A stretch of DNA of 64,000 nucleotides from Streptomyces celluloflavus (lineage in GTDB: Bacteria; Actinomycetota; Actinomycetes; Streptomycetales; Streptomycetaceae). Below are positions 1 to 64,000 of the stretch, one piece after another. Made by a program: the position numbers and the translations under genes. Positions within the stretch are counted from its first letter, which is position 1. Each line of letters begins with the position of its first letter. The DNA is taken from assembly GCA_000720995.1 (NCBI GenBank), contig JOEL01000011.1, forward strand, positions 62,001 through 126,000, given 5' to 3'. The notes below the pieces were generated by a model that ran no database searches, was not told the DNA's origin, and saw nothing but the letters and a program-made list of their open reading frames with translations.

Positions 1-3
1 ACG

Positions 4-717
4 GTGGACAATGGCCAGGTGACCCGAGCATCCCTGGACAAGCAGCCGCACGAAGTCGCCGCGATGTTCGACGACGTGGCGGCGCGGTACGACCTCACCA
101 ATGACGTGCTCTCCCTGGGGCAGGCGCGACTGTGGCGCAAGGAGGTGCAGCGGGCGGTGGCCGCGCGGCCCGCCGAGCGGGTGCTCGACCTCGCGGCCGG
201 TACCGGTACGTCCTCGCTCCCGTTCGCCCGGACCGGCGCGTACGTCGTGCCCTGCGATTTCTCGGTGGGCATGCTCAAGGAGGGCAAGCGGCGGCACTCG
301 TGGCTGCCCTTCACCGCGGGCGACGGCACGCGTCTGCCGTTCGCCGACGGGGTGTTCGACGCCGTCACCATCTCCTTCGGACTGCGCAACATCCAGGACA
401 CCGACGCCGCGCTGGCCGAGCTGTACCGCGTCACCAAGCCCGGTGGCCGGGTCGTGATCTGCGAGTTCAGCGAGCCGACCTGGGCGCCGTTCCGGACCGT
501 CTACACCGAGTACCTGATGCGCGCGCTGCCCCCGGTCGCCCGCGCGGTCAGCAGCAACCCGGACGCGTACGTCTATCTCGCCGAGTCCATCCGCACCTGG
601 CCCAACCAGCCCGAACTCGCCGCCCGGATGCAGGGCGTGGGCTGGGACCGGGTCGCCTGGCGCAATCTGACCGGCGGTGTGGTGGCGCTGCACCGGGGTA
701 CCAAGCCGGCCGAGTAG
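4..717 (+). CDS. menG: Demethylmenaquinone methyltransferase (MenG/UbiE family)
   Basis: Cytoplasmic SAM-dependent enzyme that C-methylates demethylmenaquinone to menaquinone, the last step of the classical pathway. The 237-residue protein has the family length. The SAM-binding motif I is [12 protein letters not shown] (about residues 60-71), and the later FGLRNIQD segment is a UbiE/MenG signature. The N-terminal [17 protein letters not shown] is also typical. The GTG at position 4 is the only start inside the window; the upstream region is missing, so the start is provisional. The gene belongs with the isoprenoid reductase at 1501 and the polyprenyl synthase at 38777. UbiE of ubiquinone makers is excluded because Streptomyces uses menaquinone (family knowledge). 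Confidence 0.93.
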
Positions 718-733
718 GCCGCGAGCGGACGGC

Positions 734-858
734 GTGAGACGTGAGCGAGGGGGTGAAGGAGTGAGGCGGCTGCCGAGACGGAACGCGTGATTCCCACGTG
801 CGCCCGCCCCACCACAGCCGCCCCACTCCCACCTCCCCCCGCTTCACCCCCGTCTCAC
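734..858. terminator. Long imperfect inverted repeat between convergent genes
   Basis: The arms are 734-772 and 815-858. The outer part pairs GTGAGAC...GGGGGTGAAG (with an 8-base bulge on the left) with CTTCACCCCCGTCTCAC. The inner part pairs GGAGTGAGGCGGCTG (758-772) with CAGCCGCCCCACTCC (815-829), one mismatch. It lies between the 3' ends of menG and the minus-strand GNAT gene, so a bidirectional terminator is the simplest reading. Confidence 0.55.
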
Positions 859-907
859 ACGTCCAGCCGGAAGCAGTAAGCCCTCACACATCCAGCCGGA
901 AGCAGTA
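855..907. repeat. 24-bp direct duplication over a gene's 3' end
   Basis: Positions 855-878 and 884-907 match at 23 of 24 bases, separated by 5 bp. The second copy encodes the last residues and stop of the minus-strand GNAT protein (YCFRLDV). The first copy lies just beyond the stop and would encode the same peptide, so it looks like a short tandem duplication of the gene's tail. Confidence 0.85.
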
Positions 908-1396
908 CGCCTCCCGCTGTGACGTCGGCGAGTGCAGCGTCTCCGCGTGCCGCATGCCCAGGCGCCGGGTCACGGCTATCGACCGCTCGTTGCGGGCGTC
1001 CACCATCGCGACGACCTGCTGGACCCCGGCCTCCCGTACGGCGTCCAGCGCCCTCTGCGCCGCGACCGTGGCGTACCCCTTGCCCCAGTACGCGCGGCCG
1101 AGCCGCCAGCCGATCTCGATCTCGCCCGCCGGGCCCCACTCCCGCGGCCACGGCTGCGCCCCGGTGAAGCCGATGACCGCGCCGTCGGCAGGGTCGAGCA
1201 GCGTGTAGAGGCAGAAGCCCCGCTCCGCGTGGTGCCGGCGCTGGCGCGCGGTCAGTTCCTCGTACACCGACAGCTCGGCCGGCGCGCCGCCGTGGAACTC
1301 CATGACGTCCGGGTCGTTGAAGGCCCGGTGCCAGTTCAGCGCGTCCTCCTCGGTGGGCACGCGCAGCTCGACGGCGGGTAGCGGTGTGTTGTTCAT
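884..1396 (-). CDS. GNAT family N-acetyltransferase
   Basis: Predicted 170-residue acetyl-CoA-dependent acetyltransferase of the RimJ/RimL-like type; the acceptor cannot be inferred. The acetyl-CoA-binding motif A is visible as YWGKGYAT, preceded by the beta-strand segment EIEIGWRLGRA, and VDARNERSIAVTRRLGMRH is the typical motif B region. The ATG at 1396 was chosen because GAAGGG lies at ribosome-binding distance and homologues begin near it; an upstream in-frame start would add about 43 unlikely residues. It is divergent from the reductase at 1501, with a 16-bp palindrome between them. Its 3' end is duplicated just downstream. Confidence 0.88.
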   Translation of the reverse strand: MNNTPLPAVELRVPTEEDALNWHRAFNDPDVMEFHGGAPAELSVYEELTARQRRHHAERGFCLYTLLDPADGAVIGFTGAQPWPREWGPAGEIEIGWRLGRAYWGKGYATVAAQRALDAVREAGVQQVVAMVDARNERSIAVTRRLGMRHAETLHSPTSQREAYCFRLDV

Positions 1397-1449
1397 GAGC
1401 CAACCCTTCAGGAAGTGATCACCAACGCCCCCATAGACTGCATGTGCCC

Positions 1450-1465
1450 GGTGCCTAACGGCACC
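1450..1465. promoter_or_regulatory. 16-bp inverted repeat in a divergent promoter
   Basis: GGTGCCTAACGGCACC is a perfect 6-bp inverted repeat around TAAC, in the 104-bp gap between the divergent GNAT and reductase genes. It could be an operator or a short hairpin. The AT-rich stretch ATATCCATATAT just downstream (about 1468-1480) is a candidate -10 region for the reductase. Confidence 0.35.
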
Positions 1466-1500
1466 CAGATATCCATATATCGACTTCCGGGAGAACCGCC

Positions 1501-2826
1501 GTGACCGAGTCCGCGTCCGTGACACAGCCCGTGGCAGAGTCGGCGACCACGCCCCGCTCGGAGTACAGCGCGGATGTGATCGTCGTCGGCGCCGGGCCCG
1601 CAGGTTCGGCGACCGCCTACCACCTCGCCAAGTCCGGTCTGGACGTCCTCCTCCTGGAGAAGACCGCCTTCCCCCGCGAGAAGGTCTGCGGTGACGGTCT
1701 GACCCCGCGCGCGACCAAGCAGCTCGTCGCCATGGGCATCGACATCTCCGAGGAAGCGGGCTGGCTGCGCAACAAGGGCCTGCGCATCATCGGCGGCGGC
1801 TCCCGCCTCCAGCTCGACTGGCCGGACCTGGCGAGCTACCCGGACTACGGCCTCGTCCGCCGGCGCGACGACTTCGACGAGCAGCTGGCGAGGCAGGCGC
1901 AGAAGGCCGGCGCGCGGCTCTACGAGCGCTGCAACGTCGGCGCCCCGGTCATCCACGAGCTGACCGGCCACATCACCGGCGTGCAGGCGAAGCTCGGCGA
2001 GGAGAAGACCCCGGTCACCTTCCACGCCCCGATCGTCGTCGCCGCCGACGGCAACTCCACCCGGCTCTCCCTCGCCATGGGCCTGCACCGCCGCGAGGAC
2101 CGCCCGATGGGCGTCGCCGTACGCACCTACTTCACCTCGCCCCGGCACGACGACGACTACCTCGAATCCTGGCTGGAGCTGTGGGACCGCCGCGGCGCCC
2201 AGGACCGTCTCCTCCCCGGTTACGGCTGGATCTTCGGTATGGGCGACGGCACCAGCAACGTCGGCCTCGGCGTCCTGAACACCTCCAGTTCCTTCAAGGA
2301 GCTGGACTGGCGCGAGATCCTCAAGGCGTGGTGCGCCTCGATGCCCGCCGACTGGGGCTACACCCCCGAGAACATGACCGGCCCGATCCGCGGCGCCGCC
2401 CTCCCCATGGCCTTCAACCGCCAGCCGCACTACACCAAGGGCCTCCTCCTGGTCGGCGACGCCGGTGGCCTGGTGAACCCCTTCAACGGCGAGGGCATCG
2501 CGTACGCCATGGAGTCCGGCAGCATCGCCGCCGAGGTCATCGTCCAGGCCCAGGCCCGCCAGACCTACGCCCAGCGCGAGCTGGCCCTGCACCGCTACCC
2601 GAAGATCCTCAAGGACACCTACGGCGGCTACTACAACCTCGGCCGCGCCTTCGTGAAGCTCATCGGCAACCCCAAGGTCATGCAGATCGCCACCCAGCGC
2701 GGCCTGACCCACCCCCTCCTGATGCGCTTCACCCTCAAGATGCTCGCCAACCTCACCGACCCCACGGGCGGCGACGCGATGGACCGCATCATCAACGGGC
2801 TGAGCAAGGTCGCGCCGAAGGCGTGA
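1501..2826 (+). CDS. Geranylgeranyl reductase family FAD enzyme (menaquinone reductase, MenJ-like)
   Basis: 441-residue flavoprotein expected to saturate isoprene units of the menaquinone side chain. The N-terminal FAD-binding Rossmann motif is VIVVGAGPAGSATAYHLAKS (about residues 21-40), followed by the family segment FPREKVCGDGLTPRA. The second FAD-contact motif is LLVGDAGGLVNPFNGEGI (about residues 316-333). The GTG start at 1501 has GGGAG 9 bases upstream. Mycobacterial MenJ reduces one isoprene of menaquinone-9 (family knowledge), and Streptomyces menaquinones are partly hydrogenated, so this role is likely. Acting on other polyprenyl lipids is the alternative. Confidence 0.88.
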   Translation: MTESASVTQPVAESATTPRSEYSADVIVVGAGPAGSATAYHLAKSGLDVLLLEKTAFPREKVCGDGLTPRATKQLVAMGIDISEEAGWLRNKGLRIIGGGSRLQLDWPDLASYPDYGLVRRRDDFDEQLARQAQKAGARLYERCNVGAPVIHELTGHITGVQAKLGEEKTPVTFHAPIVVAADGNSTRLSLAMGLHRREDRPMGVAVRTYFTSPRHDDDYLESWLELWDRRGAQDRLLPGYGWIFGMGDGTSNVGLGVLNTSSSFKELDWREILKAWCASMPADWGYTPENMTGPIRGAALPMAFNRQPHYTKGLLLVGDAGGLVNPFNGEGIAYAMESGSIAAEVIVQAQARQTYAQRELALHRYPKILKDTYGGYYNLGRAFVKLIGNPKVMQIATQRGLTHPLLMRFTLKMLANLTDPTGGDAMDRIINGLSKVAPKA

Positions 2827-2878
2827 TCCTTCAACACTCATCCGCTGCACCCCGCTGACCTCGGCCGATGTCTGCCTA

Positions 2879-2946
2879 CGGTGCAAGGAACGTTGCACCG
2901 TGGACACCACTCCGCCCGCCGGCGCGCACTGTGCCGACGGGCGGAG
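2879..2946 (+). terminator. Two consecutive hairpins after the reductase gene
   Basis: The first hairpin pairs CGGTGCAA (2879-2886) with TTGCACCG (2893-2900), perfect with a 6-base loop. The second pairs CTCCGCCCGCCGGC (2910-2923) with GCCGACGGGCGGAG (2933-2946), one G-U-type mismatch and a 9-base loop. There is no strong T run, as is usual in Streptomyces. Confidence 0.6.
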
Positions 2947-2963
2947 TCACGAGGGCGCTGGAC

Positions 2964-3113
2964 GGGGAGCGCCCAGCTCGGCCCGTGAGGCACACCGAGC
3001 CAGACCCTCTGACCGTCCGGCGTGATCGTCATTCCGAAGCCGGTCAGATGTGGTGAGCCGTGGCTCTGCCACTGCATGAGCGAGTCCTCGATGGCGGTCC
3101 ACAGGTTGAGCGG
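2964..3113 (-). pseudogene. Possible C-terminal remnant of a protein-L-isoaspartate methyltransferase-like protein
   Basis: The minus strand encodes LNLWTAIEDSLMQW and then GFGMTITPDGQRVWLG and PHGPSWALP. From memory this resembles the C-terminal end of the actinobacterial methyltransferases of the protein-L-isoaspartate type found near RiPP and regulator genes. No start, SAM domain or proper stop goes with it, so if real it is a remnant. It ends about 20 bp from the left inverted repeat of the adjacent element, and no N-terminal part was found on the element's other side. A chance reading frame is the alternative. Confidence 0.3.
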
Positions 3114-3248
3114 TCCACGCCTTCGGGAGCAATGCTCAAGATCTGTGGATCGGGCTCGGGTTGGACGCGAAGGGCGTACCTTCCCGAGTGATCGATTGAA
3201 GGTCACCGAGTAGGCCGACGTTGGCGCGTCGGTCGGGAAGGCACGCCC

Positions 3249-3473
3249 GTGCTGAGCGTGGTCAATGCCGATGGCAGCACCTCGAACGCCTCCTTGATGG
3301 ACGAGTTCGTCCGCGAGGGCGCCCGGCGGATGCTCGCCGCCGCTCTGGAGGTCGAAGTCGATGCCTGCATAGCCGAGTTGGCTGATCAGCGTGACCTCGT
3401 CGCCCTCGTGAGGGCCGGAGCCCGCTTCGAACGCGGCCACCTCGTCGAACGCCCCGAGGCGGTCGCGGCGTGA
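3249..3473 (+). pseudogene. IS256-family transposase, in-frame internal deletion
   Basis: Only 74 residues remain of a protein that is usually about 400. The N-terminal part (EFVREGARRMLAAALEVEVD to about residue 49) matches the conserved start of mutator/IS256 transposases. The last 25 residues (LVALVRAGARFERGHLVERP) match the conserved C-terminus. The DDE catalytic region between them is missing, with the junction near 3395 (ADQRD|LVALV). The frame is intact from GTG to TGA, so the deletion is exactly in phase. The stop overlaps the downstream GNAT start. Family assignment is from memory of the conserved termini. Confidence 0.75.
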
Positions 3474-3988
3474 ACACCATCGAAGCCGAAGCCATCAGCA
3501 CCGGGCGACTGGACCTGCTGCCTCTTCTCGTCGAGCACGCCGAGGAGATGGCCACGATGCTGTCCGACCCGGCTCTTCACACCTTCATCGGCGGCACCCC
3601 GGACACCCCGCAAGCCCTGCGCTCGCGCTACCAGCGCATCACCGCAGGCTCTCCCGATCCCGCCGTCTCCTGGCTGAACTGGGTGATCCAGCTCCGCGAC
3701 GAGGACTGCCTGACGGGCACCGTCCAGGCGACGATCAGTCCCTCCGGCCACGGCCCCGTCGCCGAGATCGCTTGGGTGGTAGGGACGCCGTGGCAGGGAA
3801 GAGGCATCGCCACCGAAGCCGCCCAGGCACTCGCAACCTGGCTCGGCCGGCAGCCGGTGCATACCGTCATCGCCCACATCCACCCCGGACATCACGCATC
3901 CGCTGCCGTCGCCACCGCAGCCGGGCTCACACCCACCGAGGACCGGTACGACGGCGAGATTCGATGGCGCCGAAGTATCAGGCGATAG
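3470..3988 (+). CDS. GNAT family N-acetyltransferase (IS passenger gene)
   Basis: 172-residue acetyltransferase with a clear acetyl-CoA motif A, WQGRGIATEAAQALATW (about residues 107-123), and the motif B region IHPGHHASAAVATAAGLTPT. The substrate is unknown. The GTG start at 3470 overlaps the TGA of the deleted transposase by 4 bases (GTGA), so translation is probably coupled. The gene lies wholly inside the terminal inverted repeats, about 6 bp from the right repeat, so it travels with the element. It was either acquired as cargo or trapped when the transposase was deleted. Confidence 0.82.
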   Translation: MNTIEAEAISTGRLDLLPLLVEHAEEMATMLSDPALHTFIGGTPDTPQALRSRYQRITAGSPDPAVSWLNWVIQLRDEDCLTGTVQATISPSGHGPVAEIAWVVGTPWQGRGIATEAAQALATWLGRQPVHTVIAHIHPGHHASAAVATAAGLTPTEDRYDGEIRWRRSIRR

Positions 3989-4249
3989 CTCCACCGATCC
4001 ACAGGTCTTGACTATTACTCGATCTTTTTTCGGCACACAGGCTTGGAAGAGATGAGGGCACGGTGCGACGGAGTCAGGTGCGTCCTCCTCAGCTCGGCGA
4101 CCAGGCCGGGCCGAGGTGGTGCCCCGCTCCGGGGAGCGGCGACGAACCGCCTCCCGGAGCGGGAGTTCTGGTGCGACCCTGACCCGGATGGTCGCCATGG
4201 GTGTGGTGCGATGTGACGGCCGCCGCCCAAGCCGGCCGAGGCGGGTAGT

Positions 4250-4399
4250 TCATTCCGACCCGCCTCCCAGACTCTCCACGTGCAGGTTGATCGTTCTGTT
4301 CAACGTTTCGGCCTGTGCCAGGAGGTCTTCGATGGTGGGGCGCGGTGTCGGCGGCTCCTGCTCGTCGGGGGTGCCGGCGGGCGGCGTGTCACTGCTCAC
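4250..4399 (-). CDS. Small protein of unknown function, third gene of a coupled mini-operon
   Basis: 49 residues, beginning MSSDTPPAGTP from a GTG at 4399 and containing TIEDLLAQAETLNRTINLHV, a predicted amphipathic helix. The start lies inside the upstream gene's last codons and that gene's TGA overlaps it, which suggests translational coupling. Codon use is GC3-biased. I recognise no domain; small partners of this kind often sit opposite XRE regulators in Streptomyces. A longer upstream start would run over the neighbouring gene. Confidence 0.55.
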   Translation of the reverse strand: MSSDTPPAGTPDEQEPPTPRPTIEDLLAQAETLNRTINLHVESLGGGSE

Positions 4400-4634
4400 C
4401 GGCGCGCCCCTCCCACTGCCACTCCCGCTCCCGCTCGGCCCGCCTCCGCACCACCCGGATCTCGGCAGGGGCGTCCGCCGGCCATTCCCCCGTGAAGCTG
4501 TAGCGGTTGCGGAGCCAGGGGACGCCTGCACGGACGTCCGTCACGATGGCGGTACGCCCGGGGGCGTACTCGACCACGTCACCGACTCCGGGCGGCTCCG
4601 TGCCACCCTCCGGCGGATCAGCCGGGGTGGTCAT
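4389..4634 (-). CDS. Conserved small hypothetical protein, second gene of mini-operon
   Basis: 81 residues: MTTPADPPEGGTEPPGVGD, then VVEYAPGRTAIVTDVRAG and a charged tail (RAEREREWQWEGRAGEQ). The middle looks like a small beta-barrel of the kind seen in short Streptomyces proteins encoded next to helix-turn-helix regulators (from memory; no function known). The ATG at 4634 overlaps the TGA of the upstream small gene as ATGA, and its own end overlaps the next gene's start. Confidence 0.62.
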   Translation of the reverse strand: MTTPADPPEGGTEPPGVGDVVEYAPGRTAIVTDVRAGVPWLRNRYSFTGEWPADAPAEIRVVRRRAEREREWQWEGRAGEQ

Positions 4635-4822
4635 GCCATACCGCCGAGACTGAGCCACGTATCCCAGGTGCTGGTGCTCCAGGTGCGGGGGTCGCCACTC
4701 CGAGCGTGGAACTCCTTCGCCTCCTTGGGTACGGGCTTGGCCTTGGCCGTCCGTGGTGCGCCCGCCGACGGGAAGCGTGGGCCAACGGTGGACGTACAGC
4801 GCGGGGGTGATGCAGGGAGCAT
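4631..4822 (-). CDS. Small hypothetical protein, first gene of mini-operon
   Basis: 63 residues, ending in KEFHARSGDPRTWSTSTWDT and LSLGGMA. The start at 4822 is supported by a strong GGAGGA six bases upstream of the ATG. The stop overlaps the next gene's start as ATGA, so three small genes form one coupled unit. The unit diverges from the XRE/TPR regulator, and the roughly 270-bp gap between them holds the palindrome at 5037-5050. No known domain is recognised. Confidence 0.58.
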   Translation of the reverse strand: MLPASPPRCTSTVGPRFPSAGAPRTAKAKPVPKEAKEFHARSGDPRTWSTSTWDTWLSLGGMA

Positions 4823-5036
4823 CAGGAATCCTCCAGACGGATCGCTGCTGAATGGAGGGCGGCCCAGAGGGGAGCGGGCCCGCCCACGATCCGCTACGAC
4901 GCTCGGTCCCCACCTGACGTATGGCTCCCGGACAGCGGGAGCCGTGGGCTGGGAGGCCGCAACGGCTTACGCCCAGTTGAACGACTGCGGGGCGGTGAGC
5001 GGGAGGAAATATGGGGCTGCTTCTGCTCGTAGGCAC

Positions 5037-5050
5037 CCGGAAATTTCCGG
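5037..5050. promoter_or_regulatory. Perfect 14-bp palindrome, putative operator
   Basis: CCGGAAATTTCCGG is a perfect palindrome, followed directly by TTCCGG. It lies about 45 bp upstream of the preferred regulator start at 5095 and in front of the divergent mini-operon. A TACTGT hexamer at 5082-5087 could be the -10 box of a leaderless transcript starting at that GTG. Autoregulation is an inference. Confidence 0.45.
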
Positions 5051-5094
5051 TTCCGGAGCAGCCGGCAGCCGGGCCTCTGGCTACTGTGAGTCGA

Positions 5095-6336
5095 GTGACC
5101 GGAAACTTCGGCCTGAAGGCCAAGATGGACGAAGCCGGGTTCACGCAGCGGGAGTTAGTCGATGCAGTGAACGGCAAGCTGCGTGAGGCCGGCGAACATC
5201 CCACCGTCGGAGACCGGACGGTCAGGACGTGGCTGACCGGAAAATCCTGCTGGCCCCATCCCGCCAAGAGGCGCGCCTTGGAGGCAGTATTCGGCTGTAC
5301 CGCCGAAGAGCTGGGCTTCATTCGCCCGCTCGCCGAGCGAACGGAGGAGGACGTGCACCGCCGGAAGTTCTGCGGCGCGGTCACCGGCGCCGCTGTCGCC
5401 GTACCCCTCCCGGCCGCCCGCCGGGCCGTAGGTAGCTCCGACGTACTACGCGCCCGTAAGGGGCTGGAGAACCTCACCAGTCTTGATCAGGCCAGAGGAG
5501 GGCATGCAGCGCTGGAAAAGGTCGCCCTCGCCGGCGCGTGCGACACCCTCGAATTGCAGCAGCGGGCGGCAACGCAGCGGATTCGACAGCGCCTGTTCAG
5601 CGTGGCCGCCGACTACACTGCCGCCGCCGCATGGTCATGCGTCGATGCTCGGCAACTCGACCGCGCACAGCAGCACTTGAATGAAGCCCTACGGCTGGCC
5701 GGAATGGCACAGGACATCACGGCACAGATGCGGGTGTGGAATGCCACCGCGCTCCTTGCCCACCAGCGGCGTGAGTATGGCGAGGCAGTCGCCGCAGCGC
5801 AAGCAGCGCAAGCAACTTCCATTACGCGGCGCGATCCGTTCTTCGGCTCTCTCGCGCATGCTCGTGCCGCTGTCGGTCACGCCAACTGCGACGACCGACA
5901 GTCGGCCTTGCGCTCTCTCGGTCACGCCGAAGACGCCCTGGCCAAGGCAGATGAGCGTCCACGTCCAGGATGGGTGGCGTTCTACGGACCTGCCGAGCTG
6001 CATGCCCTGGCGGCAATTCTCCATGACCAGGTCGGATCTCCCGCGGAGGCGGAGGCAGCGTCATACCGTGCGCTGTCAGCGCTTCCCGAGAAGTACCGGC
6101 GCAACCGGGCCATGACCATTGTCCGACTCGCCCTGGCGCAACTCCATCAAGGCGATATCGACAGGGGATGTGCCACCACTGCTGACGCCTTCGCCCTGAT
6201 GGTCGGGCACCCCCTCCCGGGGCGGCTGCGCGTCGTGTTGGGTGACTTTCACCGCGACCTGCTTACCCTCGCACCAACCGCCGCTGTGACGCGGGAGTGG
6301 GGCGACCGATATCGATCCGAATGGAGCCCAGCGTGA
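5095..6336 (+). CDS. XRE-type transcriptional regulator with TPR-like C-terminus
   Basis: The N-terminal helix-turn-helix (FTQRELVDAVNGKLREAG ... VRTWLTGKSCWPHPAKR) is followed by a long Ala-rich helical region resembling tetratricopeptide repeats (about residues 130-400). This is the architecture of a large Streptomyces regulator family. The GTG at 5095 gives 413 residues and begins MTGNFGLKAKMDEAGFT, as homologues do from memory. An ATG at 5011 with GGAGG only 4 bases upstream would add 28 atypical residues and place the palindrome inside the gene. An internal RRKFCGAVTGAAVAV stretch looks Tat-like but is common in this family. Its stop overlaps the GNAT start. Confidence 0.82.
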   Translation: MTGNFGLKAKMDEAGFTQRELVDAVNGKLREAGEHPTVGDRTVRTWLTGKSCWPHPAKRRALEAVFGCTAEELGFIRPLAERTEEDVHRRKFCGAVTGAAVAVPLPAARRAVGSSDVLRARKGLENLTSLDQARGGHAALEKVALAGACDTLELQQRAATQRIRQRLFSVAADYTAAAAWSCVDARQLDRAQQHLNEALRLAGMAQDITAQMRVWNATALLAHQRREYGEAVAAAQAAQATSITRRDPFFGSLAHARAAVGHANCDDRQSALRSLGHAEDALAKADERPRPGWVAFYGPAELHALAAILHDQVGSPAEAEAASYRALSALPEKYRRNRAMTIVRLALAQLHQGDIDRGCATTADAFALMVGHPLPGRLRVVLGDFHRDLLTLAPTAAVTREWGDRYRSEWSPA

Positions 6337-6854
6337 CAGCTGATATCGACCTGCGTCATTACACTCAGGGCGATCTCGCGCAGATCCGGCCAACGCTCTT
6401 GGACGTGCATGCCGATGCCTACGCGGACCGCATGGACGAGGAATTTGTGCAGCGTTTCCCGTGGTTCGTTGATCACTGGGGCAATAAGCCCGGTTTCTCG
6501 TGTGTGATCGTCTACAGCGCCGGGGAGCCAGCCGGCTTTTCCTACGGGGCTCCGAACGACCCCGGTACCGAATGGTGGCGTGAGTACATCACCGAACCCG
6601 CTGAGGCCTCCACCTTCGCGGTCTCCGAGCTCATGCTCCGAGTGAAGTGGCGAAAGCAGGGATTGTCCGAGCGCCTCCACGAGGCTCTGCTCAGCCCGCG
6701 TGCGGAGGCACATGCAACCCTCACTGTCGATACCCGGCGTCCAAGGCTGCAAGCCTTGTATGAGTCCTGGGGCTACCGGAAGATCGGGCAGCGGCAGCCC
6801 TTCGCCGACTCCCCACTTTATGCGGTCATGCTTCGGTCTTTGCGTACTGCCTGA
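6333..6854 (+). CDS. GNAT family N-acetyltransferase coupled to an XRE regulator
   Basis: 173 residues. The acetyl-CoA-binding motif is KWRKQGLSERLHEALL (about residues 109-124), followed by LTVDTRRPRLQALYESWGY, the usual C-terminal GNAT segment. The GTG at 6333 overlaps the regulator's TGA (GTGA) and has GGAG 6 bases upstream, so it is preferred over an ATG at 6321. The two genes form an operon; the acetyltransferase may act with the regulator or on a metabolite it responds to. The substrate is unknown. Confidence 0.85.
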   Translation: MTADIDLRHYTQGDLAQIRPTLLDVHADAYADRMDEEFVQRFPWFVDHWGNKPGFSCVIVYSAGEPAGFSYGAPNDPGTEWWREYITEPAEASTFAVSELMLRVKWRKQGLSERLHEALLSPRAEAHATLTVDTRRPRLQALYESWGYRKIGQRQPFADSPLYAVMLRSLRTA

Positions 6855-6920
6855 GAGGCGGCACGAGTGGTGGCGCCGCCGCGAAATTCGCCGGGCGCCA
6901 GGTTTGTGAAGTGCCAAGTG

Positions 6921-6954
6921 CCTCCTTTATGGCCCGAAGGCCGTAAAGGAGGCG
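6921..6954 (+). terminator. Strong hairpin terminator
   Basis: A 15-bp stem with a CGAA loop: GCCTCCTTTATGGCC (6921-6935) pairs with GGCCGTAAAGGAGGC (6940-6954), one G-U pair. It lies 67 bp after the regulator/GNAT operon. Confidence 0.8.
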
Positions 6955-7117
6955 CGCACCAGTGCACGCCGAAGGCGTGATCCCGTCCGGCGGCGGACAC
7001 GTCGTTCCCGTACGGTAAGCGACTGCCGCCGCCCGTAGGGGAGTTCGGGCCTGCACCTGGGTCTGCGTCACAGCCTCGGTCGCGCTCTTCTTCGGTCCGG
7101 CCTCTCGTGAGTCCCCC

Positions 7118-7137
7118 GGCGGGCTTCGCCGCCCGCC
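7118..7137 (-). terminator. Short GC hairpin at the 3' end of the winged-helix gene
   Basis: GGCGGGC (7118-7124) and GCCCGCC (7131-7137) pair with a 6-base loop, immediately after the minus-strand stop at 7139-7141. Confidence 0.4.
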
Positions 7138-7138
7138 C

Positions 7139-8074
7139 CTAGGTGCAGCCAGGGGCGGTCCCGCTGTGCCCCTCCGTACCGGCCGGGGTCCGGCAGTCGC
7201 GGCAGCGGCCGGGGGATGGTGACCGGAACACCCGCTCGCAGTGCGGGCATTCCTGGAAGGGTGCGGGCGGTGGAGCCGCTGCCTTCGCGGGTGGAGCCGG
7301 GGGCAGGACGGGTGGCAGCCACTCGGTGAGACGGTGGGCGAGGAGGGCGCTCGCTCTCACGATGATGCCGCCGGGCAGTGTGGCGGTGAGCGTACGGGAC
7401 ACCTGCTCGGCCGGTACGCCGCGCGCCAGCCAGGTCTCCACGGCCGGGGTCAGTTGGGTGATCTCCCTTACGGACAAGGCCAGTCGGGCGTCCGAGCGCC
7501 GCAGTCCGGCGAGAAGATCGGCGGCGGGTGTGCGTTCCCCGGACGGCGGCGGAGGCGATGCCGGAGGTGATTGCTCGGGTGTCGGTGGAGCGGCCGGAGG
7601 GCGGGGCGGTGGTGCGGGGTTATCCACAGGCTGTGGATGGGTGGAGTGGGCGGGGTGAGCCCGGTGGCCGGGGCGGGGCGGACGTGCAGGGCGGGCCGGA
7701 CGCTCGGGGCGGCGCTCGGTGTCCGGGCACTCGTAGTACGTCGTACGCGTCACGATCCGCTGCCCCGCGGCCCGCTCTCTGCTGCGCCGCAAGTACCCGG
7801 CCGCCTCAAGCTCCTTGAGCGCGGCGGCGATCTTGTACTCGCTCTCCGGGAGGCGCTCGGCCAGTGCCCTGATGCCGACCCTGGTGCCGTCCGGAAGGGA
7901 TTGGATGCGTACGGCGATGCCGATGGCGGTGGAGGAGAGGGTGGGGTGCTGGGCGAGGTGATTGCCGACCACCGTGAAGTGGGTGGTGTGGCGGTGACGG
8001 ACATGGGTCACACCGGCGGCCGACGGATGCCGAGACGGCGTCGCGGCGCGGGCGGTAGACTCAACGGGTGTCAT
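7139..8074 (-). CDS. Winged-helix DNA-binding protein with C-terminal zinc ribbon
   Basis: 311 residues. The N-terminal part ([20 protein letters not shown] to about residue 110) reads as a winged helix, with [20 protein letters not shown] as the recognition region. The middle (about 130-185) is Pro/Ala-rich linker. A helical domain with [20 protein letters not shown] follows. The C-terminal CPHCERVF...CRDC is a four-cysteine zinc ribbon. This Streptomyces protein type occurs in chromosomal and mobile-element contexts (from memory); its function is not established. The ATG at 8074 is poorly supported by a ribosome site, and a GTG at 8011 is possible. Confidence 0.75.
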
Positions 8075-8076
8075 TG

Positions 8077-8124
8077 GGAAGGGCTTTCTTCCTAGTGAGG
8101 ATCATCTGGAAGGCTCTTACTTCC
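8077..8124 (-). promoter_or_regulatory. Two GGAAG...CTTCC inverted repeats upstream of the winged-helix gene
   Basis: GGAAGGGCTTTCTTCC (8077-8092) and GGAAGGCTCTTACTTCC (8108-8124) lie 31 bp apart, about three helical turns, directly in front of the gene's start at 8074. The pairing suggests cooperative binding of an autoregulator; this is an inference. Confidence 0.4.
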
Positions 8125-8241
8125 GTTGATCAGGCCCTCGGTGTTGGGATGCCAGTCCCGCCGGGGGCCGATTTTTTTCCCGGGCGGATTCCCGGGATGT
8201 GCCGTGAACGTACCGGCTTCGGACCCGCATATGCGACTCAG

Positions 8242-8257
8242 TCACCTGATCAGGTGA
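8242..8257. promoter_or_regulatory. Perfect 16-bp palindrome, putative operator
   Basis: TCACCTGATCAGGTGA is a perfect palindrome in the 533-bp gap between the divergent winged-helix and cupin genes. Weaker inverted arms TCGCTCACC (8382-8390) and GGTGAGCGA (8412-8420) follow nearer the cupin gene. No gene was found in 8075-8607. Confidence 0.45.
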
Positions 8258-8607
8258 TCCCACCTGCTGACAAGGGGAGTTGGCGCGAGGCCGGGCGGCG
8301 GGGAGCCGGGGAGTGCGGAGGGGAGTGGTTTGGGTGTTCCTTCTCCCGCTTCCTTATGGGGCGTCGGGCCGCACCACGACGTCGCTCACCAGGTCGCGGG
8401 GGGCGCGATCCGGTGAGCGATGTGCGGAGCTGTCCTGACCAGGGGGAATGGGGCGTCAGGAGCGGGGTCCGGGCGGGAGGTTGCGGGCAGGCCGGGGGGA
8501 ATGTCAGACGGGGGTGGCAGGCTGGACTTCGGCCGGCCAGCAGCCAGCCAGCCGGTCGACTCGGCCGGCTCGTCGGCTCGCGTATCCGGAAAGGTGGCAA
8601 GTCCGTT

Positions 8608-9039
8608 ATGTCTGACCAGGTGTCCCGTCCCGCCGTGGCTCCTTCCATAGCCTCCGTCGCGGCTTCCCTCTCGACCTCCGTCGCGGCGTCCGTCAATCTC
8701 GCCGAGAAGCTCGCCCTGTTCAGCGACCACTGGGGACCGAGGAAGGTCGCCGCGCTCAACGACTACGAGGTCAAAGTCGTCAAGGTGCAAGGGGAGTTCG
8801 TCTGGCACACCCACGAGGACACCGACAAGCTGTTCCTCGTCATCAGCGGACGGCTGACCATTCAGCTGCGGGACGGGGATGTCGTCCTCGGGCCGGGGGA
8901 GTTGTTCGTCGTGCCGCGGGGTGTGGAGCACTGCCCGCGGGCGACGGAGGAGACCGCGATCCTGCTGCTGGAACCGGCCGGGGTGGTGAACACCGGTGAC
9001 GCGGGCGGACCGCTGACCCGGGCGGCGACGGCGCTGTAG
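8608..9039 (+). CDS. Cupin domain protein
   Basis: 143 residues with a single small beta-barrel cupin. Motif 1 is [16 protein letters not shown] (His67 and His69 as metal ligands) and motif 2 is [16 protein letters not shown] (His108). Metal binding is therefore expected, but the reaction is not determined. The first 30 residues are an Ala/Ser-rich extension encoded by a repetitive stretch (CCTCCGTCGCGG appears twice). The ATG at 8608 follows AAAGGTGG. Divergent from the winged-helix gene. Confidence 0.82.
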
Positions 9040-9063
9040 CGGTTCCGTGGCGCGAGGCCGGAA

Positions 9064-9705
9064 TCACCGGTGGGAACCGGGGGTCTGGGAACTGTGGGTC
9101 TGGGAGCCGTGGGCCTGGGAACTGTGGGCCTGAGGAGGGCGGCACCTGTCGTGGCTGACCATTTGCGTGTGCTGCGCGACCACCGGACGTGCGGTCTTGG
9201 CCAGTTCCCTGACCTTGGCGTTGGCGCCCGAGGCGATCACCTTGTCGATGAGGGCCAGGGTCTGCGTGTGGGCCGCGTACTGCGCCTTGAGCCAAGCGCC
9301 GTCGTACGAGGGCTTCTTGGCCATGGCCTTGAGGGCGGCGGCCTGCTTGCGCTGATCGGCCGTCTGCCCGGAGGGGAGCTTCACGCCCACCTGGGCGGCC
9401 GTCTTGGTGACGCCCGCGTCGAGGGTGCGGTGGTCCCGGACGAATTCGGCGCCGACCTTCTTGACGCAGGAGCTGGTGGCGTCCGTCTGGGCGGCCTGTC
9501 CCGTCTCGATCTCCCAGAGGTTGCCCTGGTGGGCGGCGGTGAGCAACTCCTTGTCCAGCGCGGAGACCCGTGACGACGACGGGGAGGGCGATGCCGCGAG
9601 GGCCGTTCCGGGCGATACGAGGGCGGCTCCGGCCGCCGCGCCCGCGAGGCAGAGCGTCGTGGCGCAGACTGCGCTGAAACGGGCGGTGGTTCGCGTTATG
9701 GACAT
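9064..9705 (-). CDS. Secreted DUF4142 protein
   Basis: 213 residues. A signal peptide with RTTARFSAVCATTLCLAGAA and an Ala-X-Ala-type site near residue 38 predicts secretion. The DUF4142 four-helix domain (ferritin-like fold in the family) spans about residues 45-185, with LLTAAHQGNLWEIETGQ and GAEFVRDHRTLDAG as recognisable segments. The start at 9705 has GGAGG at good spacing. The last 20 residues (AHSSQAHGSQTHSSQTPGSH) are low-complexity repeats encoded by 15-bp tandem repeats. Function unknown. Confidence 0.85.
   Translation of the reverse strand: MSITRTTARFSAVCATTLCLAGAAAGAALVSPGTALAASPSPSSSRVSALDKELLTAAHQGNLWEIETGQAAQTDATSSCVKKVGAEFVRDHRTLDAGVTKTAAQVGVKLPSGQTADQRKQAAALKAMAKKPSYDGAWLKAQYAAHTQTLALIDKVIASGANAKVRELAKTARPVVAQHTQMVSHDRCRPPQAHSSQAHGSQTHSSQTPGSHR
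9071..9130. repeat. Four 15-bp tandem repeats in the DUF4142 gene
   Basis: Units TGGGAACCGGGGGTC, TGGGAACTGTGGGTC, TGGGAGCCGTGGGCC and TGGGAACTGTGGGCC run head to tail and encode a five-residue Ser/His/Gln repeat at the C-terminus of the minus-strand protein. Confidence 0.85.
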
Positions 9706-10102
9706 AGGTCCTCCACGGTTCGGGTGGGTGGGTGAATGGGGGGGAGGGGATGCGGGTGGGGGAAGGAGAGAGGGGCGGGCCTGGCGGGACGGACGTTGTC
9801 CCGGTCTCGCCGCTCGGCCCCGCCGTTCTGCGCGGCCCCGTTCCGTCCCGTCTGCGCTGCCTCGTCTCGCTCGCCGCTCGGAATGTGCGGATCCGCGCCG
9901 AAACCAGGGATTCCCCTTCGGCGTGTCGGCGTAACCACTTCCCTCGGCGCCCCCGGCAACGCTGGCGCGCGCGCCATTGATCGGCTATCGAGGCGCCGGC
10001 GCGGGTTCCGGGGGAGCGGCGAAACCTGTTTGAGGTGTGGCGTGTGTCACATGTTGCACCTATGCTGAGTAGCGGAGAAGGAGATACGGGGAGAGAATCC
10101 CG
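9706..10102. other. Intergenic region between divergent DUF4142 and DoxX genes
   Basis: About 400 bp without a convincing gene. It must hold both promoters. TATGCT at 10061-10066 is a possible -10 box for the DoxX gene, without a clear -35 partner. Nothing else was recognised. Confidence 0.4.
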
Positions 10103-10654
10103 ATGCGTGGCATACCTGAGCGGCTGCGCGCCGCTCCAGAATCTGTGGCCGCCGGACGGGCGCGACCGTTGGTGTCGGCCGGGGATTGCGGTCTGCTCCT
10201 GCTCCGGCTCACGTTCGGCCTGCTGATGGCGGGGCACGGCGCCCAGAAGCTGTTCGGGATCTTGGGTGGCCAGGGGCTGACCGCCACCGGCCGGGAATTC
10301 ACCGCCCTGGGGTACCGCCCCGGCACGGTCTTCGCCGCCATCGGCGGCGCTTCCGAGTTTCTCGGCGGCATCGGACTGGCCCTGGGGTTGTTCACTCCAC
10401 TGGCAGCGGCCGCGCTGATCGGCGTCATGATCAACGCCATGGCGACCGTCACCGGGGCACACGGTCTGTGGGAGAGCGAGGGCGGTGTGGAGTACAGCGT
10501 GTGCATCGCGGTCGTCGCACTCGCCGTCGCCGCCATCGGCCCCGGACGGCTCGCCCTGGACCGGCCGTTCCGCTGGGGTCAGGGCGGCTGGCGCGCGGGC
10601 GCCTTCGCACTCGGTCTCGGCGGTATCGGCGCGGCCATCGCGCTGATCCTCTGA
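10103..10654 (+). CDS. DoxX family membrane protein
   Basis: 183 residues, with about four or five membrane segments. The DoxX hallmark is LLLLRLTFGLLMAGHGAQKL (residues 33-52), followed by TGREFTALGYRPGTVFA and GASEFLGGIGLALGLFTPLA. Some DoxX proteins are linked to thiosulfate/quinone or redox-stress functions, but the role of this one is not known. ATG at 10103, preceded by GGGAGAG. A short hairpin (CTTCCG-ACGG-CGGAAG, 10658-10673) follows the stop. Confidence 0.88.
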   Translation: MRGIPERLRAAPESVAAGRARPLVSAGDCGLLLLRLTFGLLMAGHGAQKLFGILGGQGLTATGREFTALGYRPGTVFAAIGGASEFLGGIGLALGLFTPLAAAALIGVMINAMATVTGAHGLWESEGGVEYSVCIAVVALAVAAIGPGRLALDRPFRWGQGGWRAGAFALGLGGIGAAIALIL

Positions 10655-10657
10655 AGA

Positions 10658-10673
10658 CTTCCGACGGCGGAAG
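10658..10673 (+). terminator. Short hairpin after the DoxX gene
   Basis: CTTCCG (10658-10663) and CGGAAG (10668-10673) form a perfect 6-bp stem with an ACGG loop, 4 bp after the stop codon. Confidence 0.45.
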
Positions 10674-10848
10674 GCGCGGGCTGACGGCCTTCGGCTTCAG
10701 GAGTTCCCGGGGCGCGGGGGCTCCTGCCGTCCGCCGCCGTCCGCCGAGTTCTCCCGTTACGCGCGATGGCCACCCCGTAACGGCCGGGTGTGACGAGCCT
10801 TCAGGTACAAGTTTTCAGCCGTGAGCCAGAGCCGTTGATCTGTCGCGG

Positions 10849-10908
10849 CGAAGGCCGGGCACTCTCACCGAAGGCCGGGCGTTCTCACCGAAGGCTGAGC
10901 ACTGCCCT
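10849..10908. repeat. Three 20-bp tandem repeats
   Basis: Head-to-tail units begin CGAAGGCCGGGCACTCTCAC, CGAAGGCCGGGCGTTCTCAC and CGAAGGCTGAGCACTGCCCT. A related copy in inverted orientation lies at 11638-11660, so copies flank the membrane-protein gene between them. The last unit reaches the stop of that gene. Confidence 0.8.
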
Positions 10909-11413
10909 ACGGGGTGTTGGCCGCCACGGCGGTCCGGATCGTAATGGCGAGCCGGGCCGCGTCTTCGGTGTAGCCGGTCAGCAGCAGCCGTCCGCCGTCC
11001 CGGATGCGGATGACCGTGTGGACGTCCCAGCCCATGAGCCGGCCCAGGGCGTGGTCCTGTCCGCGCTCGACCACGCCGCGGATCGCCGTCCAGGGCAGCA
11101 CCCGGGTCTCCCCGGTCCGCCGGTAGACCAGTCCTTGCTCGCGCAGCACGAAGATTTCGCCATGCCGTCGCAGGGTCCGCAGGCCGTTGGAGACTCCGCC
11201 GTAGATCCCGATGAGCGCGGCACCCCACAGCAGCCCGGTCAACCGCACGGCATGAGCGCGCTCGGCGAAGATGGCGAAGGTCATCGGAGTCGCGGCCGCC
11301 GCGAACGCCAGGCCGACCAGCAGCACGCCGATCGCGACGCGCCCGCGACGTGCGTTGTCCGTCGGATGGTTGCTGACGAAAACACCCAGAGCGCGCTCAG
11401 CTTCCCTGACCAC
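10907..11413 (-). CDS. Membrane protein with PH-domain-like (bacterial PH) fold
   Basis: 168 residues. Two hydrophobic helices lie near the N-terminus (VAIGVLLVGLAFAAAATPM and LTGLLWGAALIGIYGGV). A cytoplasmic domain follows, with EQGLVYRRTGETRVLPW and HTVIRIRDGGRLLLTGYTED, which fits the bacterial PH-like domain found in many actinobacterial membrane proteins. The GTG at 11413 is preferred because a GGGGGGA site lies just upstream; an upstream start would add 45 Arg-rich residues. Function unknown. Confidence 0.72.
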   Translation of the reverse strand: MVREAERALGVFVSNHPTDNARRGRVAIGVLLVGLAFAAAATPMTFAIFAERAHAVRLTGLLWGAALIGIYGGVSNGLRTLRRHGEIFVLREQGLVYRRTGETRVLPWTAIRGVVERGQDHALGRLMGWDVHTVIRIRDGGRLLLTGYTEDAARLAITIRTAVAANTP

Positions 11414-11783
11414 TGATTCCCCCCACCAGAGCCTCTGCCGCAGTGCCGTCAGTCTGTGGGACCGCCGGGCAGCGGGACAAGAGCGCGACGCTAGCGGGAG
11501 AGCGGCAGTGTGCGGATGCCGCCCACGTCGTTCGCGCGTACGCCCCAAGTGTTCCGAGCAGACCGCAGAATCACGGATTCGAGACCCTCAGTCGCTCCTG
11601 CCCCATGGCGGCGGTACACCGCAGCCTCGCGCAAGGTTCGGTGAGAACGCTCAGCCTTCCACTGCGGAAGGCCGGCCGTCAGACGTACGGACGGGCCGTC
11701 AGGCGGCCCTGCGGAGTCCCCCGGGCCGAAGCGCGGGGCAGGCCAGGGCAGGACCGCGGCAGCGTACGCGGCGCGAGTACGCA
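11414..11783. other. Intergenic region without a recognised gene
   Basis: 370 bp between the PH-like gene's start and the terminator of the NlpC/P60 gene. It includes the inverted copy of the 20-bp repeat (11638-11660). The minus strand can be read as a short peptide ending VGGIRTLPLSR, but no family or ribosome site supports it. Confidence 0.4.
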
Positions 11784-11825
11784 AAAGGACCGTCCCTCCC
11801 GAGGCGGCGGGAGGGACGGTCCTTT
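11784..11825 (-). terminator. Strong intrinsic terminator of the NlpC/P60 gene
   Basis: A perfect 17-bp stem: AAAGGACCGTCCCTCCC (11784-11800) and GGGAGGGACGGTCCTTT (11809-11825), loop GAGGCGGC. On the minus strand the stem ends in a short T run. It lies 14 bp after the stop codon. Confidence 0.9.
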
Positions 11826-11839
11826 CGGGGCGGGCGGTC

Positions 11840-12688
11840 TCAGAGGACGCGGACCGCGCCGGTGGGCTGGCTGTAGCTGAGCGGGCGCTCGACGACGCCG
11901 GTGCTGGAGTTCTGGGCGCCGATGAACTTGCCGCCGCCGATGTAGATGGCGACGTGGTAGGCGCTGCCCGCGCTGCCCCAGTACAGGATGTCGCCGACCT
12001 GAAGGTTGCTCAGGCCGACCTGGGTGCCCGCGGTCGACTGGTCCTGCGAGACGCGCGGCAGGTCGATGTTGAGCTGCTTGTACGCGGCCTTCACCAGACC
12101 GGAGCAGTCGTACGCGGAGGAGCCCGTGGCGCCGCTCACGTATGCCTTGCCGACCTGGGCCTTGAGGAAGCTCACGAGCGAGGCGGTGTTGCCGCTGCCG
12201 GTGGAGCTGGAGGTCGAGGTGGCGGTGGTGCTGGAACCGCCGGACGGCGTGGACGAGCCGACGAGCGTGGTGCGCTCGGCGGAGCGCGAGGCGCGGGCCT
12301 GTTCGGCCTCCTTCGCCTTCTTGGCCTCGGCATCGGCCTTCTTCTTGGCCTCGGCATCGGCCTTCGCCTGCTTCTCGGCGGCGGCCTTGTCCTTCTCCGC
12401 GTCCTTGGCAGCCTTGACGACGGTGCTGTCCTGGAGGGCCTGCCGCTCGTAGTCGAGCGCGACCTGCTGCACGGTGTCGACGCTCTTGGCGCTGAGGGTG
12501 GCCAGCGCCGAGGTGATGGTCGGCATTTCCTGGGTCTCGGCGACCGGCTTCTCGGCGGCGTTCGCCGGCACGGCGGCGCCGGTCACCGCGAGAGTGAGGA
12601 TGCCACCGGTCACTCCCGCACGCAGTGCCCGCGAGGACGCGGAACGGCGGGGCTTCCGGTGGCTGGGTATGAGTGCGTTCGAGGACAT
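11840..12688 (-). CDS. Secreted NlpC/P60 (C40) peptidoglycan hydrolase
   Basis: 282 residues. The signal peptide runs to about residue 45 (ALRAGVTGGILTLAVTGAAV ... ANAAE). A charged Lys/Ala/Glu-rich coiled coil spans about 75-145, then a Ser/Thr-rich linker, then the C40 domain from about 168. Catalytic residues appear as YDCSGLV (Cys195), AYHVAIYIG (His245) and Asn260. It should cut peptide stems of peptidoglycan outside the membrane. ATG at 12688. A strong promoter candidate 366 bp upstream implies a long leader, but I see no cyclic-di-AMP riboswitch consensus in it. Confidence 0.9.
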   Translation of the reverse strand: MSSNALIPSHRKPRRSASSRALRAGVTGGILTLAVTGAAVPANAAEKPVAETQEMPTITSALATLSAKSVDTVQQVALDYERQALQDSTVVKAAKDAEKDKAAAEKQAKADAEAKKKADAEAKKAKEAEQARASRSAERTTLVGSSTPSGGSSTTATSTSSSTGSGNTASLVSFLKAQVGKAYVSGATGSSAYDCSGLVKAAYKQLNIDLPRVSQDQSTAGTQVGLSNLQVGDILYWGSAGSAYHVAIYIGGGKFIGAQNSSTGVVERPLSYSQPTGAVRVL

Positions 12689-13053
12689 GGACCACGGCTA
12701 TCAGGCGCCGCTGGTTGCTGCCAACAAAGGTGGTCTACACCACACTTGACGCGTACGCGCTGAATAAAACGGACTTTTGACCGACCGTCGGGTCGGAAAC
12801 GGACCGCCCGGATTTCGTGATCATGTTCCTACGCATGGCATTTGCGGTCCGACGGCGAGTCAGAAGGTGCTTATCACCTCCACATCCGCCACGCCAAGGC
12901 TTCTCGCCCGTCAAGGGCTCGCGGCGTGAAACCGCGTGGGATAGGTCACTCGTGAGTGCCCGTTATGTTCCCGTGATCCGGCCGCTCGTGAACGGAAGCA
13001 CGTACCGACGATCACGGTCGGATCACGGGTGGGTCACGTCTGCGGCGGCGCCT

Positions 13054-13083
13054 CTTATAGCAGTTGGCTGAGTCCAGCACCAA
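13054..13083 (-). promoter_or_regulatory. Candidate sigma70-type promoter for the C40 peptidase gene
   Basis: On the minus strand TTGGTG (13083-13078) and TATAAG (13059-13054) are separated by 18 bp, unusually close to consensus for this genome. Transcription would begin near 13047 and give a leader of about 360 bases. Confidence 0.5.
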
Positions 13084-13283
13084 TTTGCTTTTATCGGCCA
13101 TGGCTTGATAGTGGCGACGCGCCTCTGACCAGCAAAAACGGGCATGAATGTCACCTCTCGTGATCACTCGCGCGCTTCGCGTACGAAGATCACCGCTCAT
13201 CCGACTTCATGATCCTTCGTCAGGTGGTGGAGATCACAAAGACGTTGGCGTTACCCGTGTCGCAGATCACAGACCGGCGGGCA

Positions 13284-13289
13284 TAGGAT
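13284..13289 (+). promoter_or_regulatory. Candidate -10 box of the nuo operon promoter
   Basis: TAGGAT lies 113 bp before nuoA and 16 bp upstream of the Rex-type operator. The -35 is weak (GTCGCA region, 13259-13264). Inference from position and sequence. Confidence 0.45.
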
Positions 13290-13305
13290 GCAGGCGGTTC
13301 GGGCT

Positions 13306-13321
13306 TGTGAACTGCCTCACA
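13306..13321 (+). promoter_or_regulatory. Rex operator (ROP) upstream of nuoA
   Basis: TGTGAACTGCCTCACA matches the Streptomyces Rex consensus TGTGAACNNNTTCACA at all but one defined base. It sits just downstream of the putative -10 box, so bound Rex would block transcription. Rex is a NADH/NAD-sensing repressor known to control nuo and cyd genes in S. coelicolor (established knowledge), which fits the downstream operon. Confidence 0.8.
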
Positions 13322-13401
13322 TAGGCACGATCTTCATGGGGCGGCCGGCCGGCCCGAGCGGACCGCCATCCAGTCATCGTCGACTGAAGGGAGCCGGGAC
13401 G

Positions 13402-13761
13402 GTGAACGCTTACGCGCCCATCCTCGTACTGGGAGCCCTCGGGGCAGGGTTTGCGATCTTCTCTGTCGTCACGGGCATGCTCGTCGGGCCCAAGCGTTAC
13501 AACCGGGCCAAGCAAGAGGCGTACGAATGCGGAATCGAGCCGACCCCGCAGCCGTCCGGCGGCGGCCGTTTCCCGATCAAGTACTACCTGACGGCGATGC
13601 TCTTCATCGTCTTCGACATCGAGATCGTCTTCCTCTATCCCTGGGCCGTCACCTTCGACGCCCTGGGGATTTTCGGGCTCGTCGAGATGCTCCTCTTCGC
13701 GCTCACCGTCTTCGTCGCCTACGCCTATGTCTGGCGTCGGGGCGGCCTGGAATGGGATTAG
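13402..13761 (+). CDS. nuoA: NADH-quinone oxidoreductase subunit A
   Basis: 119-residue membrane subunit of complex I, with three membrane helices. Conserved features include the cytoplasmic loop segment EAYECGIEPTP and then FPIKYYLTAMLFIVFDIEIV. It helps form the junction between the quinone site and the membrane arm. The GTG at 13402 has AAGGGA upstream. It is the first gene of the 14-gene operon, about 80 bp downstream of the Rex operator, and 9 bp separate it from nuoB. Confidence 0.96.
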   Translation: MNAYAPILVLGALGAGFAIFSVVTGMLVGPKRYNRAKQEAYECGIEPTPQPSGGGRFPIKYYLTAMLFIVFDIEIVFLYPWAVTFDALGIFGLVEMLLFALTVFVAYAYVWRRGGLEWD

Positions 13762-13770
13762 GGGCCACCA

Positions 13771-14336
<566 letters not shown>

Positions 14337-14340
<4 letters not shown>

Positions 14341-15065
14341 GCGAGCCGAATAACCCCGAGAGCCCGGAGGCCCGGGACGACCTCCCGGCGCAGCACGACG
14401 ACGCCGGTGATCTGATCGCCACCCGCCGCGGCATGTTCGGCGCCAACAACGGCGGCGACACCTCCGGTTACGGCGGACTCGTCCGCTCCGTCCGGCTGCC
14501 GGGCGCCACCCCGCGGCCGTACGGCGGCTGGTTCGACGAGGTCGCCGACGAACTGGAGGGCGCCCTCGACGAGCAGGGCCTGGTCCCCGAGAACGTCATC
14601 GGCAAAACGGTCGTCGACCGCGACGAGCTGACCTTCCACATCGAGCGGGAGTACCTGCCGGCCGTCGCCCGGACGCTGCGCGACGACCCGGCGCTCCGCT
14701 TCGAGCTCTGCACGGGCGTGAGCGGGGTGCACTTCCCCGGAGACAAGGGGCGCGAGCTGCACGCGGTCTACCACCTGCGCTCGATCACCCACAACCGGCT
14801 CATCCGGCTGGAGGTCTCCGCCCCCGACGCCGACCCGCATGTGCCCTCGCTGGTGGAGGTCTATCCGACCAACGACTGGCACGAGCGCGAGACGTACGAC
14901 TTCTTCGGCCTGGTCTTCGACGGCCACCCCGCGCTGACGCGGATCATAATGCCGGACGACTGGCAGGGCTTCCCGCAGCGCAAGGACTACCCGCTCGGCG
15001 GCATTCCCGTCGAGTACAAGGGCGCCCGGATCCCGGCTCCCGACCAGCGGAGGTCGTACAGCTGA
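14337..15065 (+). CDS. nuoC: NADH-quinone oxidoreductase subunit C
   Basis: 242-residue connecting subunit of the peripheral arm. The family core spans about residues 70-210, ending in [20 protein letters not shown] and then [18 protein letters not shown]. The first 50 residues are an acidic, poorly conserved extension ([18 protein letters not shown]). The GTG start overlaps the nuoB stop. NuoC2 at 58126 is a divergent paralogue with a very different tail. Confidence 0.96.
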
Positions 15066-16402
15066 TGACTCCTTCCCCTACTTCCTCCGAAGCCTCGCCC
15101 GCGCGCGAGACGACCGAGGGCACCGTCTACACCGTCACCGGCGGCGACTGGGACGAGGTCGTGGCGGCGGCCGCCAAGTCCGACGACGAGCGGATCATCG
15201 TCAACATGGGGCCGCAGCACCCCTCCACGCACGGCGTGCTCCGGATCATCCTGGAGATCGACGGCGAGACCGTCACCGAGGCCCGCTGCGGTATCGGCTA
15301 TCTGCACACCGGCATCGAGAAGAACCTCGAATACCGGACCTGGACGCAGGGCACCACCTTCGTCACGCGGATGGACTACCTCACCCCGTTCTTCAACGAG
15401 ACGGCGTACTGCCTGGGCGTGGAGAAGCTGCTCGGCATCACCGACCAGATCCCGGACCGCGCCACCGTCATCCGCGTACTGCTGATGGAGCTCAACCGGA
15501 TCTCCTCCCACCTGGTGGCCATCGCCACCGGCGGGATGGAACTGGGCGCCACCACGATCATGATCTACGGCTTCCGGGACCGCGAACTCGTCCTCGACAT
15601 CTACGAGTTGATCACCGGCCTGCGGATGAACCACGCCTTCGTCCGGCCCGGCGGCCTCGCCCAGGACCTGCCCCCCGGCACCGTCGACCAGGTGCGCGGC
15701 TTCATCAAGAAGATGCGCAAGAACATCCCCGAGTACGACAAGCTCGCCACCGGGAACCCCGTCTTCAAGGCCCGCCTGCAGGACATCGGCTACCTCGACC
15801 TGGCGGGCTGCCTGGCCACCGGCGCCACCGGTCCCATGCTGCGCGCCGCCGGGCTGCCGCACGATCTGCGCAAGGCGCAGCCGTACTGCGGCTACGAGAA
15901 CTACGACTTCGAGGTGCCGACCGCCGACACCTGCGACGCCTACGGCCGGTTCCTGATCCGGCTGGAGGAGATGCGCCAGTCGCTGCGGATCGTCGAACAG
16001 TGCCTGGACCGGCTGGAGCCGGGGCCGGTGATGGTCGCGGACAAGAAGATCGCCTGGCCCGCCCAGCTGGCCATGGGCCCGGACGGTCTGGGCAACTCCC
16101 TCGACCACATCAAGAAGATCATGGGCACCTCGATGGAGGCCCTGATCCACCACTTCAAGCTGGTGACGGAGGGCTTCCGCGTCCCGCCGGGACAGACCTA
16201 CACGGCCGTGGAGTCGCCCAAGGGCGAACTGGGCGTGCACGTGGTCAGCGACGGCGGCACCCGCCCCTACCGGGTGCACTTCCGCGACCCGTCCTTCACC
16301 AATCTCCAGGCCATGGCGGCGATGTGCGAGGGCGGCCAGGTCGCCGACGTCATCGTCGCCGTCGCGTCCATCGACCCCGTGATGGGAGGCGTCGACCGGT
16401 GA
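15065..16402 (+). CDS. nuoD: NADH-quinone oxidoreductase subunit D
   Basis: 445 residues. Forms the menaquinone pocket with NuoB. The hallmark is [20 protein letters not shown] (about residues 48-67), with the histidine that contacts the quinone headgroup. [19 protein letters not shown] and the C-terminal DPVMGGVDR are also typical. It overlaps nuoC by one base (TGATG). This is the only nuoD in the window, so any NuoD-containing form of the second complex would need this copy. Confidence 0.97.
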
Positions 16403-17178
16403 CCGGTACCCCCGCGACTCACTTGGGCATGCCCGAACTCCCCGCCCCCGACTACCCGGCCGAGATCCGGGCCCGGCTGGAGGCCGACGCCAAGGAGGTG
16501 ATCGCCCGCTACCCCGACTCCCGCTCCGCGCTGCTGCCGCTGCTGCATCTCGTCCAGGCGGAGGAGGGCCATGTCACCCGCACCGGCATCCGCTTCTGCG
16601 CCGGACAGCTCGGGCTGACCACGGCCGAGGTCACGGCGGTCTCCACCTTCTACTCGATGTACCGCCGCAGGGCGGGCGGTGACTACCAGGTCGGCGTCTG
16701 CACCAACACGCTGTGCGCGGTGATGGGCGGCGACGCCATCTTCGAGGAGCTGAAGGAACACCTCGGCGTCGGCAACGACGAGACCACCGAGGACGGCGCC
16801 ATCACCCTCGAACACATCGAGTGCAACGCCGCCTGCGATTTCGCGCCCGTCGTGATGGTGAACTGGGAATTCTTCGACAACCAGACGCCGGAGAGCGCCA
16901 AACGGCTGGTCGACGACCTGCGGGCCGGCCGGACCGTCGCGCCCACCCGCGGTGCGCCGCTGTGCACGTACAAGGAGACGGCCCGGGTGCTCGCGGGCTT
17001 CCCGGACCAGCGGCCGGGCGCCGTCGAGGCCACCGGCAGCGCCGGGGCCGCCTCACTGGCCGGACTGCGGCTCGCCAAGGGCGAGGCCCTCCCGGGCCGC
17101 GGCGCCGACCACGTCATCGCGCCGCGCACGGCCGGTCCGGACAACCCGGCCGGACCGGCGGCCAAGGAGGGGGAGTGA
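16399..17178 (+). CDS. nuoE: NADH-quinone oxidoreductase subunit E
   Basis: 259-residue thioredoxin-like ferredoxin of the NADH-input module, with the [2Fe-2S] cluster N1a. Ligands are in [14 protein letters not shown] and [13 protein letters not shown]. It is longer than E. coli NuoE because of a C-terminal extension (after about residue 190) rich in Ala/Gly/Pro. The GTG at 16399 overlaps the nuoD stop by 4 bases. No second copy exists in the nuo2 cluster. Confidence 0.95.
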
Positions 17179-18560
17179 TGACGGTGGCAGCCGAGAACGG
17201 GGGCACCTCCAGGCCGGCGACCGGCGGCGAGGCGAGCCCCGAGAAGCTCCTCTCGCCCGTCCTGTCCGCCTTCTGGGACCAGCCCGAATCCTGGACGCTG
17301 GAGACCTACCAGCGGCACGAGGGCTACGCGGGCCTGCGCAAGGCCCTCGCGATGGCGCCGGACGACGTCATCGCGTACGTCAAGGAGTCCGGGCTGCGCG
17401 GCCGCGGCGGGGCCGGCTTCCCGACCGGGATGAAGTGGCAGTTCATCCCGCAGGGCGACGGCAAACCGCACTATCTGGTGGTCAACGCCGACGAATCGGA
17501 GCCCGGGACCTGCAAGGACATCCCGCTCCTCTTCGCGAATCCGCATTCCCTCATCGAGGGCATCGTCATCGCCTGCCATGCGATCCGCTCCCAGCTCGCC
17601 TTCATCTATCTGCGCGGTGAGGTCGTGCCCGTCCTGCGGCGGCTGCACGAGGCCGTCCGGGAGGCGTACGCGGCGGGCTACCTCGGGAAGAACATCCTCG
17701 GCTCGGGGCTCGACCTGGATGTCGTCGTGCACGCGGGTGCGGGCGCGTACATCTGCGGTGAGGAGACCGCGCTGCTGGACTCCCTGGAGGGCCGTCGTGG
17801 ACAGCCCCGGCTGCGTCCTCCCTTCCCGGCGGTGGCCGGCCTCTACGCCTGCCCCACTGTCGTGAACAACGTCGAGTCCATCGCCTCGGTTCCCGCCATC
17901 ATGAACCGGGGCAAGGACTGGTTCCGTTCGATGGGCAGCGAGAAGTCCCCGGGCTTCACGCTCTACTCGCTCAGCGGCCACGTCACCCACCCCGGCCAGT
18001 ACGAGGCCCCGTTGGGCATCACGCTGCGCCAGCTGCTGGACATCAGCGGCGGCATCCGGCGCGGCCACCGGCTCAAGTTCTGGACACCGGGCGGCTCCTC
18101 GACACCGCTCTTCACCGACGAACACCTCGACGTCCCGCTGGACTACGAGGGCGTCGGCGCGGCCGGCTCGATGCTCGGCACCAAGGCGCTCCAGTGCTTC
18201 GACGAGACCACCTGCGTGGTGCGCGCGGTGACCCGCTGGACCGAGTTCTACGCGCACGAGTCCTGCGGGAAGTGCACGCCCTGCCGCGAAGGCACCTACT
18301 GGCTGGTGCAGTTGCTGCGCGACATCGAGGCCGGCAAGGGCCGGATGGACGATCTCGACAAGCTCAACGACATCGCCGACAACATCAACGGCAAGTCCTT
18401 CTGCGCGCTGGGCGACGGCGCCGCCTCGCCGATCTTCTCCTCGCTCAAGTACTTCCGCGAGGAGTACGAGCAGCACATCACCGGCAAGGGCTGCCCCTTC
18501 GATCCGGCCAAGTCGACCGTCTGGGCCGACAACGACGCTCACCTGGGGGTGAACGCATGA
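17178..18560 (+). CDS. nuoF: NADH-quinone oxidoreductase subunit F
   Basis: 460 residues. Binds NADH and FMN and carries [4Fe-4S] N3. The glycine-rich nucleotide site is [15 protein letters not shown], the FMN region includes [14 protein letters not shown] and [16 protein letters not shown], and the cluster ligands lie in [13 protein letters not shown] (about nt 18260-18297). ATG at 17178 overlaps the nuoE stop by one base with AAGGAGGGGG upstream. Joins NuoE and NuoG in the dehydrogenase module. Confidence 0.97.
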
Positions 18561-21091
18561 CCGTCACCACTACCGGATCGGACAGCGGCTCCGCCGCGGG
18601 CCCCTCCGGGGGCGGCGCCGCGGCGGTCCCGCCGGAAGACCTCGTCTCGCTGACGATCGACGGCATCGAGATCTCCGTCCCCAAGGGGACCCTGGTCATC
18701 CGGGCCGCCGAACTCCTCGGCATCGCGATCCCGCGCTTCTGCGACCACCCGCTGCTGGACCCGGTCGGTGCCTGCCGGCAGTGCATCGTCGAGGTCGAGG
18801 GCCAGCGCAAGCCGATGGCCTCGTGCACCATCACCTGCACGGACGGGATGGTCGTCCGCTCACAGCTCACCTCCCCGGTGGCCGAGAAGGCGCAGCGCGG
18901 CGTGATGGAGCTGCTGCTGATCAACCATCCGCTGGACTGCCCGGTCTGCGACAAGGGCGGCGAATGCCCGCTCCAGAACCAGGCGATGCAGGTCGGCGAC
19001 CCGGACAGCCGCTTCGAGGGCAAGAAGCGGACGTTCGCGAAGCCGGTGCCGATCTCGACACAGGTACTGCTGGACCGCGAACGGTGCGTACTGTGCGCGC
19101 GCTGCACCCGCTTCAGCAACCAGATCGCCGGCGACCCGATGATCGAGCTGCTGGAGCGCGGCGCCCTCCAGCAGGTCGGCATCGGCGAGGGCGACCCGTT
19201 CAGGTCGTACTTCTCCGGCAACACCATCCAGATCTGCCCGGTCGGCGCGCTCACCTCCGCCGCGTACCGCTTCCGCTCCCGCCCCTTCGACCTGGTCTCC
19301 TCGCCGTCGGTGTGCGAGCACTGCGCGGGCGGCTGCGCGACCCGTACGGACCACCGCCGCGGCAAGGTGCTGCGGCGGCTGGCGGAGAACGACCCCGAGG
19401 TCAACGAGGAGTGGCTCTGCGACAAGGGGCGGTTCGGCTTCCGCTACGCGCAGCAGCGCGACCGGCTGGAGCATCCGCTGGTCCGTAACGCGGAGTCCGG
19501 CGAACTGGAGCCGGCGAGCTGGCCCGAGGCGCTGGCGGCCGCGGCCCGCGGGCTGGCCGCCGCCAAGGGGCGCACCGGCGTGCTGACCGGCGGCCGGCTG
19601 ACCGTCGAGGACGCCTACGCCTACGCCAAGTTCGCCCGCACCGTGCTGGACACCGACGACATCGACTTCCGGGCGCGGGCACACAGCGCCGAGGAGGCCG
19701 GTTTCCTGGCGGCCCGGGTCGCCGGCCGCGGCCGTGACCTGGCCGGCGGGGACGCGGTGACGTACACCTCGCTGGAGCAGGCGCCGGCCGTGCTGCTGGC
19801 CGGTATCGAGGCGGAGGAGGAGGCCCCGGGCGTCTTCCTGCGGCTGCGCAAGGCCCACCGCAAGAGCGGCCAGCGCACCTACGGGCTGGCCGCCTACGCC
19901 TCGCGTGGGCTGATCAAGGCCGGCGGCACGCTGCTGCCGGCCGCGCCGGGCACCGAGACCGAATGGCTGGACGCGCTCGCGGGCGGCGCCGGTCCGGAGG
20001 GCGAGGGGCAGGCGGCGGCCGAGGCGCTGCGCGCGGACGGCGCGGTGATCATCGTCGGCGAGCGGCTGGCGACGGTCCCCGGCGCGCTGACCGCCGCGAT
20101 CCGTACCGCCGCCGCGACCGGCGCCCGGCTGGTCTGGATTCCGCGCCGGGCCGGGGAACGCGGCGCCGTCGAGGCGGGCGCGCTGCCGGGGCTGCTGCCC
20201 GGTGGCCGGCCGGCCACCGACCCGCGGGCCCGTGCGGAGGTCGCCGCCGTCTGGGGCGTGGACGCGCTCCCGCAGCGGCACGGCCGGGACACCGGCCAGA
20301 TCATCGAGGCCGCGGCGACCGGCGAACTGGGCGCGCTGCTGGTGGCCGGTGTCGAACTGGCCGACCTGCCGGACCCGGTCGGCGCGGCCGCGGCTCTGGA
20401 CGCGGTCGGGTTCCTGGTGAGCCTGGAGCTGCGGCCCTCGGAGGTGACCCGCCGGGCGGATGTGGTCCTCCCGGTGGCGGCCGTGGTCGAGAAGTCCGGG
20501 ACGTTCCTCAACTGGGAGGGCCGGGCGCGGCTGTTCGAGGCGGCGCTCAAGCCGGACCAGCTGGCGGGCCGGCATCTGCTCCCGGACACCCGGGTGCTGC
20601 ACATGCTCGCCGACGCCCTGGACGTCCCGCTGGCGCTGCCGGACATCCGCGCGGCCCGCGACGAGCTGCGCCGGCTCGGCGCCTGGACCGGTCCGTACGC
20701 CGCGGATCCGCCGGCCGCCGGGCGCCCGATGCCGCGTCCCGACGCCGGTCAGGCGGTGCTCGCCGGGCACCGGCTGCTGCTGGACCAGGGGCGGCTCCAG
20801 GAGGGCGACGATGCGCTGGCCGGTACCCGGCACCCCGCGGTCGCCCGGCTGTCGGAGACCACCGCGCGGGAGACCGGCGTCAAGGACGGCGATCTGCTGG
20901 CGGTCGCCGGACCGGCCGGCGCGGTCCAACTGCCGCTCCAGATCACGCCGATGCCCGACCGGGTGGTGTGGCTGCCGCTGAACTCCACGGGCGGTGGCGT
21001 CGCCGCCGACACCGGGGCGCGCCTCGGTGAGCTGGTGCAGGTCTTCGCCGTCCCCGGCACTCCCGAGCCGGCCAAGGAGGTGGACGCATGA
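18557..21091 (+). CDS. nuoG: NADH-quinone oxidoreductase subunit G
   Basis: 844 residues. N-terminal [2Fe-2S] ferredoxin domain with Cys62, Cys73, Cys76 and Cys90; then the His/Cys-ligated cluster segment [17 protein letters not shown] (His124, Cys128/131/137); then [10 protein letters not shown] and ICPVGALTS for the next [4Fe-4S]; then CEHCAGGC...CDKGRF, the molybdopterin-type N7-like site. The C-terminal half is a degenerate molybdopterin oxidoreductase fold with insertions. ATG at 18557 overlaps nuoF by 4 bases. Confidence 0.96.
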
Positions 21092-22479
21092 TGCGGCCGC
21101 TCGATCAGCTGACCGCCGCGGGCACCGCGCTCGCCCAGGAAGACCTGTCGATGTTCGGCCGCGACCCGTGGTGGCTCGTCGTCGTCAAGGCGGTCTTCTG
21201 CTTCGCGTTCCTGATGCTGACCGTGCTGTTCTCCATCGTCTGGGAGCGCAAGGTCGTCGCCTGGATGCAGCTGCGCATCGGTCCCAACCGGCACGGCCCC
21301 TGGGGCATGCTCCAGTCGCTCGCCGACGGCATCAAGCTGATGCTCAAGGAAGACCTGATCGTCAAGCGGGCCGACAAGGCGGTCTATCTCCTCGCGCCGG
21401 TGGTGGCGGCCGTACCGGCCTTCATGGCCATCGCGGTGATCCCCTTCGGCCCCGCCGGCAACGAGGTCTCGATCTTCGGCCAGCGCACCACGATGCAGCT
21501 GACCGACCTGCCGATCGGCGTCCTCTACATCCTGGCCACCGCCTCGGTCGGCATCTACGGCATCGTGCTGGCGGGCTGGTCCTCCGGCTCGACGTACCCG
21601 CTGCTCGGCGGTCTGCGCTCGTGCGCCCAGATGATCTCCTACGAGATCGCGATGGGCATGTCCTTCGCGGCGGTCTTCCTCTACTCCGGGTCGATGTCGA
21701 CCTCGGCGATCGTGGAGTCCCAGCAGGGCAAGTGGTACGTCCTGCTGTTGCCGGTCTCCTTCATCATCTACATCATCGCGATGGTGGGCGAGACCAACCG
21801 CGCGCCGTTCGACATGCCGGAGTCCGAGGGCGACCTCGTCGGCGGTTTCAACACCGAGTACTCGTCCATCAAGTTCGCGATGTTCATGCTCGCCGAGTAC
21901 GTCAACATGGTCACCGTCTCGTCGGTCGCGGTCACCCTCTTCCTGGGCGGCTGGCGGGCGCCGTACCCGATCAGTGCTTTCTGGGAGGGCGCGAACCACG
22001 GCTGGTGGCCGATGCTCTGGTTCATCATCAAGGTCCAGTTGCTGCTGTTCTTCTTCATCTGGCTGCGCGGCACGCTGCCACGGGTGCGCTACGACCAGTT
22101 CATGAAACTGGGCTGGAAGGTCCTCATCCCGATCTCGCTGGTCTGGCTGATGCTGGTCGCGACCGTCCGGGCGCTGAAGAACGAGGGCTACGACTTCCAG
22201 CAGATCGTGCTCTACGTCGCCGGGGCCGCGATCGTGCTGCTGCTGATCTCCCTGGTCGTGGACTTCTTCCGGCGGGCCGAGAAGGAGGAGGACACGGACG
22301 GTACGCCCGCCTTCGACCCGATGGCCGGCGGCTTCCCCGTACCGCCGTTGCCCGGCCAGAGCCTGCCGCCCGTGCCACGCCGACGGCCGCGCCACGAGCG
22401 CGAGTTGATTGTCAGTGGCGGGGTGGACACTGTCAGTGACGGAAACGGAATCGACGGAAAGGGGGGCGACGGTGCCTGA
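21088..22479 (+). CDS. nuoH: NADH-quinone oxidoreductase subunit H
   Basis: 463-residue membrane subunit next to the quinone cavity, with about eight helices. Conserved segments are [19 protein letters not shown] and [19 protein letters not shown]. The cytosolic C-terminal tail (about residues 400-463) is longer than in E. coli and rich in Pro/Arg. Two start codons (21088, 21091) are adjacent; the first overlaps the nuoG stop by 4 bases. Its paralogue NuoH2 begins at 59448. Confidence 0.96.
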
Positions 22480-23050
22480 CTTCCAGAACCCCGTGGCCGG
22501 CTTCGGCGTGACCTTCAAGGCCATGTTCAAGAAGCGGCTGACCGAGCAGTATCCGGAGGAGAAGAAGCCGACGGCGCCGCGCTTCCACGGCCGTCATCAG
22601 CTCAACCGCCACCCGGACGGCCTGGAGAAATGCATCGGCTGCGAGCTGTGCGCCTGGGCCTGTCCGGCGGACGCGATCTACGTCGAGGGCGCGGACAACA
22701 CCGACGAGGAGCGCTACTCCCCGGGCGAGCGCTACGGCCGCGTCTACCAGATCAACTACCTCCGCTGCATCCTGTGCGGTCTGTGCGTGGAGGCGTGCCC
22801 GACCCGCGCGCTGACGATGACCAATGAGTACGAACTCGCCGACCGGTCCCGCGAATCGCTCATCTACACCAAGGAGGAGCTGCTCGCGGGCCTGACGGAG
22901 ACGATGGTCGACACCCCGCACGCGATCTTCCCCGGGATGACGGAGAAGGACTACTACAACGGCCTGGTGACGGGCGCCGCCCCCGGCACCGTCCGCCAGG
23001 CCGCCGTCTCCCAGGGCGAACGGCCCGAGGACGAGGGGGTGTCGGCATGA
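22472..23050 (+). CDS. nuoI: NADH-quinone oxidoreductase subunit I
   Basis: 192 residues. Two [4Fe-4S] clusters, N6a and N6b, in [12 protein letters not shown] (Cys54/57/60/64) and [12 protein letters not shown] (Cys99/102/105/109). It relays electrons from NuoG to NuoB. The GTG at 22472 was chosen because GGGGGG lies just upstream and the product then begins [15 protein letters not shown], as homologues do. It overlaps nuoH by 8 bases. Confidence 0.95.
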
Positions 23051-23910
23051 CCGGTCTCGCCGCCGCGGCCTCCACGACCTCCCTGGGGGAGGCTGTGCAG
23101 TTCTGGATCCTGGGCACCGTCGCCGTCATCGGCGCGCTCTGCACGATCCTGATGAAGCGGGCCGTGCACAGCGCCCTCTCGCTCGCCGGGACCATGATCG
23201 TCCTGGCGGTCTTCTACCTCGCCAACGGCGCGTACTTCCTCGGCGTCGTCCAGATCGTCGTCTACACGGGCGCGATCATGATGCTCTTCCTCTTCGTCGT
23301 GATGCTGGTCGGCGTCACGGCGGCGGACTCCCTCAAGGAGACGCTCAAGGGGCAGCGCTGGCTCGCCGCCGGGCTGGGCCTCGGCTTCGGCATCCTGCTC
23401 ATCGCCGGTATCGGCAACGCCTCGCTCCGGCACTTCGACGGGCTGGGCCAGGCCAATGCCGGCGGCAATGTGCAGGGTCTGGCCGCGCTCATCTTCACCA
23501 AGTACGTCTTCGCCTTCGAGGCCACCGGCGCCCTGCTGATCACGGCCGCCGTCGGCGCGATGGTGCTCACCCACCGGGAGCGTACGGAGCGCGCCACGTC
23601 CCAGCGCGAGCGGTCGCAGGCGCGGGTCCGCGCGGGCAAGCAGGTACCGCCGCTGCCCGCTCCGGGCGTCTACGCCCGGCACAACGCGGTGGACATCCCC
23701 GGTCTGCTGCCGGACGGCACCCCGTCCGAGCTGACCGTCAATCCGACCCTGCGGGCGCGCGGCCAGATCCGGGATGTCTCCGGTGAGGCGCTGACCGGAG
23801 TGAAGGAGCTGGAGCGGCGCTCCGAGGACTGGCTGGAGCGTGACTCCGGGCCGCGGTCGTCGTCGGCGGCCCCTGGCCCGGCGGCGCCGAAGGAGGAGGC
23901 GAAGAAATGA
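23047..23910 (+). CDS. nuoJ: NADH-quinone oxidoreductase subunit J
   Basis: 287-residue membrane subunit with five helices in about residues 15-175, including [20 protein letters not shown]. The remaining 110 residues are a charged, cytosolic extension common in actinobacteria but absent in E. coli. It lies between NuoA and NuoK in the membrane arm. ATG at 23047 overlaps nuoI by 4 bases. Confidence 0.95.
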
Positions 23911-24206
23911 ACCCGGTCAATTACCTCTATCTCGCCGCCCTGTTGTTCACCATCGGCGCGGCCGGGGTGCTGATCAGGCGGAACGCCATCGTGGTGTTCA
24001 TGTGCATCGAACTGATGCTGAACGCCTGCAATCTCGCCTTCGTGGTCTTCGCGCGGATGCACGGGAATCTCGACGGCCAGATCATCGCCTTCTTCACGAT
24101 GGTCGTCGCCGCGGCCGAGGTCGTGGTCGGCCTGGCGATCATCGTGTCGATCTTCCGCACCCGTCATACGGCCTCGGTCGACGACGCCAGCCTGATGAAG
24201 CTGTAA
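23907..24206 (+). CDS. nuoK: NADH-quinone oxidoreductase subunit K
   Basis: 99 residues, three membrane helices. The two buried glutamates of the proton path are present: Glu35 in [11 protein letters not shown] and Glu71 in [15 protein letters not shown] at 23907 with AGGAGG upstream, overlapping nuoJ by 4 bases. It is separated from nuoL by 13 bases, the widest gap in the operon. Confidence 0.96.
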
Positions 24207-24219
24207 GGGGTCGCACAAA

Positions 24220-26103
24220 GTGGAGAACTTGATCGCGCTGCTCGTCGCGGCACCGCTGGTCGGTGCGGCCCTGCTCTTGTGCGGCGGCAAACGGCTGGAC
24301 CGCGCCGGCCACTGGATCGGCACCCTGCTGGCGGTGGCGTCGTTCGCCGTCGCGGCGGTGCTCTTCGCCGACATGCTCGGCAAGGCCGCCGGGCACCGCG
24401 CCCTGCACCAGCACCTGTTCAGCTGGATCCCGGTCGGCGGCTTCCGGGCCGACGTCGCCTTCCAGCTGGACCAGTTGTCGATGACGTTCGTCCTGCTGAT
24501 CACCGGTGTCGGATCCCTGATCCACATCTACTCGATCGGCTATATGGAGCACGACGAGCGGCGCCGCCGCTTCTTCGGCTACCTCAATCTCTTCCTCGCG
24601 GCGATGCTGCTGCTCGTCCTCGCCGACAACTACCTCCTGCTGTACGTCGGTTGGGAGGGCGTCGGCCTCGCCTCGTACCTGCTGATCGGTTTCTGGCAGC
24701 ACAAGCCGAGCGCGGCCACCGCCGCCAAGAAGGCGTTCCTGGTCAACCGCGTCGGTGACATCGGGCTGTCCATCGCGATCATGGTGATGTTCACGACCTT
24801 CGGCACCTTCGCCTTCGGCCCGGTGCTCGCCGCGACCGGTGACACGGGCGAGGGCAGGCTCACGGCCATCGGGCTGATGCTGCTGCTGGCCGCCTGCGGC
24901 AAGTCGGCGCAGGTGCCCCTGCAGTCCTGGCTCGGCGACGCGATGGAGGGCCCGACCCCGGTCTCGGCCCTCATCCACGCCGCCACCATGGTCACCGCGG
25001 GCGTGTATCTGATCACCCGTTCCGGGGCGATCTTCAACGCCGCACCGACCGCGCAGCTGGCCGTCGTCGTGGTCGGCGCCGTCACGCTCCTCTTCGGTGC
25101 GATCGTCGGTTGCGCCAAGGACGACATCAAGAAGGCGCTGGCCGGTTCGACGATGTCGCAGATCGGCTACATGATCCTGGCGGCCGGCCTGGGCCCCATC
25201 GGCTACGCCTTCGCGATCATGCATCTGGTCACCCACGGCTTCTTCAAGGCGGGCCTCTTCCTCGGCGCCGGTTCCGTGATGCACGGGATGAACGACGAGG
25301 TGGACATGCGCCGTTACGGCGGTCTGCGCTCGTACATGCCGATCACCTTCGTCACCTTCGGGCTCGGCTATCTGGCGATCATCGGCTTCCCCGGACTGTC
25401 CGGCTTCTTCTCCAAGGACAAGATCATCGAGGCGGCGTTCGCCAAGGGCGGCGCCGAGGGCTGGATCCTGGGCGCCGCGGCCCTGCTGGGCGCCGCGATC
25501 ACCGCGTTCTACATGACGCGGGTGATGCTGATGACGTTCTTCGGCGAGAAGCGCTGGAACCCGGCCGAGGTGCATCCGCACGAATCGCCCAAGTCCATGA
25601 CGATCCCGATGATCGTGCTGGCCGTCGGATCGGTCTTCGCGGGCGGTCTGTTCAGCATCGACGACGCCTTCGTGACATGGCTGGAGCCGGTCACCTCTTT
25701 CGCGCACGGCAACTCCCCGGTCAGCGCCACCGCCGTCACCGCCGCCACGATCGTGGTGCTGCTCGCCGGTGTCGGCGTGGCCTGGCTGAAGTACGGCCGT
25801 AAGCCCGTCCCGGTGGCCGCCCCGCGCGGTTCGGTGCTCACTCGGGCCGCCCGCCGCGATCTGCTCCAGGACGACTTCAACCACATCGTCTTCGTGCGCG
25901 GCGGTGAGCAGCTCACCCGCACGCTCGTCCAGCTCGACCACTCCCTGGTGGACGGCGCGGTCAACGGCACGGCGGCCTCGATGGGCGGGCTCTCCGGTCT
26001 GCTGCGCCGGTTGCAGACCGGATTCGTCCGCTCCTACGCAGTCCAGATGTTGGGCGGGGCGGCCGTGCTCGTCGCCGCGACCCTGCTGATGAGGAGTGTC
26101 TGA
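24220..26103 (+). CDS. nuoL: NADH-quinone oxidoreductase subunit L
   Basis: 627-residue antiporter-like proton-pumping subunit at the distal end of the membrane arm, with the long lateral helix at its C-terminus. Conserved segments include [18 protein letters not shown], the lysine-bearing [19 protein letters not shown], and [22 protein letters not shown] at 24220. The first ORF-wide stop lies 3 bases before nuoM. NuoL2 at 62192 is a shorter-read paralogue. Confidence 0.96.
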
Positions 26104-26106
26104 GCC

Positions 26107-27765
26107 ATGTCGTTCCCCCTGCTGACGGTGACCGCCGCGGTGCCGGCGGTCGGCGCGATCGCCACCGCCGCGCTGCCCGCCGCCCGGCGTACCGCGGCCA
26201 AATGGCTCGCGCTGCTCTTCTCGCTGGCCACCCTCGCGCTGGCCCTGCTGATCGCGTTCCGCTTCCGGCCCGGCGCCACGGGCCCCTACCAGCTCACCGA
26301 ATCGCACACCTGGATCCCGGACTTCGGGGTCCGCTACGAACTCGGCGTGGACGGTATCGCGGTCGCCCTGATCGCGCTGACCGCCCTGCTGATCCCGTTC
26401 GTCATCCTGGCGGGCTGGCATGACGCCGATGTCCTGGAGGACACCAGGCCCAACCGCCGCTGGCGGCCCACCCAGGGCTTCTTCGCGCTGATCCTGGCCG
26501 TCGAGGCGATGGTGGTGATCTCCTTCGAGGCCACCGACGTCTTCCTCTTCTACCTCTTCTTCGAAGCCATGCTGATCCCGATGTACTTCCTCATCGGCGG
26601 CTTCGGGGACCGGGCCGGCGGGCACGGCGAGGAGGAGGCCGCCGCCCAGCGCTCGCGCGCCGCGGTGAAGTTCCTGCTCTACAACCTCGCGGGCGGCCTG
26701 ATCATGCTGGCCGCGGTGATCGGGCTGTACGCCGTCACCGCCGACCAGCTCGGTACGGGCACCTTCTCGCTGCAGCAGATCGTCGAGGCGCGGGCGGCCG
26801 GCAAGCTGGACATCGCCACCGGCACCGAGCGGCTGCTCTTCCTCGGCTTCTTCTTCGCCTTCGCGGTGAAGGCGCCGCTGTGGCCGCTGCACACCTGGCT
26901 GCCCGGCGCCATGGGCGAATCGACCGCCCCGGTCGCCGTACTGATCACCGCGGTCGTCGACAAGGTCGGCACGTTCGCGATGCTCCGCTTCTGCCTCCAG
27001 CTCTTCCCGCAGGCCAGCAGCTGGGCCACCCCGGTCATCCTGGTGCTCGCGCTGATCAGCGTGCTCTACGGCGCGCTGCTCGCGGTCGCCCAGCGGGACA
27101 TCAAGCGGCTGATCGCCTACGCCTCGATCTCGCACTTCGGGTTCATCGTGCTGGGCATCTTCGCGATGACGTCCCAGGGCCAGAGCGGTGCGACGCTCTA
27201 CATGGTCAACCACGGCATCTCCACCGCCGCGCTGATGCTGGTCGCGGGCTTCCTGATCAGCCGCCGCGGTTCGCGTCTGATCGCGGACTACGGCGGGGTC
27301 CAGAAGGTCGCGCCGATCCTCGCCGGCACGTTCCTCGTCGGCGGTCTCGCGACGCTGTCGCTGCCCGGCCTGGCACCGTTCGTCAGCGAATTCCTGGTCC
27401 TGGTCGGCACGTTCAGCCGCTATCCGGCGATCGGGGTCATCGCCACCGTCGCCATCGTCCTCGCCGCGCTCTACGTCCTCGTCCTCTACCAGCGGACGAT
27501 GACCGGACCGGTGCGGGACGAGGTGCGCGCCATGCCCGATCTGCGGGTGCGGGAGCTGGTGGTGGTCGCGCCGCTGATCGCGCTGCTGATCTTCCTCGGG
27601 GTGTACCCCAAACCGCTCACCGACCTCGTCAACCCGGCGGTCGGCCACACCCTGTCCGTCGTGGACAAGAAGGACCCCCAACCCGCTGTGCAGGTGGACG
27701 CCGTGCCCGGTGGCGACCGGCGCGGCCCCGCCGTGCGTGATCAAGACGTGGAGGCCGCGAAGTGA
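26107..27765 (+). CDS. nuoM: NADH-quinone oxidoreductase subunit M
   Basis: 552-residue antiporter-like proton-pumping subunit. Key segments: FYLFFEAMLIPMYFLIGGF with the conserved glutamate, and FAVKAPLWPLHTWLPGAMGE with the conserved lysine, then RDIKRLIAYASISHFGFIV. It sits between NuoL and NuoN in the membrane arm. ATG at 26107, three bases after the nuoL stop; it overlaps nuoN by 4 bases. Confidence 0.96.
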   Translation: MSFPLLTVTAAVPAVGAIATAALPAARRTAAKWLALLFSLATLALALLIAFRFRPGATGPYQLTESHTWIPDFGVRYELGVDGIAVALIALTALLIPFVILAGWHDADVLEDTRPNRRWRPTQGFFALILAVEAMVVISFEATDVFLFYLFFEAMLIPMYFLIGGFGDRAGGHGEEEAAAQRSRAAVKFLLYNLAGGLIMLAAVIGLYAVTADQLGTGTFSLQQIVEARAAGKLDIATGTERLLFLGFFFAFAVKAPLWPLHTWLPGAMGESTAPVAVLITAVVDKVGTFAMLRFCLQLFPQASSWATPVILVLALISVLYGALLAVAQRDIKRLIAYASISHFGFIVLGIFAMTSQGQSGATLYMVNHGISTAALMLVAGFLISRRGSRLIADYGGVQKVAPILAGTFLVGGLATLSLPGLAPFVSEFLVLVGTFSRYPAIGVIATVAIVLAALYVLVLYQRTMTGPVRDEVRAMPDLRVRELVVVAPLIALLIFLGVYPKPLTDLVNPAVGHTLSVVDKKDPQPAVQVDAVPGGDRRGPAVRDQDVEAAK

Positions 27766-29414
27766 GTTCCGTGGCGAGTGTCCACAGCCTGTGGACAGTG
27801 GCGGCCGATATGCCGGGCAGGATCCCGGCCCCGCACATCGAGTACGCCCAGCTGGCGCCGACCCTGATTGTCCTCGGTGCCGCGGTGGTCGGCGTCCTGA
27901 TCGAGGCGTTCCTGCCGCGCCGCAGCCGCTACTACGCCCAGCTGTTGCTGTCCGTGGTGGCGCTGGCCGCCGCGTTCGCCGCGGTGATCGGCCTGGCGGC
28001 CGGCGGCTTCGGCTCGGCCAAGGCGCATATCGCGGCGATGGGCGCCATCGCCGTCGACGGCCCCGCCCTGTTCCTGCAGGGCACGATCCTGCTGGTGTCG
28101 CTGATCGCCGTCTTCACCTTCGCCGAGCGGCGCCTCGACCCGGCGGCGCACGGCAACCGCGTGGACTCCTTCGCCGCGCAGGCCGCCGCCGTCCCCGGCG
28201 GCAAGGCCGAACAGGCCGCGGTCAAGGCCGGGTTCACCACCACCGAGGTCTTCCCGATCGTGCTCTTCGCGATCGGCGGCATGCTGGTCTTCCCGGCCGC
28301 CAACGACCTGCTGACCCTCTTCATCGCGCTGGAGGTCTTCTCCCTCCCGCTGTACATCCTGTGCGCGCTGGCCCGCCGCCAGCGCCTGCTGTCGCAGGAG
28401 TCCGCGGTGAAGTACTTCCTGCTCGGCGCGTTCTCCTCGGCCTTCCTCCTGTTCGGCGTGGCCCTCCTGTACGGCTACGCCGGCACGGTGACGTACTCCG
28501 GGATCGCCGAGGTCATCTCGGACGGCGCCAAGCAGATCGACCCGGCGCTGGCCGGCACCATGGGCAATGACGTCCTGCTGCTGATCGGTTCCGCGCTGGT
28601 CGTGATGGGGCTGCTGTTCAAGGTCGGCGCGGTCCCGTTCCACATGTGGACGCCGGACGTCTACCAGGGCGCCCCCACCCCCGTCACGGGCTTCATGGCG
28701 GCGGCCACCAAGGTCGCGGCGTTCGGCGCGCTGCTGCGCCTGCTCTATGTCGTGCTCCCGGGCCTGCGCTGGGACTGGCGGCCGGTGATGTGGGGCGTCG
28801 CGATCCTCACGATGCTGGGCGGTGCGATCGTCGCCATCACCCAGACGGACATCAAGCGGATGCTGGCCTACTCCTCCATCGCGCACGCCGGGTTCATCCT
28901 CGCCGGTGTCATCGCCACCAGCGAGAACGGCATCTCCTCGGTGCTCTTCTACCTCGGTGCGTACTCCTTTGTGACGCTCGGCGCGTTCGCCGTCGTCACG
29001 CTGGTACGCGATGCGGGCGGCGAGGCCACCCAGCTGTCCAAGTGGGCCGGGCTGGGCCGCCGTTCACCCCTGGTGGCCGCGGTGTTCGCGATCTTCCTGC
29101 TGGCCTTCGCGGGCATTCCGCTCACCTCCGGCTTCACCGGAAAGTTCGCCGTCTTCAAGGCGGCGGCGGAGAGCGGCGCCGGATGGCTGGTCGTGGTCGG
29201 TGTGCTCTCGTCGGCGATCGCCGCGTTCTTCTACATCCGGGTGATCGTGCTGATGTTCTTCAACGAGCCGAAGGCGGAGGGCCCGACCGTCGCGGTGCCC
29301 AGCCCGCTGACGACGACGGCCATCGCGTTCGGCGTCGTGGTCACCCTGGTGCTCGGCCTGGCGCCGCAGTACTTCCTCCACCTGGCCGGGCAGGCGAGCG
29401 TCTTCATCCGCTGA
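27762..29414 (+). CDS. nuoN: NADH-quinone oxidoreductase subunit N
   Basis: 550-residue antiporter-like subunit closest to NuoK. Key segments: LLTLFIALEVFSLPLYIL with the conserved glutamate, FKVGAVPFHMWTPDVYQG with the conserved lysine, and TDIKRMLAYSSIAHAGFIL. The GTG start overlaps nuoM. The first codons contain a 19-bp inverted repeat (TGTCCACAG-C-CTGTGGACA, 27779-27797) that looks like back-to-back DnaA-box-like sequences. Terminators follow the stop. Confidence 0.96.
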   Translation: MSSVASVHSLWTVAADMPGRIPAPHIEYAQLAPTLIVLGAAVVGVLIEAFLPRRSRYYAQLLLSVVALAAAFAAVIGLAAGGFGSAKAHIAAMGAIAVDGPALFLQGTILLVSLIAVFTFAERRLDPAAHGNRVDSFAAQAAAVPGGKAEQAAVKAGFTTTEVFPIVLFAIGGMLVFPAANDLLTLFIALEVFSLPLYILCALARRQRLLSQESAVKYFLLGAFSSAFLLFGVALLYGYAGTVTYSGIAEVISDGAKQIDPALAGTMGNDVLLLIGSALVVMGLLFKVGAVPFHMWTPDVYQGAPTPVTGFMAAATKVAAFGALLRLLYVVLPGLRWDWRPVMWGVAILTMLGGAIVAITQTDIKRMLAYSSIAHAGFILAGVIATSENGISSVLFYLGAYSFVTLGAFAVVTLVRDAGGEATQLSKWAGLGRRSPLVAAVFAIFLLAFAGIPLTSGFTGKFAVFKAAAESGAGWLVVVGVLSSAIAAFFYIRVIVLMFFNEPKAEGPTVAVPSPLTTTAIAFGVVVTLVLGLAPQYFLHLAGQASVFIR

Positions 29415-29426
29415 CCTGCTGATCCG

Positions 29427-29517
29427 CCCCTCCACGGAGGGGACGCGCCGCCGTACGGGGGCGCGCCGACGGCCGCCGTTCCGGTCCCCGCAAGGGGCTC
29501 GGGGCGGCGGCCGTCGG
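29427..29517 (+). terminator. Two hairpins ending the nuo operon
   Basis: CCCCTCC (29427-29433) pairs with GGAGGGG (29436-29442). Further on, CCGACGGCCGCCG (29466-29478) pairs perfectly with CGGCGGCCGTCGG (29505-29517), and its loop holds a smaller CCCC/GGGG hairpin. They follow nuoN and precede the 3' end of the opposite-strand lipoprotein gene, so they could serve both. Confidence 0.75.
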
Positions 29518-29548
29518 TGTGTGCGGCCGGTGCGGGACGGGCGGCGGG

Positions 29549-30031
29549 TCAGCCGCCGTCGGGCACGCCGCTGGGCAGCCTGGGCAGGTCCGGCATCCGC
29601 ACACTGCCGTCGGTGGACTTGGTGTACTTCTCGGCGGGGCCGCTCTGCCAGCTGACGCTCAGACTCCTGCCGTCGGCGGCGGGCCGGAGCGTGCCGCGGG
29701 TGCGGGTGGCGTCCCCGTCGGTGCACTTGAGGACGGCGCTGGTCACCCCGGCCGGCTCCTGGACCGTGCCGAGACAGGCCGTCTTCTGTCCGTCGCTCAG
29801 CGCGACGGTGCCGTGGGTGATGGCCAGAATCAGCTTGCCGTGGGCGGACTTCGCCTCCCAGGCGCCCTCGATCGCCGAACCGCCCGCCGGTGTGCCGGTG
29901 CCCCGGTCCGGGGGCGCGCTCTCCGGCCGCGGCCCGCCGTCCTTGCCGTCCCCGGTGTCGCCGCTGCCGCAGCCGCCGAGCAGTATCGCGGCGAGGGCGG
30001 CCGTCCCGACGGCCTGTGCTGCCTTGCGCAC
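29549..30031 (-). CDS. Putative lipoprotein
   Basis: 160 residues. Signal sequence MRKAAQAVGTAALAAILLGG with the lipobox LLGGC (Cys at about residue 21) predicts anchoring on the outer membrane face. The mature part begins with a Gly/Pro-rich linker and continues into a small beta-rich domain (IEGAWEAKSAHGKLILAI ... VALSDGQKTACLG). Cys pairs may form a disulfide. The GTG at 30031 has GGAGGA seven bases upstream. Function unknown. Confidence 0.82.
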   Translation of the reverse strand: MRKAAQAVGTAALAAILLGGCGSGDTGDGKDGGPRPESAPPDRGTGTPAGGSAIEGAWEAKSAHGKLILAITHGTVALSDGQKTACLGTVQEPAGVTSAVLKCTDGDATRTRGTLRPAADGRSLSVSWQSGPAEKYTKSTDGSVRMPDLPRLPSGVPDGG

Positions 30032-30197
30032 GTACGTCTCCTCCGTTGGGGGACAGGGAGACGTGAGGCTAGCAGCCGGGCGGGCGGGACCCGGCGGCCG
30101 TACGGAGGGAGTCGGTGTGCATCGGAGACCCGTAACAGACCGTCGGGATAAGGGAATTGGGGGGCGGCAGCCCCGGCGCACCCCCTGCGCCGGGCCC

Positions 30198-30848
30198 CTA
30201 CGGGGCCGCCGCGTTCCTGTCCTGCTGGATGGCCTGGCGTACCGCGTGGGCCGTCCACTCCTCCTTGGCCAGGCGCCGGAGCTCGCGGCGCAGGGGGCGC
30301 AAGGCGCCGCCGGGCAGGAGCTTGGCGTCCAGACCGGTCGCCGAGGCGAGGGCGCCCAGCAGGCGGCTGCGCGGGTCGGGGAAGTGGGCGTCGGCGGCGG
30401 CCTTGAAGCGGGACCGGGCCGGCCCGGTGAGGTCCACCCGGCCGACCGGGAAACGGGCGTACGGGAAGAGGCCCAGGGCACGGCCGGTCCGCCGGCGTAC
30501 CGCGCCGCGCTCCGCCAGGCGGTCCAGGCAGAGTTCCTGGACGGTGCGGCCGGCGCCGTGCACCCAGCGTCGTGCCCGGATGCCCCGGCCGCCCTTGGCC
30601 GGGCCGGGCAGCGTGGCCAAGGCGCCGTCCAGCACCGGATCGTGCAGCGGCAGCGGACTGGCCACCGTGAACCGGCCGCCGCCCTCGGGGGTGATCCGCC
30701 CGGCCGCCGCCAGATCGGCCAGCGCCGCGCCGGCCAGGCCGTACCGCAGCGAGGTGCGGCTGACGACGGGCCGGCCGCGGCCGGGATCGAGGGCGAGCAG
30801 CAGGAGTTCCTCGGGCAGGGTGAGCGAGGGCGGCGGCGCGGGGGTCAT
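30198..30848 (-). CDS. GPP34 (GOLPH3/VPS74-like) family protein
   Basis: 216 residues. The family start LTLPEELLLLALDP and the segment LRYGLAGAALADLAAAGRI are visible, with helical repeats ALGLFPYARFPV and LRRLAKEEWTAHAV near the end. Eukaryotic relatives bind phosphoinositides; Streptomyces has many GPP34 paralogues whose function is not established. The ATG at 30848 overlaps the fumarylacetoacetase stop by 4 bases (ATGA), so the two genes are coupled, although no metabolic link is known. Confidence 0.88.
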   Translation of the reverse strand: MTPAPPPSLTLPEELLLLALDPGRGRPVVSRTSLRYGLAGAALADLAAAGRITPEGGGRFTVASPLPLHDPVLDGALATLPGPAKGGRGIRARRWVHGAGRTVQELCLDRLAERGAVRRRTGRALGLFPYARFPVGRVDLTGPARSRFKAAADAHFPDPRSRLLGALASATGLDAKLLPGGALRPLRRELRRLAKEEWTAHAVRQAIQQDRNAAAP

Positions 30849-32110
30849 GCCTGGTCGCCGCCCAGGGCGGGTGCGGGCAGCACCCGGCCGGTGACCTCGC
30901 CCAGGCCGATGCGGGCGCCGTCAGGGCCCGGCGCCCAGGCGGTCAGGGTGACCTCGTCGCCGTCCTGGAGGAAGGGGCCCTGGCCCTTGGTGAGTTCCAG
31001 CAGGCAGCCGAGCTGGTCCGGTTCGGGCCCGGAGACGGTGCCGGAGGCGAAGAGATCGCCGGTGCGCAGCGAGGCGCCGTTGACCGTCATATGGGCGAGC
31101 TGCTGGGCGGCCGTCCAGTACATCGAGGCGAACGGCGGCCGGGAGACCGTCTCGCCGTTGACGGTGACCTCGATGCGCAGGTCGATACCGCCCGGCTCGG
31201 CGGCCGCGTCGTCGAGGTAGGGCAGCAGCGGGAAGTCCCGGGCGGGCGGCTGCGTACGGGCCTCGTCGAAGGCGTCGAGCGGGGTGATCCAGGCGGAGAC
31301 GGAGGTCGCGAACGACTTGCCGAGGAAGGGGCCGAGCGGTACGTACTCCCACGCCTGGATGTCGCGCGCGGACCAGTCGTTGAGCAGGCAGACGCCGAAG
31401 ACGTGGTCGCGGAAGGCGTCCAGGGCGACCGGTTCGTGGTGGTTGGAGGGCGCGCCGACGACGAAGCCGACCTCGGCCTCGATGTCCAGCCGGGTGGACG
31501 GGCCGAAGAGCGGCGTGGCGTCGTCCCCGCCCTTGCGCTGGCCGTTGGGGCGTACCACCGGGGTGCCGGTGACGACGATGGTGCCCGCCCGGCCGTGGTA
31601 ACCGATCGGCAAATGCTTCCAGTTGGCGGGGAGGGCGCTGCCGTTGGGGCGGAAGATGCGGCCGACGTTGGTGGCGTGGTGCTCGCTGGCGTAGAAGTCG
31701 ACGTAGTCGGCGACCTCGAAGGGGAGGTGCAGGGTGACGTCGGCCAGCGGGTGGCACAGCGGCGTCAGGGCGGTGCGGTGCGCGGGCTCGGTGACGGCGG
31801 CGCGGACGGCCGCCCGGACCTCCCGCCAGACCGTGCGGCCGGCGGCCAGCAGCGGGTTGAGCGTCGGCGCGGCGAGCAGATCGGCGTGCGGCGGCCGGAC
31901 GGCGGCGGGCAGGTCGCTCAGATCGAGGACGTGGTCGCCGTAGCGGACGCCGATCCGGCGCCGGGTGGGCGCGTCCGGCGTGCTGAAGACGCCGTAGGGG
32001 AGGGTGTGCGGGCCGAAGGGATCGCCCTCCGCCAGGTCGAACGGGCCCTGCGCCGGGCTCTTTTCCGGGCTCTGCTCGGGGCTCGGTTCCGGGCTCTGCA
32101 CGGGCGGCAT
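30845..32110 (-). CDS. fahA: Fumarylacetoacetase (tyrosine and phenylalanine degradation)
   Basis: 421 residues. Hydrolyses fumarylacetoacetate to fumarate and acetoacetate, the last step of the homogentisate pathway. Conserved features: VDFYASEHHATNVGRIFRP with the catalytic histidine, PIGYHGRAGTIVVTG, FGVCLLNDWSARDIQAWEY with the metal ligands, and PLGPFLGKSFATSVSAWITP. The ATG at 32110 has GAGGAG six to seven bases upstream. The first 25 residues are a Ser/Pro/Glu repeat (SPEPSPEQSPEKSPAQGP). No homogentisate dioxygenase lies nearby. Confidence 0.92.
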   Translation of the reverse strand: MPPVQSPEPSPEQSPEKSPAQGPFDLAEGDPFGPHTLPYGVFSTPDAPTRRRIGVRYGDHVLDLSDLPAAVRPPHADLLAAPTLNPLLAAGRTVWREVRAAVRAAVTEPAHRTALTPLCHPLADVTLHLPFEVADYVDFYASEHHATNVGRIFRPNGSALPANWKHLPIGYHGRAGTIVVTGTPVVRPNGQRKGGDDATPLFGPSTRLDIEAEVGFVVGAPSNHHEPVALDAFRDHVFGVCLLNDWSARDIQAWEYVPLGPFLGKSFATSVSAWITPLDAFDEARTQPPARDFPLLPYLDDAAAEPGGIDLRIEVTVNGETVSRPPFASMYWTAAQQLAHMTVNGASLRTGDLFASGTVSGPEPDQLGCLLELTKGQGPFLQDGDEVTLTAWAPGPDGARIGLGEVTGRVLPAPALGGDQA

Positions 32111-32409
32111 GGACAGCTCCTCGCGTTCGTCGTCTCCGGTGGACGGCCGGTGGCCGGCCGGTTGGGCCCGCGGCCGGTGGGCCGTGATCCGCGGACCGGT
32201 GGGTCCGCTGATCAGGGTACGGCGGGGCGCGGCGCGGCGGGATGGGCGGCGGGAAGGTATCCGGGCGGGGGAGGGAAACCGGACGCCGGCCGGGTGCGGC
32301 GGCCCCGGCCTTGCGGAATGTCCGGAAAAGCCTTGGCGCACCGTGCAGTCCGGGCCTAGCGTCCTTTGCGGGCGCGGCCGGGGCCGGGTGGCCGCTGTTG
32401 GGGGGACAG
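32111..32409. other. Divergent promoter region, no gene seen
   Basis: 299 bp between fumarylacetoacetase (minus) and the ATP-grasp gene (plus). The sequence has no supported small gene and no obvious palindrome. Promoters for both genes are expected here. Confidence 0.35.
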
Positions 32410-33687
32410 GTGGCGCGCAGGGGCGGACGGCCGGCGGTCGACCGGAGTGTGCCGGGGCTGATCGTGAAGATCGGCGACTACCCGCTGCACCACGGCGGGG
32501 TGGGCGCGATCCGCAGCCTGGGGCGGCTCGGGGTGCCCATGTACGCCATCACCGAGGACCGGTTCACGCCCGCCGCGGCCTCCCGCTACCTCCGCGGCCG
32601 CTTCGTCTGGCCGACCACCGGCCGCGAGGAGCCGGCCCACCTGGTGGACGGGCTGCTGCGGATCGGCCGGCGGATCGGCCGTCCGGCGGTGCTGATCCCG
32701 ACCGACGAGGAGGCGGCGGTGCTGATCGCCGAGCATGCCGCGGCCCTCACCGGACCGTTCCTGCTGCCGCGCGTGGCGGCCGGGCTGCCCCGCCGGCTGG
32801 CCAGCAAGGAGGGGCTGCACGAGCTCTGCGCCGAACACGGTGTGCCCTCACCGGCCGCCGTCTTCCCCCGCTCGTACGCGGACATCGAGGCGTACGCCGG
32901 GCGGGCGCGCTTTCCGGTGGTGGCCAAGAACCGCGAGGCGTTCCTGCGGCGCAGGTGGCCCGCGGTCGCCGGGACGACCCGGATCGGCGGACCGGCCCAG
33001 CTGCTGGACCTGGCGCGGGACTGGGGGCCGCGGCCGGGCGTGATCCTCCAGGAGTACCTGCCGCGGGAGGAGGCCGAGGACTGGATCGTGCACGCCTATT
33101 TCGACGCGGACAGCGCGGCGCTCGCCCTGTTCACCGGTGTCAAGGTGCGTTCCTGGCCGCCGCACGCCGGGATGACGGCCTGCGCGTACGTGGTGGACAA
33201 CCCCGAACTCGCCGAGCTGAGCGCCCAGTTCGCCAAGCGGATCGGGTTCAGCGGGACGGCCGACCTGGACTGGCGGTTCGACCGCCGCGACGGCCGGTAC
33301 AAACTGCTGGACTTCAATCCGCGGATGGGCGCGCAGTTCCGGCTCTTCGAGAGCGAGGCGGGGGTGGACGTCGTCCGCGCGCAGCATCTGGACCTGACCG
33401 GGCGCGCCGTCCCGGAGGGCGAACAGCGGGCCGGGCACCGCTTCGTCGTGGAGAACATCGATCTGCCCGCGCTGCTCGCCTACCGGCGCAGCGGGGGGAC
33501 GACGCCGCACGCGCCGGCGCGCGCGGCGGGCACGGAACTGGCCTGGTTCGCGGGCGACGACCCGCTGCCGTTCTTCACGATGCTCGCGCGCTGCGCCGGG
33601 CCGGGTGTCCGGCATCTGGCGCAGCTGCGGCGGACCGGCCGCCGGGCGGGCCCGGACCGCGCGGGCGGCGGTGCGGCGCAGCGCTGA
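32410..33687 (+). CDS. ATP-grasp carboligase-like protein
   Basis: 425 residues of the predicted ATP-dependent carboxylate-amine ligase type. N-terminal Rossmann-like part: IVKIGDYPLHHGGVGAIRSL and PTDEEAAVLIAEHA. ATP-grasp domain: FPVVAKNREAFLRRRW, ILQEYLPREEAEDWIVHAYF, and the metal-binding LLDFNPRMGAQFRLFESEAG. The acceptor is unknown. The GTG at 32410 follows a run of Gs. It forms an operon with a flavoprotein 24 bases downstream, so the pair probably acts on one small-molecule product. Confidence 0.85.
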   Translation: MARRGGRPAVDRSVPGLIVKIGDYPLHHGGVGAIRSLGRLGVPMYAITEDRFTPAAASRYLRGRFVWPTTGREEPAHLVDGLLRIGRRIGRPAVLIPTDEEAAVLIAEHAAALTGPFLLPRVAAGLPRRLASKEGLHELCAEHGVPSPAAVFPRSYADIEAYAGRARFPVVAKNREAFLRRRWPAVAGTTRIGGPAQLLDLARDWGPRPGVILQEYLPREEAEDWIVHAYFDADSAALALFTGVKVRSWPPHAGMTACAYVVDNPELAELSAQFAKRIGFSGTADLDWRFDRRDGRYKLLDFNPRMGAQFRLFESEAGVDVVRAQHLDLTGRAVPEGEQRAGHRFVVENIDLPALLAYRRSGGTTPHAPARAAGTELAWFAGDDPLPFFTMLARCAGPGVRHLAQLRRTGRRAGPDRAGGGAAQR

Positions 33688-33711
33688 GCCATCACTCGGG
33701 GAGGGACCGAA

Positions 33712-34941
33712 GTGAGCACTCCGACAGCACCGGTAGCAGTCATCGGGGCGGGCCCGTACGGCCTGTCGACGGCCGCGCATCTGCGGGCGCGCGGCCTGCC
33801 GGTGCGGGTCTTCGGGCGGCCGATGGTGAGCTGGCGGGAGCAGATGCCCGCGGGCATGCTGCTCAAGTCGACGCCCGCCGCCTCCAGCATCGACACCCCG
33901 CAGGCCGGGCACACCCTCGGCGACTTCTGCGCGGCGACGGGGGAGGGGCGCTATGTGTCCGACTGGGACGTCATCCCCGTCGGGACGTTCATCCGGTACG
34001 GACGGTGGGTGCAGGAGCGGCTGGTGCCGGAGCTGGAACAGGTCAGGGTGGTGTCGGTGGACCGGCGGGCCGGGGCCTTCGAGCTGAAGCTGGACAGCGG
34101 TGAGGTGGCCGCCGCGCGGGCGGTGGTCGTCGCCACCGGCCTGAGCCAGATCGCGCATCTGCCGGCCGAACTGGCCGCCGCGGTACCGGCCGGGCCGTCC
34201 GCCACGGGGCCCGTCTCGCACAGTGCGCAGCACCACGACCTGTCGGCGCTGGCCGGGCGGGACGTGGTGGTGGTCGGCGCCGGGCAGTCGGCGCTGGAGA
34301 GCGCGGTGCTGCTGGCGGAGCAGGGCGCGGCGTCCGTACGGGTGGTGGCGCGCGGGCGGGCGGCGGTGGGCTTCGGGGCGCCGCCGGACCGGCAGCCGCG
34401 GCTGCGCCCGCGCACGCCGTTCGGCAACGCCTGGTCGCTGTACGCGCTGACGTATCACGCGGGGGCCTTCCGCCAGTTGCCGGCGCCGGCCCGGCGGTTC
34501 CTGGTGCGGCGGGTGCTGGGGCCGCTGGGCGCGTGGTGGCTGCGGGACCGGTTCGTGGGCCGGGTGCGGGTCACCCAGGGGCGGCGGATCGTCCGGGCCC
34601 GGATCGTCGACGGCCGCCCGGTGCTGACGCTGCGCGGCGCGGCCGGGCACCGCTCGGCACCGTCGGCACTGTCGGAACTGGCCGCCGACCATGTGCTGGC
34701 CGCGACCGGCTACCGGATGGATCTGGCGGCGCTGGACTTCCTGGGCCAGGGGCTGCGCACCGGGATCGCGGTGGGGGCCGGCGGTCCGCTGCTGGACGCC
34801 GGCTTCGGCTCCTCCGTACCGGGCCTGTACTTCACCGGGCTGCCGGCGGCCGCCTCGTTCGGCCCGGTGATGCGCTTCGTCTGCGGCACCGCGTTCGCGT
34901 CCCCCAGGCTGGCGCACGCGGTGGCACGGGCGTACGGGTGA
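33712..34941 (+). CDS. FAD-dependent oxidoreductase (flavin monooxygenase-like)
   Basis: 409 residues. FAD motif AVIGAGPYGLSTAAHLRARG (residues 7-26), then VFGRPMVSWREQMPAGMLLK, the region seen in lysine/ornithine-type and flavin-containing monooxygenases, and a second nucleotide motif DVVVVGAGQSALESAVLLAE for NAD(P)H. GTG at 33712 with GGAGGG upstream, 24 bases after the ATP-grasp gene. Substrate unknown; the pairing suggests one biosynthetic or modification step. Confidence 0.88.
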   Translation: MSTPTAPVAVIGAGPYGLSTAAHLRARGLPVRVFGRPMVSWREQMPAGMLLKSTPAASSIDTPQAGHTLGDFCAATGEGRYVSDWDVIPVGTFIRYGRWVQERLVPELEQVRVVSVDRRAGAFELKLDSGEVAAARAVVVATGLSQIAHLPAELAAAVPAGPSATGPVSHSAQHHDLSALAGRDVVVVGAGQSALESAVLLAEQGAASVRVVARGRAAVGFGAPPDRQPRLRPRTPFGNAWSLYALTYHAGAFRQLPAPARRFLVRRVLGPLGAWWLRDRFVGRVRVTQGRRIVRARIVDGRPVLTLRGAAGHRSAPSALSELAADHVLAATGYRMDLAALDFLGQGLRTGIAVGAGGPLLDAGFGSSVPGLYFTGLPAAASFGPVMRFVCGTAFASPRLAHAVARAYG

Positions 34942-34978
34942 GCGGCGGGGCCGGTCCGGTTCGGCCCCGCCGCCGCGC

Positions 34979-37021
34979 TCAGCCGGCCGTCCGCGGGATC
35001 CGGCGGTGCCAGGTGCGCCGGAAGAACTCCTCGTCACCGTCGTGGCAGACGACCTCGTTCACGGTGTGGAAGTCGTCCTCGTCCGCGGTGATCTCGGAGT
35101 GGGTGGCGATGCGGACGTCCCAGCCGAGGGCCGGGCGGTGCAGCCGGACCGACCAGTCGGAGCGGGTGGTGGCTCCGGTCGGGTCGTCGGTGCGGATCCG
35201 GTACGTCTCCTGGGCGTCCTCGGTGAATTCGAGGCCGTCCGGGTAGATCCGGGTGCCGCCGTAGCGCGGATCGACCTCCAGCGTCCACTCCCCGGCGGCG
35301 ACATCGCGCACCACCCGCCGCTCCGGGCGCAGGCCGGGGTCCGCCGGGAAGACGACGCCCAGCGGCTCGGCCTGCTCGGGGGGTGCGAAGGTGACCGGCG
35401 GGCCGTCGGAGCCGGGTGCGCGGACCGGGAGTTCGAGGGTGGAGGCCGCCGGGTCGACGGTCCAGCCCGAGGCGTCCGGGTGCGGCCAGATCCACGGCCA
35501 GTACGCGGAGGACAGCGCCAGGCGGATGCGGTGGCCCGGCGGGAAGGCGTGCCCGATGCCGTTCAGTTCGAAGGTGACGTCCTCGGTGGCGCCCGGCGGC
35601 CATTCGACGGCGCGGTCCCGGCCGTGCCGGGCGAGGAGGTTGAGCACGCCGCGGGTGACCAGGGTCGAGGAGCCGTCGGGGGCGACATCGCAGAGCCGGG
35701 CGATGACCTGGCCGCGCGGCACCTGCGAGGTCAGCCGCAGCCGGACCCGCGCCCGGCCGAGGATCTCCGTCCGTTCGGTCAGCTCCGGCAGGTCGAAGCA
35801 GACCGAGCGGCCGTCCTCCTCGCGCTGGTCGGGCGGCAGATCGGCGTCGTTGCCGAACGGGAAGAACCGGCCCGCGTCCACGCCGGTGTGCTGCGGTGAG
35901 CGCACCGGCCGAGGCCGGTCGCCCGGCAGTGGGTACGTGGTCGGCGTCACCCGCGGCGAGGGCCAGACGGCGTCACCCACCCAGCGGCCCGGCAACTCCT
36001 GATAGACGGTGGCCGGCGGATGGGATTCGCTGATCCAGGCGCGCAGCAGCGGCTCGTCCATGACGTCGCGGGCACCGGCGTCGCGGGCACCCCCGTCCGC
36101 CGGGCGTGCGGCGGGTTTGAGCCACCGGTCCCACCAGCGCAGCGTCTCCTGGAGGAAGCCGATCGCGGGGCCCGGCGGCAGCCCGCGGTCGGGGTACTGG
36201 TGCGACCAGGGGCCGATGATCCCGCGTACCGGCGCGGTGCCGTGCCGGGGGAGCTGCTCGATCAGCCGCAGCACGGTGTCGCGGTACGGATCGTGCCAGC
36301 CGCCCACGGCCAGGACGGCGGCCTTGACCGTGGAGTAGTCCTCGCAGACGCTGCCGTGCCGCCAGTAGGCGTCGCGGGACTGGTGGGCGAGCCAGGTGTG
36401 GATGAGGGGTTCGACGGCCTCCAGGCGGTCCCGCCACTGCTCCCGCCAGCCGTCGCCGACGTGTGCCGGGTCAGGCGGCCGGGAGGCGAACGCGAGCATC
36501 GTGGCGGCCCAGGCGTGCATATCGACGGCGAGCACCGAACCGCCCATGTAGTGCACGTCGTTGTCGTAGCGGTCGTCGGTGGAGCAGACCGTGACGACCG
36601 CCTTCAGCGGTTCGGGTGCGAGGGCGGCGAGCTGGAGGCTGTTGAAGCCGCCCCAGGAGATGCCGAACATGCCGACGTCGCCGGAGCACCACGGCTGGGC
36701 GGCGAGCCAGTCGATGACGGCGAGGCCGTCGGCCAGCTCGGTCTCGGAGTACTCGTCGGTGGGCCGCCCCTCGGAGTTGCCGTGGCCGCGCACATCGACG
36801 CGTACGGAGGCGTAGCCGTGCCCGGCGTACCAGGGGTGGCGCTGGGCGTCGCGGGGCGCCGTCCAGTCGCCGAGGCGGTAGGGCAGGTACTCCAGGAGGG
36901 CGGGCACCGGCTCGGTGCCGTAGGGGCGCCAGATCCGCGCGTACAGCTGCGTACCGTCCGGCAGGGGGATGCGGACGTCCTCGCGGAAGGTCTGGTGGGG
37001 GAAGTCGGTCCGGATGTGCAT
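34979..37021 (-). CDS. CocE/NonD family hydrolase (X-Pro dipeptidyl-peptidase-like)
   Basis: 680-residue serine hydrolase. Nucleophile elbow MFGISWGGFN (Ser122), catalytic Asp in the VGGWHDPYRD region, and His in GPWSHQYPD, followed by the C-terminal jelly-roll domain (RVRLRLTSQVPRGQVIARLC, then FPPGHRIRLALSSAYW). Likely cuts prolyl peptides or esters. No signal peptide, so cytoplasmic. The ATG at 37021 has a weak ribosome site and lies 44 bases after a peptide transporter gene, so it probably breaks down imported peptides. Confidence 0.88.
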   Translation of the reverse strand: MHIRTDFPHQTFREDVRIPLPDGTQLYARIWRPYGTEPVPALLEYLPYRLGDWTAPRDAQRHPWYAGHGYASVRVDVRGHGNSEGRPTDEYSETELADGLAVIDWLAAQPWCSGDVGMFGISWGGFNSLQLAALAPEPLKAVVTVCSTDDRYDNDVHYMGGSVLAVDMHAWAATMLAFASRPPDPAHVGDGWREQWRDRLEAVEPLIHTWLAHQSRDAYWRHGSVCEDYSTVKAAVLAVGGWHDPYRDTVLRLIEQLPRHGTAPVRGIIGPWSHQYPDRGLPPGPAIGFLQETLRWWDRWLKPAARPADGGARDAGARDVMDEPLLRAWISESHPPATVYQELPGRWVGDAVWPSPRVTPTTYPLPGDRPRPVRSPQHTGVDAGRFFPFGNDADLPPDQREEDGRSVCFDLPELTERTEILGRARVRLRLTSQVPRGQVIARLCDVAPDGSSTLVTRGVLNLLARHGRDRAVEWPPGATEDVTFELNGIGHAFPPGHRIRLALSSAYWPWIWPHPDASGWTVDPAASTLELPVRAPGSDGPPVTFAPPEQAEPLGVVFPADPGLRPERRVVRDVAAGEWTLEVDPRYGGTRIYPDGLEFTEDAQETYRIRTDDPTGATTRSDWSVRLHRPALGWDVRIATHSEITADEDDFHTVNEVVCHDGDEEFFRRTWHRRIPRTAG

Positions 37022-37065
37022 GAGGCGGGTCCCAGGGACGGCGGCGGGCGGCGGGTGCGGGCGGG

Positions 37066-38538
37066 TCAGCGGACGGGGTGCATGGTGCGGCGCAGCCACG
37101 GCCCGGCGGCGATCACCGCCAGGCCCACGACCACGGCGAACGCGCCGTTGAGGCCGAAGTAGAGGTCGTTGGGCAGTACGCCGAAGAGCTTGACGGCCTG
37201 CGCCTGGATGCCGTTGGCGAGGGCGAGGGAGAGGAACCACAGCGCCATGGTCTGGCTGGCGAAGGCGGCCGGTGCGAGCTTGGTCGTCGCGGACATGCCG
37301 GTGGTCTCCAGCAGGATGTCGCCGAGCCCGAGCAGGACGTACGAACCGACCAGCCACCAGGCGGCCATCGTCCAGTCGCCGGTGCGCCCGGTGGTGGCCG
37401 GGACCATCACCAGGAAGGAGAGGCCGCCGAGGAGCACGCCGTAGGCGATCTTGCGGGAGGCGTGCGGCTGGCGGCGGCCCAGTTTGACCCAGACGGCGGC
37501 GACGACCGGCGCGAGCAGCACCTCGGCGACGCCGAGCACGGAGTTGTACCAGGTCGAGGGGAAGTCCCAGCCGAGGACGTCGGTGCGGGCGTGGTCCGCG
37601 GCCAGCAGCGTCATCGTCGAATACGACTGGAAGAGGATGAAGTTGAAGACGACCGAGGCGGCGAAGAGCACGATGTACGGGCGCAGCCGGCCGCGTTCTT
37701 CGGCGGAGACCTGCGGGCTCTTGAACATCACGGCGAAGTAGACGACCGGTGCGATCACCGAGAGGACGGTGAGCGCGTCGACGGTACGGGGCAGGGTGAG
37801 CAGACCGGTCAGCGCGAGGGTGGTGGCGAGGGCCGCGACCAGCAGCGTGCCGCAGACGATCAGCCACACCGCGCGCCGCATGGTGCTGGGCAGCAGCGCG
37901 AATTCGGCGCCGTCCCGGCGGCCGGCCAGCCGGCGCCGGCCCAGGACGTACTGGACCAGACCGAGCGTCATACCGACCGCGGCGGCCGAGAAGCCCAGGT
38001 GCCAGCCCTGTTTCTGGCCCAGCCAGCCGGTGATCAGCGGGCCGAGGAAGGCGCCGATGTTGATGCCCATGTAGTAGAGCGCGAAGCCGGCGTCGCGGCG
38101 CTCGTCATCCGTCGCGTAGAGCTTGCCGACCATCGTCGACACGTTCGGTTTGAGCAGCCCCGTACCGGCGATGATCAGACCGAGGCCGACCCAGGTCATG
38201 GCGGCGGCGGGCACCGCCATCGCGTAGTGGCCGAGCGCGATGAGGGCGCCGCCCCACAGCACCGCGCGGTAGCTGCCGAGTATTCGGTCGGCGAGCCAGC
38301 CGCCGGCGACGGAGACGAGGTAGACGAGGGTGCCGTAGGCGGCGGTCACCGAGGCGGCGGTGTTCTGGGCCATCCCCAGGCCGCCGCTCGCGACCTGGTC
38401 GGAGAAGTAGAGGACCAGAATGGCCTGCATGCCGAGGAACGAGAACCGCTCCCACATCTCCAGACCGAAGAGGGTGAGCAGCCCGCGAGGATGGCCGAAG
38501 AAGGCATGGCCCGCGCGGGGGGTCGGGGCTTCGGTCAC
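37066..38538 (-). CDS. POT/PTR family proton-dependent oligopeptide transporter
   Basis: 490 residues, about 14 membrane segments. The family motif LEMWERFSFLGMQAILVLYF (about residues 24-43) matches the ExxERF proton-coupling signature, and FALYYMGINIGAFLGPLITG is the PTR2 signature. It imports di- and tripeptides. The GTG at 38538 has AGGAG upstream; a farther ATG would add 34 residues unlike the family. Transcribed ahead of the CocE-type hydrolase as a likely two-gene peptide-use operon. Confidence 0.92.
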   Translation of the reverse strand: MTEAPTPRAGHAFFGHPRGLLTLFGLEMWERFSFLGMQAILVLYFSDQVASGGLGMAQNTAASVTAAYGTLVYLVSVAGGWLADRILGSYRAVLWGGALIALGHYAMAVPAAAMTWVGLGLIIAGTGLLKPNVSTMVGKLYATDDERRDAGFALYYMGINIGAFLGPLITGWLGQKQGWHLGFSAAAVGMTLGLVQYVLGRRRLAGRRDGAEFALLPSTMRRAVWLIVCGTLLVAALATTLALTGLLTLPRTVDALTVLSVIAPVVYFAVMFKSPQVSAEERGRLRPYIVLFAASVVFNFILFQSYSTMTLLAADHARTDVLGWDFPSTWYNSVLGVAEVLLAPVVAAVWVKLGRRQPHASRKIAYGVLLGGLSFLVMVPATTGRTGDWTMAAWWLVGSYVLLGLGDILLETTGMSATTKLAPAAFASQTMALWFLSLALANGIQAQAVKLFGVLPNDLYFGLNGAFAVVVGLAVIAAGPWLRRTMHPVR

Positions 38539-38776
38539 AGGTGTTGCTCCTGGTGCTCTTGGGGATGCGCTTGCTTCTGCTCTCCCGTCTTTCGCAGCGC
38601 AAACCACCACCAAGAGGTGATGCAGAACATACCGGCCCAACGGTCGGCGTACCGATGGGGTGGCTCGGGGGACAGGCGCTCACGGTGATCCAAGTGCGAC
38701 CGGATACCCTGACCAATGGTGGAGACAGCGACAGATCGACATTCCGTTTGATCGTCAGCAGACAGGAGTACCCCTC

Positions 38777-39790
38777 GTGACCGTCGTCGGGCCCTTCGGG
38801 CTGAGCGTGCGGGACCAGGCTCTTGAGGCCGATGTCCAGGCCGGGTTGGCGGCTGTGGAGGAGGGCCTGCTGGAGGCCACCAAAAGCGACGTGCCGTTCA
38901 TCACCGAATCCGCGCAGCATCTCGTGCGCGCGGGCGGCAAGCGGTTCCGTCCGCTGCTGGTGATGCTGGCCGCTCATTTCGGTGATCCGCACAGCCCCGG
39001 GGTGGTGCCCTCGGCCGTCGTCGTGGAGCTGACGCATCTGGCGACGCTCTACCACGACGACGTCATGGACGAGGCCGATGTGCGCCGCGGCGTGGCCAGC
39101 GCCAACGCCCGCTGGAACAACTCCGTCGCCGTCCTGACCGGCGATTTCCTCTTCGCCCGCGCCTCGCACATGCTCGCCGACCTCGGGCCGGAGGCGGTCC
39201 GGATCCAGGCGGAGGCGTTCGAGCGCCTGGTGACCGGCCAGATCCTGGAGACCGCGGGACCGGACGCCGGCCGCGACCCCATCGACCACTATCTGGATGT
39301 CCTCGCGGGCAAGACCGGCTCGCTGGTCGCCGTCGCGTGCCGGCTGGGCGCGATGATGTCGGGCGCCGACGAGTCGACCGTCAACATCCTCACCCAGTAC
39401 GGCGAGCGGCTGGGCACGGCGTTCCAGCTGGCCGACGACGTCCTGGACATCGCCAGCGATTCGCACGAGTCCGGCAAGACGCCGGGCACGGACCTGCGGG
39501 AGGGCGTCGCGACGCTGCCGGTGCTGCATCTGCGCGCGCGGGCCGAGAGCGCGGCCGGTACGGACGAGGACCGCGCGCTGTGCGAGCTGCTGGCCGGCGA
39601 TCTCACCGACGACGCCCGGCACGCCGAGGCGCTGGCCCTGCTGCGCGCCCACCCGGCGCTCGAACAGGCCCGCCGGGACACCGTGCGCTACGCCGAGGAG
39701 GCCCGCGCCACGCTGGCGCCGCTGCCGTCCTGCCTCGCCAAGTCGGCCCTGGAGAGCCTCTGCGACGCGGTGGTCCACCGGGCGGGGTGA
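38777..39790 (+). CDS. Polyprenyl diphosphate synthase (menaquinone side chain)
   Basis: 337 residues. Trans-isoprenyl diphosphate synthase with both aspartate-rich motifs: DDVMD (94-98) and DDVLD (220-224). It also has GGKRFRPLLVMLA and KTGSLVAVACRLGAMMSG. It condenses isopentenyl diphosphate units to make the long prenyl tail for menaquinone. The GTG at 38777 has CAGGAG eight bases upstream. Its location beside nuo and the other menaquinone genes supports a quinone role over carotenoid synthesis. Confidence 0.9.
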   Translation: MTVVGPFGLSVRDQALEADVQAGLAAVEEGLLEATKSDVPFITESAQHLVRAGGKRFRPLLVMLAAHFGDPHSPGVVPSAVVVELTHLATLYHDDVMDEADVRRGVASANARWNNSVAVLTGDFLFARASHMLADLGPEAVRIQAEAFERLVTGQILETAGPDAGRDPIDHYLDVLAGKTGSLVAVACRLGAMMSGADESTVNILTQYGERLGTAFQLADDVLDIASDSHESGKTPGTDLREGVATLPVLHLRARAESAAGTDEDRALCELLAGDLTDDARHAEALALLRAHPALEQARRDTVRYAEEARATLAPLPSCLAKSALESLCDAVVHRAG

Positions 39791-40283
39791 CGGGTGCGCC
39801 TGACGGTACGGGCGGCGACAGGTGCCGCCCGTGTCGTGCGGGCGGGTCTGACGGGGCCTCTTCGGCGGGCGGAGGCTTGGCGGCAGGGGCCTGGCCGGTG
39901 GCTCTTCGGGGGCCGGCGGTCCGGCCGGTGCGTCTCTTCGAGGTGACGGTCCGGCAGCTCGACGGCCCGACATTTCGGCGGTCCGGGACACCGGCGGACT
40001 GTGCAGGCTGACACTTCGGCGGTCCGGTGGTTCTCCGCCCCTTAGGGGTCGTGGCGCGGGCATTTCTCAGGGGAGCGGTCAACCTCCCGCCGTACGGACT
40101 CCACCTTGCGGCGCCCCGAGCTCATCCCTCAGCAGTAGGACGAGTTGCTTCCCCGGGCTGACGCCGTACGCCCGCCGATTTGGTGGGATGGGAATCACCA
40201 CAGCACGGCGGTCGGGTGACAATGAGCCCGCGGGGTGGACGAGTGCGAAGCAGAACCGCCGATTCACGACGGAGGTAGGGCAC
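39791..40283. other. Intergenic region with short repeats
   Basis: About 490 bp with no supported gene. GACATTTCGGCGGTCCGG (39969-39986) and GACACTTCGGCGGTCCGG (40010-40027) repeat with one mismatch, 41 bp apart. The rest shows only low-complexity G/C-rich text. Confidence 0.5.
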
Positions 40284-41552
40284 ATGTCACGGAACGAACC
40301 GGCAGAGGTCATCGGCGACGGGGGCGAGGGGCGCTCTTCGAAGCGCCGTAAAGCGGTGCGGTACGCCGTACCGGTCGCGGTGGCGGGGGTCGCGGCGGCG
40401 ACGATCGGGCTGGTCCCGGCGTTCGCCGGCTCCGGTTCCCCCGATCTGCCGAAGATCTCCGCGGAGGAGCTCATAGCCAAGATCGCCAAGTCGGACACCC
40501 AGCAGCTGTCCGGCACGGTCCGGATCACCACGGACCTGGGCCTGCCGTCGCTGCCGGGCGGCATCGGCGCGGGCGGGTTCGGCGGCGAGCAGGGCAAGGG
40601 CGGCGGCGAGCAGGGCAAGGACGGCGCGTCCGCGGCCCCGCAGAGCAAGCTGATGGAGCTGGCGTCCGGTGCGCACACGCTGCGCGTCGCCGTCGACGGT
40701 CCCGACAAGCAGCGGCTCTCGATCGTCGACAAGGCCGCCGAGTACAGCATCGTCCACAACGGCGGCGAGGTCTGGGCGTACGACAGCGGCAGCAACACCG
40801 CCCTGCACAGCAAGGCGCCCCAGGGCGAGCGGGGCCACCAGGGCGGCGCGCCGCAGGGCCTGCCCAAGGGCCTGGAGCAGGCCACCCCGCAGGACCTCGC
40901 CAAGGAGGCCCTGAAGGCGGCGGGCGACACCACGTCGGTCACCGTCGACGGCACCGCGAAGATCGCCGGCCGGGACGCCTACCAGCTGGTCATCAAGCCG
41001 AAGCAGAGCGCCTCGACGGTCGGCTCGATCCGGATCTCGGTGGACGCCGCCAACGGCGTCCCGCTGAAGTTCACCCTCACGCCGAAGAGCGGCGGTGCGG
41101 CCGCGATCGACGCGGGCTTCACCACCGTCGACTTCGCCAAGCCCGAGGCGCACACGTTCGCCTTCACACCGCCCAAGGGCGCGCAGGTCGTCGACGGCGA
41201 CAAGGAGCGGGCGAAGGCGCACAAGGAGGTCAAGCCGGGCCAGGACCTGAAGGACTTCAAGGGTCTGGGCGGTCTGACCGTCAGCGGCAAGGGCTGGACG
41301 TCCATCGCCACGATCAAGGGTGCCGGTTCCGGTCTGCCCTCCGCCGGTGCCAAGGGCGCCGATGCCAAGGGCGCGGCCGGTGACGCCGGCAAGTTCCTGG
41401 ACAGCCTCGGCGACAAGGTGACCGGCTCCTTCGGCTCCGGCCGGGTCTTCAGCACCCGCCTGGTCAACGCCCTGATGACGGATGACGGCACGGTCTACGT
41501 CGGCGCCGTCGACAAGCAGGCACTGGTCGACGCGGCCAACGCCGCGAAGTAA
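40284..41552 (+). CDS. LolA/RseB-like secreted or membrane-anchored protein
   Basis: 422 residues. A positively charged start (RSSKRRKAVRYAVPVAVAGV) precedes one membrane helix or signal peptide ending near PAFAGSGSPDL. The rest reads like the beta-sheet LolA/RseB fold seen in actinobacterial outer-face proteins (LSGTVRITTDLGLPSLPGG ... GRDAYQLVIKPKQSAS). It has low-complexity Gly/Gln stretches. ATG at 40284 with GGAGGT. Neighbours are an ABC exporter, so a role in envelope sensing or lipid handling is possible. Confidence 0.72.
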   Translation: MSRNEPAEVIGDGGEGRSSKRRKAVRYAVPVAVAGVAAATIGLVPAFAGSGSPDLPKISAEELIAKIAKSDTQQLSGTVRITTDLGLPSLPGGIGAGGFGGEQGKGGGEQGKDGASAAPQSKLMELASGAHTLRVAVDGPDKQRLSIVDKAAEYSIVHNGGEVWAYDSGSNTALHSKAPQGERGHQGGAPQGLPKGLEQATPQDLAKEALKAAGDTTSVTVDGTAKIAGRDAYQLVIKPKQSASTVGSIRISVDAANGVPLKFTLTPKSGGAAAIDAGFTTVDFAKPEAHTFAFTPPKGAQVVDGDKERAKAHKEVKPGQDLKDFKGLGGLTVSGKGWTSIATIKGAGSGLPSAGAKGADAKGAAGDAGKFLDSLGDKVTGSFGSGRVFSTRLVNALMTDDGTVYVGAVDKQALVDAANAAK

Positions 41553-41626
41553 CGAGGCCGTGGAGGAAACGGCCGAGGCCGCCGCCCCGGCCGGATCCGG
41601 GGCGGCATCCGGCGCCGGACCGCGGT

Positions 41627-41662
41627 GCGGCGTGACGTCACGCACAACCGACGTCACGCCGC
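41627..41662 (+). terminator. 12-bp perfect hairpin after the LolA-like gene
   Basis: GCGGCGTGACGT (41627-41638) pairs perfectly with ACGTCACGCCGC (41651-41662) across a 12-base loop, and GCGTGACGTCACGC (41630-41643) is itself a palindrome. It could be a terminator or an operator for the ABC genes. Repeated CGGCGTCGCA words follow to about 41765. Confidence 0.45.
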
Positions 41663-41775
41663 ATACGCGGTGTCGCCCAGACCCGCGACGTCCCACCGGC
41701 ACCGGACGCCGCACCGACACGCGGCGTCGCATGGATACACGGCGTCGCACCGACGCACGACGTTTGGGGGAGCCG

Positions 41776-42852
41776 ATGCCACAGCCGTCCGCCGCGCACC
41801 CCGGAGCGCCCCTGACCGCCGGGGACGCGGCGATCGAGATCAGTGGGCTGACCAAGGCGTACCGCGGCGGCCAGCTCGCCGTCGACGGTCTGGACCTCGT
41901 CGTACCGCGCGGCAGCGTCTTCGGCTTCCTGGGCCCCAACGGCTCCGGCAAGACGACCACCATCCGCATGCTGATGGGCCTGATCGAACCGACCGCGGGC
42001 AGTGCGCGGGTGCTCGGTCTGCCGATGCCCGGCGCGGGCCGCCGGGTGCTGCCCCGGGTCGGCGCCCTGATCGAGGGCCCGGCCCTCTACGGTCACCTCA
42101 CCGGCCGCGGCAATCTGCTGCGCCTGGACGCCGCCGACCCGACCGCCGATCCCCGCACCCGCGCCGAGCGGGCCGGCCGCGCGCTGGAGCGGGTGGGCCT
42201 GGCCGCCGTGGCCGGCAAGAAGACGCGCGCCTACTCCCTCGGTATGAAGCAGCGCCTGGGACTGGCCGCGGCCCTGCTCCAGCCCCGTGAGCTGCTGGTC
42301 CTGGACGAGCCGACCAACGGCCTCGACCCGCAGGGCATGCGGGAGATCCGCACCCTCGTCCGGGAGCTGGCGGCGGACGGCACCACCGTCTTCCTCTCCT
42401 CCCACCTCCTCGACGAGATCGAGCAGGTCTGTACGCACGCCGCGGTGATGGCCCGCGGCCGACTGATCACCCAGGGCACGGTCGCCGCCCTCTCCGCCGC
42501 CGTGCTCGGTTCGTCCGGCCGCGGCCGGCTGACGGTGACGACCCCCGACCCGGCGGACGCGGTCCGCGTGCTGAAGGAGCACGGTGTGACCGACCTCCAG
42601 AGCGCCGGCGACCTGGTGACCGGCGATCTGCCGCCCGCCGCCGGACCACCGGACAGAGCGGGCACACCAGGCGCACCGGGCACATTGGGGGCATCGGAAG
42701 GGCCCGATGGGCCTGGCGGGCCGGACCTGGCGGAGCTGAACGCCGCGCTCGTCCACGCCGGCGTCCGGGTCCGCGCCTTCGGCACCCAGCGCGCCTCACT
42801 GGAGGACGCCTTCGTACGGCTGACCGGGGAGGGTTTCGATGTCGCGGGCTGA
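41776..42852 (+). CDS. ABC transporter ATP-binding protein
   Basis: 358 residues. Walker A GPNGSGKTTTIRML, signature YSLGMKQRLGLAAALL, Walker B LLVLDEPTNGLDP and the switch SSHLLDEIEQV are all intact. It energises an exporter of the drug- or antibiotic-resistance type. A Gly/Pro/Asp-rich insert (about 285-315, AGTPGAPGTLGASEGPDGPG) separates the ATPase from a C-terminal segment. It overlaps the permease gene by 14 bases. Substrate unknown. Confidence 0.9.
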   Translation: MPQPSAAHPGAPLTAGDAAIEISGLTKAYRGGQLAVDGLDLVVPRGSVFGFLGPNGSGKTTTIRMLMGLIEPTAGSARVLGLPMPGAGRRVLPRVGALIEGPALYGHLTGRGNLLRLDAADPTADPRTRAERAGRALERVGLAAVAGKKTRAYSLGMKQRLGLAAALLQPRELLVLDEPTNGLDPQGMREIRTLVRELAADGTTVFLSSHLLDEIEQVCTHAAVMARGRLITQGTVAALSAAVLGSSGRGRLTVTTPDPADAVRVLKEHGVTDLQSAGDLVTGDLPPAAGPPDRAGTPGAPGTLGASEGPDGPGGPDLAELNAALVHAGVRVRAFGTQRASLEDAFVRLTGEGFDVAG

Positions 42853-43705
42853 CACGGCGCCGCGCCGGCCCCGGCCCCTGTGGTCACTGGGCCTGCTGCG
42901 CAACGAGATCGGTACGACGTTCCGCCGCTGGCGCACCCTCGCGCTGCTGGCGGTGCTCGCGGGCGTACCGGTCCTGGTCGGCATCGCCGTGAAGATCGAG
43001 ACCGGCGGCGCCGGTCCGGCGGGCGGCGGGGGCGGCCCGGCGTTCATCTCCCAGGTCACCAACAACGGCCTCTTCCTCGTCTTCACCTCCCTCGCCGTCA
43101 CGCTGCCGTTCTTCCTGCCGATGTCCATCGGCGTGCTCGCGGGCGACGCCATCGCCGGTGAGGCCCATGCCGGGACGCTCCGCTACCTCCTCGTCGCCCC
43201 CGCGGGACGCACCCGCCTGCTGCTGGTCAAATACGCCACGACGATGCTGTTCTGCCTGGTCGGCACCCTGGTCGTGGCTCTGTCGGCGCTGACGGTCGGC
43301 GCCCTGCTCTTCCCGCTGGGCGAGGTCACGCTGCTCTCCGGTACGACCGTGTCCTTCGGCGAGGGGCTGCTGCGCGCGCTGGCCATCGCGGGTGTGGTCG
43401 CGCTCTCGCTCACCGGGGTGGCCGCCCTCGGCCTGTTCGTCTCGACGCTCACCACCAGCGGCATCGCGGCGATGGCGACCACCGTCGGCCTGCTGATCAC
43501 CGTGCAGATCCTGGACACCATCCCGCAGCTGCACACCCTCCAGCCGTATCTCTTCCCGCACTACTGGCTCTCCTTCGCGGACCTGCTCCGCGACCCCGTC
43601 TACTGGGACCAACTGCAGAAGAACCTCGGCCTCCAGGCCCTGTACACCGTCGTCTTCGGCTCGGCGGCCTGGGCCCGCTTCACCACCCGCGACATCACGG
43701 CATAG
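42839..43705 (+). CDS. ABC transporter permease
   Basis: 288 residues, about six membrane helices (LLAVLAGVPVLVGIAVKI, then FLVFTSLAVTLPFFLPMSIG, VALSLTGVAALGLFVSTL and others). ABC-2-type permease features include AHAGTLRYLLVAPAGRTRLL. ATG at 42839 overlaps the ATPase gene by 14 bases, so the two are co-translated. The substrate is not evident. Confidence 0.88.
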   Translation: MSRADTAPRRPRPLWSLGLLRNEIGTTFRRWRTLALLAVLAGVPVLVGIAVKIETGGAGPAGGGGGPAFISQVTNNGLFLVFTSLAVTLPFFLPMSIGVLAGDAIAGEAHAGTLRYLLVAPAGRTRLLLVKYATTMLFCLVGTLVVALSALTVGALLFPLGEVTLLSGTTVSFGEGLLRALAIAGVVALSLTGVAALGLFVSTLTTSGIAAMATTVGLLITVQILDTIPQLHTLQPYLFPHYWLSFADLLRDPVYWDQLQKNLGLQALYTVVFGSAAWARFTTRDITA

Positions 43706-43742
43706 CGCGGCGGGACGGGCGGACAGGACAGGCGGGCGGGGC

Positions 43743-43985
43743 TCAGCGCGCGCCCGGCCCGCTGAGCGGCCTGGCCATCGTCGGCGCGAGGAGCACCTGG
43801 TGGCCGCCGCTGGCCAGCATGCGCACCTCCGCCCGGTCGCTGATCTCCGCGCGGACGATCCCCGACTCGTCCTCGTAGATCGGATAGCCGCCCGCGCCGG
43901 CCCGGTCGGTACGCCGCACGATCACCACGTCGTCCTCCACGGCGGCTGCCTGAAACACCAGCTCATAGCTCTCCGGGTAATCCAT
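43743..43985 (-). CDS. Small conserved protein (DUF6296-like)
   Basis: 80 residues: MDYPESYELVFQAAAVEDDV, then VVIVRRTDRAGAGGYPIYED and IVRAEISDRAEVRMLASGGH. From memory this matches a short actinobacterial family of unknown function often seen next to transporter genes. ATG at 43985 with AGGAGG six bases upstream. It faces the ABC genes from the opposite strand. Confidence 0.72.
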   Translation of the reverse strand: MDYPESYELVFQAAAVEDDVVIVRRTDRAGAGGYPIYEDESGIVRAEISDRAEVRMLASGGHQVLLAPTMARPLSGPGAR

Positions 43986-44356
43986 CAGGGGCCTCCTGAC
44001 ATGGCTCGGCAGGGGCCTGGGCCTGCGGCGCCGCTCCGCTCCGTGCCGGGATCGCGCCGTGCCGGTCCGCGCCGCCCTCCGTCGCCGCGCGCCGCTGGTA
44101 CGCCGCCCGCATCTGCTCCTTCCATCGTCGCCCAGGCCCGGCCGGCGCGCCTGTCGTCGGCGGGCCCGACGGGCCCGGACGGCGCCGCCGTTAGCCGGTC
44201 GTTAGCGAGGCGACAGCGGTGCGCAGGAGGCTGGGGCGGTGTCACCGAGGACCTGACCACCGGGTCCGGCCACCCGTTCCGACCACTGGTTCCGAACGTG
44301 CTGACCACGCGTTCCGGCCACCCGCTCGCACCACACGTCCCAGGGAGAACGCCCCC
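43986..44356. other. Intergenic region with imperfect tandem repeats
   Basis: About 370 bp without a supported gene. At 44255-44327 three units begin GACCACCGGGTCCGGCCACC, GACCACTGGTTCCGAACG and GACCACGCGTTCCGGCCACC. The divergent promoters for the flanking genes should lie here. Confidence 0.5.
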
Positions 44357-44821
44357 ATGCCCTTCACCACCGCGCTGTTCCACCGCCGCCAGGCCCGCCG
44401 CGTCGTCGCTGCCTCCGTCGTCGCCGTCGCGGCTCTCGGTCTCACCGCGACCGCCGGCAACGCCGCGCCCGTCACCGGTCACACCCCGGCCGCCGCCACG
44501 GCCCACCAGGCCCCCGCCGTGCAGAAGGGCGTCAGCGGCACCTGGCTGGGCACCCTGGAATACCTGACGCAGGAGAAGCTGATCGTCGCCCCGAAGAGCG
44601 GCCTGGCCCAGGCGTTCTACGTCGGCCCGCAGACCAAGGTGCTCGGCGCGGCCGGGATCTGCGTCGCCAACGGCAACGTCACCGTGGACGACCAGGGCTA
44701 CGGCACCTCGCCCTGCACTCACGCGCAGCTGGAGAAGGCCGCGAAGATGAACGCCATAGAGGTCCGCGTCACCGTCAAGGACGGCATCGCCACCGCCATC
44801 GTCGAGCACTACCACTCCTGA
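44357..44821 (+). CDS. Small secreted protein of unknown function
   Basis: 154 residues. A signal peptide (RRQARRVVAASVVAVAALGL ... ATAGNAAP) predicts secretion. The mature part contains SGTWLGTLEYLTQEKLIVAP, then FYVGPQTKVLGAAGICVANG with Cys and a second Cys in SPCTHAQLEKA, so one disulfide is possible. The ATG at 44357 follows GGGA. I do not recognise the family; it is bounded by repeats on both sides. Confidence 0.75.
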   Translation: MPFTTALFHRRQARRVVAASVVAVAALGLTATAGNAAPVTGHTPAAATAHQAPAVQKGVSGTWLGTLEYLTQEKLIVAPKSGLAQAFYVGPQTKVLGAAGICVANGNVTVDDQGYGTSPCTHAQLEKAAKMNAIEVRVTVKDGIATAIVEHYHS

Positions 44822-44870
44822 CGTTCCCGGGGCCGCCTCGCGCCGGCCCTCAGGACACGCCCAGGACACG

Positions 44871-44904
44871 CCCCGGCCCGCCGCCCATCGGCAGCGGGCC
44901 GGGG
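44871..44904 (+). terminator. Hairpin terminator after the small secreted protein
   Basis: CCCCGGCCCGC (44871-44881) pairs perfectly with GCGGGCCGGGG (44894-44904), loop 12, followed by ATTTCC. Confidence 0.75.
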
Positions 44905-45084
44905 ATTTCCGGTACCGAAGCTTTCCGTACCGAGGCTTTCCCGTACGAGGTTCAGCAGCCCGGAGGTCAGGGCTCTGGCGGAGGGGGCGGGGCGTACGGG
45001 TGCCCGGATGTCCGCCGGACGGGTTCCGGGCCCTGCGAGATCGTGATCCGGGCTCTTGGGATCCGGGCCCTCCGACACCGCGGT

Positions 45085-45290
45085 CTTGAGGGGCGACCCT
45101 ACGAGGCCGGGGTCCGGGCCCTTGAGGGGCGACCCTACGGGGCCGTGGTACGGGTTCTACGAGGCCGTGGTCCGTGGCCCTACGACGCCGCGGTCCAGGC
45201 CCTTGAGAGGCGACCCTACGAGGCCGGGGTCCGGGCCCTTGAGGGGCGACCCCACGAGGCCGCGGTCCGGGGCCCTACGAGGCTCTGATC
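45085..45290. repeat. Imperfect tandem repeats of about 36 bp
   Basis: Units share TTGAGGGGCGACCCTACGAG followed by GCCGGGGTCCGGGCCC. At least four long units and three 23-bp units lacking the first 13 bases run head to tail. The coincidence of 36 with a multiple of 3 keeps reading frames open. It lies between a terminator and the 3' end of rarD. Confidence 0.85.
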
Positions 45291-45304
45291 CGCCAGGGCC
45301 CTGG

Positions 45305-46342
45305 TCAGCGTTCGAGCGTCGTCTCCGGGGCCGGCGACTTCCCGGCTGCCGGCTCCGGGCCGGTCTCCAAAGTCGCCTCCGCCGTCGCCGCCGCGGCGCG
45401 GGCACCCGAGGCGACCGCCTCGCCCGCCCGCGTCCCGGCATCGGCCAGCGCCGCCCGCCCGCGCCGGGCGGTCCGCAGCGCGTCCCAGGTCAGCACCACC
45501 AGCGCGAGCCACACCAGCGCGAAACCGGCCCAGCGCTCGGCCGGCATCGCCTCGTGGAAGACCGTCAGCCCCAGGATGAACTGGAAGGTCGGCGCCAGAT
45601 ACTGCATCATCCCGATCGTCGTCAGCGGCAGCCGTACGGCCGAGGCGCCGAAGCAGATCAGCGGCAGCGCGGTTGCGATACCGCAGCCCGCGAGCAGCAG
45701 AGCCTGGCCGGTCCCGCCGGAGGTGAACGCGGACTCGCCGCGGGTGCCGAGGAAGATCAGGAAGCCCAGCGCGGGCAGTACCTGGAGTGCCGTCTCGGCG
45801 CTGAAGCCCTCGATGCCGTCGAGCTTGATGCCCTTCTTGACCAGTCCGTACGTCGCGAACGAGAAGGCCAGCCCGAGCGAGATCCAGGGCACCTTGCCGT
45901 AGGCGAGGGTCATCACGATCACGGCGAGGGTGCCGACGCCCACCGCCGTCCACTGCATCGGCCGCAGCCGCTCGCGCAGCACCAGCACGCCGAAGGCGAT
46001 GCTGACCAGCGGGTTGATGAAGTAGCCGAGCGAGGCTTCCAGGACGTGCCCGGAGTTGACCGCCCAGATGTAGAGGAACCAGTTCGCCGAGATGACGACG
46101 GCGCACACCAGGATCAGTGCGAGCCTGCGTGGCTGCCGCAGCAGCGGGCCTATCCAGCTCCAGCGGCGCAGCACGGCCAGGATGACGACGGCGACCGGCA
46201 GCGACCAGGCCATGCGGTGGGCCAGGATCTCGGACGGTGAGGCGGCGTCCAGCAGGTGCCAGTAGAGCGGCAGCAGGCCCCACATGGTGTAAGCGGCGAA
46301 GCCGTAGGCGAGACCTGCGCGCTGGTCGCTTCGAGGCTGCAA
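45305..46342 (-). CDS. rarD: EamA/RarD family transporter
   Basis: 345 residues, about ten membrane helices. The RarD hallmark is AYGFAAYTMWGLLPLYWHLL (about residues 12-31), then ILAHRMAWSLPVAVVILAVL and the EamA domain pair. It exports small metabolites in the family (substrate not known). The TTG start at 46342 has GGAGGG five bases upstream. The C-terminal 50 residues are Ala-rich and low-complexity. Confidence 0.9.
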   Translation of the reverse strand: MQPRSDQRAGLAYGFAAYTMWGLLPLYWHLLDAASPSEILAHRMAWSLPVAVVILAVLRRWSWIGPLLRQPRRLALILVCAVVISANWFLYIWAVNSGHVLEASLGYFINPLVSIAFGVLVLRERLRPMQWTAVGVGTLAVIVMTLAYGKVPWISLGLAFSFATYGLVKKGIKLDGIEGFSAETALQVLPALGFLIFLGTRGESAFTSGGTGQALLLAGCGIATALPLICFGASAVRLPLTTIGMMQYLAPTFQFILGLTVFHEAMPAERWAGFALVWLALVVLTWDALRTARRGRAALADAGTRAGEAVASGARAAAATAEATLETGPEPAAGKSPAPETTLER

Positions 46343-46399
46343 GGGGACCCTCCAGATGGTGCTAGGCCGGCCCTGCGAAGGTAACGCCGCACGGCTCCG

Positions 46400-46433
46400 C
46401 TGTCATGCCCGTATCGGCATACGGTCATGACAG
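46400..46433. promoter_or_regulatory. 34-bp imperfect palindrome upstream of rarD
   Basis: Arms CTGTCATGCCCGTAT (46400-46414) and ATACGGTCATGACAG (46419-46433) match at 14 of 15 positions, centre CGGC. It lies 58 bp upstream of the rarD start and is not followed by a T run, so it looks like an operator rather than a terminator. Confidence 0.5.
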
Positions 46434-46506
46434 TAACGCGGGGGCGGAGGACGCCCTACGTCTTCTCCCGCCCGGCCGACCCCGGCAGCCCCTTCGAAAA
46501 ACGACC

Positions 46507-46555
46507 GCGGGTGCCCGTACGCCGCGTCGGATGACGCTCGCGTACGGACACCCGC
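46507..46555 (-). terminator. Intrinsic terminator of korAB
   Basis: GCGGGTGCCCGTACGC (46507-46522) pairs with GCGTACGGACACCCGC (46540-46555), one mismatch. On the minus strand the stem is followed by TTTTT (46496-46500). It lies 39 bp after the korB stop. Confidence 0.8.
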
Positions 46556-46593
46556 GTACGGCCCGCACAGGGGGACCAGCGGCCTGGAGGCCG

Positions 46594-47680
<1,087 letters not shown>

Positions 47681-47688
<8 letters not shown>

Positions 47689-49633
47689 TGATGGCCTCCT
47701 TAAAGACCTCCGCGAGCTGCTCGGCCTTGAACGGCATTCCGCTGACCTGGGTGTGCGAGCGCGCGTCCACCAGGTACTTGGCGCGCAGCAGCGTGGCGAG
47801 CTGCCCGAGGTTCATCTCCGGCACGACCACCTTGTCGTAACGCTTCAGGACGGCGCCGAGATTCCGCGGGAAGGGGTTGAGGTGGCGCAGATGCGCCTGG
47901 GCGATCCGCTCGCCCGATCCCCGGACCCGGCGGACCGCGGCGGTGATCGGCCCGTACGTCGAACCCCAGCCCAGGACAAGGGTGTCGGCGCCCGCGCCGG
48001 ACTCGTCGGCGGGGTCGTCGACCTCGATGTCCGGGACGTCGATGCCGTCGATCTTCGCCTGGCGGGTGCGCACCATGAAGTCGTGGTTGGCGGGGTCGTA
48101 GGAGATGTTGCCGGTGCCGTCCTGCTTCTCGATGCCGCCGATGCGGTGTTCGAGGCCCGGCGTGCCCGGGACGGCCCAGGGGCGGGCCAGGGTCCGCTCA
48201 TCGCGCTTGTAGGGCCAGAACGCCTCGGTGCCGTCGGCCAGCTGGTGGTTCGGGGCGGTGGCGAACTGGACGCGCAGATCGGGGAGTTCGGCGACCTCGG
48301 GAATCCGCCACGGCTCGGAGCCGTTGGCCAGATAGCCGTCGGACAGCAGGAAGACGGGGGTGCGGTAGGTCAGCGCGATACGGGTCGCTTCCAGTGCCGC
48401 GTCGAAGCAGTCGGCCGGGGTCCGCGGCGCCACGATCGGCACCGGCGCCTCGCCGTTGCGCCCGTACATCGCCTGGAGCAGATCGGCCTGCTCGGTCTTG
48501 GTAGGCAGGCCCGTCGAGGGACCGCCACGCTGGATGTCCACGATCAGCAGCGGCAGTTCCAGGCTGACCGCGAGTCCGATCGTCTCCGACTTCAGCGCCA
48601 CACCGGGACCGGACGTGGTCGTCACGGCCAGCGAGCCGCCGAACGCCGCGCCCAGCGCCGCCCCGATCCCGGCGATCTCGTCCTCCGCCTGGAACGTGCG
48701 CACGCCGAAGTTCTTGTGCTTGGACAGCTCGTGCAGGATGTCGGAGGCCGGGGTGATCGGGTACGAGCCCAGGTAGACCGGCAGCTCCGCCTGCCGCCCG
48801 GCGGCGACCAGTCCGTAAGACAGCGCCAGATTGCCGGAGATGTTCCGGTACGTCCCGGTCGGGAACGCCTTCGTCGCGGGGGCGACCTCGTAGGAGACCG
48901 CGAAGTCCTCCGTGGTCTCGCCGAAGTTCCAGCCGGCCCGGAAGGCCGTGACGTTCGCCTCGGCGATCTGCGGCTTCTTCGCGAACTTCGACCGCAGGAA
49001 CTTCTCGGTGCCCTCGGTCGGCCGGTGGTACATCCACGACAGCAGACCCAGCGCGAACATGTTCTTGCTGCGCTCGGCCTCCTTTCGCGACAGCCCGAAC
49101 TCCTTGAGCGCCTCGATCGTCAGCGTCGTCAGCGGCACCGGGTGGACGTTGTACGCCTCCAGTGAGCCGTCCTCCAGCGGGCTGGTCGCGTAGCCGACCT
49201 TCGCCATCGGGCGCTTGGTGAACTCATCGGTGTTGATGATGATCTCCGCGCCGCGCGGCACATCGGCCAGGTTCGCCTTGAGCGCGGCCGGGTTCATCGC
49301 CACCAGGACGTTGGGCGCGTCACCGGGCGTGAGGATGTCGTGGTCGGCGAAGTGCAGCTGGAAGCTGGAGACGCCGGGGAGGGTGCCGGCGGGGGCACGG
49401 ATCTCGGCGGGGAAGTTCGGCAGCGTCGACAGGTCATTGCCGAACGACGCCGTCTCGGAGGTGAACCGGTCGCCCGTGAGCTGCATACCGTCACCGGAGT
49501 CACCCGCGAACCGGATGATGACCCGGTCCAGGCGTCGGACTTCTTTGCCTTGGCCGCCGTCACCGGTATGGCGCTGTTCCCCGACGAGCGCTGCGTCGGC
49601 CTGCTCGGCTGGGCTACTGACCTGGCTGGTCAC
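47681..49633 (-). CDS. korA: 2-oxoacid:ferredoxin oxidoreductase, alpha (fused gamma-alpha) subunit
   Basis: 650 residues. The N-terminal gamma domain (RVIIRFAGDSGDGMQLTGDR, about 36-200) is fused to the pyrimidine-binding alpha domain (YLGSYPITPASDILHELSKH, FQAEDEIAGIGAALGAAFGG, TTTSGPGVALKSETIGLAVS). This is the usual actinobacterial Kor layout. It lets the cell run the TCA step with ferredoxin instead of NAD. GTG at 49633 with GGGAGG upstream; korAB is a two-gene operon. Confidence 0.94.
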
Positions 49634-49941
49634 TGCTTCAGACCTCCCTAGAGGCGTGCGGCGGCCCTACGGAGGCAGGGCTCGGGACGTGTCGCACCGA
49701 CCGGTTGTCCCCGATCCATCGTACGTGGGTAAGGGGGGCCTTCCCTGGGGCGGCCATATGGTGGACGGCGGCTTGAGATATTGATCTGGACCGTTTTGTC
49801 ACGAAATTCGCTCCCCCGTCGGCTCGTCTTCGCGGCGCTCCGGCCTCCGTCATTGGTTCTACGACCAAAGCCCTGGGTCTCGGCGGATGCGGCCCCGGTC
49901 CGCATGCCTGACCGGGTGTCAGCCGGTCAGGAGCCGAGCGG
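49634..49941. other. Promoter region of korAB
   Basis: 308 bp between korA and the 3' end of the response regulator. No gene is seen. It holds the promoter candidate at 49775-49802 and a TGCGGACC/GGTCCGCA-type inverted repeat near 49886. Confidence 0.45.
49775..49802 (-). promoter_or_regulatory. Candidate korAB promoter
   Basis: On the minus strand GTGACA (49802-49797) and TATCTC (49780-49775) are 16 bp apart, in the AT-richest part of the gap about 140 bp upstream of korA. Confidence 0.4.
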
Positions 49942-50601
49942 TCAGGAGTTGAGGTAGGTGAGCACCGCGAGCACCCGGCGGTGATCCCCGTCACTCTGCG
50001 ACAGGCCCAGTTTCAGGAAGATGTTGCTGACGTGCTTCTCGACCGCACCATCGCTGACCACCAGCTGCCGGGCGACCGCGGAGTTCGTCCGGCCCTCGGC
50101 CATCAGTCCCAGCACCTCCCGCTCCCGGGGCGTCAGGTTGGCCAGCACATCCTGCTTCCGGCTGCGGCCGAGCAGCTGCGCCACGACCTCGGGGTCCAGC
50201 GCGGTGCCGCCCTGGGCGACCCGGACCACGGCGTCCACGAACTCCCGGACCTCGGCCACCCGGTCCTTGAGGAGGTAGCCGATGCCCCGGCTCGAATTGG
50301 CCAGCAGCTCCGTCGCGTACTGCTCCTCGACGTACTGCGAGAGCACCAGCACACCCAGGCCCGGGTGGTCCCGGCGCAGCCGGATCGCGGCCCGCACCCC
50401 CTCGTCGGTGTGGGTCGGCGGCATCCGCACGTCGGCTACCACCACGTCCGGCAGCGCACCCTCGTCCGCCAGCTCCCCGATCACCTTGATCAGGGCTTCG
50501 GCGTCGCCCACACCCGCCACGACATCGTGCCCCCGGTCGGTCAGCAACCGGGTCAGGCCCTCCCGGAGAAGCACCGAGTCCTCGGCGATGACCACCCGCA
50601 C
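49942..50601 (-). CDS. NarL/LuxR-family response regulator
   Basis: 219 residues. Receiver domain with phosphoacceptor Asp57 (DVVVADVRMPP) and conserved Lys in YLLKDR, then a LuxR helix-turn-helix (LTPREREVLGLMAEGRTNSA, then VEKHVSNIFLKLGLS). The GTG at 50601 is chosen because GGAGG lies five to six bases upstream and the product begins MRVVIAEDSVLLREG. It follows a histidine kinase gene but is separated from it by a very stable hairpin. Likely targets include its own cluster. Confidence 0.92.
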   Translation of the reverse strand: MRVVIAEDSVLLREGLTRLLTDRGHDVVAGVGDAEALIKVIGELADEGALPDVVVADVRMPPTHTDEGVRAAIRLRRDHPGLGVLVLSQYVEEQYATELLANSSRGIGYLLKDRVAEVREFVDAVVRVAQGGTALDPEVVAQLLGRSRKQDVLANLTPREREVLGLMAEGRTNSAVARQLVVSDGAVEKHVSNIFLKLGLSQSDGDHRRVLAVLTYLNS

Positions 50602-50776
50602 TTTGTCCTCCACGATTCGAAATCCCCACGCTTTGTCGATCCCCACCCTGTCACCCCCAGCATCCCAGCATCTGGACAGGGATGCTGCGGGCCGACGGGA
50701 TTCGGGGTGGGCGGACGCGGTTCCGGTGGGTGGGGAAGACGCGGGGGGACGGACAGGGGGTGAGACGAGGCGGGGC

Positions 50777-50831
50777 GGCCCGGGGCCGCCGGCCCCCAGG
50801 CGCAGAGCCTGGAGGCCGGCGGCCCCGGGCC
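50777..50831 (-). terminator. Very stable 55-base hairpin between kinase and regulator genes
   Basis: GGCCCGGGGCCGCCGGCC (50777-50794) pairs perfectly with GGCCGGCGGCCCCGGGCC (50814-50831), and the loop holds a second stem CCAGGC/GCCTGG (50796-50801/50807-50812). It lies 48 bp after the kinase stop and about 180 bp before the regulator start. Confidence 0.75.
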
Positions 50832-50878
50832 ACGAACCCTCCGGGGAGTCCAGGCCCCGAGGTTCTGGCCGGGTGTGC

Positions 50879-52192
50879 CTAGCCGCGCCAGGGCAGCTCG
50901 GCGGATATCGCGGTCGGGCCGCCGACCGGGGAGTCCACGACCAGCAGGCCGTCGACCGAGTCGAGCCGCTCGGAGAGGCCGGCCAGCCCGCTGCCCGTCG
51001 CCGTGTTCGCGCCGCCCCGGCCGTCGTCCGTCACCAGCACCATGATCCGGTCCGCGGTGTGCCAGACGTCCACCGTCGCGCTGGTGGCCTGGGCGTGCTT
51101 CGAGATGTTCTGCAGCAGCTCGGAGACGGTGAAGTACGCGATGCCCTCGATCGCCGCGGCCGGCCGGTGGCCCAGGTCCACGGTCACCTTCACGGGCACC
51201 GTGCACCGCGCGGCGAGCGCCGACAGCGCCGGGCCGAGCCCCCGGTCGGTCAGGATCGCCGGGTGGATACCGCGGGCCAGATCGCGCAGCTCCTGGAGCG
51301 CGACCTTCACCTCGCCGTGCGCCTCGTCCACCATCTTCGCGGCCGCCGCGGGGTCCTCCGTCAGCTTCTCCTTGGCCAGGCCCAGGTCCATGGCGAGGGC
51401 GACGAGCCGGGCCTGTGCGCCATCGTGCAGATCACGCTCGATCCGGCGCAGATCGGCCGCCGCGGTGTCGACCACCACTCCGCGGTCCGATTCCAGCTCC
51501 GAGACCCGGGTGGCGAGGGAGGAGGGGCCCAGCAGCCCGTGGATCATGAGGCGGTCCACCGACGTCAGCCCGCGGATCACCCACGGTCCGGCCAGCGTGA
51601 GCAGCAGCCCGAAGCCGCTGACGAACGCCATCCCCGTCGAACCGTCGACATAGACGCCGTTGCCGGTGCCGTCGCCCCACAGCTGGATGCCCGGCTGGCC
51701 GAGGTAGGCGGGGAAGGTCCACTGCCACAGCGGGTATGCCAGCAGCGCCCAGCCCACGGTCCAGAAGACCACCGAGAAGACGAAGGAGAAGAGCGCCCAC
51801 GGGAAGTGCAGCAGGCCGTAGAGGAGGTGGCGCCAGGAGGCGCCGCTCTTCAGCACGGCTCCGACCCACCCCATCAGGCCCGGCTTGGAGGGGCGGATCG
51901 GCTCCGGGGCGGCCACGTCCAGATCCAGCAGCGCCCGAGCGCGCCCCCGCTCCAGGGCGCCCAGGGCCCGGCTGCCGGACAGCCCGGCCGCCAGCACCGG
52001 GATGCCCAGGAACGTGATCAGGAGACCGGCGCCGAGCGACATCACCACTATCGCGTACGCGAACATCACGACGGACATCGGGAGGTTGAGGATGAGGTGG
52101 AGGAACTCCCGCCAGGTGCGCCCGGAGAAGGGGGCGCGCAGCCCCACCGGCACGCGGGAGGCGCGGGGCTGTGGTGCGTATCCGGTATCCAT
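50879..52192 (-). CDS. Sensor histidine kinase (HisKA_3 type)
   Basis: 437 residues. About six membrane helices in residues 30-210, then the dimerisation/phosphoacceptor segment IERDLHDGAQARLVALAMDL (His256) and the ATPase part ending in TDDGRGGANTATGSGLAGLS. Its partner is the NarL-type regulator downstream. A close paralogue sits immediately upstream (52511), suggesting tandem duplication. ATG at 52192. The signal sensed is unknown; the membrane topology resembles envelope-stress sensors. Confidence 0.92.
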   Translation of the reverse strand: MDTGYAPQPRASRVPVGLRAPFSGRTWREFLHLILNLPMSVVMFAYAIVVMSLGAGLLITFLGIPVLAAGLSGSRALGALERGRARALLDLDVAAPEPIRPSKPGLMGWVGAVLKSGASWRHLLYGLLHFPWALFSFVFSVVFWTVGWALLAYPLWQWTFPAYLGQPGIQLWGDGTGNGVYVDGSTGMAFVSGFGLLLTLAGPWVIRGLTSVDRLMIHGLLGPSSLATRVSELESDRGVVVDTAAADLRRIERDLHDGAQARLVALAMDLGLAKEKLTEDPAAAAKMVDEAHGEVKVALQELRDLARGIHPAILTDRGLGPALSALAARCTVPVKVTVDLGHRPAAAIEGIAYFTVSELLQNISKHAQATSATVDVWHTADRIMVLVTDDGRGGANTATGSGLAGLSERLDSVDGLLVVDSPVGGPTAISAELPWRG

Positions 52193-52510
52193 CGTCTCTT
52201 CGTCCGTTCTGCCGTCTCCGGCGCCACTTCCTGCTGTTGATGTCGCAGTTCTCGCACGACCGTCGTGCCGGCCCTTTCGCCGCTACGTCCAGAATCCGCG
52301 ACGGACGCCGTCCGCACCATGAGGGTCTTCGCAGTCTTCACCTGGGGTTTTCCCCACCCCCGGTCTGGGGGTTGAGCGTATTTGCCCAGGTCCGGGGTGA
52401 TATCGGCGGTGTACGGGGACATGCCGAAGGGCCGGCACCGGGCCAGCACCCGTCCGGCCCGTGCGCTCGGCCCGCCGCTCAGCCGCTCAGCGGCTCAGCC
52501 GATCAGTCGT
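52193..52510. other. Region between the two kinase genes
   Basis: 318 bp, no gene seen. It holds the motif at 52344-52361 shared with the other kinase promoter and an ACCCCC/GGGGGT hairpin (52356-52372). Confidence 0.5.
52344..52361 (-). promoter_or_regulatory. 18-bp motif shared by both kinase promoters (copy 1)
   Basis: GGGGTTTTCCCCACCCCC on the plus strand; 16 of 18 bases match the copy at 53785-53802. It lies about 150 bp upstream of the kinase start at 52192. A binding site for the cognate regulator is an inference. Confidence 0.5.
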
Positions 52511-53725
52511 TCAGCCGCGCACCGCCCGGCCCGTGGCCTCGTTCAGCGTCCGTGCCCGCCACGGCAGTTCGGCCGTCACCAGCGTCGGCCCGCCGACCGG
52601 CGAATCGAGTACGAACAGTCCGTCCACCGACCCCAGCCGCTCGGCGAGCCCGGACATACCGGTGCCGCCGTCCAGCCGCGCCCCGCCCCGTCCGTCGTCC
52701 CGCACCTGGATCATCAGCCGGTCCTCGGCCCGCCACACCTCGACCGTCGCCTGCCGTGCCGCACTGTGCTTCGAGATGTTCTGCAGCAGCTCGGAGACGG
52801 TGAAATAGGCGATGCCCTCGATGGCGGGGGCGGGCCGCTCGGCCAGGTCCACGGCGGCCCTGACCGGTACCGTGCAGCGTCCGGCCAGCGAGGTCAGCGC
52901 GGGCCCCAGCCCCCGGTCGGTCAGGATCGCCGGATGGATGCCGCGGGCCAGGTCGCGCAGCTCCTGGAGCGCCAGCTTCACCTCGCCGTGCGCCTCGTCC
53001 ACCATCGCCGCCGCCGCGTCCGGGTCCTCCAGCAGCTTCTCCTTCGCCAGGCCGAGCCCCATGGCGAGCGCGACGAGCCGGGCCTGCGCACCGTCGTGCA
53101 GATCGCGCTCGATGCGCCGCAGATCGGCCGCCGCGGTGTCGGTGACCGTCACGCGGTCCGACTCCAGCTCGGCGATCCGCCGCTCCAGTTCGTCGGACGG
53201 CGAGAGCAGCCCGCGCACCATCGCCCGGTCCACGTTCGACAGCCAGCGTGCCACCCACGGCAGCGCCGGCCACCCCACGAAGAACAGGACGAGCGTGAGG
53301 GCGAAGGTGAGGATGGCCCACGGCAGCCGGACGAACGAGTACAGGGCGTGCCGCCAGCCGACCGGGTCCTTCAGGCACGTCCACAGCCACGGGAAGAACC
53401 CCGGGTGCCGCGGCCGCACCGGGCTCGGCTCCGCCACCTGTATCCCGAGCAGCGCACGGGCCCGCGCCCGCTCCAGCCTCCCGAACCACCGGCACGCCGT
53501 CAGCCCCGACGCCAGCAGCGGCAGCCCGATCACCGTGACGGACAGCCCGATGCCCGCCACGAGCCACACCACCAGCACGCAGAAGGCGGCCACACCCACC
53601 GGGAAGTTGGACAGCAGGTAGGCCATTTCCCGCCAGGTGGAGGGACCGAGGGGCGCCCTGGGCGGCGGCAGGACGGTGCCGTCGACGGCGTCATCGGCAG
53701 TGCTGGTCCGGGAACTGTCTGTCAT
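52511..53725 (-). CDS. Sensor histidine kinase, paralogue of the downstream kinase
   Basis: 404 residues with the same layout: N-terminal membrane segments, IERDLHDGAQARLVALAMGL (His210), and a C-terminal ATPase lobe. Long stretches (LQELRDLARGIHPAILTDRG and VSELLQNISKH) are near-identical to the kinase at 50879, so the two arose by duplication. It lacks an adjacent regulator of its own, so both kinases may feed one regulator. ATG at 53725 with GGGGGT upstream; homologues begin near here. Confidence 0.9.
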   Translation of the reverse strand: MTDSSRTSTADDAVDGTVLPPPRAPLGPSTWREMAYLLSNFPVGVAAFCVLVVWLVAGIGLSVTVIGLPLLASGLTACRWFGRLERARARALLGIQVAEPSPVRPRHPGFFPWLWTCLKDPVGWRHALYSFVRLPWAILTFALTLVLFFVGWPALPWVARWLSNVDRAMVRGLLSPSDELERRIAELESDRVTVTDTAAADLRRIERDLHDGAQARLVALAMGLGLAKEKLLEDPDAAAAMVDEAHGEVKLALQELRDLARGIHPAILTDRGLGPALTSLAGRCTVPVRAAVDLAERPAPAIEGIAYFTVSELLQNISKHSAARQATVEVWRAEDRLMIQVRDDGRGGARLDGGTGMSGLAERLGSVDGLFVLDSPVGGPTLVTAELPWRARTLNEATGRAVRG

Positions 53726-53784
53726 ACCCCCAGCCTGCCTGCCCGCGGCCCGGCGTGCCATGGGGTACGTAGGGTAACGGGGGT

Positions 53785-53802
53785 GGGGTTTCCCCTACCC
53801 CC
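53785..53802. promoter_or_regulatory. 18-bp motif shared by both kinase promoters (copy 2)
   Basis: GGGGTTTCCCCTACCCCC, preceded by GGGGGT so that the site is itself an inverted repeat. It is 60 bp upstream of the kinase start and 140 bp upstream of the divergent EccD-like gene, which it could also control. Confidence 0.55.
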
Positions 53803-53942
53803 GCCGCCCCGCGTCGCCTCGGGCCGGTCGCTCCGCCGAACCGATGCGTGCGCGCAAGACCGGTTGGCCGGAGAGCGGCTGTAGGGGGAGGGGACGGCGG
53901 ACCGTAGGGTGTGCGGCAGGGAAGCGGGGGAGGGGCGACCGC

Positions 53943-55289
53943 ATGGTGAGCATGCGTACGGGGGCGGAACAGGCGGAACAGGGGGCCCCGCTCAGCCGGG
54001 TGACCCTGGTCGGTGAGCGGCGGCGGATCGATCTCGCGCTGCCCGCGCAGGAACCCATCGGCGTGCTGCTGCCCGAAATCGCGCGGCTGCTCGGCGACCG
54101 GCCGGACCCGGGGACGCCGTCGCGACGGCTGGTCACCGAGGCGGGCGCGGTGCTCTCGCCGGACGATTCGCTGGCGTCGGCGGAGGTGCCCGACGGCGCC
54201 GTGCTGCGGCTCGTACGGGAGACCGGGGGACCGGCGGCGCCGGACGCACCCGGCCCCGCCGACGAGGCCGCCGAAGATTTCGAGGTGCGCGGCTGGCGGT
54301 GGGGCGACCGCAGCCGGACCTGGACGGCCGGTGCGGCGAGCGTGCTGCTGGCGCTGATCGCCGGGGTGTCCGCGGGGAGTTGGTACGGGCCGGACCGCGC
54401 CGCCGGCTGGCTCGGCGCCGTCGCGGTGTGCGCCGCGGCGGCCGGAGTGGCCGCTGGGCGGCGCGGCCGTCGGGCGCCGGGTGCCGCGCTGCTCCTGTGG
54501 GGCGGCACGCTCGGGGTACTCGCCGCATGGCAGGCCACCACGGACGGCGCGGTACGGCCGGCGGCCGTCGGACTGACCGTCGCCGCCGCGCTCGCCCTGC
54601 TGGGACTCGGTACGGAACTGGGGCGCGGCGGCCTCATCGGGGCGGCGGTGGTCGCGCTCGGTGTGGGCGCCTGGGAAGCGGGGCTGGCGCTGACGAGCGT
54701 GCCGCGTACGGGAGTCGCGCTCGGTCTGGTATCGGTGCTGGTCCTGGGCTGGCTGCCCCGGCTGGCCCTGAGGGGGGCCGGCCTGACCCGGCTGGACGAC
54801 CGGCGTTCCGGCGGCACACCGGTCAGCAGGCACCGGGTGGCCACCGCTCTGGGCGCGACCCACCGCGGACTCGCGCTCGCCACCGTCACCATGGCGGTCT
54901 CGGCGGGTACGGCGGGGGTCCTCGCCGCGGGGTCACAGGACGGCTGGTCGGTGGCGGCCGCGGTGCTGCTGTGCGTGGTGCTGTGCTCGCGGTCCCGCGC
55001 GTATCCGCTGGCGGTGGAGGTCATCGCGCTGCTGGCGGCCGGCACCGCGGTGGCGGTGTGCCTGGTGGTGCGGTGGGCGGCCGGTGCGGACAATCCGGCG
55101 GGGGCGCTGGCCGCGCTGTGCGTACTGGCGGTGCTGCCCCTGGTGGCGCTCATGGTGCGCGTACCGGAGCATGTCCGGGTCCGGCTGCGCCGGCTGACGA
55201 ACCTCGTCGAGTCGGCCGGGGTGGTGGCGCTGATTCCGGTCGCGCTCGGGGCGTTCGGGGTCTACAGCCGGCTGCCGCACATGTTCTGA
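53943..55289 (+). CDS. EccD-like integral membrane protein with N-terminal YukD domain
   Basis: 448 residues. The first 90 residues read as a YukD/ubiquitin-like domain (VTLVGERRRIDLALPAQEPI, then LLPEIARLLGDRP and VLSPDDSLASAEVPDG), followed by about ten or eleven membrane helices. That is the architecture of EccD, the channel subunit of type VII secretion. The ATG at 53943 follows GGAGGGG. The ATPase and substrate genes of a full ESX locus are absent here, so this is either a satellite subunit or a YukD-type membrane protein of unknown use. Confidence 0.78.
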   Translation: MVSMRTGAEQAEQGAPLSRVTLVGERRRIDLALPAQEPIGVLLPEIARLLGDRPDPGTPSRRLVTEAGAVLSPDDSLASAEVPDGAVLRLVRETGGPAAPDAPGPADEAAEDFEVRGWRWGDRSRTWTAGAASVLLALIAGVSAGSWYGPDRAAGWLGAVAVCAAAAGVAAGRRGRRAPGAALLLWGGTLGVLAAWQATTDGAVRPAAVGLTVAAALALLGLGTELGRGGLIGAAVVALGVGAWEAGLALTSVPRTGVALGLVSVLVLGWLPRLALRGAGLTRLDDRRSGGTPVSRHRVATALGATHRGLALATVTMAVSAGTAGVLAAGSQDGWSVAAAVLLCVVLCSRSRAYPLAVEVIALLAAGTAVAVCLVVRWAAGADNPAGALAALCVLAVLPLVALMVRVPEHVRVRLRRLTNLVESAGVVALIPVALGAFGVYSRLPHMF

Positions 55290-55383
55290 GCGATCTGAGC
55301 GTTCCGAACGGTCCGGGCCGGATGCCCGGAAGAGCGGTGGGGGCAGCGGCAGCGGCGGAGACGGCGGCAGGGGCAGAGGGGTC

Positions 55384-56925
55384 ATGTCAGCAGACGGATG
55401 GAACGGATCGCAGGGGCCGTACGGGCCGGACGGGACGTACGCGCCACGCGAAGCGCATGGGTCGTACGGAGCGCACGGGCCCTACGGCGGTACGGACGGA
55501 CCGGACGGTTCGTACGGCCCCGACGGGTCGCGCGAGCCGCATGGGCCGGACGGTCCGTACGGGCCGCGCGGGGCGGAAGGGCGGGGCGGGCCTGGCGGTC
55601 CGGTGGGGCGACCGGTACCGGTACGGGCCCCCGCGCCCACCCCTTCCTCCTCTCCCCTGGTCCGTGGGCCGGGCGCCGCTCCGACCCCCGTGTCCGTACC
55701 GTTGCTGCCGCCCGAGGCGGAGGCGTTGCGGGGCAAGCCGCGGCACGGGGAGAACGTCGTCCAGCGGGCGGGGCGGGTGGTGCGCCGGGCCATCGCGTCG
55801 TCACCGGCCGCCGAGACGGCCGCCGTGACGGAGGCCGCGTACGCCATTCAGCAGCCGGTGACCTCCGGGCGGCAGATATCCGTGTCGAGCATCCGCGGCG
55901 GCGCGGGCAAGTCCACCGTCGCCGCCCTGCTGGCCCTCACCTACGCGCACTACCGCTCCGACCCGGTGCTCGCCGTCGAGGCGGACCCGGCGCTCGGGAC
56001 GCTGCCGCACCGGCTGGGCGCGCGGGAGGTGCGCTGGTCGGGCAGCGACCTGGCGCAGATCGTCGACCCGGCCATGCTGATCACGGATCTGACGGGGTAT
56101 CTGCTGCCGTTCCCGGGCGGCGGCTGGCTGCTGCCCGGCAGCCAGGGCGCCATCGGCACCAGGCTGGACATCGAGACGTACCGGGTGGTGATGACCTCGC
56201 TGCGCCGGTACTTCGCCACCACCGTCGTGGACTGCGAGACGCTGCCCGCCGAGGTGGCGCGCACCGCGCTGGTGACGACGCAGGCGCGGGTGCTGGTCTC
56301 CCCGGCGACCCCGGAGGGCGTGGTGGCCACCCGCGCCGTCCTGGACTGGGTGGGCGGTGTGCACCCCGGCATCCTGCCGACGACGGTCGTGGTGGTCAGC
56401 CATGCCGCGCCCGATACGGGACTTGACCTCCGCAGGGCCGCCGAGCATCTGGGCATCGGCGGCGCGGTCGTGCTGCCGCTGCCGTACGACCGCCATCTCG
56501 CGGCGGGCGGCGCGATCCGTACCGATCTGCTCGGCGAGCGGACGCTCCAGGCCGCGGCGCGGATCGCGGCCGAGGTGATGAACCGCGCGGTCTCGCGCAC
56601 CCCGGGCCGACGCCGCACCGGAGCGGGCGCACCGGTCGCCGCCCCCGGCGCACCCGCCCCCACGTCGTCCGGCGTACCCGCGTCCCCTGGCACCTCTACG
56701 ACCCCTGGCGCCCCGACACCTCCCCCTGGCCCAATGCCCCCGACCGCCCGGCCGGTCCCCACCGCCCGGCCGGCTCCGGCAGCCCCGCCCGCCCCGGCAG
56801 CCCTGCCGGTCCCGTCGGTCCCCCCGGTCCCGTCAGCTCCGCCGGTCCTGCCGTCCCCGGCGGTCTCCACGGCCTACGGAAGCCCCTCGGGTCCCGGCAT
56901 GCCCGCCCCCGGCCCGCCCCGGTGA
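55384..56925 (+). CDS. MinD/ParA-like ATPase with long disordered tails
   Basis: 513 residues. The first 90 are Gly/Tyr/Asp-rich repeats (YGPDGTYAPREAHGSYGAHG), then the ATPase: deviant Walker A ISVSSIRGGAGKSTVAALLA (171-178), ADPALGTLPHRLG, and VVVVSHAAPDTG. The C-terminus (after about residue 410) is a Pro/Ala-rich tail. Such proteins accompany type VII secretion membrane genes in actinobacteria, in the EspI/MinD-like role, and it directly follows the EccD-like gene with 94 bp between them. Confidence 0.8.
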   Translation: MSADGWNGSQGPYGPDGTYAPREAHGSYGAHGPYGGTDGPDGSYGPDGSREPHGPDGPYGPRGAEGRGGPGGPVGRPVPVRAPAPTPSSSPLVRGPGAAPTPVSVPLLPPEAEALRGKPRHGENVVQRAGRVVRRAIASSPAAETAAVTEAAYAIQQPVTSGRQISVSSIRGGAGKSTVAALLALTYAHYRSDPVLAVEADPALGTLPHRLGAREVRWSGSDLAQIVDPAMLITDLTGYLLPFPGGGWLLPGSQGAIGTRLDIETYRVVMTSLRRYFATTVVDCETLPAEVARTALVTTQARVLVSPATPEGVVATRAVLDWVGGVHPGILPTTVVVVSHAAPDTGLDLRRAAEHLGIGGAVVLPLPYDRHLAAGGAIRTDLLGERTLQAAARIAAEVMNRAVSRTPGRRRTGAGAPVAAPGAPAPTSSGVPASPGTSTTPGAPTPPPGPMPPTARPVPTARPAPAAPPAPAALPVPSVPPVPSAPPVLPSPAVSTAYGSPSGPGMPAPGPPR

Positions 56926-57074
56926 ACGTGCGGGTGACCGGGCCGGAAGAAGCGGGGACTTCCTGCCATCGGCGTGACGCGGCTGGTCAGGGTGGGCGGT
57001 GCAGGGCCTAGACTCCCGTGCGTACAGATCGTCGAAGTCGTTGAACAAGCGCAGTCAGGGAGCGAGGGGCGGAC

Positions 57075-57476
57075 GTGCCGGACGCGACCGTACGCACCAC
57101 CGTCGCCGCGGACTATTTCCAGAGTTATTCGGTCGTCGGGCTCATCGCCGTGATCGGTGTGCTCTTCGTCGCCGTGGCCTTCGGGGCCGGGCGGCTGCTG
57201 CGGCCCGTGGTGCCGACGCCCGAGAAGCTGCTCACGTACGAATGCGGCGTGGACCCCGTCGGCGAGGGCTGGGCACACACCCAGGTCCGCTACTACGTCT
57301 ACGCCTTCCTCTACGTCATCTTCGCCGTCGACTCGATCTTCCTCTTTCCCTGGGCGACGGTCTTCGCCGCCCCCGGCTTCGGCGGCACGACGCTCGTGGA
57401 GATGTTCATCTTCCTCGGCTTCCTCACCGTCGGCCTGCTCTACGCATGGAAGAAGGGCGTCCTGGAATGGACGTGA
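57075..57476 (+). CDS. nuoA2: NADH-quinone oxidoreductase subunit A, second cluster
   Basis: 133 residues with three membrane helices and the NuoA core ([20 protein letters not shown], then [20 protein letters not shown]). It is more divergent from NuoA at 13402 than orthologues in other Streptomyces are from each other (inference from the pattern of substitutions). The GTG at 57075 follows a GGGAG region. It opens a cluster with A, B, C, H, I, J, K and L copies but no D, E, F or G. Confidence 0.93.
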
Positions 57477-58129
57477 CCCCCGCCTCCGACGGCTCCGCCG
57501 GCGACGCCGAGTGCGCCGTCCCCGTCTACCTGCCGGAGCCGCGGCGCCTGGGCACACTGGCCCGTCTGGCCCCCGAGCCGATGAAGGTGGTCCTCAACTG
57601 GGGCCGCCGCTACAGCCTGTGGGTCTTCAACTTCGGTCTGGCCTGCTGCGCCATCGAGTTCATCGCCGCGTCCATGGCCCGCCACGACTTCATCCGGCTC
57701 GGCGTGATCCCGTTCGCGCCCGGTCCGCGCCAGGCCGACCTGATGATCGTCTCCGGCACGGTCACCGACAAGATGGCGCCCGCGATCAAGCGGCTCTACG
57801 AGCAGATGCCCGAGCCGAAGTACGTCATCTCCTTCGGGGCCTGCTCCAACTGCGGCGGCCCCTACTGGGACTCGTACTCCGTCACCAAGGGCGTCGACCA
57901 GATCATCCCGGTGGACGTGTACGTACCGGGCTGCCCGCCGCGGCCGGAGGCGCTGCTCCAGGGCATCCTCAAGCTCCAGGAGAAGATCGCGCGCGAGTCG
58001 CTGGGGGAGCGGTACGGGCACGGGGGCGGCGCCGCGCGGCCTTCGGCGGCGGCGCTGCGCAGCGGGCTGGTGGCGCCGCCGGCGCCGAAGCCGGGCGGTG
58101 GCACGACGCCGGGGGAGGGGCCCCGATGA
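57467..58129 (+). CDS. nuoB2: NADH-quinone oxidoreductase subunit B, second cluster
   Basis: 220 residues. All four N2 cluster ligands are kept: Cys60-Cys61 in [11 protein letters not shown], Cys126 in FGACSNCGG and Cys156 in VPGCPPRPE, so a redox-active cluster is expected even though no nuoD partner exists in this cluster. An ATG (57467) and a GTG (57473) are both possible starts. The C-terminal 50 residues are Pro/Ala-rich and unlike NuoB. Confidence 0.93.
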
Positions 58130-59451
58130 GCGAGCAGCGGCCCGAGCCGGGGGAGCCGGCCGAGCCGGTCGCCGAGCCCGCCGCGGCGTCCGCCGCCGAG
58201 CCCGTTGCCGCCGAACCGGTCGTCGGCTGGCTGCCGCGGCCCGCGAGCGAGATCTTCGGCGCGGGGGCCACGGCGGAACTGGCCTACGACCTGCTGACGG
58301 TCGACGTCCCGGCCGACCGCTGGCTCACGGCGCTGACGGCCGCCCGCGACGACCTCGGCTGCACCTACTTCGACTGGCTGAGCGCCGTCGACGAGCCGGG
58401 CACCGGCTTCCGGATCTGCGCCCACCTCGCGGACGTGGCCCGCCCCGGCACCGTCCACCGCCTGCTCGTCCGTACGACCGTCCCGCACGACGCCGCGGTG
58501 CTGCCCACCGCCGTGGGGGTGTTCGCGGGCGCGGGCTGGCACGAGCGGGAGACCCACGAGATGTTCGGCGTCGACTTCACCGGACATCCGCACCTCGTAC
58601 CGCTGCTGCTCCCCGACACGTTCGAGGGCCACCCGCTGCGCAAGGACTTCGTGCTGGCGGCGCGGGTCGCCAAGGCGTGGCCGGGCGCGAAGGAGCCGGG
58701 CGAGTCCGAGCACGGCGGGCCCAAGCGCCGCCAGATGCTGCCGCCCGGTGTCCCGGACCCGAACGAATGGGGCCCGCTGAAGGGCCAGCTGCCGCCCGCG
58801 CCCGCACGGCAGGCGCGGGGTGCGCGAGCGGCCGGCGCCGCCGCGGGCGAGCGTCCGGTCCGCCGTACACGGACGGCCGGCGAGGGATCGGCCGGCCAGC
58901 GGGCGGCGGGCCCGGAGACCGGTACGGGGCCGGGCGCGAGCACCGAAGCCACGGCGGCCCCGGAGTCCCGGACGGTCCCGGAGTCCCAGGCGGCCCCGGG
59001 GACCCAGGCGGCGGCCGGTGACTCGGGCGTGGCCGGACGTCCCGCGCGCCCCGAACGTCCCGCACGCCCGGCGCGTACGGACCGTCCCGCACGCCGTACG
59101 CGTTCCGCGAGCGAGGGTTCGGCCAGCCAGCAGCAGGTGGCACCGGCGGAGGGTACGCCGACCGAGACAGCCGCCCCGGACAAGGGCGCGGCGGCCGAGG
59201 AGGGTGCCCCGGCGGCCACCCCGCCCGCCTCCGACGCCCCCTGGCACCACGCGCGCCCGGCGTTCACCGAGCCGACGGCGCAGCCGGAGCCGGGAAAGCC
59301 GGAGCCGGAGACGGAAGAGCCGCAGCCGGAGCAGCCGGATCGGCAGCCGGACCAGCCGGACGAGCCGGCACAGGACCAGCCGCAGAACCAGCAGGACGGC
59401 CCCGGCGCCCACCCCACCCCCCATGACCAGGCAGGAGGCGACACCCCATGA
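58126..59451 (+). CDS. nuoC2: NADH-quinone oxidoreductase subunit C, second cluster, with long disordered tail
   Basis: 441 residues, nearly twice a normal NuoC. The NuoC core occupies about residues 35-190, including [20 protein letters not shown] and [20 protein letters not shown]. From about 225 to the end the protein is low-complexity and disordered, rich in Ala/Pro/Glu/Gln, with two similar blocks ([17 protein letters not shown] and [17 protein letters not shown]). The tail could replace contacts normally made with NuoD, which this cluster lacks. It overlaps nuoB2 and nuoH2 by 4 bases each. Confidence 0.9.
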
Positions 59452-60413
59452 GCGACACCCTCGCCATCGTGCTGCGCCTCCTCGCCGTCTTCGTCGTCTT
59501 TCTCGTCTTTCCGCTGGTCATCGGGCAGACCGAGCACAAGGTGATGGCCCATATGCAGGGCCGGCTCGGGCCCATGTACGCGGGTGGCTTCCACGGCTGG
59601 GCGCAGCTTGTCGCCGACGGTGTGAAGTTCGCGCAGAAGGAGGACATCGTCCCGGCCGGCGCCGACCGGCGGATCTTCCAGCTCGCGCCCGCCGTCGCCC
59701 TGCTGCCGTACCTCCTGGTCCTCGTCGCCATCCCGGTCGGCCCGCACAACGCCGTCGGACAGGCCCTCGACGCGGGCCTGTTCTTCGTCCTCGCCGTGAT
59801 GGGCGTCGGCGTGCTCGGCTCGCTCATGGCGGGCTGGGCCTCCGCGAACAAGTTCTCGCTGCTCGGCGGGTTGCGGACGGCCGCGCAGCTGCTCGCGTAC
59901 GAGCTGCCGATGCTGCTCGCCGCCGCGTCCGTCGCGATGGCGGCCGGCACGCTCTCGCTCCCCGGCATCCTCGACGCCTTCCACTGGTGGTGGGTGCCGT
60001 GGCAGCTCGTCGGCGGCCTGGTCTTCTTCACCGCGGGCCTCGCCGAGCTGCAACGCCCGCCGTTCGACATGCCGGTCGCCGACTCGGAGATCATCTTCGG
60101 CGCGTACACGGAGTACACCGGACTGCGGTTCGCGCTCTTCCTGCTCGCCGAGTACGCCGGGATCGTCGTGCTCGCCGCGCTGACCTCGGTGCTCTTCCTC
60201 GGCGGCTGGCACGGCCCGTTCGGCGCGGACGGTCTCGGCTGGCTCTGGACGCTGCTGAAGACCGCGGTCCTCGCGTTCGGTGTCATCTGGCTGCGGGTCA
60301 CCTACCCCCGCCTCCGCGAGGACCAGCTGCAGAAGCTCGCCTGGACGGTCCTGATCCCGCTCGCTCTCGCCCAGATCGCCTTCACCGGCGTCGTCAAGGT
60401 GCTGATCTCCTGA
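59448..60413 (+). CDS. nuoH2: NADH-quinone oxidoreductase subunit H, second cluster
   Basis: 321-residue membrane subunit with about eight helices. The quinone-site segment is kept as [19 protein letters not shown] and [19 protein letters not shown]. It is much shorter than NuoH because it lacks the long C-terminal tail. ATG at 59448 overlaps nuoC2 by 4 bases and its stop overlaps nuoI2 by one. Confidence 0.93.
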
Positions 60414-61135
60414 TGGCCACGTACCACGATCCGGCCGACGCGCCGGGCAAGCAGCCGGACGCCGCACCGGACGCGCGGCCGGCCGGAAAGCCGGGCAAGA
60501 AGGGCGGCTTCCCCGGGTCCGGGCTCGCCAAGGGCCTGGCCGTCACCCTCCGGACGATGACGAAGCGGTCGGTCACCCAGCAGTACCCGGACGCCCAGCC
60601 CGACCTGGCGCCGCGCACCCGCGGCGTCATCGCGCTGTTCGAGGAGAACTGCACGGTCTGCATGCTGTGCGCCCGCGAATGCCCCGACTGGTGCATCTAC
60701 ATCGACTCCCACAAGGAGACGATGCCGCCCGCCGCCCCCGGCGGGCGCGAGCGCAGCCGCAATGTGCTGGACCGTTTCGCGATCGACTTCGCGCTGTGCA
60801 TGTACTGCGGTATCTGTGTCGAGGTCTGTCCCTTCGACGCGCTTTTCTGGTCCCCGGAGTTCGAGTACGCGGAGACGGACATCCTTGAGCTGACCCATGA
60901 GCGCGACCGGCTGCGCGAGTGGATGTGGACGGTGCCCGAGCCGCCCGCGCTCGACCCGGCGGCCGAGGAGCCCAAGGAGGCCGCCGCCGCCCGCAAGGCC
61001 GCGGACAAACTCGCCGCCCAGCAGGAAGCGGAACAGGAACGGCAGGCGGAACGGGAACAGCGACCGGCCGGGCCGGAAGAGCAGGCCGGGCCGGATCAGC
61101 CGGGGCAACGGGACGTGCCCGGGGAGGAATCGTGA
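60413..61135 (+). CDS. nuoI2: NADH-quinone oxidoreductase subunit I, second cluster
   Basis: 240 residues. Both ferredoxin motifs are complete: [12 protein letters not shown] (Cys80/83/86/90) and [12 protein letters not shown] (Cys129/132/135/139), so two [4Fe-4S] clusters can be built. A Lys/Pro-rich N-terminal extension (about 1-45) and a Glu/Gln-rich tail flank the core. Without NuoG, E and F in this cluster the electron donor is unclear, and a soluble ferredoxin is a possible input. Confidence 0.93.
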
Positions 61136-61821
61136 TGCTCGCCGCCGCAAGCCCCGGCTTCCTTTCGCCCACCGGCGTCGAGATCGCCTTCCTCCTCGTC
61201 GGCATCGTCACCCTCGGCGCGGCCGTGGTCACCGTCACCACCAGGCAACTGGTGCACGCCGCCCTGTGGCTGGTCGTCGCCCTCGGCGGGATCGCCGTCG
61301 AGTACCTCCTGCTCACGGCCGAGTTCATCGCCTGGGTGCAGGTCCTGATCTACGTCGGTTCCGTCGTCGTCCTCTTGTTGTTCGGCCTGATGCTCACCAA
61401 GGCGCCCATCGGCCGCTCCCCGGACGCCGATTCGGGCAACCGCTGGGCCGCCCTCACGGTGGCCATCGCCTCGGCCGTCGCGCTGGTCTGGGTCGTCGTG
61501 GACGCGTTCCGGGCCACCTGGATCCGCCTCGACACCGTCCAGGGCTCCACCGAGGTCTCCGGGCGCAGCCTCTTCCAGTACTGGGTGCTGCCCTTCGAGG
61601 CGCTGTCCGTGCTGCTGCTCGCCGCGCTCGTCGGCGCGATCGTGCTCTCCCGCAAGAAGGGCGAACCGCCCGCCGCGTCGGAGGCATCGGCCACGTCCAC
61701 TCCGTCGGTCATCGCCGCACCACCGGCCGCGTCGGCTGCGTCCGCCGCATCCGGCACGTCCGCCGCGCCCGCCGGTGGGGACGGCGACACCGCCGGCCCC
61801 GCTCCGCGAGAGGACCGCTGA
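61135..61821 (+). CDS. nuoJ2: NADH-quinone oxidoreductase subunit J, second cluster
   Basis: 228-residue membrane subunit, five helices, with [19 protein letters not shown] in the core. The last 50 residues are Ala/Ser/Pro-rich ([20 protein letters not shown]). Two adjacent starts exist (GTG 61132, ATG 61135); the ATG is used because it overlaps the nuoI2 stop by one base with GGAGGA upstream. Overlaps nuoK2 by one base. Confidence 0.92.
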
Positions 61822-62195
61822 TGCATCTCGCCTATCCGGCCGTCCTCGCCGTCCTCCTCTTCTGCACCGGTCTGTACGGCGTGCTCGCGCGCCGCAACGT
61901 GATCCTGGTGCTGATGTCCGTCGAGCTGATGCTCAACGCCGTCAACCTCAACCTCGTCGCCTTCGACGTCTGGCTGCGCGACACCCTGCACGCCGGCCAG
62001 GCGCTCACCCTCTTCACGATCGCGCTCGCCGCCGCCGAGATCGGCATCGGGCTGGCGATCGTGCTGCTCGTCTACCGCAACCGCGGCAGCTCCGACCTCG
62101 ACCGGCTCCGGGACCTCGCCGAACGGGCGGACGACGCGGACGCGGCGGACCGGGACCCGCAGCAGCCGGACACCAAGGCGGAGGCCACCGCGTGA
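61821..62195 (+). CDS. nuoK2: NADH-quinone oxidoreductase subunit K, second cluster
   Basis: 124 residues with three membrane helices. The two conserved glutamates are present: Glu35 in [12 protein letters not shown] and Glu73 in [15 protein letters not shown], so the proton path is intact. The C-terminal 35 residues are a charged Asp/Ala tail ([18 protein letters not shown]) not found in NuoK. ATG at 61821. Confidence 0.93.
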
Positions 62196-64000
62196 CGCTC
62201 ACGACCACCGCCGTCCTCGTCCCCCTGCTGCCCTTCCTCGGGGCCGTCGCGGGCTTCCTGCTGGGGCGCCGGCACCCCGGTTTCGTCCGGCCGCTGGCCG
62301 TGCTGCCGACGCTCGCCGCCGCCCTGCTCGCCATCGCCGTCGCCTTCGGGCAGGGCGGCGGCACGGCCACCGACGTCGCGACCCGGCTCACCCCGACCGG
62401 CTCGGTCCCCATCGACCTGGCCCTGCACATCGACGGCTTCGCCGCGCTCATCGGCGTACTCGTCGGCGTGGTCGCGAGCTGTGTGCAGATCTACTCCACC
62501 GGCTATCTGCGCGACGACCCGCGCTACCCCTCCTACGCCGCGCTGGTCTCTCTCTTCACCTCCGCGATGCTGCTCGTCGTCTACACCGGCGATCTGATGG
62601 TGCTGCTGGTCGGCTGGGAAGTCATGGGCATCTGCTCGTACTTCCTCGTCGGCCACTACTGGGAGACCGAGGCCGCCCGCGCCGCCTCCCTCAAGGCATT
62701 CCTCGTCACCAAGCTCGGCGATGTCCCCTTCCTCTTCGGCATCTTCGCGCTCGCCGCCGACACGGGCACCTTCCGCATCACCGGCATCCTCAGCCACGTA
62801 GCCCGGGACGGCCTGGACCACCCCACCCTGATCGCGCTCCTCCTGCTGGCGGGTGTCGCGGGCAAGTCGGCGCAGTTCCCGCTGCACACCTGGCTCCCGG
62901 ACGCGATGGCCGGTCCGACCCCCGTCTCGGCGCTCATCCACGCCGCGACGATGGTGGCGGCCGGTGTCTATCTCGTGGCCCGGCTCCTCCCCGTCTTCGC
63001 CGCCTCCGCGGCCGCGCTCGTCGTGCTCGCCGTCCTGGCCGCGGTCACCATGGTCGGCTCCGGTCTGGCGGCCCTCGCCCAGGACGACATCAAACGCGTG
63101 CTGGCCTATTCGACCGTCGGCCAGCTCGGCTACATGACCGGCGCGCTGGCCGTCGGAGACCGCGGCGCCGCCGTCTTCCACCTCCTGTCGCACGGCGCCT
63201 TCAAGGCCCTCCTCTTCCTCTGCGCGGGCGTGATCATCCACGCCGCGGGCACCAACTCGCTGGCCGCCATGTCCCGGATGAGCGGCCTGGCCCGGCGCAT
63301 CCCGGACGCCTTCTGGACGGGCACCGTCGCACTGCTCGCGCTCGCCGCGATCCCGCCGTTCGCCGGCTTCTTCTCCAAGGAAGCCGTCCTGGGCGCCGCC
63401 GAGCACGCCACCACCGGTGCGGTGCCCGGCATCCCCGGCGCCGTCGGCTGGACCGTACTGATCTCCGGCCTGGTCACCGCCCTCCTCACCGCGGCCTACG
63501 CCACCCGCCTGTGGCTGCTCGCCTTCAGGGGCAGCGGCGCCGAGGCCCCCGACCACGGCAGGCAGCCGCTCGCCATGAACGCCGTGCTGTGGGTGCTCTT
63601 CATCCCCACGGCCGCGCTCGGCCTGGGCGCCCCCTTCCTGCCCGACTGGTTCGACGGGCGCTCGCTCACACCGACCCTGACCACCTCCGTCCTGGCCACC
63701 GGCGCCGCCCTCATCGGCGGCCTGGTCACCTACGCGGCCTGGCGGCACTCCATCGCGCTGGCCGCCCGGACGCCCATCGGGGTGGCCGTCGCCGCCCCGG
63801 ACGCGTCCCCCGGGCTCTCCGAGGAACTGGCCATCGCCACCCACACCCCGCCCTACGCGGACATCGCGGGCGCCCAGGACCCGGCCGACCCGAGCCGCCT
63901 CCTCCTCGGCCCGCTGCGCCGCCACGCGGCCACCGGCTTCCACCTCGACGCCGTCTACACCGCCCTGTTCGTCCGGCCCGTCCGCGCCGCCGCCACGCTC
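62192..64000 (+). CDS. nuoL2: NADH-quinone oxidoreductase subunit L, second cluster, cut by window edge
   Basis: At least 603 codons, continuing past the window end. Antiporter-like subunit with [39 protein letters not shown] with the pump lysine, and [20 protein letters not shown]. The GTG at 62192 overlaps nuoK2 by 4 bases. Its presence, like NuoK2, points to proton pumping by the second complex. M2 and N2 presumably follow outside the window. Confidence 0.92.

Follow-up and report, generated by a model that had tools for sequence, protein, structure and literature searches.

A GNAT gene behind a trimmed transposase in Streptomyces celluloflavus: a probable stranded derivative of a cargo-bearing IS256-type element

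The locus described here lies in a stretch of 64,000 nucleotides of the Streptomyces celluloflavus genome, analysed at its full length and called the window, and is probably a stranded deletion derivative of a cargo-bearing IS256-type element, that is, of a transporter IS. The element spans positions 3127-4020 (894 bp, both inverted repeats included) and holds a 74-aa remnant of the transposase, read from a GTG start on the + strand (3249-3473), whose stop shares the four nucleotides GTGA with the start of a GNAT gene (Table 1). The arrangement had been predicted from the sequence of the window: a full GNAT gene starting on an overlapping stop codon inside the repeats is indeed present, the frames 3249-3473 and 3470-3988 overlapping by GTGA. 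The in-phase loss of the catalytic core, leaving a frame of 74 residues, is likewise borne out by full-length relatives, to which the remnant is continuous as far as about codon 49 (3395), the match then continuing in phase from about codon 393. Alignment of the junction near 3395 with full-length copies, the check proposed with the prediction, put the break at 3394-3395 on an AC microhomology.

Table 1. Features of the element and of its flanks in the window
Feature	Position	Strand	Basis
ATP-grasp-system methyltransferase gene (TIGR04188-type), 3' end, cut by the element	2958..3120	-	comparison with relatives
Left terminal inverted repeat	3127..3153	+	conserved left end GAGCAATGCTCA... also in relatives
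Putative leader RNA	3172..3248	+	arms 3172-3187 / 3233-3248 enclose hairpin 3215-3232
Transposase, N-terminal 49 codons	3249..3395	+	3127-3395 94% identical to L069
Deletion or fusion junction, 2-bp microhomology AC	3394..3395	.	alignment to full-length relatives
Transposase, C-terminal 25 codons and stop, same frame	3396..3473	+	nearest L031, 0.949 identity
GNAT passenger gene, 172 aa, GTG start	3470..3988	+	4-nt overlap with remnant stop
Right terminal inverted repeat	3994..4020	-	27/27 nt identical to right end of L031
ATP-grasp peptide maturase gene (TIGR04187-type), 47-bp fragment	4029..4075	-	comparison with relatives
Stretch lying about 0.9 kb further on in L282 and L283	4077..4201	-	upstream of the ATP-grasp gene in L283

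The window copy, its relatives and its locus

The inverted repeats, predicted as 17/18 identical, are real, and the 18 nucleotides are the inner part of a pair of 27 nt each (3127-3153 and 3994-4020) with 85% complementarity. A chance origin of the repeats was ruled out because they correspond to ends conserved in 62 other two-ended elements, and many relatives compared by sequence share the end bases of the window element exactly. The repeats of the window belong to the same element family as those of the relatives. The transposase of the window copy does not by itself qualify it for that family, the 74-aa frame alone having matched no family in Pfam; the full-length relative L072 does qualify, its 417-aa protein matching PF00872 (E 1.3e-68, Pfam), and this match upholds the predicted IS256-type identity. 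The window copy is therefore a derivative of the IS256 family and no member in its own right.

The passenger has a GNAT domain (PF13302 positions 1-137 of 138, E 2.6e-22, Pfam) and a dN/dS of 0.24-0.36 against ten relatives, a pairwise measure which is not specific to the branch of the window. A DNA search with the element matched 307 of 392 genomes of the genus, bare GNAT homologues included, and the matches split into the element parts 1-269 and 268-894, which meet at 3394-3395. In L031, L034 and L048 the two parts form the ends of a single 1.9-kb element, with the transposase between them and the GTGA overlap present, the transposase being whole in L034 and L048 and interrupted by an early stop (after codon 40) in L031. 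Full-length elements joining transposase and GNAT, with the same ends and overlap, are L034, L048, L106, L109, L116 and L143, together with L031 and its stop. In the genome collection, a transposase of essentially whole length directly precedes GNAT at seven of 80 named loci (L102, L106, L109, L110, L116, L143, and L124 over residues 1-413), L102 and L124 being the same places as L031 and L048. Carriage of GNAT is judged from these comparisons to predate the transposase deletion, since full-length relatives already have both genes with the same overlap. The idea of a plain IS turned into a carrier by the deletion, which was part of the original prediction, is ruled out by these full-length carriers, which bear GNAT between the same repeats. 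The search for these repeats beside an intact IS256 transposase, also proposed at the outset, found them in full-length relatives, and full-length relatives lacking the repeats, named beforehand as counter-evidence, did not appear. Many GNAT homologues without repeats retain only the last transposase codons (e.g. ...ERPEAVAA) before the start, as if the element had been worn away around its cargo. Elsewhere in the window, a minus-strand frame (884-1525) beside a reductase-like gene (1501-2826) reads by eye like a second GNAT acetyltransferase, and L282 has a similar minus-strand frame at the corresponding place.

The window copy looks stranded, because it is single, lacks a target duplication, resides in a genome without PF00872 and has flanks that are 1.3-2.0 kb apart in relatives. 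No further copy of the element was found in its genome by DNA search, and a 1415-bp cargo-less relative matched that genome only at the window locus and in three short matches; neither was a PF00872 transposase matched there. The flanks, CGCCTTCGG and GATCTTTTT, show no target duplication of 8-9 bp. Sequences up to 3120 and from 4029 are separated by 1325-1326 bp in L282, L283 and L285 and by 1981 bp in L284. For this copy, the view of a mobile insertion cassette in the making is therefore not supported. At this place L283 has genes for an ATP-grasp peptide maturase (TIGR04187) and a methyltransferase (TIGR04188), both above cut-off, and in the window this pair, a ribosomal-peptide modification locus, has been destroyed by the element together with a separate loss of some 0.9 kb at 4075/4077. 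L282 matches window positions 2300-3120 unbroken (84%), and the search of one strand gave no match to the element between its two flanks (its genome, G269, is not among the 307 matched); a GNAT gene sitting here in relatives without the repeats, which would have spoken against the element as carrier, was accordingly not encountered.

An element family with exchangeable cargo

A search of 382 genomes of the genus found the left-end pattern at 115 places in 82 of them, and the reversed control pattern at none. Near-identical left ends were counted once, and 107 of the 115 places were taken in (27 plus 80, four of the 80 cut by contig ends); the batches yielding the 27 held 33 further loci from other matches. 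After removal of the window's own row and of a mirror image of L048 from the 64 rows returned by an automated caller, 62 two-ended elements of 901-3954 bp remain, some of which may pair ends of different elements. Perfect target duplications of 8-9 bp flank 17 of 61 evaluable relatives and duplications matching at 0.87 or better flank 26, compared with 16 of 12198 mismatched-flank controls reaching 0.87, counts that may be slightly high because the caller favoured right ends with a target duplication. One family element with a perfect duplication, L075:2018-4789, has its transposase gene interrupted by about 1.4 kb, and this insert holds a 368-aa frame that by eye resembles an IS110-type transposase. 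Right ends mostly read TTGAC(T/A/G)ATT.CTC outward, including a -35-like box (4008-4020 in the window); such a box at right ends could build a promoter in circles or in flanking DNA.

Cargo is borne by 51 of the 62 two-ended relatives, six are cargo-less and five have no assigned cargo. The 28 representative cargoes form 24 clusters, 14 of them named by Pfam and ten without a Pfam match above cut-off; NCBIfam likewise gave ten cargoes no name above its curated cut-off. The Pfam kinds comprise GNAT (two), glyoxalase-like, AAA_33, RibD_C, MDMPI_N (two), PALP, methyltransferase, DUF5959, DUF6058, HAD (two) and SDR, and merging of the GNAT, HAD and MDMPI clusters leaves 21 kinds. The expectation that other copies would carry different passengers is borne out by about 20 unrelated cargoes.

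Different cargo is found behind closely similar transposases, the identities over the transposase part being 90-96% for such pairs among 53 elements. Examples are L188/L201 (95.8%), L198 with its 388-aa frame and the cargo-less L232 (94.5%), the cargo-less L199 and L223 with a 117-aa cargo (93.6%), L109 (GNAT) and L192 (DUF5959) (91.6%), and L071/L074 (90.2%). L198 matches L232 over 1-1395 plus the final 33 bp, and its cargo therefore took the place of the short spacer ahead of the right repeat. L188 was rejected as a cargo swap: it matches the HAD_SAK element L195 over 1-1429 plus the final 74 bp, and most of its cargo is displaced by a segment of 1166 bp that is 93% identical to, and inverted relative to, one in L198. 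This 1.2-kb segment, with a 388/365-aa frame, lies mutually inverted in L188:1-2815 and L198:1-2832 (element coordinates) and may be mobile itself; L188 has it inside another cargo, L198 in the spacer that precedes the right repeat.

The cargo slot runs from the stop of the transposase to the right repeat. For 19 of the 51 elements with cargo, a transposase ending in GC(A/G)TGA supplies the earliest start of the cargo frame in the slot, with a 4-nt overlap; ATG or GTG followed by A yields TGA anyway, and what is informative is that the transposase itself stops on this TGA. Nine kinds are coupled in this manner, namely GNAT, glyoxalase-like, methyltransferase, HAD_SAK, HAD and unknowns of 102, 103, 117 and 155/159 aa, and the HAD, 102-aa and 103-aa cargoes have a further start codon a few codons inward. 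What looks like the same overlap is present in L041, L065 and L082 (MDMPI), outside the 19 scored automatically. In more than half of the elements with cargo there is no coupling; uncoupled same-strand cargoes follow the transposase after gaps of 7-111 bp, and six kinds (AAA_33, SDR, DUF6058 and three unknowns) have cargo on the opposite strand. A universal start-forming transposase end was ruled out, since four of the six cargo-less members end in GCCTGA, which forms no start codon, the other two ending in GCGTGA. Ten plasmid records were annotated next to the matches, an eleventh lacking annotation there, and read by their annotated gene ends they show the 4-nt overlap in NZ_CP108655.1, NZ_CP108263.1 and NZ_CP115453.1, a 1-nt overlap in NZ_CP080648.1, gaps of 42, 42, 40 and 134 bp in four others, a gene on the opposite strand in one and no gene in one.

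A putative leader RNA and the transposase reading frame

The putative leader was analysed in an alignment of 33 left ends, that of the window and 32 relatives hand-picked from 101. Pairing of 3172-3187 with 3233-3248 is common to all 33 and was found unprompted by RNAalifold. Paired cells amount to 97.8%, compared with 93.3% in shuffles and 37-48% in slid versions, and cells with a double change number 36 against 9.4 in shuffles, none of 500 shuffles being as high. Pairs with a double change are five against 2.8 (19 of 500 shuffles as high), and further pair types in the 33 left ends were not above shuffles. The corresponding stretch in the window folds at z -3.6, and Rfam gave no match for the leader in 2800-4500. 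Covariation could also arise in an inverted repeat that is bound as DNA; an RNA is favoured because the ribosome site lies under the stem, the 3' arm covering a Shine-Dalgarno-like GGGAAGG (3235-3241) just before the GTG.

If the cargo is translated through the transposase frame, as originally predicted, deletions that retain GNAT may be expected to preserve that frame. Usable starts were available at 93 GNAT loci, that of the window among them; upstream of 23 of these lies the transposase N-terminus (match at E <= 1e-3), the transposase being of full length in nine and deleted in 14. From the 14, L035 and L036 (both in frame) were dropped for want of a true N-terminus; left aside in addition to the 14 were the weak rows L125, L118 and L155 (all in frame) and nine chance-like rows (two in frame, seven out). 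Of the 12 deletions counted, ten are in frame versus about four expected at one in three (P 5.4e-4), or nine of 11 with the window left out (P 1.4e-3), and in nine of the 12 the frame reads through to the GNAT start; those out of frame are L108 and L045. All 12 differ in span. Across the GNAT tree, partial forms turn up in scattered positions, with 13 changes for 14 rows (L035 and L036 included) against a shuffled mean of 13.3, and well-supported branches alone force four changes; L049 and L145 are sisters on this tree, so one pair of deletions may not be independent. In a small control of deletion derivatives without coupled GNAT, two of six are in frame and four out, the GNAT rows L032 and L046 lying outside these six.

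For other cargoes, a deleted transposase of 178 aa overlaps a HAD gene by 4 nt, in frame, in the Kitasatospora cathayae plasmid NZ_CP115453.1, and 30 loci read for three further cargoes held one clear deletion, L308 (HAD_SAK cargo), which is out of frame. An unbroken frame is not strictly needed, since L031 and L309 keep an intact coupled cargo behind a full-length transposase with a stop or frameshift. The frame test lends moderate support, at the level of sequence, to translational coupling, and the in-frame excess in conjunction with a leader covering the ribosome site favours translation of the cargo through the transposase frame, so that this part of the original prediction is strengthened as a working interpretation.

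Explanations weighed and comparison with known systems

The explanation we hold probable starts from intact members in which a left-end leader RNA can cover the ribosome site of the transposase, followed by transposase, cargo and right repeat. For GNAT and at least eight other cargo kinds the transposase end GC(A/G)TGA also provides the cargo start codon, and ribosomes finishing the transposase frame would re-initiate on the cargo. The 74-aa remnant of the window may accordingly act as a leader ORF for a GNAT gene that is presumably expressed. Two histories fit the copy: a pair of insertions, about 1.3 kb from each other, may have been joined by a deletion, or a single insertion may have been followed by internal and flanking deletions. 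The former, in which one deletion fused an element in the methyltransferase gene (the left part) to a GNAT element in the ATP-grasp gene (the right part), is a sub-model of the stranded-derivative reading and a serious possibility that we stop short of calling probable. It agrees with the missing target duplication, with the distances between the flanks in L282, L283, L285 and L284, and with a left part (3127-3395) that is 94% identical to L069 and only 78% to L031, the right part being nearest to L031 (90%). This left/right contrast is no proof of fusion, because full-length GNAT elements, which have at least two left-end types, show the same mosaic; a chimera as the only reading was rejected on that ground, and a mosaic parent with internal and flank deletions fits too.

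That the 894-bp unit is itself a non-autonomous mobile cassette, mobilised in trans by an intact relative, seems very improbable to us. Both repeats are intact and family-like, the left-end pattern is spread over 82 of 382 genomes, and the 1017-bp derivative L041 has near-matching flanks (8/9), yet the isolation of this copy in a genome without PF00872, its lack of a target duplication, the distance between its flanks in relatives and the different span of each of the 12 deletion derivatives all point the other way. A neutral wreck, with decay of both the remnant and GNAT and a frame left open by chance, is unlikely, if less so. A frame readily stays open in high-GC DNA, and a deletion has a one-in-three chance of being in phase; L308 is out of frame, as are two of the 12 GNAT deletions, 48 of 96 GNAT rows are labelled as without transposase trace, and the control without coupled cargo is in frame in two of six, whereas the intact GNAT with its dN/dS and the ten in-frame deletions of 12 argue against decay. 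Extending the stranded-derivative reading, one may speculate on a gene-shuttling system of Streptomyces built on one IS256 lineage, with a plug-in slot in which the transposase's last bases often supply the start codon, a leader RNA metering translation of transposase and coupled cargo, exchange of cargo, and repeated domestication through in-frame trimming of the transposase to a short leader ORF still driving the cargo, as in the window. This wider proposal is on balance doubtful, being weakened by coupling in 19 of 51 elements and by the four of six cargo-less members without the start-forming base.

IS elements are usually counted as transposase-only, and annotation lists such passengers as separate genes. 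If the explanation holds, one IS lineage with about 20 passenger kinds, many of them translation-coupled, would offer a simple way for single genes to move through Streptomyces and its kin, and the recurrent trimming in frame would illustrate how an expressed gene can be what remains of a mobile element. Through the overlap and the leader RNA the coupling idea is open to direct test.

The full-length relatives resemble the IS256 family in their PF00872 transposase, repeats of about 27 bp and, in many cases, target duplications of 8-9 bp, and differ in that 51 of 62 two-ended relatives bear an extra gene after the transposase; the window copy differs in having no transposase. In a limited literature search, the titles and abstract beginnings of the matches listed contained no description of cargo-carrying IS256 elements in Streptomyces; excerpts of two papers mention 109 p-MULT 1 elements with IS organisation of the IS256 family (PMC3942029) and one captured IS256-family element of 1393 bp (PMC3281130). 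A 5'-UTR structure is reported to regulate transposase expression in ISPpu9 (PMC8450116), another IS likewise with a 5' structure before its transposase; here the covarying stem over the ribosome site would govern the coupled cargo too.

Transporter IS (tIS), insertion sequences with passenger genes, have been described for IS1595 and others, according to excerpts of PMC3129680 and PMC7986276. Full-length relatives are of this kind, holding a transposase and a passenger unrelated to transposition within their repeats, and the window copy, without its transposase, is not. The family differs from described tIS by about 20 passengers in one slot, by the start/stop overlap in nine kinds and by different cargo behind transposases 90-96% identical. 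The mobile insertion cassette of the MIC231/IS231 type is an established term (PMC3913671), and the window copy is like it in that its repeats bracket a passenger without a working transposase. It differs by a coding remnant that keeps the start, frame and stop of the transposase before the passenger, and by the absence of signs of transposition, there being neither a target duplication nor further copies nor PF00872 in the genome. The known kinds here are the transporter IS and the cassette-like derivative, and the window copy is a variant of these rather than a demonstrated active cassette.
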